NCBI GenBank assembly: GCA_009917405.1
Contig: QZED01000017.1
Location: 1-38,621, forward strand
Direction: 5' to 3'
Source: a bacterium c-19
GTDB lineage: Bacteria; Bacillota_I; Bacilli_A; Erysipelotrichales; Erysipelotrichaceae
Length of the DNA: 38,621 bases
Positions 1 through 38,621 of the stretch are shown one piece after another. How positions within the stretch are numbered: the first letter of the stretch is position 1; every line of letters begins with the position of its first letter. A model generated the notes under the pieces. That model did no database searches, had not been told where the DNA came from, and saw only the letters and a list, made by a program, of their open reading frames with translations. Position numbers and translations under genes: made by a program.

Positions 1-2043
1 ATAACTCTTCACTCCAAGATTCGCTGTTGCCTTGATCACTCCTGTATTTGCGTCTACACTGAATAAACTCGAATCTCCACCAGTTTTCAATCCATATTTA
101 TATGTTATTGTAGTTCCCCCGATTGTATCGGGTGTTCCTAATGTTCCTTTGATCGTTCCGATGATACCGTTGACCTTTACATTTGTATCTGATGCGGTAA
201 AGGTCGGTGTAGTTGTATCTGATGAATTAGAATGAGGTGTTACACTTCCGTCTACCTCTCGATATATTACGATCTCTTTTTCTGCAAAGGCTGAATTATA
301 ATTATCGTTTCCCGTTGTCGGATCATCATCCACTGTAGCCTTGATCTTTACTTTACCAAAGCCGCCGTTACCCTTATAGGTAATTTCACCGCTGTCTTCA
401 TCGATTTCAATTAAGTATGCATCACCGCCACTCACACTGTAAGTAATTTTAGTTCCTGTGCTTGGAGTCGCTGTCGCAGTTTCATTCCACGCTGTTGCCG
501 CATCCGGCACTGATTTCTTAGTTTGATTCGGATCATCAAAAGTGATTGTCGGATTTGTTTTCGCTACTGCAAATGAGGTACAAACCTTTTCCGTAGGATT
601 ACCGCTTGTATCCACAGGGTCACCGTTCGCATCTACCGCAGTAATGCAAAACTTATAATTCCCTGCCTTTAACCCGCCATTCACTAAATCAGGCGCTCCG
701 CTTTTGATTTTCACATTGAGTGGTGTACTGCTTGAAGCACCATTCCCATCTAAGCCGTCAACCTCAAAGTTTAAATAAGAATTATCACCGTTAGTTTCTA
801 CACTATATGTCAGCGGAGTTACACCCATTGGATTCGCAGTAACCTTGCCTACAGTTTGACCTGCATTCACATTCTTACTGAACTCATAATCATTTCCTGA
901 AGTAGCTCCGCTTTGCGGTGTTTTTGTGTAAGTAAGCTTATGCGGTTCTACAACAGTGATTGGCAACGAAGCACTTACTAGAGAGGATACCGTTGGATCA
1001 ATATCATTTGTAAGCACTTCATTAACGAGTGCTAAATTATATGTTCCTACTTCCCAATGATCTGTCTTTATTGTAACTCTGCCACTTCCGTTACTCGATT
1101 CTAATCTTTGATAATATTCCCATTTACCATCCTTTGTTACGATTAAAGAAATGGTACTGCTGCGTCCTACTGTAGCTTGATCATAATATATATTAAGTTC
1201 ATTTCCTTCAGTTATTTTGTTTCCCGGCAATTCCGTACCGTTTTTCGTTATTTTCACTTCTTTGAGATTAACGGATAAGCTTGTATCCTTCATCCTTAAT
1301 TGCATTCGATCGGTGCCATTTTCATCAACACTGCTCATTGAACTAGAATTATCAGGTTTCGATGCCGCAAACACAACATTTTGATTATTTAATAAAATTC
1401 CCGGCTGTGTAGCTCTGTAAGTAGTACAACTTGTATCTACCAATGCTTCGCTGCCGTTCCAATAAGAAGGCGAAAATCTTGCATTTGTCCACGCCATTCC
1501 CAACCATACCCCGCTTATGGAATAATTTCCAACCTCTGATATAGTCACACCTGGGATAGTATTTCTAATAACCATAAAAAACGGTGTACCGATAAAATAA
1601 GGCATCTCGTTTGCAGGAAGGCTATTTAAATCAGTAGTATAAAGATTCCCTGCGACATCAGGTATATATGGTTTCACGAACTCTTTGATAATATCATTAA
1701 CATCTCTGGAATCGATTGTATTGTTCAAACCTTGAATCACTCTTCGATATCGTGAAAGAGAATAAAAGTTGCTGCCGTTATCCCATAAAATATTATCTAT
1801 CGCTACATCACTCAATGCGAGTGTCCCCATATTAGAAGTTCCCTGATCATTCCCCACAACAACAAAAGGATAATTATTTGTAAAAATATAAAATCGATCC
1901 CCCGCTTTTAACGGTCCTAAATTACCTGTCACTGCTCCCCCCGATGCCATAGTTGCGGCACTTATATTTGTATGATAATGGTGATAACCAATTAATACGG
2001 CACTCATCAAGGTCATACATGCAATAATAATTCTTTTCCACAT
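1..2043 (-). CDS. Large secreted surface protein with cadherin/Ig-like modules (C-terminus cut by window edge)
   Basis: An open frame of 681 codons runs from an ATG at 2043, behind a GGAAGGGA ribosome site, to the edge of the window without a stop, so the C-terminus is missing. Residues about 4-20 are a hydrophobic signal or anchor segment. The N-terminal 280 residues resemble no family I recognise. From about residue 300 on, the chain is made of Thr/Ser/Gly/Asp-rich beta-sandwich-like modules. Two late modules carry the DxxSGEIxY and DANTGVIKAT pattern typical of cadherin-type repeats (near residues 550 and 668). I infer an extracellular adhesin or matrix protein; any cell-wall anchor would lie outside the window. 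It lies directly downstream of the sigma factor gene on the same strand. Confidence 0.75.
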   Translation of the reverse strand, partial: MWKRIIIACMTLMSAVLIGYHHYHTNISAATMASGGAVTGNLGPLKAGDRFYIFTNNYPFVVVGNDQGTSNMGTLALSDVAIDNILWDNGSNFYSLSRYRRVIQGLNNTIDSRDVNDIIKEFVKPYIPDVAGNLYTTDLNSLPANEMPYFIGTPFFMVIRNTIPGVTISEVGNYSISGVWLGMAWTNARFSPSYWNGSEALVDTSCTTYRATQPGILLNNQNVVFAASKPDNSSSMSSVDENGTDRMQLRMKDTSLSVNLKEVKITKNGTELPGNKITEGNELNIYYDQATVGRSSTISLIVTKDGKWEYYQRLESSNGSGRVTIKTDHWEVGTYNLALVNEVLTNDIDPTVSSLVSASLPITVVEPHKLTYTKTPQSGATSGNDYEFSKNVNAGQTVGKVTANPMGVTPLTYSVETNGDNSYLNFEVDGLDGNGASSSTPLNVKIKSGAPDLVNGGLKAGNYKFCITAVDANGDPVDTSGNPTEKVCTSFAVAKTNPTITFDDPNQTKKSVPDAATAWNETATATPSTGTKITYSVSGGDAYLIEIDEDSGEITYKGNGGFGKVKIKATVDDDPTTGNDNYNSAFAEKEIVIYREVDGSVTPHSNSSDTTTPTFTASDTNVKVNGIIGTIKGTLGTPDTIGGTTITYKYGLKTGGDSSLFSVDANTGVIKATANLGVKSY

Positions 2044-2122
2044 GCCAATCGTCCCTTCCTATAGTTTCACTTGTACTTAACATCCAAAAAAAACAGTTGT
2101 CCAAACATTCTTTTGCAACATA

Positions 2123-2151
2123 GTGAACCACCCATCATCTGATAAGTTCAC
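2123..2151 (-). promoter_or_regulatory. Inverted repeat GTGAAC-N17-GTTCAC upstream of surface protein gene
   Basis: Perfect 6-base arms lie in the gap between the sigma factor and the surface protein gene, 80-108 bases before the latter's start codon. The arm includes a GAAC core like those of ECF-type -35 elements. It could be an operator, a promoter part or chance; no clear -10 box was identified. Confidence 0.25.
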
Positions 2152-2211
2152 AAAATATACGAAAAAATAGAATTATTTTTTTATCACTCATTCCTTCTCT
2201 TGAACACCATA

Positions 2212-2246
2212 AAAAAAGTCAGAAAAGAAGAAGCACATTCTTTTCC
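2212..2246 (-). terminator. Probable terminator after sigma factor gene
   Basis: On the minus strand a 9-pair AT-rich stem (arms 2238-2246 and 2221-2229, one G-U pair) is followed within two bases by a run of seven T. The stem is weak in G+C, so the call is moderate. If real, the surface protein gene has its own promoter. Confidence 0.45.
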
Positions 2247-2303
2247 TATTTTTTATTGCAAAGAATTTAAATCGTAAATAAAAATTTCTAAACTGTACTG
2301 TAA

Positions 2304-3320
2304 TTAACGATTCAACCACAAAGAATAATATTTGCCGTTATGATCAGCCAATGCCTGTACTAACAAATCGGCAGTCTGTTTTTCGCCGTCGTTCAACTGA
2401 CTACGCTCATCTTCACAATGGGCATATTTCATTAACACAAAATAAGCTTCCTTATCACTGTGAATTAAAATATCTTTAAACGGTACCGGATCACTGTAAA
2501 CAATATCCCCGCTGTCCTGAGAGGAAGAATATCCGGTTTGATTAATCAAAGATGCAACACCCAATCCACCACATACAATTACCACACATAACACAGCGAT
2601 CATTGCCTTAGCAGTCATAAACGACGAGAACGAAAATGATGGTTTAAATTCCGCGCCGATGAACGGTACAGTGTGACTGTTTTCAAGCGATTGATAAATA
2701 AACGGCAGTAAAATTCCGAAAGCCTCTTCGCGAAAATCCAGTTTGATTTGATTTTCCTGTTCGTATGCCTGTATTTCTTCTTTCAATTTTTGCTTTGCAC
2801 TGCTCAATCGACTTTTCACTGTTCCTTCGGGAACCTGCAAAATATCAGCGATTTCCTTAATCGAACATTGCTCATAATACATCAGTACCAAAGCTTCACG
2901 ATAAATCAACGGAAGCTTTTTCAACAGTTGTTCCAATACAACAGTATCACTCATCCGTCTCATATGATCCGATGGTAAAAACTCACTGCGCTCTTCCTCT
3001 TTCGATAATAAATATTCTTTTTGTTCCACATCCATTGTAACTGCCTTTCGCTTTCGGAAAATGCGATTACATTTACTAATAACAATGCGATTTAACCACA
3101 GCTTAAAATATTTAGCATCCCTTAACTTATTGATAGATTTATGTATTTCAATCATTGTTTCCTGTGCAGCATCTTTTGCGTCTGCTTCATGATGAGTGAT
3201 CGCCAGCGCAATATAAAAAACTTTAGGATACCATTCCTCATAAAATGCCTGGAAAGATTCCTCATCTTTATTTTGAATCTTCACGATCCAATGCTCTATC
3301 TGTTCCTGATTAAAATCCAT
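2304..3320 (-). CDS. ECF-type sigma-70 family factor with C-terminal transmembrane segment
   Basis: 338 residues. Sigma region 2 covers roughly residues 20-90 (with the DAAQETMIEIHKS segment). Region 4, with a helix-turn-helix IADILQVPEGTVKSRLSSAK, covers about 130-185. A typical ECF sigma ends near here. This one continues with a linker, a strong membrane helix at about 236-259 and an outside domain of about 80 residues ending LWLNR. The start at 3320 is chosen because GGAG lies 8 bases before it and homology begins there; a longer frame reaching 3452 would add an AT-rich, unlikely leader. Family knowledge: ECF factors are normally held by a separate membrane anti-sigma. Here the anchor seems built in, which suggests release by proteolysis or membrane-localised action (inference). 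The downstream surface protein is an obvious candidate target. Confidence 0.85.
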   Translation of the reverse strand: MDFNQEQIEHWIVKIQNKDEESFQAFYEEWYPKVFYIALAITHHEADAKDAAQETMIEIHKSINKLRDAKYFKLWLNRIVISKCNRIFRKRKAVTMDVEQKEYLLSKEEERSEFLPSDHMRRMSDTVVLEQLLKKLPLIYREALVLMYYEQCSIKEIADILQVPEGTVKSRLSSAKQKLKEEIQAYEQENQIKLDFREEAFGILLPFIYQSLENSHTVPFIGAEFKPSFSFSSFMTAKAMIAVLCVVIVCGGLGVASLINQTGYSSSQDSGDIVYSDPVPFKDILIHSDKEAYFVLMKYAHCEDERSQLNDGEKQTADLLVQALADHNGKYYSLWLNR

Positions 3321-3478
3321 ACTATCACTCCTATTATTCATAATACTAAAAAGTAAACAAAAATTCAACCTTATTTTTAACTTTAAATAATTAAATTGAA
3401 AAAAATATAAAAAAATCCCAATTATTACCGCAAATAACAAAACAAATAACAAATTTTATTTATGTAACAGGCATTAAA

Positions 3479-3530
3479 CAAAAAAAAAAGCCTCTTTTTC
3501 AATCAGAAGATTCTGTTTGATAAAAGAGGC
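3479..3530 (-). terminator. Intrinsic terminator of the peptidoglycan-binding protein gene
   Basis: Stem arms GCCTCTTTT and AAAAGAGGC (3490-3530) with a ten-T run on the minus strand, 9 bases after the stop codon. Confidence 0.85.
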
Positions 3531-3538
3531 CATTACTA

Positions 3539-4075
3539 CTAGCGAGGCTGCGGAGTTGGTACCGCTGTGCCTAAAGAATTACGCTCATTAACAATCGCAT
3601 CCCAAGTCTTACTGCCGATCACACCGTCAATCGTCAAATCATACAAATACTGGAACATTTGTACAGCGGTGGTAGTTCGCGGGCCGAACATTCCGTCTAC
3701 GGGAATCGGGCGAAGGCACTGGTTCGCTGCGGCAATCTCATTCAGATATTCCTGCATTTTGAACACACCGATACCGGTATCTCCTGATGACAGATAGAAA
3801 CGATTGCTGGCAACCGGGAAATTCGTAATTACACCGAGTTCACGAAGCTTATTCACAATCGCATCCCATGTGTTATTACCGATAACTCCGTCTACCGGTA
3901 AACCGGCAAAGCGCTGAAATTCACTGACCGCCTGCATAGTGCGAGTGCCGTAAACACCATCTTGAAGGTTTCTTGTTTGAATTAACCCTCGTTCTTGAAA
4001 TACATTTAAATACGCCTGCATCTTATTGACTGAAATACCAATATCTCCTTGTTTTAAAACACTGCTTGTATACAT
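3539..4075 (-). CDS. Protein with two peptidoglycan-binding (PG_binding_1) domains
   Basis: 178 residues made almost wholly of two copies of the three-helix peptidoglycan-binding fold. Each copy shows the usual pattern: (S/K)xGDxGixVxKMQxYLN at its beginning, then V(D/Y)GxxGxxTxxAVxxFQ and VDGVIGxxTWDAIV. The start at 4075 has AAAGGAGG 6 bases upstream; a frame-compatible ATG at 4081 touches the Shine-Dalgarno sequence and the ATG at 4192 lacks one. There is no signal peptide and no catalytic domain, which is odd for a wall binder. It may leave the cell by a non-classical path, serve in a spore or phage-like particle, or act as an accessory to another enzyme. It is a single-gene unit between two terminators; a TATACT box lies about 20 bases before the start. 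Confidence 0.85.
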   Translation of the reverse strand: MYTSSVLKQGDIGISVNKMQAYLNVFQERGLIQTRNLQDGVYGTRTMQAVSEFQRFAGLPVDGVIGNNTWDAIVNKLRELGVITNFPVASNRFYLSSGDTGIGVFKMQEYLNEIAAANQCLRPIPVDGMFGPRTTTAVQMFQYLYDLTIDGVIGSKTWDAIVNERNSLGTAVPTPQPR

Positions 4076-4145
4076 ATCCATCCTCCTTTCTCTAACAGTA
4101 TATGAGGAGATAAAAAAACGCTCTGTTTCGTTAGCCCAAACAAAG

Positions 4146-4179
4146 AAAAAAAGCAATTCTGACTTTATCCAGAAATTGC
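4146..4179 (-). terminator. Intrinsic terminator of the uracil permease-NUDIX operon
   Basis: GCAATTTCTG pairs with CAGAATTGC (one bulged T) and is followed by seven T on the minus strand. The stem overlaps the last codons of the NUDIX gene. Confidence 0.7.
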
Positions 4180-4752
4180 CTTTAATAACCATTGATAATA
4201 TGCGGGTTCATGCAGAAACAGCTGTTGCTTACGGAGTTTAATTTCTTGATGATTCAATAAATCAAAGAACGTACAATGAGCTTTTTTGTGAGTAAGGCAA
4301 TCGCTGATTTCAGTAATTTTTATTTTACCGATTGTCACCACTTCTTCATTGGGCTTCCAAAGATGCGGTATTTGATTACATAAATAAACATCGGCCAATT
4401 CTCGATCGACACCGCAGGAAATCATGACTTCCTCATAATAAGTGCCAAGATACTGCAAATCAGCTTCAGCTGCTGAAATGCCAAGTTCCTCTTCACATTC
4501 ACGCAAACAGGCAGACAGCGCTGTTTCATCAGGATCAATATGTCCAGCACAAGTGATATCGAAACCTAACGGAAATGCCTCTTTATCGGCACAGCGCTGT
4601 TGAAAGTACAAACACTCACCATCACTGAACCAAAGATGGACAACACGATGCCGCAACCCCTGCATATGCACTTGCTTGCGCTCTTTGGCATATAATAGCC
4701 GTCCGTATTCATCATAAACATTGATTAATTCTTTCTCATCATTTATTCTCAT
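4165..4752 (-). CDS. NUDIX hydrolase
   Basis: 195 residues. The NUDIX box is complete: G-x5-E-x7-REC-EEELGI (GHIDPDE... through LGI, near residues 71-93), with the glutamates that bind the metal. The N-terminal half (VYDEYGRLL...HRVVHLWFSD...LYFQQRCADKEAFPLGFDITCAGHI) matches the YfcD/IPP-isomerase-like group that acts on small pyrophosphate compounds; the substrate cannot be read from sequence. It is the last gene of the run uracil permease, radical SAM protein, GNAT, NUDIX; 21 bases separate it from the GNAT stop. The operon terminator overlaps its 3' end. Confidence 0.88.
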   Translation of the reverse strand: MRINDEKELINVYDEYGRLLYAKERKQVHMQGLRHRVVHLWFSDGECLYFQQRCADKEAFPLGFDITCAGHIDPDETALSACLRECEEELGISAAEADLQYLGTYYEEVMISCGVDRELADVYLCNQIPHLWKPNEEVVTIGKIKITEISDCLTHKKAHCTFFDLLNHQEIKLRKQQLFLHEPAYYQWLLKAISG

Positions 4753-4773
4753 TGTAATTCTTCCGTTTCATTA

Positions 4774-5301
4774 TTAAAACCATCGTTTTGTATGATAAAC
4801 CTGTTCATAAATCAAATCAATATAATGATTAATTTTTTTATCGGTAATTTTATCATGATTCATCATTAAACGAAGCGGTAACGGCTCATGTTCGTTATGA
4901 AAAGCTCCTTGATAATAAGGCACATCTCCATAATAAGAATATCCCATGCGCTCATAAAAGCCGATTCTGCGTTTAGTGATTTGAGTAGAAACCGGTTCAA
5001 CCTCAAAAATCAGCGGTCTTTTATCTAATGCCTCATAAGCCTGAAACAGCTTTTTGCCGATTCCCTTGTTGCGATACTCCTCTTTTACTGCCAAATGCTC
5101 ACCGAAGCGGATTTCACCTAAATCCCATACAGCGAGAAATGCACACAGCTCATTATTTTCACACCAACCGTAAACCGCATATTGCGAAAGCTGAAACAAA
5201 TCCCTCTGTGCTTGTTTGTCTCTTCGCTCACTGTAAGGAAATGCCTGTTCCATAATCGCATAAACGCTGTCAAATGATGATATATCTAATTTTATGAACA
5301 T
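4774..5301 (-). CDS. GNAT-family N-acetyltransferase
   Basis: 175 residues. The acetyl-CoA binding motif A is visible as HLAVKEEYRNKGIGKKLF (about residues 69-86), with the R-x-x-G-I-G pyrophosphate loop. A later IGFYERMGY is the usual motif B end. TAGGAGAAT provides a ribosome site before the ATG. The acceptor is unknown. It stands 8 bases after the radical SAM gene, so the two are surely cotranscribed; acetylation of a product of that enzyme is possible but only inferred. Confidence 0.88.
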   Translation of the reverse strand: MFIKLDISSFDSVYAIMEQAFPYSERRDKQAQRDLFQLSQYAVYGWCENNELCAFLAVWDLGEIRFGEHLAVKEEYRNKGIGKKLFQAYEALDKRPLIFEVEPVSTQITKRRIGFYERMGYSYYGDVPYYQGAFHNEHEPLPLRLMMNHDKITDKKINHYIDLIYEQVYHTKRWF

Positions 5302-5309
5302 AAATTCTC

Positions 5310-6131
5310 CTAATTAAAGCGCATTCGATACGAACAACGCTGACATAACGGATCAACGATCTTCCCTTGTTGAAAACCGTCTGTGATCTGCTTAGTCTTT
5401 TCTTTTTCAAGTATTGAAGCGAACGATTCCGCAAAAATATTGCCTAAGCAGCAAGCTCCTGCTGCGTCCAAACAGCAAGGCACAACACTTCCATCACATA
5501 ATATCGCGCATTGCCTCCGCATGCCGTAGCAAGATCCGTTTACCGCTAACGGTGAATGGGACAGCGAAGGCCAAGTGAATTGTTCTTCCATATGTAAAAA
5601 GCGTCGCTCTGCCAGTTTTTGCCGACTTTGCATATCGATGCGCACATTATAATGATCTGCAATGACCTTCAGCATTTGCTTTGTCGCTTGATCAAACTCT
5701 TTGTGCTTACGATTCCAAAATCGATAACTGATATATACGCCCCGCTGTGCTAAAATATCCCCATAATACAGACAATCTGTAAGATAATCGGGAAATTGCC
5801 CGTTTAAGTCTGCATGCAGAGAGAGGTTTACTTGCCTTACATATTCGGCAATATGCGTATATTGTTTAGGGAGTAAAGTCGCATTGGTTGTTAGATTCAC
5901 ATAAAAGCCTTTTTCATGCGCAATCCGCAAAAGCTCCGGAAAGCTTGGATGTAACAGCGGTTCACCCAACACATGCAAATAGATAAACTTACAGAATGGT
6001 GCAATTTCATCTAAAATATGAGCAAAGTCTTCCGTATTCATAAACTGCTGCACTCGCTTAGCGCTGCTGCAAAACGGACAATGCAGATTACACGCATTTG
6101 TGATTTCAATATAGACCTTCTTAAAGCGCAT
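5310..6131 (-). CDS. Radical SAM protein with C-terminal SPASM-type cluster domain
   Basis: 273 residues. The radical SAM cluster motif CNLHCPFC (CxxxCxxC) is at about residues 14-21, followed by the SAM-binding region with HVLGEPLLHP and NLTTNAT. The C-terminal part has many cysteines: C-x6-C-x3-C, GSVVPCCLDAAGACCLGNI and a final CQRC. This is the pattern of a SPASM or twitch domain that binds extra Fe-S clusters. Family members modify peptides or proteins (sactipeptides, sulfatase maturation) or act on small substrates. No precursor peptide is obvious in this operon. It follows the uracil permease gene by 6 bases and is followed by a GNAT gene. Confidence 0.88.
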   Translation of the reverse strand: MRFKKVYIEITNACNLHCPFCSSAKRVQQFMNTEDFAHILDEIAPFCKFIYLHVLGEPLLHPSFPELLRIAHEKGFYVNLTTNATLLPKQYTHIAEYVRQVNLSLHADLNGQFPDYLTDCLYYGDILAQRGVYISYRFWNRKHKEFDQATKQMLKVIADHYNVRIDMQSRQKLAERRFLHMEEQFTWPSLSHSPLAVNGSCYGMRRQCAILCDGSVVPCCLDAAGACCLGNIFAESFASILEKEKTKQITDGFQQGKIVDPLCQRCSYRMRFN

Positions 6132-6137
6132 TCAAAG

Positions 6138-7451
6138 CTATGCTTCCTTTTTCGGCAATAAAAGATTTAATATAATACCGACAAATGCCGATAATGCCGT
6201 ACCTGATAATGTAGCAGATTGACCGAGCGGCAAAACGGCACCGCCTAAACCGATGACCAGCATTGCACTGGCGATAATCAAATTACGCTGCTTACCGAAA
6301 TCTACCTTATTATCCACAAGTACACGCAGACCGTTTGATGCGATTACACCGTACAACAGAATACTCATACCGCCCAATACACAAGAAGGAATTGTGGAAA
6401 TTAATGCGGATACCTTACCGATGCAGGAAAGCATAATCGCTATTACAGCTGCCCCTGCTGTTACATATACACTTGAAATTTTAGTCATTCCGATCACACC
6501 GGTATTTTCACCGTAGGTCGTATTTGCCGGACCACCGATCAAGGCAGAAACCGTTGTTGCGACACCGTCACCCATCAAGGTTTTATCTAGTCCCGGATTC
6601 TTTAAAAAGTTGCGACCGCAAATTTTTCCCAAAACCGTATGATCACCGATATGCTCGGAAATCGTAACCAGTGCCACCGGCAGAATTGCCCATGTCTCCG
6701 GTCCGAAATAAAAATGATAGGTTGAAAATTCACCCAACGCAAACGGCAGGATAAATTCCGGCAAAGCGAACCATTTTGCATCCGCAACTGCAGCGAAATC
6801 CACTAAACCAAAGCACAGTGCCGCAATATAACCAATAATAATCGCACATAAGAATGGGATAATCTTCAAAAAGCCTTTTGCCTTCGTACTTATAAATGCA
6901 GCGACCATAAAAGTAAGTAAAGCTACTAACATTTGACGAACATCTCCGTCAACCACAAAACCGGCATTGGTAACGGCATTCGCTGCCAACCCTAAACCGA
7001 TTACGGCAATCATCGGACCGATGACAATCGGCGGCAACAGCTTATCAATCCAATCCTTACCGATCCCTTTAATGATCAATGCGACAATTACATAGATAAT
7101 ACCGATCAGCATTAAACCGGTCTGCGCTGCGGATACATCTCCCGACATCGCAGATACCGCAAGCTGCACAGCGGTGATATAGGCAAAGGAAGAACCAAGA
7201 TAAACTGGCACCTTTCCTTTGGTAATACCGGTATAAATTAAAGTTCCGATACCGCTCGCAAACAAAGCAACCGATACGGGAAAACCAGTGATCATCGGCA
7301 CAAGAATCGTTGCGCCGAACATCGCAAATACATGTTGAAACGATAATAGGCACCATTTTAACGGTTCCGGACGTTCATTCACATCAAGAATCATACCGTT
7401 TGCCTTTTCAGCTTCAGCCTGCAAAATTATTTCTTCGTTATTCTGTTCCAT
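6138..7451 (-). CDS. uraA: Uracil permease, NCS2 family
   Basis: 437 residues, about 14 membrane helices. The N-terminal QHVFAMFGATILVP and the motif TTYGENTGVIGMTKISSVYV mark the uracil branch of nucleobase:cation symporters; purine members carry a different, Gln-rich motif there. A central SEHIGDH and GDGVATTVSALIGGP are also typical of UraA/PyrP. It imports uracil with protons for pyrimidine salvage. AAGGAGC lies 6 bases before the start. A terminator-like hairpin lies in the leader and may regulate it. It is first in an operon with the radical SAM, GNAT and NUDIX genes. Confidence 0.9.
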   Translation of the reverse strand: MEQNNEEIILQAEAEKANGMILDVNERPEPLKWCLLSFQHVFAMFGATILVPMITGFPVSVALFASGIGTLIYTGITKGKVPVYLGSSFAYITAVQLAVSAMSGDVSAAQTGLMLIGIIYVIVALIIKGIGKDWIDKLLPPIVIGPMIAVIGLGLAANAVTNAGFVVDGDVRQMLVALLTFMVAAFISTKAKGFLKIIPFLCAIIIGYIAALCFGLVDFAAVADAKWFALPEFILPFALGEFSTYHFYFGPETWAILPVALVTISEHIGDHTVLGKICGRNFLKNPGLDKTLMGDGVATTVSALIGGPANTTYGENTGVIGMTKISSVYVTAGAAVIAIMLSCIGKVSALISTIPSCVLGGMSILLYGVIASNGLRVLVDNKVDFGKQRNLIIASAMLVIGLGGAVLPLGQSATLSGTALSAFVGIILNLLLPKKEA

Positions 7452-7470
7452 AATTAGCTCCTTCTAAGAA

Positions 7471-7510
7471 CAGGCAAAAACAGGTCACTCGACCTGTTTT
7501 CTTAAGCCTG
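7471..7510 (-). terminator. Terminator or attenuator hairpin between the ATPase gene and uraA
   Basis: AAAACAGGTC-GAGT-GACCTGTTTT followed by T, with an outer CAGGC/GCCTG extension (minus strand). An upstream ACAGGT (7512-7517) can compete for the GACCTGT arm, so an attenuator is possible. The simpler reading is the terminator of the ATPase gene, which ends at 7574. No PyrR-binding consensus or known riboswitch was recognised. Confidence 0.6.
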
Positions 7511-7573
7511 AACCTGTATTATTTTATCATAAATAAATACATATGAATAGTATGGACGATAAATAAAATATGA

Positions 7574-10147
7574 TCAACGTTCCTTTGCCACCCATTTACT
7601 GATTTCATTTACAAGAATCACACTGAATGAAAGCGCAAACACAATGAACCATGAAGAAAGCGGCAATGCAACAGTCTTCAACAATACTTGAAAAAGCGGA
7701 AGCTGTGATACCATAATTTGTAGGAATATGCTGAATACCAGTGTTAAAACCAGCCATTTATTTTTTAAGATTCCGACTTGAAATAAAGAATGCGTGCGCG
7801 AACGTAAATTTAAGGCATGGAGCAGTTGTGAAATCGATAATACCATAAAAGCCATAGTCTGCGCACATGCGACAGAGGTATTCAAGCCGTAACGGAAAGC
7901 AACCAAGGTAATTGTACCGATCAACATACCGTTCAGGATTGTAAAGATAAAGCCGCCATGTCCGAATAAGCTTTCCTTAGAATCACGCGGTTTTTCTTCC
8001 ATAATAAAGCGATCTTTGGGGTCCACGCCTAGTGCCAATGCCGGAAATGCATCGGTTACAAGATTCACCCATAAAATCTGAATGGCACTTAAGGTTGCGG
8101 CAACATTCGGCATTAATACGATTGCCAAGAATAACGCCATGATTTCACCGAGATTGCAGCTTAATAAATACAGTACCGCCTTTTGAATATTCGCATAAAT
8201 ATTTCTTCCTTCTTCCACTGCTGTCACAATCGTTGCGAAATTATCATCTGCCAAAATCATATCACTGGCTTGTTTGCACACATCAGTACCGTTTTGTCCC
8301 ATTGCGATTCCGATATCGGCGTTTTTCAAAGAAGGCGCATCATTGACTCCGTCACCGCTCATAGCGACTACCTTGTCGTTGCGCTTAAAGGCAGATACGA
8401 TACGCACCTTATGTTCGGGAGTTACCCGGGCAAATACACGTGTTGTATTTACTTTTTCGCATAATTTATCATCACTGATTTCATCTAATTCCCGACCTGT
8501 CATCACCTGCTCTTCGCTTTTCGCAATATTAAGCTGCCTTGCGATTGCTAAAGCCGTCAACGGATGATCGCCAGTAATCATCGCAACCTCAATGCCTGCT
8601 TTATGACAAGTTGCTATTGCCGCCTTCGCTTCTTCTCTGGGCGGATCGATCAATCCGACTAAGCCGATAAAAGTCATTTCACTTTCAAGATTGTTCGGAT
8701 GAGGATCGTTCAAACGACGATAAGCGAGCGCCAACACACGCAATGCAGAGGAAGACATCTTTTTCGCAGCCTCTTGAATACGCCCCTTTTCATAAGCATT
8801 TAGTTTTACAATCTGCGTTCCTGATTTAATATGAGTACAGCTGTCCAGCACACGTTCCAAGGCTCCCTTAGTATAGGCATAATACGCATTTTGAAATTGA
8901 TGCACGGTAGTCATCTTTTTTCGATTGCTGTCAAAAGCAAGCTCATTGATGCGAATGTAGCTGAGTTCCAAATCATTTTTATTCATGCCGTTATTTTGCG
9001 CAAAGGATACCAGCGCTGTTTCCGTCGGTTCTCCGAGCATTTCATCTTTTTGAACTGTCGTATTATTACAAAGCACTACGGCATGAAGCATTTCCTTATC
9101 CGGATGATCAAAGCCTTCCGCAGTCCAGCAGGATACCACATTCATTTTATTCTGTGTCAAGGTCCCTGTTTTATCACTGCATATCACACTGACAGACCCT
9201 AAAGTTTCCACCGCATGAAGCTTACGCACGATGGCATTGTTTTTAGACATAACCTGTACACCCATCGCCAATACAATCGTAACAACTGCCGGTAAACCTT
9301 CAGGAATTGCCGCAACCGCTAATGAAATAGACAGCAGTAACATATCCAGCAGATTTCTTCCCTGAATTAATGATACCGCAAACATCACAATACAAACACT
9401 CAGGCAAATAATTCCCAACACTTTAGATAAATGAGCCAAACGCACCTGAAGCGGTGTCATTTCTTCCTTTGATTCATTTAACATAGCCGCAATCTTACCG
9501 ACTTGAGAATCCATTCCCGTTCGCACTACAATTCCTCTGGCTTTCCCATATGTAACATAGGTAGACATAAAAACCATATTGCGCTGATCGGCAATCGGCA
9601 TTTCTTCATGATAAATGCACTCGGCATCTTTTTCTACCGCTTCACTTTCTCCTGTCAAGGTACTTTCCTCTACCTTTAAATTGCGACTTGCCAATAACCG
9701 CATATCGGCAGGAATATAGCGTCCGACCTCTAAGTCGACAATATCGCCGACAACAAGCTGAGATGCCTCTACCTCACGAATATAACCGTTTCTCACCACA
9801 AAAGCCTTCGGTGATGCCAATTTCTCTAATGCATCGATTGCTTTTTCGGCTTTATATTCTTGAATTAAACCGATAATCGCATTCATCACAATAACAAATA
9901 AAATAATAAAAGCATCAATAAGTTCATGCAGAAGTATTGAAACTGCCGATCCGGCGATTAGAATAATTACCATCGGGTCTTTGAACTGTTCCAAAAATAA
10001 AACAAGCAGTGATTTCTTTTTTTGTTTTTTTAATTCATTTGTACCATACATATTCCTTCTTTTACGTACTTCTTCATTACTTAAACCTTTATTGGGATCA
10101 CTGCCTAATTCTTTTAACACTTCATAAGTATTTTTACGATAACTCAT
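7574..10147 (-). CDS. P-type calcium-transporting ATPase (P2A-like)
   Basis: 857 residues. Motifs in order: N-terminal cation-ATPase domain, TGES actuator loop, PEGLP in helix 4, the phosphorylated aspartate in CSDKTGTLTQNKM, KGALE in the nucleotide domain, TGDHPLTA and GDGVNDAPSLKNADIGIAMG hinge, and LLSCNLGE plus NLVTDAFPALALG in helices 5-6. The P-E-G-L-P and N-L-V-T-D pattern is that of SERCA-type Ca2+ pumps. ATG at 10147 has GGAGG 8 bases upstream; in-frame ATGs at 10153 and 10171 are too close to or precede the Shine-Dalgarno. It exports Ca2+ (or Mn2+) from the cytoplasm. It is a single-gene unit with an inverted repeat ahead of its ribosome site. Confidence 0.92.
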   Translation of the reverse strand: MSYRKNTYEVLKELGSDPNKGLSNEEVRKRRNMYGTNELKKQKKKSLLVLFLEQFKDPMVIILIAGSAVSILLHELIDAFIILFVIVMNAIIGLIQEYKAEKAIDALEKLASPKAFVVRNGYIREVEASQLVVGDIVDLEVGRYIPADMRLLASRNLKVEESTLTGESEAVEKDAECIYHEEMPIADQRNMVFMSTYVTYGKARGIVVRTGMDSQVGKIAAMLNESKEEMTPLQVRLAHLSKVLGIICLSVCIVMFAVSLIQGRNLLDMLLLSISLAVAAIPEGLPAVVTIVLAMGVQVMSKNNAIVRKLHAVETLGSVSVICSDKTGTLTQNKMNVVSCWTAEGFDHPDKEMLHAVVLCNNTTVQKDEMLGEPTETALVSFAQNNGMNKNDLELSYIRINELAFDSNRKKMTTVHQFQNAYYAYTKGALERVLDSCTHIKSGTQIVKLNAYEKGRIQEAAKKMSSSALRVLALAYRRLNDPHPNNLESEMTFIGLVGLIDPPREEAKAAIATCHKAGIEVAMITGDHPLTALAIARQLNIAKSEEQVMTGRELDEISDDKLCEKVNTTRVFARVTPEHKVRIVSAFKRNDKVVAMSGDGVNDAPSLKNADIGIAMGQNGTDVCKQASDMILADDNFATIVTAVEEGRNIYANIQKAVLYLLSCNLGEIMALFLAIVLMPNVAATLSAIQILWVNLVTDAFPALALGVDPKDRFIMEEKPRDSKESLFGHGGFIFTILNGMLIGTITLVAFRYGLNTSVACAQTMAFMVLSISQLLHALNLRSRTHSLFQVGILKNKWLVLTLVFSIFLQIMVSQLPLFQVLLKTVALPLSSWFIVFALSFSVILVNEISKWVAKER

Positions 10148-10160
10148 ATCCATGTCCTCC

Positions 10161-10180
10161 TTACATAACACCGTATGTAA
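10161..10180 (-). promoter_or_regulatory. Inverted repeat TTACAT-N8-ATGTAA before the ATPase gene
   Basis: Perfect 6-base arms separated by 8 bases, ending right at the AAGGAGG ribosome site. It could be an operator or an RNA hairpin that covers the ribosome site. No regulator is identified. Confidence 0.35.
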
Positions 10181-10218
10181 TCTTGATTGATCCTATGACG
10201 CATTCGACAAAAGCACAT

Positions 10219-10243
10219 AAAAAAGCACATGGACTCATGTGCT
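10219..10243 (-). terminator. Terminator of the ftsA-ftsZ operon
   Basis: AGCACATG-AGTC-CATGTGCT followed by six T on the minus strand. The stem overlaps the stop codon of the 150-residue gene. Confidence 0.85.
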
Positions 10244-10694
10244 AATTGTATTGATTTGTCTTCTTATGAAGATGTAAAATATCATGAAGCAATTCACTTA
10301 ATTCATTCTCAAACGAATCTTGATTCAATCCATTATCATAGGAAAGAAACATTTCAAAATAAATACGCTGATACTGCTTCTGACTTGTATTTCCGTAAAT
10401 AACACTGCCGCTGTACGGATATAATATTTCACCGTCTTTCATATAAAAAGCTGTCGGAGTCAGGATTCCCTGCACAGTTCCCCAATCAATTACCGCAGGA
10501 CTTTGAATGAACGAAATATCACGCTTGCGGCATTGTTCCTTAAAAGCTATTGCCTCTTTATTCGCTTCGCTCGGCATCGATACTAAGATATGAGAGATAT
10601 GTTCGCGCTCACAGAAAGAAAACATACGATTTCTCATTGTTTCCAAAAACGGTGAAGCTCTTAAATAGGAATCATCGATGTAGATAAATTTCAT
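10242..10694 (-). CDS. Unknown 150-residue protein cotranscribed with ftsZ
   Basis: Begins 3 bases after the ftsZ stop, so translation is probably coupled. No family was recognised with certainty. It opens with FIYIDDSYLRASPFLETMRNR and later has GILTPTAFYMKDGEILYPYSG. That last piece looks like the cis-proline strand and following hairpin of thioredoxin-fold proteins (x-T-P-T-x-x-x-x-x-G). The CxxC of thioredoxins is absent, though single cysteines occur (FCERE, EQCRKR). No signal peptide or membrane helix is seen. A role in division is suggested only by position. Confidence 0.75.
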   Translation of the reverse strand: MKFIYIDDSYLRASPFLETMRNRMFSFCEREHISHILVSMPSEANKEAIAFKEQCRKRDISFIQSPAVIDWGTVQGILTPTAFYMKDGEILYPYSGSVIYGNTSQKQYQRIYFEMFLSYDNGLNQDSFENELSELLHDILHLHKKTNQYN

Positions 10695-10697
10695 AAT

Positions 10698-11810
10698 TTA
10701 ACGCTTAAAGAAACGTGGGATATTCCCTTCTTCTTCTTCATTATCGATGACCGGTTCCTGATAACGCGGAGTTTCGCTTTGTTTTACTGCCGCAGGAATC
10801 GACTGCGGTTGAGCAAAGCTTGCAGTTGCGGTTGCTTTCGGAACCGCTTTGATAATATTTTCCTTAGGCTGATCAAAGCCGGTCGCAATTACGGTTACGA
10901 TAATAGAATCGCCGAGCTTTTCGTTAATCGCAACACCGAAGATCGCATCAATATCATTTCCGGCTGCCTCTCTTACCAACGCCATTGCATCTTCGGCATC
11001 AAACAGCGTGATACTTTCTCCGCCGGTAATATTCACAATCGCATTTCGTGCGCCGGTAATCTGTGCTTCCAAAAGCGGTGACTGTATTGCTTTTTCTGCT
11101 GCAGCACGCGCCTTGTCTTCACCTTCTGCCATACCGATACCGATTAAGGCACTTCCCTGATTTTCCATAATTGTTTTCACATCGGCAAAGTCTAAGTTAA
11201 TTAGAGCCGGTACAGCAATCAAGTCAGTAATTGTTTGAACACCTTGGCGCAATACATTATCAGCTGCTTGGAACGCTTCTACCAACGGCTTTCTGCCGAT
11301 CACTTCAATCAAATTATTATTGGAAACGATAATCATAGAATCTACGTATTCACGAAGTTCTGCAAGACCGCTGTCCGCAGACAACAGACGTTTTTTTCCT
11401 TCAAAGGTAAACGGCTTTGTAACAATCGCAACCGTTAATGCCCCTTCTTCTTTCGCAATCTTCGCAAATAACGGAGCTGCACCAGTTCCGGTACCGCCGC
11501 CTAATCCGGCTGTGATAAATACCATGTCACTGCCTTTGATTGCTTCTCTGATTTCGCTTTCGTTTTCTTGTGCGGCACGACGTCCCACTTCAGGATCGGC
11601 ACCTGCTCCCAAACCTTTGGTAATTTCTCTGCCTAAAATGATTTTATTTTCAACGGGAGATTGATTCAGTACTTGAAGATCGGTGTTCGCTACATAAAAT
11701 TCAACACCCTTGACACCTTCGGAAACCATGCGATTTACCGCATTGCAGCCACCGCCGCCGATCCCGAATACTTTAATTTTAGCCACCTGTTCAAATTGTA
11801 AATCACTCAT
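10698..11810 (-). CDS. ftsZ: Cell division GTPase FtsZ
   Basis: 370 residues, normal FtsZ length. The N-terminal [17 protein letters not shown] and the tubulin signature [12 protein letters not shown] (GTP binding) are present, as are the T7 loop residues NLDFADV. It polymerises into the Z-ring at midcell. The last residues GNIPRFFKR form the short C-terminal peptide that contacts FtsA and other partners, after a Pro/Gln-rich linker. GAGGAAAG precedes the start. It lies 25 bases after ftsA; the usual murein and division genes of the dcw cluster are not next to them in this window. Confidence 0.98.
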
Positions 11811-11835
11811 ATTTACTCTTTCCTCGCTCTCTTAT

Positions 11836-13089
11836 CTATTTGTCGCTTAACAGCATACTCTTAAGTTTTTTGGTAAAGCCGCTTTCATCATCTACAGTTG
11901 TTTTATTCGCGCACTCTACTGATTTTTCTACATCTCGCTGGTCGCAGCTTGTGCGCTCATCCTTCCGCACCGCAAGCTGTGATTTCCAGTTATAGAATAG
12001 ACCTAAGCAAGTAACCAAACCACAATCTCTTGCCCCGATGGTTTGAGGAACATATACTTGAGATTGCGCATTCAATTCCCTGGCCATTTTTTCAATTTCT
12101 TGAATTTCTAAGCCTTCTCCGGTTAAGATATAGCGTACATTACCACTGTCTATAATCGGCTGACATGTTTCATTAATCAATTTGATCCATTCATTGATCG
12201 GATCTATCACACATTTATAGACATCGCGTTCACTGATCTGCCGAGATGTCCCCGCTTCCGACCAAATATATACCGTGGAATCACCGACTTCTTTTTCTTC
12301 CAATGCACAAGTATTTTGAATTAAGCGAAACCCTACATCAATCGGAAGATTATACTTATCCTTCAATGGTGACAACCAATTTCCGTATCCGCTGTCCAAT
12401 ACTTCACAGTTTACAAGTTTACCATGCGTAAATAAAGAAAGTGTTGTATTTTGTCGTTCCAAATCAATTAAGACCACATATTTATCCACAGTCTGTTCAA
12501 AGATTGCAGCTTCTTCGGCAATCGCATAGGAATCTAAACAAATGTCAATGATTTCCAATCCCGACTTTTCCGCACAGCGTGCATAAGAATAGACTATTTC
12601 TTTATTGGCGAACAACAAGTCAATATTCATCGTTAATACGTCACATACCTCATTTAAAGGCATCTTTCGTGAAGTAATACCATTTGTTATGTATTTAATA
12701 CAGCCGATATTTACAAGCTCTAAATCTTGATCAGGCTTATATGAAATCGCTTCATTGATACCGCCTTGGATATGTGATAAACGAACACGCTTACTGCCGT
12801 CTTCAACAAAAACATTTACTTTTTTATTAAAACGAGTAACATCGATCGATGGTATTGCCAACAATACTCTCTCAATTCGATATCCCAACACAGTAGAGGC
12901 ATTTTGTACCGCCTTCATCACCGCATTTACAATATTTTGTTCGTCAACAACAACCTTGTTGATAATACCAGTTGTTTTTACTCGCTCGACACGCAATATA
13001 TTGAATCTTGTCTCATGAAATTCACCGACGACAAGTCGTACTTCATGATCCGCAATTTCCAGTGCCGCGAATATTTGTTTGCGCTTCAT
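11836..13089 (-). CDS. ftsA: Cell division protein FtsA (divergent)
   Basis: 417 residues. An actin-like ATPase that tethers FtsZ to the membrane. Visible: phosphate-1 region ALEIADHEVRLVVGEF, a 1C domain with GYRIERVLLAIPS, the phosphate-2 region VVLIDLERQNTTLSLF, and the adenosine motif YILTGEGLEIQ. Sequence is clearly diverged: the standard LDIGTSKV, VDIGGGTTD and LTGG forms are altered (for example DLERQNTT in place of the DIGGGTT type). The C-terminal FTKKLKSMLLSDK can form the amphipathic membrane helix. Gene order ftsA-ftsZ supports the name. AAGGGGG stands 12 bases before the ATG. Confidence 0.92.
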   Translation of the reverse strand: MKRKQIFAALEIADHEVRLVVGEFHETRFNILRVERVKTTGIINKVVVDEQNIVNAVMKAVQNASTVLGYRIERVLLAIPSIDVTRFNKKVNVFVEDGSKRVRLSHIQGGINEAISYKPDQDLELVNIGCIKYITNGITSRKMPLNEVCDVLTMNIDLLFANKEIVYSYARCAEKSGLEIIDICLDSYAIAEEAAIFEQTVDKYVVLIDLERQNTTLSLFTHGKLVNCEVLDSGYGNWLSPLKDKYNLPIDVGFRLIQNTCALEEKEVGDSTVYIWSEAGTSRQISERDVYKCVIDPINEWIKLINETCQPIIDSGNVRYILTGEGLEIQEIEKMARELNAQSQVYVPQTIGARDCGLVTCLGLFYNWKSQLAVRKDERTSCDQRDVEKSVECANKTTVDDESGFTKKLKSMLLSDK

Positions 13090-13126
13090 AAGGTTTAAAC
13101 CCCCTTACATCACTTTTATCTATATA

Positions 13127-13155
13127 ATAATACCATAATTTAAAGACTTTAAAAA
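13127..13155 (-). promoter_or_regulatory. Possible ftsA promoter
   Basis: TATTAT at 13127-13132 (minus strand) preceded by TGG gives an extended -10. A weak TTTTTA -35 lies 17 bases upstream. Confidence 0.4.
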
Positions 13156-13227
13156 CACCTAAATAAAAAAAGAAAGCTTTTTTTCACTTTTTCTTTAGTC
13201 AACAGGCTTTGTATACCCTGTTTCATC

Positions 13228-13259
13228 AAAAAAAGGGTAATCATTTTTCATGATTACCC
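13228..13259 (-). terminator. Terminator of the glucosaminidase operon
   Basis: GGGTAATCAT-GAAAA-ATGATTACCC followed by seven T (minus strand). The stem overlaps the stop codon at 13254. Confidence 0.9.
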
Positions 13260-14807
13260 GTTATGCTCATCATCGTTTTCATCAAACAAATGCTGTTCAT
13301 CATCATAAGGCTTCATATGAAGAGTATGCTCTGCATTCATCGGTTCATATTTCCACGAATCGAAAGGTTCAACTTCTTCTTCAAGTTTCTCCTCATGCTT
13401 CGTTGCTCGTGCTTCTTTTGTCTTCTTTGAAGTCGGCTCGATTACAGCCTTACGCTTTTTCTTTTTCAGTATCAGAACCAGCAATAATAACACCAGTGTA
13501 AGCACATTTGTTCCTGCCAGAACGATCAAAACAATCATTCTTAGCTTCATATCTTCATTTAACTGATCATAATCAGTTTGCTTCACCGCAGCCTGATCAC
13601 TGTAAAGCTGTAATGTATTTTCGCTTTTCTCATAAAGGTAATAATGCATTTTCCCTCGATCATCCATCAAATACAACAGCACGTAATTTTCAAACTCTTT
13701 ATCCTGAAATATCCATCCGTTGAACTTAAGTGAATCTACTTCAACTTCACCGAAAAGCATACCTGTACGCGTATGTAATTCCTTAGGGATATCAATGATC
13801 GCAACCTGACGCCCTAATAACGCGATCGGCTTGTACAGCGATGTGATCATTTTACTACCTTCATCATATAGATAAAAATTCTTTTCGTTCTTATCGTCAA
13901 TCATATAAATAATAGTAAGATTAGACAGATTACTGTGCCATGCTTCTACATTCTTGCCTTCCAACGAAACCATTGTCTTCTCAAATGTATCAGGTATTTG
14001 TGCATCACCGGTATTTTTCACAACACCCAGCTTTTTGCCGTTATACTGAACAAATACATCCGGTGATTCATCAACCATTGCCTTTATCATATATTTTTTT
14101 ACGGTTCCGTCTTCAGCTGTTACACTGATCGTTATTTCGTTGTTTCCCGGTTTCAAAGATATTTCTCCGGTACCGCTGACAGTCGCCGATTCATCTTGCG
14201 CAACTGCCTGTACGGTCAGTGAAGTAACATTTTTTTCCAAAACTACTGTATAATTTGTTTTATCAGATGAAAATTCAGGAGACAGTGTTCCTTTTGATAT
14301 ACTTAATGATTTTAAATCGGCATTACTTGATTTTGGTTCTTCAGGTGTCTCTTGATTGATATCTGGTGTCTCATAGGTCGGAGTATTATAGGATGGAGAA
14401 TTATCTCCATTGCCTGAATAATCACCGTTTCCCGTGTTACCACCGCTGTTATCAGGGGGACTTACCGGTGCTGTGATATTCACGGTGGTACTTCCCAATG
14501 TAACTCCGCTTGCATCTTTCATTTCAGCAACATCTGTCGCATCTCCAGTCACAAAAGTTATTGTAGCAGTTCCAGCACTGCCTGCTTTAGCTGTGGCAGT
14601 CAATGTTTTTCCACGATCACACCAATTATCATTACTGATTAGCGATGCATTAGACGCAGAAACATTAACGCTTCCTTCAATATTACCACACGTCGCCGTC
14701 GCAGTAAATGTATCACCAGGAGCGACACTGACTGCTTTAATCGTTAAAGCTGTAAACAAGAACAATCCCATTGAAACAATACATAATTGGTTCAATCGCT
14801 TTTCCAT
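13254..14807 (-). CDS. Membrane-anchored extracellular protein with Ig-like and cadherin-like beta-sandwich domains
   Basis: 517 residues. Order: signal segment (about 7-25); an Ig- or cohesin-like beta domain (about 28-113) with a Cys40/Cys63 pair; a Gly/Asn/Ser/Pro linker (114-160); a cadherin-like beta-sandwich domain (LKSLSISKGTLSPEFSSDKT... GNNEITISVTAEDGTVKKYMI, about 165-243); a further extracellular part with two similar segments (IIYMIDDKNEKNFYLYDEGSKM and LLYLMDDRGKMHYYLYEKS); one membrane helix (about 422-448); a basic stop-transfer run KKKKRK; an acidic cytoplasmic tail of about 65 residues. Its start codon lies 17 bases after the dockerin enzyme stop, with AAAGGA between. I infer a cell-surface partner or anchor for that enzyme. 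A true cohesin is usually longer than the N-terminal domain here. Confidence 0.85.
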   Translation of the reverse strand: MEKRLNQLCIVSMGLFLFTALTIKAVSVAPGDTFTATATCGNIEGSVNVSASNASLISNDNWCDRGKTLTATAKAGSAGTATITFVTGDATDVAEMKDASGVTLGSTTVNITAPVSPPDNSGGNTGNGDYSGNGDNSPSYNTPTYETPDINQETPEEPKSSNADLKSLSISKGTLSPEFSSDKTNYTVVLEKNVTSLTVQAVAQDESATVSGTGEISLKPGNNEITISVTAEDGTVKKYMIKAMVDESPDVFVQYNGKKLGVVKNTGDAQIPDTFEKTMVSLEGKNVEAWHSNLSNLTIIYMIDDKNEKNFYLYDEGSKMITSLYKPIALLGRQVAIIDIPKELHTRTGMLFGEVEVDSLKFNGWIFQDKEFENYVLLYLMDDRGKMHYYLYEKSENTLQLYSDQAAVKQTDYDQLNEDMKLRMIVLIVLAGTNVLTLVLLLLVLILKKKKRKAVIEPTSKKTKEARATKHEEKLEEEVEPFDSWKYEPMNAEHTLHMKPYDDEQHLFDENDDEHNG

Positions 14808-14823
14808 TCTGTTAAATTCCTTT

Positions 14824-16731
14824 CTAGTTTAGTAATTGAATCCCTAAAATATGATTTTTTATCATTACATAATCCATAGAAGATATTTTTCCATCCTTAT
14901 TCACATCAGCCGCCTTAGCACTAGATCCCTTTAATGTACTGATTTTCAAAATATGGTTTTTTATCAATACATAATCCATAGAACTGATTTTATTATCCCC
15001 GTTCACATCCCCCGGCTTATAAGTTTCCTCGGGCTGTTCAGGTTTTGGCGCAGTACCACCGCTTGTGCCACTATTGTTGCTGTTACCATTATTATAGGGA
15101 AGCAACTTCACATATTCACCGGAAACATATCCGTACATTTTGTTAAAATCATAAACATAAGTTCCCTGTGTACTGCTTGTGCGATCGTTATTTAAAGTCG
15201 GATCGCTTTGAATTTTGTACCAAACATTATTATTGTTAATACTCTGTCCCGTTACCTTTTCTTTGATCAATACCGGGTAGTTTCCGATATTTTTCGTATT
15301 ATACAAAGCTACAGAAGAGCTATTGGCATCTTTTCTGATCTGTAGATTTGTCATTTTTTCAACAATTCCAATTTGATATTTGCCGTAATCCTTTTTGTTA
15401 TTCTTTTGCGATACGATATTGGCAATCGCCGCTGCTTTTTCACCCCAATAAGGATCTGATGCATATTTGACATTCATACCGCTTCCCTTATCGCCTAAAT
15501 GTCCGCCGTAATAACGCCCTGAATAATCCTTAGGGTCCAAATATCCGTCTGAGATAAAATCTCTGGCATGATGCGCTACACTGTCCGCCGGTGTATTGTA
15601 TTTATTAGCATTACCGCCCGGATTATAATCAGTTGCATTATGACCGAAGATATTATTTTTTTCATTGGCAATTTTGCTGGTTCCCCACGCAGATTCATTT
15701 GCCGCAACTCCATACATCAACAGTGCATTCGCCCCGTATTTATTCTGATTGCTGATAAAAGCCGAGCCGAGATTGAGCATCTTGCTGTCAAAATCAACCA
15801 TTCCTTTGGTATAGTTATCTAACTGCTGTGCCGTAAAATCTGTTTTACTGCGGTGTGATAAAAATTGAAAATAATTATAATACGGGTCATCAGGATTAAT
15901 AGAATGCTCATACGTATTCTTTTTATAATCGTCGATCATCTTTTCATAAGAAGTATAAAAATAATGTCCATCATAACTAAAATATACGACATTGGATTTC
16001 ATATAATCCGGTTTTAAACCGACATTGATTGCACTGGAATAATACGGTGAAGTCAAATCCACATGGATATAATGACGAATGATTCCGTTTTCTACACGAT
16101 AAAAACCTACATATACATCATCGCCATAATCACGGACGATGACCTCTCCGGCATTCACACAACCTTCAACACCTGCCATACGAAATTTTATCTTACTTTT
16201 ATCTGTGGAACAGTAGCCTAAAAAAGCTGCATCAGCACCTGTTGAACCGTTGATATAACCAGTATAGCCGGTTAAAGTTTCTGTATAAGTCGTATTTTGA
16301 TTTGATGGCTTGGTATGGAAATCAACTACGCCGTATTTAATTTTAGAATAGTCTGTTTTCGCAACCACTTTGGTACCACCCGCTGTTCGCAGCATTCTGC
16401 GACGGTTTACGCTTGCGGCTGCATCTTCATAATTATCAAAAGATGCAATCGTTGTTTCCTCATTACCAAAAGTCAGGACAACATCAAAAGAATCGGCACT
16501 CTCCATCTTTTCCTGTTCTAGTTCCTGTGGATCCACCTCAGGTACTTTAATCATTGTTATATTTCCGTCCGCATCCATTGCTGGATATTCATAATATTCC
16601 CCGTCACTGTTCAGTAAATCGTTCTCTGTATTTGATTGAAATTCATCCTGTTCACTTGCATTCACTGCAACCGAAACATTCATACCTAAACAAGAGATAA
16701 GGAATAACATTAATATTTTTTGCATTTTCAT
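14824..16731 (-). CDS. Secreted N-acetylglucosaminidase with SH3 and dockerin type I domains
   Basis: 635 residues. Signal peptide 1-25. The glucosaminidase (GH73-type) domain spans about 305-445 with GVAANESAWGTSKIANEKNN, where Glu346 is the likely catalytic acid, and a NIFGHNA turn. An SH3-like domain covers about 455-545. After a Gly/Asn/Ser linker comes a dockerin type I repeat pair: GDVNGDNKISSMDYVLIKNH and ADVNKDGKISSMDYVMIKNH (about 574-632), with the D-x-N-x-D-x-x calcium loops. It should cleave the glycan strand of peptidoglycan outside the cell. A dockerin normally plugs into a cohesin on another protein. Promoter TTGCTT-17-TATAAT lies upstream. It is the first gene of a two-gene operon. 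Confidence 0.92.
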   Translation of the reverse strand: MKMQKILMLFLISCLGMNVSVAVNASEQDEFQSNTENDLLNSDGEYYEYPAMDADGNITMIKVPEVDPQELEQEKMESADSFDVVLTFGNEETTIASFDNYEDAAASVNRRRMLRTAGGTKVVAKTDYSKIKYGVVDFHTKPSNQNTTYTETLTGYTGYINGSTGADAAFLGYCSTDKSKIKFRMAGVEGCVNAGEVIVRDYGDDVYVGFYRVENGIIRHYIHVDLTSPYYSSAINVGLKPDYMKSNVVYFSYDGHYFYTSYEKMIDDYKKNTYEHSINPDDPYYNYFQFLSHRSKTDFTAQQLDNYTKGMVDFDSKMLNLGSAFISNQNKYGANALLMYGVAANESAWGTSKIANEKNNIFGHNATDYNPGGNANKYNTPADSVAHHARDFISDGYLDPKDYSGRYYGGHLGDKGSGMNVKYASDPYWGEKAAAIANIVSQKNNKKDYGKYQIGIVEKMTNLQIRKDANSSSVALYNTKNIGNYPVLIKEKVTGQSINNNNVWYKIQSDPTLNNDRTSSTQGTYVYDFNKMYGYVSGEYVKLLPYNNGNSNNSGTSGGTAPKPEQPEETYKPGDVNGDNKISSMDYVLIKNHILKISTLKGSSAKAADVNKDGKISSMDYVMIKNHILGIQLLN

Positions 16732-16772
16732 GACAATCCCTCTTATCTTTATTTCTTTTCAGATACGGTATC

Positions 16773-16801
16773 ATTATAACCCACATTTTCAAAAAAAGCA
16801 A
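16773..16801 (-). promoter_or_regulatory. Promoter of the glucosaminidase operon
   Basis: Minus strand: TTGCTT (16796-16801), 17-base spacer, TATAAT (16773-16778), 42 bases before the ATG. Confidence 0.65.
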
Positions 16802-17073
16802 TTTTTAAAATGTATTCCCAGTATTTACATTCTGCTTTTGTGACAGATGATGATACGGATTTTTATTTAGTCGTGAATTTCAATAAAAAAAATCACTGTT
16901 TCTCTTCTTTTCACATATTAATTCAAGCATTTATACATTCAAATCATATGCAATAAATCAAACATCATTTAGATAATCACACATGATTGATCGATAAAAA
17001 GTATTAAAAATCATATACAAGCGTACTAATTCACAGCCAGATACATCTTTTCAAAGGTTTTAAAACTTTTTTC
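16802..17073. other. Intergenic gap between divergent promoters
   Basis: AT-rich sequence between the glucosaminidase promoter (minus) and the rpmB promoter (plus). I see no gene, no strong hairpin and no repeat in it. Confidence 0.6.
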
Positions 17074-17102
17074 TTGTAATTTCTTAAAAGAAATGCTATC
17101 AT
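17074..17102 (+). promoter_or_regulatory. rpmB promoter
   Basis: TTGTAA (17074-17079), 17-base spacer, TATCAT (17097-17102), followed by the rpmB ribosome site. Confidence 0.75.
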
Positions 17103-17147
17103 ATATAAGCAAATGTGCTTTTTAAGATTATAAAGGAGGTATATGAT

Positions 17148-17339
17148 ATGTCTAAAGTCTGTGCAATTACAGGTAAGGGACCTTTATCAGGTAACAGACG
17201 TTCTCACTCTATGCGTGCAAATCGCCGTAAATGGAATGTCAATTTACAAAAGGTGAAAGTTGTCGTTGACGGCAAGCCTCAAACGCTGCGCATCAGTGCT
17301 CGCGCTTTAAAAACACTGAAAGCAAAAAATGCAATTTAA
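17148..17339 (+). CDS. rpmB: Ribosomal protein bL28
   Basis: 63 residues, normal for bL28. Begins [20 protein letters not shown] and ends [10 protein letters not shown]; the KGP-x-x-GN-x-x-SH signature is complete. AAAGGAGG lies 8 bases before the ATG at 17148; an upstream in-frame ATG at 17115 precedes the ribosome site and is rejected. Only one cysteine (C5) is present, so this is the zinc-free form. It is a single gene with its own promoter and terminator, convergent with the thiN end of the large operon, an arrangement common in Firmicutes. Confidence 0.97.
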
Positions 17340-17348
17340 TGCGAAGTG

Positions 17349-17372
17349 AAACAGGGATCCCCTGTTTTTTTC
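17349..17372 (+). terminator. rpmB terminator
   Basis: AAACAGGG and CCCTGTTT arms with a 3-base loop, then a T run. Confidence 0.85.
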
Positions 17373-17457
17373 TTTGCTTATTTAATTTTTTATTATTATA
17401 TTAACAAATGTAAGGCAAAATAACAGATTATTCTACTACTTCAAGCCTGCTGCCGAT

Positions 17458-17482
17458 AAAAAAGGATTCCTTCTGAATCCTT
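17458..17482 (-). terminator. Terminator of the rlmN-thiN operon
   Basis: AAGGATTC-AGAAG-GAATCCTT followed by six T (minus strand), 17 bases after thiN. Confidence 0.88.
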
Positions 17483-17498
17483 CCAGTTTATACAATTG

Positions 17499-18119
17499 TT
17501 AAAAAGCTGACTCGGCATCCTCACATTGAAATACGATCACACTTCCTTCATGAATGGTTATTTCTGCATATTCATCAATGATTTCATTAGATATTGGATA
17601 AATATCATGAGGTGTTATCGTGCGATGATCTAACGGGTATGCCACTCCCGATTCGCTGATCACAGTTTTTTCTAAAGCGAGAAATGACAAATAAGAAAAA
17701 CGATGCGGCAGTTGATAACTGCCTTTTTGTAATTTCATGATAATATGATGTTCATCCATAAGAATTAACGGCAAATCACGATGCATTAACAAATAAAGAT
17801 TGGCTGTTGTATGATCGATTCGCCCGCCTAACGCACCATATAAAATAATTTCATCATACCCATGCTCCAACGCATAGTAAATCCCCTTTTCACTGTCTGT
17901 TTCATCTTTATGTGTTGGAAGTTCCGTAAGCGGACAATGCGCCGCAATCTCCGCTTTTTCCTCATCACTTACCGAATCAAAATCACCGATTGCACATTGA
18001 AGCGGCAGCTGTTGTCGAACGGCAATCAGCGCTCCGCGATCAATCCCCACATAATCACAATCGGGAATCTTTTCGATTTTTTTACTCATTGCCGCTATGA
18101 GCATAATACGCTTGCTCAT
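17499..18119 (-). CDS. thiN: Thiamine pyrophosphokinase
   Basis: 206 residues. Transfers pyrophosphate from ATP to thiamine. Motifs seen: VGIDRGALIAV near the N-terminus, GDFDS, THKDETDSEKGIYYAL (the D-x-x-D metal and ATP site) and GALGGRIDHTTANLYLL (substrate loop). A C-terminal beta domain follows. Its ATG overlaps the rpe stop (ATGA), so translation is coupled. thiN is the usual last member of this conserved Firmicute run. Confidence 0.95.
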   Translation of the reverse strand: MSKRIMLIAAMSKKIEKIPDCDYVGIDRGALIAVRQQLPLQCAIGDFDSVSDEEKAEIAAHCPLTELPTHKDETDSEKGIYYALEHGYDEIILYGALGGRIDHTTANLYLLMHRDLPLILMDEHHIIMKLQKGSYQLPHRFSYLSFLALEKTVISESGVAYPLDHRTITPHDIYPISNEIIDEYAEITIHEGSVIVFQCEDAESAF

Positions 18120-18769
18120 AATAAAGAATCGATTGCCTTTACTATATCACGGCGAAACACATAACTCCCTGCCACTAAAGTATCACAACCGGCTGCGATT
18201 GCTTGTTTACCGGTTTCTTCGTTGATACCGCCGTCTATTTGAATACGTGTTGTCAGTTGTCGTTGCTCTATTTCATGACGAAGCACCTTAACTTTATCAA
18301 GCATATCCGCCATGAACGCCTGACCCCCAAATCCCGGTTCTACGCTCATAATCAAAACCAAATCCATATGATCCAAATGCGGTAACAGCTCATTAATAGA
18401 AGTATTTGGTTTCACACTGACTCCGACCTTAACCTGTCGGCTTCGGATCTCTTTACATAAAGCTAAACACGCTTCTATATTCTCACAGGTTTCTAAATGA
18501 AATGTGATTAAATCGGCACCTGCATCAATAAACCATTTGGATACTGTCGCTGGATCGGATACCATTAAATGAACATCCATAAACAACTCACTTGCTTTTT
18601 TAAAACCTTTTAATAAATCAGGACCGAATGTCAGATTCGGCACAAAATGACCGTCCATCACATCAAAATGAAGCCACTTCGCTTTACTTTTTCGCAGTTC
18701 TTCAATCTGCCCGTTCATATCGGAATAATCTAATGATAACACAGATGGAGATATGATCAATTCCTGCAT
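18116..18769 (-). CDS. rpe: Ribulose-phosphate 3-epimerase
   Basis: 217 residues, typical length. Interconverts ribulose 5-phosphate and xylulose 5-phosphate in the pentose phosphate route. Visible: SPSVLSLDYSDM, LHFDVMDGHFVPNLTFGPD (metal-binding His and Asp), DVHLMV, MSVEPGFGGQ and IQIDGGINEET with the final phosphate-binding AGSYVF. AAGGAGG is 5 bases before the ATG. It lies 26 bases after rsgA in the same operon. Confidence 0.97.
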   Translation of the reverse strand: MQELIISPSVLSLDYSDMNGQIEELRKSKAKWLHFDVMDGHFVPNLTFGPDLLKGFKKASELFMDVHLMVSDPATVSKWFIDAGADLITFHLETCENIEACLALCKEIRSRQVKVGVSVKPNTSINELLPHLDHMDLVLIMSVEPGFGGQAFMADMLDKVKVLRHEIEQRQLTTRIQIDGGINEETGKQAIAAGCDTLVAGSYVFRRDIVKAIDSLL

Positions 18770-18795
18770 AATTTCCTCCTTAAATTATTATACTT

Positions 18796-19659
18796 CTATC
18801 TTCGTCGCTTTGTCTGTTGCATCATGGCGACCACTTCCTGATAATGTTGATAACGCTCAGCTGCTATTTTTCCTTGTTCTACTGCATTACGGACTGCACA
18901 ATCAGGTTCATTGATATGAATGCAGTCACGAAACCGACAACCGTTCACATACGGTTTAAAATCCGGGATTGCTTCTGCCAGCTTCATCGGTTCCATATAG
19001 GAAAAATCCATAGCGGAAAAACCAGGTGTATCGGCGACCCATCCGCCCGCAATTTCATAAAGCTCACAATGCCTTGTAGTATGCTTACCTCTGCCAAGTG
19101 CCTTAGATATCTCCTGCGTTTGAAGACGAAAGCTTGGATCAATACGATTTAACAAAGAACTCTTGCCGGCTCCGCTCTGCCCTGTTAAAACTGTAATCTT
19201 ATTCTTAAAGCAAGCGATTAATTCCTCACTCGCACTTTCTCGATTGCCGGTATATACTTGATATCCGCTGTTACGATATTGCTCGATTGCCTCATAGATC
19301 AGATCATCATCACCAATCAAATCGGTTTTGGTTACACACAAAATCGGAAGGATGTTATGATAAACGATCTGAAACAGCAAACGATCAATCAAAGTTGTTG
19401 AAAAATTCGGATCCTTGCATGACATAACAATCACAGCCTGATCTACATTTGCCACCGGGGGCCGCACCAGTTCATTATTTCGCGGCAATATTTTTTGAAT
19501 GCCGCTTTGTTTTCCGAAATGCTCAATCTCAACCAGATCACCGACAATCGGTGATTTCCCTTTGCGCAGTTTTCCCATTGCGATACAAGAATATTTGGTA
19601 TCGCCGCTCAGCACCAAATACTGATTCGAGATGATTTTTATAATTCGTCCTTTTTCCAT
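18796..19659 (-). CDS. rsgA: Ribosome small subunit-dependent GTPase RsgA
   Basis: 287 residues, standard for RsgA. An N-terminal OB fold is followed by a circularly permuted GTPase domain: G4 TKTD comes before G1 GQSGAGKSSLLN and G3 DTPGF. The zinc site near the C-terminus reads CRFRDCIHINEPDCAV. It works in late 30S assembly. The start at 19659 follows the prkC stop by one base (TAATATG), so translation must be coupled, because no Shine-Dalgarno sequence is visible. A longer frame back to 19755 would overlap prkC by about 90 bases and has no homology. Confidence 0.95.
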   Translation of the reverse strand: MEKGRIIKIISNQYLVLSGDTKYSCIAMGKLRKGKSPIVGDLVEIEHFGKQSGIQKILPRNNELVRPPVANVDQAVIVMSCKDPNFSTTLIDRLLFQIVYHNILPILCVTKTDLIGDDDLIYEAIEQYRNSGYQVYTGNRESASEELIACFKNKITVLTGQSGAGKSSLLNRIDPSFRLQTQEISKALGRGKHTTRHCELYEIAGGWVADTPGFSAMDFSYMEPMKLAEAIPDFKPYVNGCRFRDCIHINEPDCAVRNAVEQGKIAAERYQHYQEVVAMMQQTKRRR

Positions 19660-19660
19660 A

Positions 19661-21370
19661 TTAATAGTAATATAACGTGATCCAATTACTGGATCCGTCT
19701 TGCTTATATTCGGTTCCCTTCGGAGGATCCACTTCCACAACAACGCCGGTTTCAAGTGCTTTAATTTCTTCCTCGCTCATTCCTACTGTCGGGCGCTGAT
19801 ACAATACCACATAAACTCCGTACGATTCCAATTTTGCTTTTGCCGCTTCAATTTCTTCACCAATCAGATTGGGAATCGTCAAACTCGGTGCCTTAGCAAC
19901 CTTAAAGAAAATTGTTACTTCTTTTTCGGGAGACAGCTTATCTCCAATTTTTGGACCGCTCTGTTCTAGTATCTCATCCGGTTGATTTTCGGCGGTCGCA
20001 ACGGTCTCCTTTGATATAACCGCGAGCGGCAAAGCTTTTTTCAACTCTGCTTCAGCTTCCGCCAATGATTTTCCTTTAAAATCAGGCAAAACATAAAAGT
20101 TTCCTTTTGAGATCATCACTTGAATGCCGTCACGTCTTCTGACTTCACTGCCTTCTTTCGGATCACTGTCAAACACATGACCTGTTTCCGTGGCTTCGCT
20201 TAATTCTTCACTGAATATAATATCACTCTCTTGAAAACCGGCTTCCGTCAGTTTTAACAATGCCTCTTCTTTTGTTAAATCGGTAATGGAAGGCACCGGA
20301 ATCAACGGGTCATAGGAAAAGAAATTAAATACTCCGCTGAAATACAGAATAATCGCCGTAATGATTGTGGCAATCAAAATCCCGAGGGTAATCCATAAAC
20401 CCTTTTTAGAACCTTTTTTCTTCGTATCAACAATTTCTTCGACTACTTCGGCTTTTTTCTTGCCGCTTTCAGTAGGATAATTACCGGGTTCACGTACATT
20501 TACTGTCGGCTGTGCTTCCGTTTCGCTGAATACGAGCTTTGCGGTATTCGCATATTCCGGCATAAGGCACAGCTTTAAGTCATTCAGCATCTCTTGTGCC
20601 GTCTGATAACGCAGCTTGCGATTTTTCACTGTTGCCTTTATGATAATATTTTCAATCGTTTGCGGCAGTGTAGGATTGAAATCACGAATCCCGGGAACAT
20701 CTTCCCGCAAATGCTTCATCGCAATTTGTACCGGATTTTCACCCTTAAACGGTACACTTCCGCTTAACAATTCATAAAATACAATGCCTAACGCATAAAT
20801 ATCTATTTGATTACTTGCCGGTTCTCCTCTGGTCGTTTCCGGCGCAAGGTAATGCGCACTGCCTAAAACCGCATCATTTTGCGTCAACTGTACGGCATCA
20901 TGCGCCAATGCGATACCGAAATCAGTAATTTTTACTGTTCCGTCATCTTTAACCAAAACATTCTGCGGCTTAATATCACGATGAATAATTTGATTCTCAT
21001 GTGCATGCTGGACTGCCGAGGTCAGCTGCATCATAATATCAACTGCTTCTCGTTTATCCAAAGCTCCGCGTTGCGAAATCAACTGCTTTAAGGTTCTTCC
21101 TCGTACATATTCCATTACTATATAATGTCTGCCTTCACTCTCCCCCACATCATATACATCAACAACATTGGGGTGATCCAGCTTACTGGCGGCATTTGCT
21201 TCACGTTGAAAGCGAAGTAAAGTAACCGGATCGCTTGACAGTTCACCGCGCAGAATCTTAATCGCAACCTCACGATTTAATATCGTATCAACCGCTAAGT
21301 AAACATCAGCCATGCCGCCCTCACCAAGAGAAGTAACAATCATATAGCGGTCTGAGATCATTTTATTCAT
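19661..21370 (-). CDS. prkC: Membrane Ser/Thr protein kinase with three PASTA domains
   Basis: 569 residues. The kinase domain (1-270) has GEGGMADVYLA, Lys38 in VAIK, the catalytic loop HRDIKPQNVLV, DFGIA and APE. A juxtamembrane stretch rich in Lys/Glu comes next, then one membrane helix (about 324-345) and three extracellular PASTA repeats that sense muropeptides or lipid II. In this family the kinase phosphorylates division and wall-synthesis proteins. The ATG at 21370 overlaps the prpC stop, with GGTGAT upstream; an ATG at 21361 is an alternative. It pairs with the prpC phosphatase immediately upstream. Confidence 0.96.
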   Translation of the reverse strand: MNKMISDRYMIVTSLGEGGMADVYLAVDTILNREVAIKILRGELSSDPVTLLRFQREANAASKLDHPNVVDVYDVGESEGRHYIVMEYVRGRTLKQLISQRGALDKREAVDIMMQLTSAVQHAHENQIIHRDIKPQNVLVKDDGTVKITDFGIALAHDAVQLTQNDAVLGSAHYLAPETTRGEPASNQIDIYALGIVFYELLSGSVPFKGENPVQIAMKHLREDVPGIRDFNPTLPQTIENIIIKATVKNRKLRYQTAQEMLNDLKLCLMPEYANTAKLVFSETEAQPTVNVREPGNYPTESGKKKAEVVEEIVDTKKKGSKKGLWITLGILIATIITAIILYFSGVFNFFSYDPLIPVPSITDLTKEEALLKLTEAGFQESDIIFSEELSEATETGHVFDSDPKEGSEVRRRDGIQVMISKGNFYVLPDFKGKSLAEAEAELKKALPLAVISKETVATAENQPDEILEQSGPKIGDKLSPEKEVTIFFKVAKAPSLTIPNLIGEEIEAAKAKLESYGVYVVLYQRPTVGMSEEEIKALETGVVVEVDPPKGTEYKQDGSSNWITLYYY

Positions 21371-22112
21371 AGAAATCACCGCCCTCATGTACTAAGACAA
21401 TCACGCTGACATTATCATAACCGCCGGCACTTTTGGAAGCATTGATCAGCTCATGTACGATATGACGCACATCATTTTCCTTTTCTATAATATTCAGTAT
21501 TTCTTCTTCTCTTACATAGCCGTGCAAGCCATCACTACAAATCAATAAACAGCGATAGCCTTCTTTGATCTTATTAATATCAATTTTCACATGATCCCAA
21601 ATTCCCAAAGCATTCGTCAGCATATTGCGGTTTGGATGATGCTTGGCTTCTTCCTCGGTAATTTCTCCCGCCTTTAATAAATCACGTACAAAGGAATGAT
21701 CCTCTGTTAAACAAATCAATTCGTGAGAATAAACGCCATAAATGCGGGAATCACCAACATTAAATATATAAGTCTGTTGATTGGCATAAATCACACCGAC
21801 ACAGGTAGTACCCATGCCTTTTTGTTCAGATGATTTCGCCGACTGCATAAAGATAAGATCATTGGCTTCCTGAATAATCGTCTTCAGCCAATGCTTGACA
21901 TCAAGATCATCATGAAAGCTCTGTTTGCGAATAAAGCGCTCTTTCATATGAGCAACTGCCATATGAGAAGCTACATCTCCTGCCAAACCGCCGCCGATGC
22001 CGTCACATACCACTGCCAACAAATCCTTTGCATCATTCTCCACAATCACATAGCTGTCTTGATTTTGTTTTCGATGTAACCCTATATCACTTGCGCCGAA
22101 TGCTTTTATCAT
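21363..22112 (-). CDS. prpC: PP2C-family protein phosphatase
   Basis: 249 residues. Reverses phosphorylation by PrkC. PP2C motifs: GLHRKQNQDSY, VVCDGIGGGLAGDVAS (metal-binding Asp), GMGTTCVG, VGDSRIYG, LTEDHSFV, CSDGLHGYV and GGYDNVSVIV. Length is normal. AAGGAGG stands 8 bases before the start, and the first codon overlaps the rlmN stop (ATGA). The symbols prpC and stp are both in use. Confidence 0.96.
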   Translation of the reverse strand: MIKAFGASDIGLHRKQNQDSYVIVENDAKDLLAVVCDGIGGGLAGDVASHMAVAHMKERFIRKQSFHDDLDVKHWLKTIIQEANDLIFMQSAKSSEQKGMGTTCVGVIYANQQTYIFNVGDSRIYGVYSHELICLTEDHSFVRDLLKAGEITEEEAKHHPNRNMLTNALGIWDHVKIDINKIKEGYRCLLICSDGLHGYVREEEILNIIEKENDVRHIVHELINASKSAGGYDNVSVIVLVHEGGDFYE

Positions 22113-23155
22113 CGTTGTACCTCCTTTTTCAAATGCTTAATGCGTAATTGACCGCATGCCGCATCAATATCACCGCCGTGTTCCTTACGAATCGTACAGC
22201 GAACATTTTGTTTCATCAACATATCATAAAAAACCATCGCATGTTCATGATCAACGCCCTGAAAGCCTTTTTCATCTACCGCATTATAAGGAATTAAATT
22301 CACATAGGCATTTAATCCTTTTATAAGCGAAGCTAGCTGCTTTGCACATGCTTTGGTATCGTTCACTCCTTTTAATAATATATATTCAAATGTTAAGCGC
22401 CGATTGTTTTCGTCGCAATACGCATGTATTGCCTGAAATAACTCACTCAGCGGATAAGCTTGATTGATCGGCATCAGTTGATTGCGCAGTTCATCATTCG
22501 GTGCATGAAGCGATATTGCTAAATTATATTGTACATGCTCCTTTGCAAACGCATAGATCTTCGGCACAACTCCGCATGTAGAAATCGTTATATGCCTTGC
22601 GCCGATACCCAAACCGCGATCATGATTGACAGTCGAAAGTGCATTCATCATATGTTCATAGTTATCAAAAGGCTCTCCGGTTCCCATAACAACAATATGA
22701 GAAAGCCGCTCACCCTTTTCATCCAAATATTTCTGTACATACATTATCTGCGCAACGATTTCTCCACTCATCAGATCACGCTGTTTCTTCGTTAAGCCGC
22801 TGGCACAAAATGCACATCCCATATTACAGCCAACCTGTGTCGTCACACAAACGCTGTTGCCGTAATCGAAGCGCATCAGTACGCTTTCAATCAAAGCACC
22901 GTCACTCAGGGCGAAAAGAAACTTTGTCGTACCGTCATGAGCAATTTGCATATCACGTAAAGAGAGCGGAGAGATGATAAATTCCCGCGCCAACTCTTCT
23001 CTTGTTTCTTTGGACAGATCACTCATCTCATCAATACCGGTTACCCGTTTGCGATACAGCCATTGAAAGATCTGATGTCCACGAAATTTTTTCCAACCTT
23101 TTGATAAAGCAAATTCCTGTATTTGTTCATAATTAAAATCGTACAAGCTTCTCAT
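22109..23155 (-). CDS. rlmN: Dual-specificity 23S rRNA/tRNA adenine C2 methyltransferase RlmN
   Basis: 348 residues. A radical SAM enzyme that methylates A2503 of 23S rRNA and A37 of some tRNAs. The cluster motif is CNMGCAFCASG (CxxxCxxC); GTGEPFDNY and the C-terminal ACGQL cysteine are the other marks. It is the first gene of a six-gene operon (rlmN-prpC-prkC-rsgA-rpe-thiN), with promoter TTGACT-17-TAATAT just ahead. In many Firmicutes def, fmt, priA and rsmB precede it; here the tRNA cluster does. Confidence 0.97.
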   Translation of the reverse strand: MRSLYDFNYEQIQEFALSKGWKKFRGHQIFQWLYRKRVTGIDEMSDLSKETREELAREFIISPLSLRDMQIAHDGTTKFLFALSDGALIESVLMRFDYGNSVCVTTQVGCNMGCAFCASGLTKKQRDLMSGEIVAQIMYVQKYLDEKGERLSHIVVMGTGEPFDNYEHMMNALSTVNHDRGLGIGARHITISTCGVVPKIYAFAKEHVQYNLAISLHAPNDELRNQLMPINQAYPLSELFQAIHAYCDENNRRLTFEYILLKGVNDTKACAKQLASLIKGLNAYVNLIPYNAVDEKGFQGVDHEHAMVFYDMLMKQNVRCTIRKEHGGDIDAACGQLRIKHLKKEVQR

Positions 23156-23166
23156 CTTATCACCGC

Positions 23167-23195
23167 ATATTATTTTACCATAAACCGTTAGTCAA
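23167..23195 (-). promoter_or_regulatory. Promoter of the rlmN-thiN operon
   Basis: Minus strand: TTGACT (23190-23195), 17-base spacer, TAATAT (23167-23172), 11 bases before the rlmN ATG, so the leader is very short or nearly absent. Confidence 0.65.
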
Positions 23196-23352
23196 AACAA
23201 AGAATTCGCAAGGAATTCCTAAGAAATAAATCAAATGTCGGCATAAGTGTGAAAAAGCACGAAAATCATGATCACTGTTTCGGTTTTTAACAAGACGCTT
23301 AGGGGATATTTGATGATTCAAAACGATAATTTGAAAAAAAGAAAAAAAGTTA

Positions 23353-23381
23353 TTGACAGATAAAAACTTAGATGGTATTAT
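23353..23381 (+). promoter_or_regulatory. tRNA cluster promoter
   Basis: Consensus TTGACA (23353-23358), 17-base spacer, TATTAT (23376-23381), about 60 bases before tRNA-Val. Confidence 0.85.
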
Positions 23382-23441
23382 ATTAAAGCGCTAAGATAGA
23401 AGGCGATAAAAAGCCTTGAAATACAGCGTTTCCAATCAGTT

Positions 23442-23517
23442 GGAGGTTTAGCTCAGTTGGGAGAGCGTCTGCCTTACAAGCAGAGGGTCGGGGGTTCGAG
23501 TCCCTCAACCTCCACCA
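23442..23517 (+). tRNA. tRNA-Val (TAC)
   Basis: 76 bases, CCA encoded. The acceptor GGAGGTT pairs with AACCTCC. Anticodon TAC at 23475-23477 within loop CTTACAA, and T-loop TTCGAGT. Confidence 0.97.
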
Positions 23518-23525
23518 TTTTTTAT

Positions 23526-23601
<76 letters not shown>

Positions 23602-23623
23602 TTATTTTATTGATAGAATATGT

Positions 23624-23707
23624 GGAGAGGTAGCGAAGTGGCTAAACGCGGGTGACTGTAACTCATCTCCTTAGGGTTCGGCAGTTCGAATCTGCCCCTC
23701 TCCACCA
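23624..23707 (+). tRNA. tRNA-Tyr (GTA)
   Basis: 84 bases with a long variable arm, CCA encoded. Acceptor GGAGAGG pairs with CCTCTCC; anticodon GTA at 23658-23660. Confidence 0.97.
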
Positions 23708-23725
23708 TCTTATCATTTGTGAAAT

Positions 23726-23801
23726 TGGGGTATAGCCAAGTGGTAAGGCACCAGACTTTGACTCTGGCATCTCACTGGTTCGAATCCAGTTACCCCAGCC
23801 A
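23726..23801 (+). tRNA. tRNA-Gln (TTG)
   Basis: CCA encoded. Acceptor TGGGGTA pairs with TACCCCA; anticodon TTG at 23758-23760. Confidence 0.97.
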
Positions 23802-23817
23802 ATTTTTAAAACCAACT

Positions 23818-23893
23818 GACCCGTTAGCTCAGTTGGTAGAGCATTTGACTTTTAATCAAAGGGTCTGGCGTTCGAATCGCCAACGGGTCACCA
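23818..23893 (+). tRNA. tRNA-Lys (TTT)
   Basis: 76 bases, CCA encoded. Acceptor GACCCGT pairs with ACGGGTC; anticodon TTT at 23851-23853. Confidence 0.97.
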
Positions 23894-23896
23894 TAT

Positions 23897-23970
23897 GCGA
23901 GTGTAGTTCAATGGTAGAACTTCAGCCTTCCAAGCTGACTACGTGAGTTCGATTCTCATCACTCGCTCCA
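23897..23970 (+). tRNA. tRNA-Gly (TCC), insertion target of the island
   Basis: 74 bases, CCA encoded. Acceptor GCGAGTG pairs with CACTCGC; anticodon TCC at 23929-23931. Its 3' end is repeated at 26504-26514 and 26909-26918, so this gene is the probable attachment site for the AT-rich island that follows. Confidence 0.97.
23960..23970 (+). repeat. Attachment-site-like copy 1: 3' end of tRNA-Gly
   Basis: CACTCGCTCCA inside the intact tRNA gene. Copy 2 at 26504 is identical over 11 bases; copy 3 at 26909 shares the last 10. Confidence 0.75.
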
Positions 23971-23982
23971 ATGACGTTTCTG

Positions 23983-24042
23983 TTCGAACTTTTATAGTTT
24001 GAACTTGAGATACATATCAATCCGTTCGGGTTGATTTTTTTG
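23983..24042 (+). terminator. Hairpin followed by intrinsic terminator after the tRNA cluster
   Basis: First an imperfect hairpin (GTTCGAACT/AGTTTGAAC, 23983-24006), then a clear terminator: ATCAATCC-GTTC-GGGTTGAT (one G-U pair) with a seven-T run (24016-24042). This sequence lies inside the island. The tRNA operon's original terminator may be the hairpin now found beyond att copy 2. Confidence 0.8.
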
Positions 24043-24083
24043 TGTTCACAAAGAAATTAAGCCAAGAAAGGATGGTGCATTTT

Positions 24084-24359
24084 ATGATAAAGTTTACTAC
24101 ACAAGAGTTAGAAATGGAAAGTAATCTAAAACAACGTATCGAATTTATTTGTGAGTTTTGCCACACTACGCCAAAGATTATCAATGGTAGTATCAAACGT
24201 ATCAATAATACTAATTTAAACTACCTAGAACCACATAAAATCATTATAAATAATACTACTTTTCTAGCATTTAATTACTCTACTGATATTTATGTAGGTA
24301 ATTTAAACAAAAAGATTAAATTAGTGGAACTAGAAGATTACATAAAGAATATGGCTTAA
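24084..24359 (+). CDS. Unknown 91-residue protein at the head of the island
   Basis: Not recognised. AT-rich codons unlike the chromosomal neighbours. It contains FICEFCHTTP (a C-x-x-C) and a rather basic, Asn-rich sequence, with no membrane helix or signal. AAAGG lies 12 bases before the ATG at 24084; an ATG at 24072 directly abuts that AAGG. It sits upstream of the array promoter, and no AAATTACAATTT motif follows it, so it is not a unit of the array. It could be a founding gene of the island. Confidence 0.55.
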   Translation: MIKFTTQELEMESNLKQRIEFICEFCHTTPKIINGSIKRINNTNLNYLEPHKIIINNTTFLAFNYSTDIYVGNLNKKIKLVELEDYIKNMA

Positions 24360-24374
24360 AATAAGCAAATGATA

Positions 24375-24403
24375 TTGACTTTTTCTCTTTAAAACCTTAT
24401 CAT
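24375..24403 (+). promoter_or_regulatory. Promoter of the cassette-like array
   Basis: TTGACT (24375-24380), 17-base spacer, TATCAT (24398-24403). It is the only strong promoter I see in front of the row of small genes, and it points into them. Confidence 0.7.
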
Positions 24404-24429
24404 ATAAAACGAAAACAAGGGGAATTAAC

Positions 24430-24522
24430 ATACCAAATCTTGTTATCCTATCTAGTTTTAAAGCGACTATAGTGTTGATTTTCTTACTTTTAATATCTTC
24501 TTTAAGTCTTGGTATGGAATAA
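24430..24522 (+). pseudogene. Short membrane-protein frame with ATA at the start position
   Basis: An AGGGGA ribosome site is followed after 6 bases by ATA, where a start codon is expected. From there 30 sense codons run to TAA (IPNLVILSS... ending SLGME), one hydrophobic helix. No ATG, GTG or TTG lies near the ribosome site. Either the start codon mutated from ATG, AUA is used, or this is the broken 5' part of the membrane gene that begins at 24525 in another frame. Confidence 0.4.
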
Positions 24523-24524
24523 CT

Positions 24525-24785
24525 ATGATAACACCAATACTTGCCTTTATTTGTTGGTATGCAAAGGGAAAAGAAAAAATATCAATTATTATTAGTAGCA
24601 TAATCCTTACTATAATGTTAATATCATCTTTTAGTATAGGAGTTGGGTATTTTTATTTTAAAAGTACAATTGATACTATTTTGTTTATAGGAACAATATT
24701 AGTGTTATATGTAAATCCTAAAAATAGTGTTTATAGTTTGTTAATAGCATTATTATTAGCTTTTGCATTTAGAATTTTAGTATAA
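24525..24785 (+). CDS. Small multi-helix membrane protein (first unit before motif 1)
   Basis: 86 residues with about three membrane helices: MITPILAFICWYAKG, then SIIISSIILTIMLISSFSIGVGYF, TILFIGTILVLYV and LLIALLLAFAFRI. It starts 2 bases after the stop of the preceding short frame and has only a weak ribosome site. It may therefore be the 3' part of a longer gene split by a frameshift. Function unknown. Motif 1 begins 3 bases after its stop. Confidence 0.55.
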   Translation: MITPILAFICWYAKGKEKISIIISSIILTIMLISSFSIGVGYFYFKSTIDTILFIGTILVLYVNPKNSVYSLLIALLLAFAFRILV

Positions 24786-24788
24786 CAC

Positions 24789-24800
24789 AAATTACAATTT
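24789..24800 (+). repeat. Array motif 1, AAATTACAATTT
   Basis: 12-base near-palindrome (AAATT-AC-AATTT). Lies 3 bases after one stop and 17 bases before the next ATG. Confidence 0.85.
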
Positions 24801-24817
24801 GAAAGTGAGATGAAAAT

Positions 24818-24985
24818 ATGAATAATGAAGTTAAAAAAGTTATTGAAAAATTTAAAGAAGTAAAAAATATATTAAAAGATTTTTCTACTAAAGATAACGC
24901 AATAGAATATCTTGTTAATGAAACAAAACTATCAAAAGAAGAATGCTCTACTGCTTACGATATTATTATGAAAATTGAGGATTAA
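24818..24985 (+). CDS. Unknown 55-residue helical protein (array unit)
   Basis: ATG at 24818; reads MNNEVKKVIEKFKEVKNILK at the N-terminus and ends YDIIMKIED. Rich in Lys, Glu and Asn, probably all helical, no membrane segment. No family recognised. A GTGAG ribosome site lies between motif 1 and the start. The stop codon TAA (24983-24985) overlaps motif 2. Confidence 0.65.
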   Translation: MNNEVKKVIEKFKEVKNILKDFSTKDNAIEYLVNETKLSKEECSTAYDIIMKIED

Positions 24986-24995
24986 ATTACAATTT
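24984..24995 (+). repeat. Array motif 2, AAATTACAATTT
   Basis: Overlaps the preceding stop by two bases; 15 bases before the next ATG. Confidence 0.85.
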
Positions 24996-25010
24996 CAAGA
25001 GGTGTTAGGA

Positions 25011-25214
25011 ATGAGCAAATATGAGCCATTATGGAGATATTTAAAAGAAAACAAGAAAGATAGTTGTAAATTATCTTATGAAGAAATTAAAAATATTTTA
25101 GGATTTGATATAGACCATTCCTTTTTGACTTACAAAAAGGAATCTAAAGAATATGGATATGAAGTAGGTAAAATATCAATGAAAGAAAAGACAGTAATGT
25201 TCAATAAGATATAA
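25011..25214 (+). CDS. DUF7662-like protein (array unit)
   Basis: 67 residues from ATG 25011 with GAGGTG upstream; an upstream in-frame ATG at 24975 lies inside the previous gene and is rejected. The pattern YEPLWRYLKEN...KLSYEEIKNILGFDIDHSFLTYKKESKEYGY...VGKISMKEKTVMF fits the small DUF7662 family as I remember it, a fold with an LxFxEIExILG-type core. Biochemical role unknown. Homologues are often found singly in variable regions of Firmicutes (memory, not searched). Confidence 0.7.
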   Translation: MSKYEPLWRYLKENKKDSCKLSYEEIKNILGFDIDHSFLTYKKESKEYGYEVGKISMKEKTVMFNKI

Positions 25215-25219
25215 CTAAA

Positions 25220-25231
25220 AAATTACAATTT
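25220..25231 (+). repeat. Array motif 3, AAATTACAATTT
   Basis: 5 bases after the stop of the DUF7662-like gene; 16 bases before the next ATG. Confidence 0.85.
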
Positions 25232-25247
25232 AGGGAGTTGAAAGTAT

Positions 25248-25493
25248 ATGAATAAAGAAGTATTACTATCCAATATAGATAGAATTCATACTACCGAAAT
25301 GGGTATAGATAGAATTAAGAAAAATCTTAAATTAGATACTAATGATGTAGTTCTTTATTGCAAAAATAAAATTTTAGATAAAAATTGTAACATTTATAAG
25401 CAAGGTAAGAATTGGTATTGTGAAATTGATAATATAAAGATAACTATTAACTCATATAGTTATACAATTATTACAGCACATATTATTTGCTAA
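25248..25493 (+). CDS. DUF3781-like protein (array unit)
   Basis: 81 residues. The stretches NIDRIHTTEMGIDRIKKNL, DVVLYCKNKI, GKNWYCEID and ITINSYSYTIITAH are the hallmarks of the DUF3781 family of small cytosolic proteins of unknown function. GGGAG precedes the ATG. The stop codon (25491-25493) overlaps motif 4. Low G+C and codon use match the other units. Confidence 0.78.
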   Translation: MNKEVLLSNIDRIHTTEMGIDRIKKNLKLDTNDVVLYCKNKILDKNCNIYKQGKNWYCEIDNIKITINSYSYTIITAHIIC

Positions 25494-25503
25494 ATTACAA
25501 TTT
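25492..25503 (+). repeat. Array motif 4, AAATTACAATTT
   Basis: Overlaps the DUF3781 stop; 15 bases before the next ATG. Confidence 0.85.
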
Positions 25504-25518
25504 AGGAGTGTGATATAC

Positions 25519-25755
25519 ATGTTTAATTTAAAAAGAGAAAAAGTAAAGAATAATATATTTTTAACTTTATCTATTATATCTGCATTTATATTTATTGCAG
25601 GAGTAATGTATACCATAATGGGTGAAGACAGTCCAGTTAAATTTATAATAAATGAAAGTCCAATAAAATTAGTAGTACCACCAGTATTAGTATTTTTTGT
25701 AACATTTTCTTTATATAGAAATAGTAAGAAAGCCATCAAAGAAAATACAAAGTAA
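25519..25755 (+). CDS. Small two-helix membrane protein (array unit)
   Basis: 78 residues from ATG 25519, with AGGAG 10 bases upstream; a GTG at 25510 lies too close to that site. Two hydrophobic stretches (IFLTLSIISAFIFIAGVMYTI and LVVPPVLVFFVTFSLY) with a charged loop between and a basic C-terminus. No family recognised. Followed after 5 bases by motif 5. Confidence 0.65.
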   Translation: MFNLKREKVKNNIFLTLSIISAFIFIAGVMYTIMGEDSPVKFIINESPIKLVVPPVLVFFVTFSLYRNSKKAIKENTK

Positions 25756-25760
25756 TTGCT

Positions 25761-25772
25761 AAATTACAACTT
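25761..25772 (+). repeat. Array motif 5, variant AAATTACAACTT
   Basis: The only copy with a change (T to C at position 10). 19 bases before the next ATG. Confidence 0.75.
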
Positions 25773-25791
25773 AACGATTAGAGGTGCAATT

Positions 25792-26241
25792 ATGGATTAT
25801 GAAAAATTAGAAATTGAAACAGCCTTTAAAGATGGAAATATGATTCCAATAGAATATACAGGATATGGAAAAAATGTATCTCCAGAATTTAAAATTAGAA
25901 ATTTATCAACTAAAGCCAAAAGTCTAGTAATAATATTGGAAGATTTAAGCCACCCTATAAAGAATTTTACGCATTGGATTGCTTGGAATATTAAAGCAGA
26001 ATCTATAATTCCAAAAAATATTGGTAATATTGATAATGTTGTGCAGGGTATTGCTTATGGCTTTCATAAATATGCAGGAGCAAAGCCACCAATATTTCAA
26101 AAACATAATTATAGATACACTATATACTCGTTAGATAATACTTTAGATCTATCATCTAATACTATGAAAAAGAAATTATTAAAAGCAATAGAAGGACATA
26201 TTTTACAAAAAGGAACTATTACTGGTTATTTTAAAAAATAA
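25792..26241 (+). CDS. PEBP / YbhB-YbcL family protein (array unit)
   Basis: 149 residues from ATG 25792 with GAGGTG 5 bases upstream; an in-frame ATG at 25756 precedes motif 5 and is rejected. Family marks: GYGKNVSPEF, SLVIILEDLSHP (degenerate D-P-D-A-P site), FTHWIAWNI and a GxxxxHKYAGAKPP segment, then YRYTIYSLD. Phosphatidylethanolamine-binding-like proteins in bacteria bind small ligands; their exact role is largely unknown. This is the largest unit of the array. The N-terminus lacks a signal peptide. Confidence 0.85.
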   Translation: MDYEKLEIETAFKDGNMIPIEYTGYGKNVSPEFKIRNLSTKAKSLVIILEDLSHPIKNFTHWIAWNIKAESIIPKNIGNIDNVVQGIAYGFHKYAGAKPPIFQKHNYRYTIYSLDNTLDLSSNTMKKKLLKAIEGHILQKGTITGYFKK

Positions 26242-26242
26242 C

Positions 26243-26254
26243 AAATTACAATTT
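26243..26254 (+). repeat. Array motif 6, AAATTACAATTT
   Basis: One base after the PEBP stop; 17 bases before the next ATG. Confidence 0.85.
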
Positions 26255-26271
26255 GAAAGAAGGTGGTAAAT

Positions 26272-26367
26272 ATGGCAAGATGGTGTAAAGAACATAAGAA
26301 AACAATAGGATAGACAATAATTTTAATAGGTATAGTTGTTGCCTGTGCAATAAACTTATTATGGTAA
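26272..26367 (+). pseudogene. Mini membrane protein interrupted by a TAG codon (last array unit)
   Basis: AAGGTGG ribosome site and ATG at 26272, then MARWCKEHKKTIG, a TAG at codon 14, and in the same frame TIILIGIVVACAINLLW and TAA. Without the TAG it would be a 31-residue single-helix protein. The stop may derive from TGG by one change. The final TAA overlaps motif 7, so the unit keeps the array geometry. Confidence 0.55.
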
Positions 26368-26377
26368 ATTACAATTT
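26366..26377 (+). repeat. Array motif 7 (terminal), AAATTACAATTT
   Basis: Last copy. No gene with a ribosome site follows it, only about 125 bases to the att-like repeat at 26504. An ATG touches its right end but opens only 15 codons. Confidence 0.85.
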
Positions 26378-26447
26378 ATGCGAAAGCTGATAAAATTGAT
26401 AAAAATCTATTCCATAAATACTTAAAACGTGGTATATTATTACTAGC

Positions 26448-26504
26448 AACGGAAGATTATATGTACTCTTTCGTTATTGGAAAAGAGTTGTAGATAACTA
26501 CGAC
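26448..26504 (+). other. Two adjacent hairpins just inside the island's right end
   Basis: AACGGAAGA/TCTTTCGTT (26448-26475, one G-U pair) and GTTGTAG-ATAA-CTACGAC (26487-26504), the second ending at the att-like repeat. Neither has a T run. They could be recombinase arm or core sites. Confidence 0.4.
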
Positions 26505-26514
26505 ACTCGCTCCA
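26504..26514 (+). repeat. Attachment-site-like copy 2: tRNA-Gly 3' end
   Basis: CACTCGCTCCA, identical to tRNA-Gly 23960-23970. The preceding bases do not form a tRNA. It marks the probable right end of the island. Confidence 0.75.
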
Positions 26515-26523
26515 TTTGAAAAT

Positions 26524-26560
26524 AACTTACGGACTGTAACAAGCTCGTAAGTTTTTATTT
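26524..26560 (+). terminator. Terminator just after att copy 2, perhaps the original tRNA operon terminator
   Basis: AACTTACG...CGTAAGTT with a T-rich tail. Its place, 10 bases after a tRNA-like CCA end, is where the terminator of the tRNA operon would have been before insertion. Confidence 0.7.
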
Positions 26561-26572
26561 TATAAAAGGCTT

Positions 26573-26606
26573 AAAGTCCTCCTTCCCGGAAGGAGGACTT
26601 TTTGAT
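26573..26606. terminator. Very strong palindromic hairpin
   Basis: Perfect 14-base arms (AAAGTCCTCCTTCC and its complement) around one base, then TT. A terminator working in both directions is likely; it contains AGGAGG and CCTCC. Confidence 0.75.
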
Positions 26607-26908
26607 ATGGAATTTAAAACTATGGAAACATGAAAGCCGAATAATGAAATTTTGGACATTATAAAGACTCTACTTACAAATTGATACATTACTAAAAGAC
26701 TACTAAATACTACTTAATATGTATTAAGGTTATTTCTATATTTTGGAATTAACCTTTTTAATTTTAATATATAAGAATAATCTTCTGATACTAAATTTTA
26801 CTAATGTTAATATATTAAAAAACCGCATAATTAAAAAAATATAAAAGAAATTAGGATAATAATATACAATATTTATAAAAAAATAACAAAGTTCGCAACT
26901 TATATGTA
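26607..26908. other. AT-rich non-coding interval between att-like copies 2 and 3
   Basis: About 300 bases of very low G+C. No frame with a ribosome site was found on either strand, and no array motif. Probably decayed mobile DNA. Confidence 0.5.
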
Positions 26909-26957
26909 ACTCGCTCCATTGAAAAGTAACTTACGAATATGAGTTTGTAAGTTACTT
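26909..26957 (+). repeat. Attachment-site-like copy 3 with hairpin
   Basis: ACTCGCTCCATT-GAAAA, then a perfect 11-base inverted repeat AAGTAACTTAC/GTAAGTTACTT (26924-26957). The block resembles the sequence after copy 2 (CTCGCTCCATTTGAAAA, TAACTTACG), so both derive from one tRNA-3'-end-plus-terminator unit. Confidence 0.65.
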
Positions 26958-27143
26958 GTATGATCTGCCGTTAAAATATAAGCCAAAACAAATAAGATAT
27001 ACAAATACACTTCTCCAGCTTCTTGAATTTCCATTTTAATAAAATCAAAATCGTTTAAGTTCTTATTTTGAAAACAAATTATTTCATCTGTTCATATATA
27101 ATTAACACTTTTACGAAAATAACAATTTTAGTTCACTATTTCG
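26958..27143. other. AT-rich gap before the small gene
   Basis: No supported gene. A 44-codon minus-strand frame (26900-27034) crosses att-like copy 3 but has no ribosome site. Confidence 0.4.
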
Positions 27144-27183
27144 TTGATGTGACTTTTTTTTTAAGATACAATGACAATGTCAT
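27144..27183 (+). promoter_or_regulatory. Promoter with palindrome at the start site
   Basis: TTGATG (27144-27149), 17-base spacer, TACAAT (27167-27172). The palindrome ATGACA-A-TGTCAT (27171-27183) overlaps the end of the -10 box and the likely +1, as a repressor operator would. Confidence 0.6.
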
Positions 27184-27263
27184 GATGTTAAAATTTGTGG
27201 GGGGGCTGATACTGTCGGTAATCCGCTTTTCAAGATCTTGCTTGAAAGAAAGGGGGAGGTACT

Positions 27264-27548
27264 ATGATAATTCAGAGAAGAAACTTCATCGTTGTCAGGC
27301 AGTTGGAAGAAATCTTGGCAGCATATACAAGGACTTTGGACATTCATCGTTTAACTCCGATTTTAAATCAGCTTCAAGAGACGGGTCATCAATTTGAACC
27401 AAGTAAGATTGACAAGTTATTAAAAATGTATCACAGCATCCATGATACAGCGTTGGAGATCTATGATCTCCTATATCCTTCCATTCAAGAGGGATGTCAA
27501 TCAAGCAGAGAGCGGCGACTTTACATACTGCATATGGGTATCATTTAA
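27264..27548 (+). CDS. Unknown 94-residue helical protein upstream of the ABC exporter
   Basis: ATG at 27264 with a strong GGGGGAGG site 4 bases upstream, own promoter and own terminator. The sequence (MIIQRRNFIVVRQLEEILAA at the start, then LNQLQETGHQFEPSKIDKLL) looks all helical, no membrane segment, no recognised family. The leader between promoter and start is about 85 bases, contains a run of seven G and a small hairpin. A regulatory link with the exporter is possible only by position. Confidence 0.6.
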   Translation: MIIQRRNFIVVRQLEEILAAYTRTLDIHRLTPILNQLQETGHQFEPSKIDKLLKMYHSIHDTALEIYDLLYPSIQEGCQSSRERRLYILHMGII

Positions 27549-27582
27549 TTTTTTAACCACAGTATCAAAATTCATTATGACG

Positions 27583-27634
27583 AAAAGGTGAAAAGTATGC
27601 ACAGACATAATCAGCGTGCTTTCTCACCTTTTTT
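27583..27634 (+). terminator. Terminator after the 94-residue gene
   Basis: Long stem beginning AAAAGGTGA and closing TCACCTTTT, with inner pairs and a T run. Confidence 0.8.
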
Positions 27635-27666
27635 ATTAATGCGCATTCTATTTTGTATGCCCTATT

Positions 27667-27694
27667 TTCATTATACGGATACTTGTGATAAAAT
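27667..27694 (+). promoter_or_regulatory. Probable ABC exporter promoter
   Basis: TTCATT, 16-base spacer, TAAAAT at 27689-27694, 41 bases before the ATG. Confidence 0.45.
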
Positions 27695-27735
27695 AATGCA
27701 GAATAATTAAGAAAAGTATCAAGAAAGGATTAGTT

Positions 27736-29451
27736 ATGAAAGCACTTTTTCCTTATTTAAAACCGTTTCGTAAGCAACTAATCATCGGTCCGTTATGTAA
27801 ATGGATTGAGGCAATCCTTGAATTGATCTTGCCTACCATCATGGCATTCATGATCAATCAAGGTGTGATGAAACATGATCAAGGAGTTGTTTTTACTTAC
27901 GGAATTATCATGCTGGTAATGGTATTTATCGGTTTCGGTTTTTCCCTTATCTGTCAATACAATGCGGCAATTGCGTCACAAGGTTTCGGCACGAATATGC
28001 GAAATCTGTTGTTTGAACGGATGATGCACTTCGCCTATGAAGATTTGGATCAATTCAATCACTCCACATTATTCATAAGAATTTCAAATGATGTCAATCA
28101 GCTGCAATTAGCTGTTGCGATGCTTATACGACTGGTGATCCGCTCCCCTTTTATCGTAATAGGAGCGATCATCATGGCAATGTTGCTGGATTTTAAATTA
28201 TCATTAATTCTGATCGCAAGTGTTCCGTTGATCACAATAGTATTAATACTGTATATTAAATATACTACACCATTATATCAAACATATCAAAGAAAACTGG
28301 ATCGCTTTTTAAATATACTAGAACAAAATCTTTCTGGCGTCCGAGTGATTCGCTCCTTTTTGTCACAGCGTAAAGAAAACGCACGCTTAGATGAAGCAGC
28401 TATGGAGTTACAAGCGCAAATGATTCGCGTAAGTCGCCTATCCGCATTACTGAATCCGATTACCGCACTGATTATTAATGGCGCTATCATTATTCTATTA
28501 TGGAACGGAATACTTTCCCTGCCCGACGCCATTCCTGCTGGTACGTTAATTGCTTTTATTAACTATGCGACACAAATTTTACTGGCACTCGTTGCCGTAT
28601 CTAATTTAATCGTGATCTTTACAAAGGCACAAGCCAGTGCCGAACGCGTCAATGAGCTATTGGCAATAAGCATCAAAGAAGAAAACGGTCATTTAACAAC
28701 CATCAAAGATCCTGATACAGCGATACAGTGTGAGCATATGACCTTTACTTATGCAAATGCCGCTCATCCATCGCTTTACGATGTCACATTAAGCATTCAA
28801 GCAGGACAAAACATCGGTATTATAGGCGGTACCGGTAGCGGCAAATCTACCCTGGCTGCGGTATGGATGAGCCTTTACAACTGTTCTGATTTCTATTTAT
28901 TCGGACGACATCCGATGGAATATGAAAAACAGTTTCGTCAAAGCCTGATCGCTCTTGTTCCTCAAAACAGTGAATTGTTCTCGGGAACACTGCGTGAAAA
29001 TTTATTATTAAATGATCTAAGCGTTGACGACGAAACGCTTTGGAAAGCATTGGAAGACGCACAGGCTGCCGAGTTTATCTATCAAAAAGGCAAAGGATTA
29101 GAAATACCGATCGAAGCCGGCGGTAAAAATCTTTCCGGCGGACAAAGGCAGCGTATTGCGATTGCCCGAGGACTGCTGCGCAATGCAAAAATCACTATTT
29201 TTGATGATAGCTTCAGCGCCTTAGATTTTGAAACTGATGCTAAAGTGAGAAGTGCCTTAAAGCAATATCGCAATATGACCGCAATTATTATTTCACAGCG
29301 TGTCGCAACCTTATATCAATGCGATCAAATCCTCGTTTTAGATAACGGAAAGGTCGTTGGCTTTGATACCCATCAAGCACTGTATGACAGCTGCAATGTA
29401 TATCGCGAAATCTGCGTATCTCAGCACTTCGGCAGGGAGGGCGCAGTATGA
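27736..29451 (+). CDS. ABC exporter half-transporter with degenerate ATP site (subunit A)
   Basis: 571 residues. Six-helix export domain (about 1-310) and nucleotide-binding domain (about 330-565). Walker A GGTGSGKST, Q-loop LVPQNSELF and signature LSGGQRQRIAIARGL are intact. However, Walker B is followed by Asp instead of the catalytic Glu (TIFDDSFSALD), and the H-loop histidine is Gln (IIISQRVATL). This is the noncatalytic partner pattern known from heterodimeric exporters such as TM287/288, BmrCD and LmrCD. Its stop overlaps the start of subunit B by four bases. Substrate unknown; drugs, lipids or peptides are possible. Confidence 0.93.
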   Translation: MKALFPYLKPFRKQLIIGPLCKWIEAILELILPTIMAFMINQGVMKHDQGVVFTYGIIMLVMVFIGFGFSLICQYNAAIASQGFGTNMRNLLFERMMHFAYEDLDQFNHSTLFIRISNDVNQLQLAVAMLIRLVIRSPFIVIGAIIMAMLLDFKLSLILIASVPLITIVLILYIKYTTPLYQTYQRKLDRFLNILEQNLSGVRVIRSFLSQRKENARLDEAAMELQAQMIRVSRLSALLNPITALIINGAIIILLWNGILSLPDAIPAGTLIAFINYATQILLALVAVSNLIVIFTKAQASAERVNELLAISIKEENGHLTTIKDPDTAIQCEHMTFTYANAAHPSLYDVTLSIQAGQNIGIIGGTGSGKSTLAAVWMSLYNCSDFYLFGRHPMEYEKQFRQSLIALVPQNSELFSGTLRENLLLNDLSVDDETLWKALEDAQAAEFIYQKGKGLEIPIEAGGKNLSGGQRQRIAIARGLLRNAKITIFDDSFSALDFETDAKVRSALKQYRNMTAIIISQRVATLYQCDQILVLDNGKVVGFDTHQALYDSCNVYREICVSQHFGREGAV

Positions 29452-31187
29452 GTCAAAAAGTTGTTATTCAGCGGCTACTTCACTATTTAAAGCAAGATCG
29501 CAGTTATCTTTTGTGGGCCGCCTTCTTTGCGCTGACATCGGTTCTGGCAAGTCTGTATGCCCCATTATTAATCGGTGATTTGATTGACGCTGTCACTAAC
29601 CGCAGTGATTATCATGAAATGCTGAAAAAGTTATTTTTGTTGATCGGACTTTATGGCTTTTACTCCCTCACCTCATGGATCATGATGCTTTTCAATAATC
29701 ATATTGCCTTTACCTTCAGCTATAAGCTTAGAAAAGAACTCATCAAAAAGCTGGAAACACTGCCGATCAGCTTTTACGATACGCATGATCACGGCGATAT
29801 TATGTCACGCTTTTCCAATGATATCGAATTAATTTCCGACGGTCTGATGCAGGCACTTTCCACTATATTAAGCGGTGCGGTAACGATTATCGCCGCGATT
29901 CTGTTTATGGTTCAGATCAATATACCGATGACTACCATTGTCATACTGTGTGCGCCCTTTACCTTTTTAGTCGGAAAAACGATTGCGGCGCATTCTCATA
30001 AATATTTCATCACGCAAGCCAATGACAGCGGAAAAATCAACGCATTTACTCAAGAAATGCTACAAGGGATTCACACATTAAAATTGTACGATCAAGAGGA
30101 AGATAAGATTCGGCAATTTCGAGCATTGAATGATCAGCTGTATGCATCAGGTAAACATTCACAATTTTACGGCTCACTTGTCAATCCTTCCACACGATTA
30201 GTCACAAACGGTGCTTATACAATCGTCGGTATCAGCGGAGCAATTTTAGCTTTTTTAGGCAAAATTACCCTAGGAAACATCTCCAGTTTTTTGCTTTATT
30301 CCAATACCTTCTCTAAACCGTTTAACGAAATCAGCGGTGTTATGACACAGCTACAGGCTGCGCTTGCCGGTGCACAGCGTGTTTTCGCATTATTTGATTT
30401 ACCGCAGGAAGAAAGTACAGCTATGCAGACGATCGAGCACTGTCAAGGACATATTCAATTTCGTCATGTTTCATTCGGTTATGAAGAAAACCATTTGTTA
30501 ATGCAAAATCTCTCCATCGATATACCGGCAGGAAGCCGTATTGCGATCGTCGGACGGACCGGAGCCGGAAAAACGACCTTAATCAATCTGTTATTACGCT
30601 TCTATGAAATCAACAGTGGAACAATTCTATTAGACGGAGTCGATATAAAGACACTTTCCAGAGATGAGCTGCGCAGTCATTTCGGTATGGTGCTTCAAGA
30701 TACGTATTTAGGTGAGGATACCGTTCGTAATATCATTGCTTACGGTAAAAGCGACGCAAGTGATGAACAGATCATTCAGGCAGCGAAAGAAAGCGGTGCG
30801 CACGAATTTATCATCCGATTGCCGCAAGGATACCAAACATATCTGGGCAGCCATTCCCATCTTTCACAAGGACAGCGGCAGCTGCTGTCGATCACGAGAG
30901 TCATGTTAATGAATCCACAGATTTTGATTTTAGATGAAGCAACCTCTAATATGGATACACGCAGTGAAGCACATGTTAATGCTGCGATGGAAAAACTGAT
31001 GCAGAATAAAACAAGCTTTGTCATTGCTCATCGCCTCTCTACTATAATCAACAGTGATGAAATACTTGTGATGGAACAAGGCAATATTATTGAGAAAGGG
31101 ACACATGAGTCACTATTGAATGAAAATGGTGCTTATGCAGCTTTATATCAGAGTCAGTTTCAACTGCCAAAACATAAATCAAAATGA
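29448..31187 (+). CDS. ABC exporter half-transporter with catalytic ATP site (subunit B)
   Basis: 579 residues, same architecture. Walker A GRTGAGKTTL, Walker B ILILDEATSNMD with the catalytic Glu, and H-loop FVIAHRLSTI with His are all present. The signature is LSQGQ instead of LSGGQ. So one composite site (Walker motifs of B plus signature of A) is canonical and the other (Walker motifs of A plus signature of B) is degenerate, exactly as expected for a heterodimer. GGGAGGG precedes the ATG, which overlaps the end of subunit A. A shared terminator follows. Confidence 0.94.
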   Translation: MSQKVVIQRLLHYLKQDRSYLLWAAFFALTSVLASLYAPLLIGDLIDAVTNRSDYHEMLKKLFLLIGLYGFYSLTSWIMMLFNNHIAFTFSYKLRKELIKKLETLPISFYDTHDHGDIMSRFSNDIELISDGLMQALSTILSGAVTIIAAILFMVQINIPMTTIVILCAPFTFLVGKTIAAHSHKYFITQANDSGKINAFTQEMLQGIHTLKLYDQEEDKIRQFRALNDQLYASGKHSQFYGSLVNPSTRLVTNGAYTIVGISGAILAFLGKITLGNISSFLLYSNTFSKPFNEISGVMTQLQAALAGAQRVFALFDLPQEESTAMQTIEHCQGHIQFRHVSFGYEENHLLMQNLSIDIPAGSRIAIVGRTGAGKTTLINLLLRFYEINSGTILLDGVDIKTLSRDELRSHFGMVLQDTYLGEDTVRNIIAYGKSDASDEQIIQAAKESGAHEFIIRLPQGYQTYLGSHSHLSQGQRQLLSITRVMLMNPQILILDEATSNMDTRSEAHVNAAMEKLMQNKTSFVIAHRLSTIINSDEILVMEQGNIIEKGTHESLLNENGAYAALYQSQFQLPKHKSK

Positions 31188-31193
31188 ATAAAT

Positions 31194-31227
31194 AAAAAGG
31201 AATGAACAAAGGCGTTCATTCCTTTTT
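31194..31227. terminator. Bidirectional terminator between convergent genes
   Basis: AAAAAGGAATGAAC-6-GTTCATTCCTTTTT: perfect 14-base arms, A and T runs on both sides. It serves the ABC exporter (plus) and the coiled-coil gene (minus). Confidence 0.9.
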
Positions 31228-31234
31228 ATTGAGC

Positions 31235-32146
31235 TTATTCCCCACAAGCAATGCTTTCTTCAATTTTCAACTGTTGATCAAACAGTTGATATTCAGATTC
31301 CTGTAAACGAACCGAAATCAGACAAAGCAACTCTCTGACATCGGAATAGGTCGCGTTTAAGCGATCATAGGAAGTATTAATTCGCTTATTCTCTTTTCCG
31401 TTACCATCTGCCATATAATCGCTGACATTCAATAAAAATTCCTGTTCGAACGGTTGAGGCAGTTCGATATCGGTATCCCGTAATTCCTTCATAAAATGAT
31501 TCCACAACACATTCAGTTCACCGATTTCTTTCATCACATCATCAATCTGGTCCTGTGAAATCGTCGGATACCACAGACTTCTTGCCTCTGTAGAATCCTC
31601 AACCAAATCATTCAAATGGTCTAAAATATAAGTAAAGCAAGAACAGAGCTTATTTCCGCTTTCAAGCGCTTCCTTCAACTCTTTTTGTTTATACTTGGCA
31701 TCTGCAAGCTTTTTTTCCTGTTCACGAATCATATTCAAAACATCCGGTGACAGCATTTTGCGCTTAATCTCTAAAAGCTCCTGATAATTTTGGTCTAAAT
31801 GATCATATGCTTTCAGTTCACTGATCAACAAGTTTTTCTGATGACTTAAATACTCTATATCATTTTGTTTCAGTTTATAATCTAAAGCGGCACGAAATGC
31901 CTCAGCCTTTTCTTTTTCCAAACGCAGTTCACCGCGCCCGTTCAACACAGAAAATAAGCGCTTCATCGAAATATTAGCCAAACGGCTTACATCTTCATTT
32001 TCCTTCACTACGGCACTCTTAAGGCGCTGTAGGGTCTGCTGTTCACGCTCTAGCTGTTCATTCAGCTGCTGTAGCTGTTTACGCAAATACTTTCCTCTGA
32101 TTATACGATATTGATTTTCAATTAATTTTTGATCAATGCTTTTCAT
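31235..32146 (-). CDS. Coiled-coil cytoplasmic protein of unknown function
   Basis: 303 residues. Long Leu/Gln/Glu/Lys heptad-rich stretches (about 20-55, 80-180) predict extended coiled coils. No signal peptide or membrane helix. A short conserved-looking centre is SMKRLFSVLNGRGELRLEKEKAEAF. No family recognised. GGTGAG is the ribosome site. It follows the membrane-anchored protein by 44 bases on the same strand and shares its terminator, so the two are probably one operon and may work together. Confidence 0.75.
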   Translation of the reverse strand: MKSIDQKLIENQYRIIRGKYLRKQLQQLNEQLEREQQTLQRLKSAVVKENEDVSRLANISMKRLFSVLNGRGELRLEKEKAEAFRAALDYKLKQNDIEYLSHQKNLLISELKAYDHLDQNYQELLEIKRKMLSPDVLNMIREQEKKLADAKYKQKELKEALESGNKLCSCFTYILDHLNDLVEDSTEARSLWYPTISQDQIDDVMKEIGELNVLWNHFMKELRDTDIELPQPFEQEFLLNVSDYMADGNGKENKRINTSYDRLNATYSDVRELLCLISVRLQESEYQLFDQQLKIEESIACGE

Positions 32147-32190
32147 TTAATCTCACCTATCCCTTTCCAATATGACTACAATTCATTCAT

Positions 32191-32928
32191 TTATTTTATT
32201 ACGGTAGTTGTAAAATCCTTTGAGATATTCAAGCCTTCAAAAATCCAGCGAATCGTTATCGGATAACTCCCCGAAGCAATTTTATCCGTATTCAGCTTAA
32301 AGGTAGTTACCGCATTAACAATCGTTCCGTTGACAGACTGCTTTGTATCCTGATAAGAAACAGAAAAAGGGATGTTGCTGCCGTTCGTAAATTTAATACG
32401 CGGAACATTGACAGGATTTTGTTTATCATAAGAATATTTTAATTTTAACAATAATCCGTCTGATACAGGTTCACTGTCCATCGAAATATCCATCACATAG
32501 CTGATAAAGACATTGACATCTTTACTGATTGTCGTATTTTCATCGAATTCTGCCTGTAACGTAAACTTACAGTTCCCGGCAGGAAATTGATAGACGCTCT
32601 GTGCCATCACAAAAGAAGATAAATCCTTCATTTCCCCGCCGATTTGTTTTCCGTCCTGATATAACTTCACGCTTTTTAATTCGTGATGATTACGATTGAT
32701 CGACCAGTTTAAATACACACTTGCATCATTTCCATATGTTCCCGTAAAATCAGTGATAACCGCTGCTGTTTCAATCGGTAGATCAGGCTCAGGCGGCTGA
32801 ATCGGATCCTTATTCTCGCTTTTTTGTATCAGCATATATCCGCCGAAGCTGAGACTGACGATCAATAAAACTGTAAGCAGTCCGACAAACATTGCATTTT
32901 TACGAATATAAGTAATCAAGGCAGACAT
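32191..32928 (-). CDS. Membrane-anchored extracellular protein, beta-rich, unknown function
   Basis: 245 residues. Short N-terminal cytoplasmic piece (TYIRKNAM), one membrane helix (about 13-34, VGLLTVLLIVSLSFGGYMLI), Pro-rich stalk (PIQPPEPDLPIE), then about 190 residues of Thr/Ser/Asn-rich beta-type sequence with fibronectin-like or Ig-like spacing. The ATG at 32928 has GGAGG only 1 base upstream, so the TTG at 32919 (spacing 10) may be the true start. A TATAAT at 32947-32952 can serve as -10. First gene of a pair with the coiled-coil protein. Confidence 0.75.
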   Translation of the reverse strand: MSALITYIRKNAMFVGLLTVLLIVSLSFGGYMLIQKSENKDPIQPPEPDLPIETAAVITDFTGTYGNDASVYLNWSINRNHHELKSVKLYQDGKQIGGEMKDLSSFVMAQSVYQFPAGNCKFTLQAEFDENTTISKDVNVFISYVMDISMDSEPVSDGLLLKLKYSYDKQNPVNVPRIKFTNGSNIPFSVSYQDTKQSVNGTIVNAVTTFKLNTDKIASGSYPITIRWIFEGLNISKDFTTTVIK

Positions 32929-33126
32929 TCCTCCTTACTTATAAGTATTATACAATGGTTTATGCAGTTTTGCCATAGTTTCACAGCGCTTTATGGATAT
33001 TTTCACAATTCATATTTGTTCAGATAAATTTCAACTGTATATTACAGTCTCACCTTTATCCTTTCTTAACCGCTGTTTCTGTCAATCGAAGCCTTTCTAT
33101 TCGCAGTTAAATAGGAAAAATAAGCA

Positions 33127-33152
33127 TAAAAAAGCATCGTCTGTGACGATGC
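33127..33152 (-). terminator. metNIQ terminator
   Basis: GCATCGTC-ACA-GACGATGC followed by six T on the minus strand, 8 bases after metQ. Confidence 0.88.
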
Positions 33153-33159
33153 CGTTTGC

Positions 33160-34002
33160 TTATTGTGCCGGTACTACAACACCGGAGAAAGTTTCATTGA
33201 TATAATTTTGAATATCCTCACTCTTTAAAACCTCAACAAGTGCCTTTACTGCTTCATTATCCTTATTGGCTTCTGTAACCGCAACTACATTTGCGTAGGT
33301 TTTCGCAGCTTCATCATCCTTTTCCTCAGCACAGATCAGCTTATCGGTGATTTTCGCATCTAATGCATAATTACCGTTTACAACAGCGAATTTCACATCA
33401 GCCAATTTGTTAGGAATTTGTGCCGCTTCCATTTCAAACAGCTCAATATCCTTTGCCTTTGATTCAATATCCTTTACGGTAGCGTTGACACCGACACCTT
33501 CTTTTAACTTAATAATGCCGTATTTTTCAAGCAACAGTAATGCACGTGCTTCATTGGTCGCATCATTCGGTACGGCAATCTTATCACCGTCTGCTACATC
33601 ATCAGCTGAAATTTCCTTTTTGCCGTTTGGATTTTCTGCGTAAATACCGAGCGGCTCAAAGTGAATTGAACCGACACTGATTAAATAACCGTCCTTGCCG
33701 CTCTCATAGCCTGCATCCGCATTGTACTGATCCAAATACGGCTGATGCTGGAAATAATTCGCATCTAAGGAACCGTCGCTTGTCGAAGGATCCAACTGCT
33801 TCCAATCGGTAAATTCCACAACCTCTAATTCATAACCCTTTTCACTCATATACTTCTTTGCCTCATTTAGAATTACCGCATGCGGAGCGCTGGTTGCGCC
33901 GATTTTCAGTTTTTTGGAATCGCTCTCCTTATCGCTGCTGCCGCAGCCTGCCAAGCTTACACATACAAGCAGTGCCAATGCACCTGTCAATAATTTTTTC
34001 AT
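33160..34002 (-). CDS. metQ: Methionine ABC transporter substrate-binding lipoprotein
   Basis: 280 residues. Lipobox LAGC with Cys20, then the NlpA/MetQ domain: KLKIGATSAPHAVIL, VEFTDWKQLDP, LDANYFQHQPYLDQYN, VGSIHFEPLGIYA and IAVPNDATNEARALLLLEKYGII. It binds methionine (L- and sometimes D-) outside the membrane and hands it to MetI. AGGAGG is 9 bases before the ATG. Third gene of the metNIQ operon, 43 bases after metI. Confidence 0.94.
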   Translation of the reverse strand: MKKLLTGALALLVCVSLAGCGSSDKESDSKKLKIGATSAPHAVILNEAKKYMSEKGYELEVVEFTDWKQLDPSTSDGSLDANYFQHQPYLDQYNADAGYESGKDGYLISVGSIHFEPLGIYAENPNGKKEISADDVADGDKIAVPNDATNEARALLLLEKYGIIKLKEGVGVNATVKDIESKAKDIELFEMEAAQIPNKLADVKFAVVNGNYALDAKITDKLICAEEKDDEAAKTYANVVAVTEANKDNEAVKALVEVLKSEDIQNYINETFSGVVVPAQ

Positions 34003-34045
34003 TTTCTTTTCCTCCTAAAGTATGTTTTCTTTACTCATTGTCATT

Positions 34046-34723
34046 TTAATGCGATGTCTTTTTCACAATCACATCGCCGATTGTTTGAATCAGCGTAATC
34101 ATTACTAAGATAATGATTACCACTACATACGTTACATCATACATATTGCGATGATAGCCGTAACGAATCGCCATATCACCGAGTCCGCCGGCACCGATCG
34201 CTCCGGCAATCGCGGTCAAGCCGACCAATGAAATCAAAGTAATCGTTGTCGCTCTGGCAATACCGGGAATGCTCTCCCGCAGATAAACACGCACGATGAT
34301 CTGCATCGGTGAAAGCCCCATTGCCTGACTTGCCTCGATCACGCCCTGATCTACCTCTGCCAAGGCGCTTTCAATCTGTCTTGAGAAAAACGGTGTCGTT
34401 CCTACTACTAAGGACGGAAGCGCTCCGGCAACACCGATGGAAGTTCCCGTCAAGAAGCGGGTAACGCCGACCAACAACGTCATCAGGATAATAAAGGGAA
34501 TTGATCGAAACAGATTCACAAGCTTATCCAAAAGGAAGAATATGATACGATTCTCCATTATGCCGCCCTTGCGCGTAACAATCAATGTTACACCGAATAT
34601 AACCCCCAACACGAATGAAATCGCTCCCGGAATCAGCAGCATCTGTAATGTCTGCATAATACCTGCCGGAAACTCATCAGCCAATTCCACTACATTGGGA
34701 ATCCACTCTGATAACCAACTCAT
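34046..34723 (-). CDS. metI: Methionine ABC transporter permease
   Basis: 225 residues, five or six helices. The permease motif EVDQGVIEASQAMGLSPMQIIVRVYLRESIPGI contains the EAA loop that docks to MetN. TLISLVGLTAIAGAIGAGGLGDMAIRYGY is diagnostic for MetI. The ATG overlaps the metN stop by four bases; GGTGATTG is the ribosome site, inside metN. Confidence 0.95.
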   Translation of the reverse strand: MSWLSEWIPNVVELADEFPAGIMQTLQMLLIPGAISFVLGVIFGVTLIVTRKGGIMENRIIFFLLDKLVNLFRSIPFIILMTLLVGVTRFLTGTSIGVAGALPSLVVGTTPFFSRQIESALAEVDQGVIEASQAMGLSPMQIIVRVYLRESIPGIARATTITLISLVGLTAIAGAIGAGGLGDMAIRYGYHRNMYDVTYVVVIIILVMITLIQTIGDVIVKKTSH

Positions 34724-35751
34724 GACGCAATCACCTCAACTTCCACACCATTTGCCTTCGCATAGGCAACCGCATTTTTTATATCGCTTTCCTTACCGCC
34801 CAAAATGACGACAAGATCACCCAGCGGCGTATCATGAATGACTTCAACATTACCGTAAATAATGCTTGTATCCACCTGCATTTCTCTTGTCATATGCGAT
34901 AACAGTGCTTCCTTGGTATTACCAGCACCGTATTTCAAATGAACCAGCCACTGCCCTTTTGAGATCTGTGTGATGGGCGAATTATTTTCCACCATCTCAT
35001 AGATTTTAGACAAGCTTGATGTCGTACTGATGAAGTTCTTTGTCACCTGTGCTTTGGGATGCGCAAAGATATCAATAATATTACCTTCTTCGACGACTTC
35101 ACCGTCTTCCATCACCGCGACACGATTACAGATTTCCTTAATTACCGCCATCTCATGCGTTATAAGAACAATCGTTATTCCCAAACGCTGATTTACTTCC
35201 TTCAACAGCCGCAAAATCGAGCGCGTCGTCTGCGGGTCCAAGGCACTGGTCGCTTCATCGCAAAGCAATACCTTCGGATCATTCGCAAGTGCTCTGGCAA
35301 TCGCAACACGCTGCTTTTGCCCGCCTGACAGCTCGGAAGGGTACGCATCCTTTTTTTCGACCAGATCGACCAGCTTCAGTAAATCGGTTACTTTCGCCGC
35401 AATTTCCTGCTTGCTTAAGCCGCTGTCCTTCAGCGGAAAAGCAACATTTTGAAATACGGTTCGTGAGCGCATCAGATTGAAATGCTGAAAAATCATACCG
35501 ATTTTTTTTCTGATTTTGCGCAATTCCTTGTCATTCAGCTTACACATATTACTGCCGTCAACGATAATTTCACCTGAAGTCGGACGCTCCAATAAATTAA
35601 TACAGCGAATCAAGGTTGATTTACCGGCACCGCTGAAGCCGATCACACCGTAAATTTCACCGGAAGCGATATGCAGGCTGACATCCTTTACCGCATGTAC
35701 ATTTAATTTTTTTGTTTCAAATGTCTTAGACACATGTCTTAGCTCAATCAT
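34720..35751 (-). CDS. metN: Methionine ABC transporter ATP-binding protein with NIL domain
   Basis: 343 residues. Walker A GFSGAGKST, Q-loop MIFQHFNLM, signature LSGGQKQRVAIARAL, Walker B VLLCDEATSALD, His in LITHEM. The C-terminal 100 residues form the NIL (ACT-like) domain that binds methionine and shuts the transporter (trans-inhibition). The start at 35751 has AAAGGAG 7 bases upstream; the in-frame ATG at 35757 lies only one base after that site and is less likely. First gene of metNIQ behind a T-box leader. Confidence 0.95.
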   Translation of the reverse strand: MIELRHVSKTFETKKLNVHAVKDVSLHIASGEIYGVIGFSGAGKSTLIRCINLLERPTSGEIIVDGSNMCKLNDKELRKIRKKIGMIFQHFNLMRSRTVFQNVAFPLKDSGLSKQEIAAKVTDLLKLVDLVEKKDAYPSELSGGQKQRVAIARALANDPKVLLCDEATSALDPQTTRSILRLLKEVNQRLGITIVLITHEMAVIKEICNRVAVMEDGEVVEEGNIIDIFAHPKAQVTKNFISTTSSLSKIYEMVENNSPITQISKGQWLVHLKYGAGNTKEALLSHMTREMQVDTSIIYGNVEVIHDTPLGDLVVILGGKESDIKNAVAYAKANGVEVEVIAS

Positions 35752-35824
35752 TTGCATTCTCCTTTCCGATACACATTCGATTTGTTTTCCATTCCTTTAA
35801 ACTCTTCATCATAGCCTCCGTAAA

Positions 35825-36098
35825 ATAAAAGGCCTTCTCCCATAAGGACGAAGACCTGCTCGTGTACCACCTTAATTTATGAATTCCTCACGAAATTCAC
35901 CTCATCAGGTACGTCTGTAATCACAGAGATACCTCGGCGCTGTAACGGGCGCACACGTCATAGCCTCAGCACTGCCTCGACCATGATGACTCCAAGACCA
36001 TATTCAACAGGTACTTCCTTTATCCTTTTTCACCAAGCAAGGACTCTCTACAAAAGCGTTCGCTGCTTACTTATCTTTTCATTGTCAATTTTTATCTG
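35825..36098 (-). promoter_or_regulatory. T-box leader controlling metNIQ
   Basis: The minus-strand leader contains the T-box core AAGGTGGTACACG (35861-35878 region), in which the TGG can pair with the CCA end of an uncharged tRNA. It is followed by a terminator GGTCTTC...GAAGGCC with a T-rich tail (35825-35857). Upstream are stem I elements, including AGAGAGT and GGTG. A likely specifier codon is ATG at 35999-36001 in GAATATGG, fitting methionine and the genes downstream; this choice is inference. When tRNA-Met is uncharged the antiterminator forms and the importer is expressed. Confidence 0.85.
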
Positions 36099-36104
36099 TT
36101 CATA

Positions 36105-36133
36105 ATGATAGCGCATTTTTTTCATATCGTCAA
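36105..36133 (-). promoter_or_regulatory. Promoter of the metNIQ T-box leader
   Basis: Minus strand: TTGACG (36128-36133), 17-base spacer, TATCAT (36105-36110). Confidence 0.75.
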
Positions 36134-36243
36134 TATTTTTTTTGTTTTTTATTATTGCATTCTTAATTTAAGATACATCACTTCAACGTATATATCCGAA
36201 AAAACCTTTATCAATACATGATTCATATGAAAAAATCGATTGA

Positions 36244-36711
36244 TTATTTTCGTAATTGATATTTCAATCGATAGGTTTTCCCCTCACTGTCATCATCAAA
36301 ATACTCCGTATAGCTGAATGTCAGCGTTTTTGTGTTTGCCGCTACTATAAAAACCAAGCAGCCGCGCTTAGTCTCATTGGGTTTCAATGCATACGTATCG
36401 GGAAGCTGGTGTGCTACATCGAATTCCTCCTCCGGCTCAAAGGGCCCCTCATCATCGAAACGGATATAAAAATCTTCCTTGAACATCGTCAGGATTTCAT
36501 TCGTATGATTTTGAATTGTTACATGCAGACAAATAAACATGGCCTCCTCTGACACAACATATTGACGAAGCTTTTGGTTACATAATTCTATACTGCGCAG
36601 GGTACACGTAAAAAATTGTGTTTGAAAGGCGTTTTTCATTGCCGGATTGGGACAATAATCACTTGTTAATAAGATCTTATCCCCATCTTTTTCATGAGCG
36701 ATGATTTCCAT
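36244..36711 (-). CDS. DUF4352-like beta-sandwich protein without export signal
   Basis: 155 residues from the ATG at 36711, with GGAGGTG 6 bases upstream; the ATG at 36726 precedes that site. The central pattern (FICLHVTIQNHTNEILTMF, then DFYIRFDDEGP, LPDTYALKPNETKRGCLVFIV and LTFSY) fits the DUF4352 / Ig-like fold found in many secreted Firmicute proteins. Here there is no signal peptide, lipobox or membrane helix, so it should be cytoplasmic unless exported otherwise. Function unknown. It lies next to the shrunken amidohydrolase on the same strand, 59 bases downstream of it. Confidence 0.75.
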   Translation of the reverse strand: MEIIAHEKDGDKILLTSDYCPNPAMKNAFQTQFFTCTLRSIELCNQKLRQYVVSEEAMFICLHVTIQNHTNEILTMFKEDFYIRFDDEGPFEPEEEFDVAHQLPDTYALKPNETKRGCLVFIVAANTKTLTFSYTEYFDDDSEGKTYRLKYQLRK

Positions 36712-36770
36712 CTGCTTCACCTCCATATAGGTAGTATATGAAAGTCAAAAGATACTTTGTGTCGAAACAG

Positions 36771-37523
36771 CTAAATTATCGGATTAGGATAAAAGCGAAT
36801 GCCGTCCTTAATCACATGAATCAACTCATCGCCGTAAAAACGCCGCATGATCTGTGATAATTCATTTCCCGAAAATAACAGAACATTTGCTTTTCCGCCC
36901 TGCTTTAAAATACCGTAATCATCCAGTCCGAGCGCACGGGCGGGATATAAAGTGCAGGCAGCCAATATATGAGTGAGATCAGATATACCGTGCTGTTTTG
37001 TATACAGTTTTGCACAAAGCCATTGATCAAGACAAGGCTCGCTATGATAGCCGCAGCTGATACAAAAAGGTTTTCTGCTGTCGTAAAAATCATGCTTCAT
37101 TTTTAGCGGGCGGCATATTTCAACCTTTTTCTGATAAGGCTTTGTATGTACATCAATCATACTCGGATGGCACAGCTGTTCTTTGACTTCGCTCAATACC
37201 ATTTCATTATGAATCAACATCGTGCCGTGCCTCAACAGAGTTGCGCTTAAATTATGCAGCCGATACGGCGTATCACTTGTTTGCTGCTTCAGCACTTCGC
37301 TTCTGACATCAATATCGATAAAACCGGGCAGCGCTATATGATTTCTGCCTTCGATAATTCTTGTATCCTTATCGATAAACTCACTTCCCGTACCGCATCC
37401 GATTTTTAAAATTCGGTCATGATAAACAGCGATAAATGCGTGATGCTTTATCGTATTTCGCTTTGGATACATAGTATATACAGCCTCTAAATGCTGAATC
37501 AACACGGTTGCTTTCTTTTTCAT
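36771..37523 (-). CDS. Shrunken amidohydrolase-like protein lacking metal ligands
   Basis: 250 residues; catalytic relatives such as imidazolonepropionase have about 400. The N-terminal beta domain and the strand leading into the active site are present, but the metal motif PGFIDxHxH reads LPGFIDIDVRS, so both histidines are gone. The C-terminal end keeps the family pattern ILAACTLYPARALGLDDYGILKQGGKANVLLFS...VIKDGIRFYPN. Most of the central TIM barrel appears missing or replaced by a Cys-rich piece (CISCGYHSEPCLDQWLC). The frame is intact with a good ribosome site (GAGG, 6 bases before ATG 37523; upstream TTG less likely). Probably not an enzyme. Confidence 0.7.
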   Translation of the reverse strand: MKKKATVLIQHLEAVYTMYPKRNTIKHHAFIAVYHDRILKIGCGTGSEFIDKDTRIIEGRNHIALPGFIDIDVRSEVLKQQTSDTPYRLHNLSATLLRHGTMLIHNEMVLSEVKEQLCHPSMIDVHTKPYQKKVEICRPLKMKHDFYDSRKPFCISCGYHSEPCLDQWLCAKLYTKQHGISDLTHILAACTLYPARALGLDDYGILKQGGKANVLLFSGNELSQIMRRFYGDELIHVIKDGIRFYPNPII

Positions 37524-37652
37524 AATCATCCTCAAATCAGGCTATATTATAACCTGAATTATTAAAAAAAGCGAATAGAAATAAGATATAAATCAATTTT
37601 TAAGAAATAGATCACAAATAAAACAGCCTTCATAAAATAATCATGCACAGAC

Positions 37653-37682
37653 TTACAAGCACAGCAGCTTTTATGATATAAT
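37653..37682 (+). promoter_or_regulatory. Promoter of the alpha/beta hydrolase gene
   Basis: TTACAA, 18-base spacer, extended -10 TGATATAAT (TATAAT at 37677-37682). Confidence 0.7.
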
Positions 37683-37705
37683 GTGCAAAGAAAGGAGCTG
37701 ATTGA

Positions 37706-38536
37706 ATGCTGGAGAAATTGAAAGCATTGTTGAAGCCCAAGCATAATGAAACAAGCACAAGAAAAACCCCGGTGATTATCACCGTACACGGATACGGACG
37801 CAGAAGAAAACATGAAATGGATCATTTCGCTCTATGGGCAAAAAATGATCCGATCATGAAACAGTTTGAAGTCATTCAGTTTGATCTCTATGATCTATTT
37901 GATGAAACGGATTGTGATTGGCAGAAATGGGTCAGTCGTGCCAAACTCGTAATCAATGAACAGGAATTAGCGGAAAAGGACATTTATTTGATCGGCTTTT
38001 CCATGGGCGGTGTGATTGCTTCCTATTTAGCCGCTACCTCAAGCAGTGTAAAAAAGTTGATTTTGTTAGCGCCGGCTTTTCAATACATCAATGTCGATGC
38101 GATCACTTCGGTCATCACCAAAGGAGCTACTTCCATTTTCGGCGGAAGTGATTCAAGATCGCATGATTATGAGATTGAAATACCGAAACCATTTTATAAT
38201 GCCTTTACAAGTGTCATTAAAAATCTGAAAGCTTATATCAAAAGCGTAAATTGTCCGGTATTGCTACTGCACGGAGATGAGGATGAGGTCATCGGTGTAA
38301 AAAGCAGTATTTACGCATACGATCGTATTCCGCATGAAAATAAGAAGCTGATTATTCTGCATAACGGACACCATCGCTTATTGATGGATCAAACAGTCAG
38401 TCAAGAGGTTTATCGCATCATCACTTTATTTATTCATGATCAAATTGTCATCAACCAAGGCTTTCCCGAGGCTGAGGACATATTAAAGGTTTATGAACGA
38501 CAAAACAGAACGCAAAAGAAAACAAGTGACGCATAA
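37706..38536 (+). CDS. Alpha/beta hydrolase
   Basis: 276 residues, no signal peptide. VIITVHGYG forms the oxyanion-hole strand. The nucleophile elbow is GFSMGG (Ser in G-x-S-x-G), the acid is Asp in LLHGDEDEVI, and the histidine is in LHNGHHRLL, so the catalytic triad is complete. A carboxylesterase or lipase-like activity on small substrates is likely; the natural substrate is unknown. GGAG lies 9 bases before the ATG. Single-gene unit with own promoter and terminator. Confidence 0.88.
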   Translation: MLEKLKALLKPKHNETSTRKTPVIITVHGYGRRRKHEMDHFALWAKNDPIMKQFEVIQFDLYDLFDETDCDWQKWVSRAKLVINEQELAEKDIYLIGFSMGGVIASYLAATSSSVKKLILLAPAFQYINVDAITSVITKGATSIFGGSDSRSHDYEIEIPKPFYNAFTSVIKNLKAYIKSVNCPVLLLHGDEDEVIGVKSSIYAYDRIPHENKKLIILHNGHHRLLMDQTVSQEVYRIITLFIHDQIVINQGFPEAEDILKVYERQNRTQKKTSDA

Positions 38537-38549
38537 CACTTGTTTTTTT
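38521..38549 (+). terminator. Terminator of the hydrolase gene
   Basis: AACAAGTG...CACTTGTT and a T run; the hydrolase stop codon lies in the loop. The last 70 bases of the window hold nothing I recognise. Confidence 0.85.
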
Positions 38550-38621
38550 AGGATATCTAAATTATTGTAGGGATAAAAGTAGGCTATAAATTATCATAGG
38601 GTCAAGATGAAGGTGAGCTCT

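Follow-up and report, generated by a model that had tools for sequence, protein, structure and literature searches.

Anchoring scaffoldins of cellulosomes that have a single cohesin hold this cohesin at the cell surface, where it receives dockerin-bearing enzymes. In well-studied glucosaminidases of the GH73/PF01832 type, SH3, LysM or choline-binding domains provide the attachment. A pairwise cohesin-dockerin system has been described for C. perfringens, with NagJ/X82 cohesins, NagH and a GH31 protein carrying both modules (PMC12997984). The gene pair analysed here lies on the minus strand of a 38,621-nucleotide stretch of DNA from bacterium c-19 (Erysipelotrichaceae), which we refer to as the window, and it shares features with each of these systems. 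It resembles the anchoring scaffoldins in that a protein held at the surface would receive a dockerin enzyme, but here the candidate receptor is one non-catalytic membrane-helix protein with a socket of about 90 residues that lies below Pfam recognition, there is no multi-cohesin scaffold, and the enzymes are of peptidoglycan type. The likeness to C. perfringens consists in single cohesins and non-cellulosomal, pairwise complexes, and canonical N-terminal domains of orthologous partners match the NagJ cohesin; however, the cohesins of C. perfringens are located inside host-glycan hydrolases, whereas the putative counterpart is found on a dedicated membrane receptor beside a wall hydrolase gene. 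With the GH73 glucosaminidases the enzyme has the catalytic domain and motif in common, but it carries a dockerin instead of their attachment domains. In the open-access literature, we found no paper describing such a pair. We regard the pair as real and functionally coherent and as working like a cohesin-dockerin attachment. Very likely the two genes encode a private plug and socket: the dockerin would dock on the N-terminal domain (N-domain) of the partner and thereby hold the glucosaminidase at the membrane.

The features of both genes are listed in Table 1. The catalytic domain of the enzyme matches PF01832 with 64.3 bits (Pfam cut-off 30.2), and the two hallmarks of GH73, namely this match and a catalytic glutamate, are both present, with Glu346 located within the motif. 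From family membership, the substrate is probably peptidoglycan. Type I dockerins are recognised by two duplicated EF-hand-like calcium loops (D-x-N/D-x-D-x-x-x-S-x-x-D) together with a score over the family cut-off. The C-terminus of the enzyme displays all of these: it matches Dockerin_1 (PF00404) over all 57 positions with 67.4 bits (cut-off 22.9), and loop 1 (D575, N577, D579, S583, D586) as well as loop 2 (D609, N611, D613, S617, D620) are complete. This agrees with the first-pass annotation of the window, according to which the enzyme ends in a full calcium-binding dockerin pair.

Table 1. Features of the glucosaminidase gene and the partner gene in the window.
Feature	Position	Strand	Basis
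Exported glucosaminidase ending in a dockerin, 635 aa	14824..16731	-	ORF; PF01832 and PF00404 above cut-offs
Enzyme signal peptide, ~residues 1-26	16654..16731	-	Inferred: hydrophobic core, then NASE-type end
Glucosaminidase (GH73-type) catalytic domain, residues 324-438, likely catalytic Glu346	15418..15762	-	PF01832; NESAWG motif
Type I dockerin, residues 573-629, near-identical repeats, two complete calcium loops	14845..15015	-	PF00404
Partner anchored in the membrane, 517 aa, putative receptor for the dockerin	13254..14807	-	ORF; AF2 model
Partner signal peptide, ~residues 1-25	14733..14807	-	Sequence; helix 2-16 in model
N-domain, ~residues 26-115, minimised cohesin-like candidate receptor	14463..14732	-	AF2; hhalign to orthologous cohesin-type; covariation
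Cadherin-like beta-sandwich, residues 165-242 (spacer)	14082..14315	-	PF12733, 40.6 bits
Third all-beta region, predicted extracellular, ~residues 250-405	13593..14060	-	Model; conserved profile; no Pfam match
Membrane helix, residues 412-451, KKKKRK at inner end	13455..13574	-	Model helix 410-451; positive residues inside
Cytoplasmic tail, acidic, predicted disordered, EEEVEPFDSWKYE motif	13257..13454	-	pLDDT < 50
Intrinsic terminator ending the gene pair	13235..13259	-	Perfect 10-bp stem and seven T

The partner gene starts 16 bp downstream of the enzyme gene on the same strand. Because of this short gap and the strong terminator hairpin directly behind the partner gene, the two genes look like a single transcript ending at the terminator. 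The AF2 model of the partner has a mean pLDDT of 75.5, with ordered domains near 90. The earlier description of the partner as a single-helix membrane protein next to the enzyme is borne out by its signal peptide and the one membrane helix of the model. Of the two outward-facing beta-sandwiches that had been described, both are present in the model, the N-domain sandwich spanning residues 33-111 and the cadherin-like one residues 165-245, but a third all-beta region, spanning residues 252-401 in the model, had been left uncounted. This membrane-proximal region matches no Pfam family, yet all 52 full-length relatives, which belong to at least three families, retain it in conserved form; no part of the partner is more strongly conserved than the C-terminal beta region. 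A fold search with the full model brought up cadherins and S-layer proteins, but simply as chains of beta domains. Other members of the genus (L071, L073, L074) share the EEEVEPFDSWKYE motif of the predicted cytoplasmic tail, which is missing from more distant aligned relatives.

Relatives of the partner were detected in 37 of 79 related genomes and in 58 of 392 genomes across the phylum, both counts including matches to the cadherin-like domain only, and a scan with the single protein returned three close relatives from uncultured Erysipelotrichaceae and an Erysipelotrichales bacterium. Gene neighbourhoods were read for the 52 full-length relatives, including the one in the window; two are cut at contig ends, leaving 50 with an intact upstream neighbour. 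The N-domain is present in 48 of these, and the gene directly upstream encodes a C-terminal dockerin in 48/48 cases, which are relatives and not independent samples (the dockerin match of L113 is weak). The distance to the upstream gene ranges from -17 to 30 bp, with a median of 12. The N-domain is missing from L101_4 and L102_4; the upstream neighbour has no dockerin in either case (0/2), and no dockerin was found at E 0.001 or better in their genomes (G052, G053). Throughout, the dockerin is constant while the enzymes vary: among 49 upstream genes, 28 encode glucosaminidases, three metallo-beta-lactamase folds, one a GH25 enzyme and one an amidase, and others are SH3-bearing proteins with no further Pfam class. 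The three metallo-beta-lactamase-fold proteins are ComEC-like, and each lies beside its own N-domain partner (L087:3136-4356, L091:3399-4649, L097:5521-6801); a dockerin is unexpected there. Some relatives encode a second, unpaired hydrolase (GH25) that likewise bears a dockerin, as seen in the neighbourhood of L079 and in its counterpart L105.

The N-domain itself was compared with cohesins by profile and by fold. In orthologues from related families it shows a pattern typical of cohesins, such as GSWQMDLNYDKSYLQL...YTFTFKALKTG, and that of one member (L108) passes PF00963 with 26.4 bits (cut-off 24.1). A profile of these cohesin-type N-domains ranks solved cohesins first (5g5d, 3l8q, 2y3n, 6kgc and NagJ, the last with structures 2w1n and 2jh2). 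The profile of the window type, of about 90 residues, aligns with the cohesin-type profile end to end over 96 columns (hhalign, probability 94.9, score 48.9), and the controls score far lower: none of 60 column shuffles exceeds 13.1, Big_2 gives 23.6 and the cadherin-like domain 12.8. Compared directly with external cohesins, the window-type profile matches weakly (hhalign probability 6-13), and the link therefore runs only through the cohesin-type orthologues. The N-domain of the window does not reach the curated PF00963 cut-off. Cohesins are defined by a nine-stranded jelly-roll beta-sandwich, and the AF2 model of the N-domain alone (pLDDT 93.2, pTM 0.83) is a compact sandwich of about seven strands. 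In structure comparison, 88 of its 94 residues align with the C. perfringens cohesin 2jh2, giving a Z of 6.2. Many Ig-like folds do equally well, and the Ig-like domains of GH2 enzymes and adhesins range from 7 to 7.8, the best value belonging to GH2 enzymes. As Foldseek returned no match for the N-domain at E 0.001 or better and the full model matched mere chains of beta domains, the fold search is undecided between cohesin and Ig. According to the curated model, the N-domain is thus no longer a cohesin, and the predicted fold is that of a minimal, Ig-like sandwich. Because of its position and profile, we posit that it most likely descends from a cohesin that was reduced to this compact form. 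A third, longer type of N-domain (111-118 aa, MYIIQGN motif; L092:2127-2462, L094:5675-6028, L095:5533-5865) occurs in two genera and pairs with an LLKLEK type of dockerin.

The dockerin and the N-domain change together. In a partial Mantel analysis of pairwise distances among 47 loci, with the effects of the C-domain, the cadherin-like domain and the enzyme removed, they correlate at r 0.388 (p 0.0005), a value reached by none of 2000 permutations (maximum 0.21). The correlation survives dereplication, stands at 0.395 when the signal peptide and the pre-dockerin segment are added as covariates, and is also found within the reduced-type families only (0.42, p 0.0005) and within the third family only (0.64, p 0.001). 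No such relation exists between the dockerin and the cadherin-like domain (0.044, not significant) or between the enzyme and the N-domain (-0.05). Single pairs of loci illustrate the exchange. L093 and L094 are 87% identical in the enzyme and 92% in the cadherin-like domain, but only 41% in the dockerin and 35% in the N-domain; for L079 and L080 the respective values are 86%, 92%, 49% and 43%. Of the two receptor regions considered in the first-pass annotation, the unusual cohesin-like candidate at residues 28-113 is supported by linkage, by the loss of the dockerin neighbour wherever the N-domain is missing, by cohesin-type orthologues, by profile scores well above shuffles and by covariation. 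The cadherin-like domain (residues 165-243) is an unlikely receptor, since it is kept where the dockerin is missing and does not covary with it.

Could the dockerin find its receptor elsewhere in the cell? Following the suggestion in the same annotation to look for cohesins and other dockerins, we searched the genome, which comprises 2.24 Mb on 184 contigs and is 98.4% complete. It encodes three dockerins, on the glucosaminidase, on a 1735-aa M60 peptidase (L238:2211-7418, C110) and on a 2460-aa GH31 protein (L237:3299-10681, C119), and not one PF00963 cohesin above the cut-off of 24.1; the N-domain of the partner scores 10.4 bits. Membership in a cellulosome, for which a multi-cohesin scaffoldin and many dockerin enzymes would be expected, was rejected on the basis of the three dockerins, the one N-domain in the partner and a genome in which no multi-cohesin protein was found. 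The GH31 protein combines its dockerin and cohesin-like modules with F5/8C and FIVAR modules and has a membrane helix at the C-terminus; together with the M60 peptidase it forms a separate set of host-glycan type within the genome. Further sub-threshold PF00963 matches are located on C108, where the protein is a repeat-rich surface protein, C141 and C98. Canonical cohesins that bind the dockerin in place of the partner, the finding that would have contradicted the proposed pairing, did not appear, the sole other candidate being the top sub-threshold stretch of 19.5 bits, which follows immediately on the dockerin of the GH31 protein itself. That this module is the true receptor, and the partner an unrelated co-transcribed surface protein, is very improbable in our view. 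C. perfringens and Akkermansia have GH31 proteins that combine a single cohesin with a single dockerin (PMC12997984), which makes such a module plausible and, for the same reason, gives it a natural place elsewhere. It adjoins a dockerin of a different type, and the M60 dockerin is a further candidate ligand. Moreover, four related genomes (G003, G018, G055, G067) retain exactly one dockerin each, on the glucosaminidase of this pair, with no PF00963 match at E 0.01, and it is the partner N-domain with which the dockerin covaries.

The covariation bears on two other explanations as well. The N-domain may be a mere Ig-like spacer, with the partner regulating or stabilising the hydrolase through its other domains and the dockerin binding something else. 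While the generic Ig-like fold predicted for the N-domain and the strong conservation of the C-terminal beta region would fit, we consider this unlikely: it is the N-domain, and not the conserved C-part, that is missing together with dockerins and covaries with them, and its orthologues are recognisable cohesins. Alternatively, the dockerin and the N-domain might change together merely as neighbours replaced on a single recombination tract, with no binding between them. They are only about 100 bp apart, and signal peptides likewise differ in the swapped pairs. However, across all pairs the partner signal peptide, which is located between the two, shows no covariation with the dockerin (-0.083, not significant), whereas the N-domain does. 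In the comparison of L079 with L105, within one genus, the dockerin of the unpaired GH25 enzyme, several kb off, has switched type in the same direction (56% identity, against 87% in the catalytic part), although the three genes between the two dockerins are 81-97% identical, and inside a genome the two dockerins are more alike (79%, 67%) than either is to its orthologue. Two separated dockerins following one N-domain make a single recombination tract hard to invoke, while a shared receptor predicts this behaviour. Such a linkage effect would also leave the association in all 48 N-domain-bearing relatives unexplained; we regard this explanation as extremely improbable.

For the pairing of dockerin and N-domain, the most likely mechanism is the following. 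The glucosaminidase would be exported, and its calcium-bound C-terminal dockerin would dock on the N-domain of the co-transcribed partner, the cadherin-like and second beta regions of which would hold the socket above the membrane. Such tethering would keep the peptidoglycan hydrolase on its own cell surface, where it may act on the cell's own wall, instead of being lost to the medium. In some relatives a second hydrolase may share the same socket. The genomic context offers a hint as to the site of action. Genes for a divergent FtsA and for FtsZ follow the pair on the same strand (window 10698-13089), separated from it by the terminator; the window FtsA scores 91.7 bits against ncbifam ftsA, below the cut-off of 175.85. 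The pair directly precedes an ftsA-like gene in the window and at eight further loci (L070, L071, L072, L074, L076, L081, L082, L112), the ftsZ being named by profile in the window only and recognised at the eight loci as a gene of ftsZ length after the FtsA-like sequence. Since ftsA and ftsZ directly follow the pair in this lineage, we suggest that the enzyme possibly acts at cell division. More tentative, and in our opinion less likely than not, is a broader reading: the N-domain may constitute a separate class of dockerin receptor, non-cohesin by the curated model and with an Ig-like fold, whose many distinct plug-socket types would be exchanged between genera and would keep wall hydrolases of the cell itself, along with a small number of further enzymes, tethered to the membrane, here beside ftsA-ftsZ.

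Dozens of naturally paired, divergent small sockets may be of use as orthogonal protein tags, and each plug-socket pair yields a directly testable prediction. For the biology of these bacteria, the pair would extend cohesin-dockerin assembly from the digestion of food polymers to the placing of a bacterium's own wall hydrolase, and it would account for the orphan dockerins of gut Erysipelotrichales without recognised cohesins.
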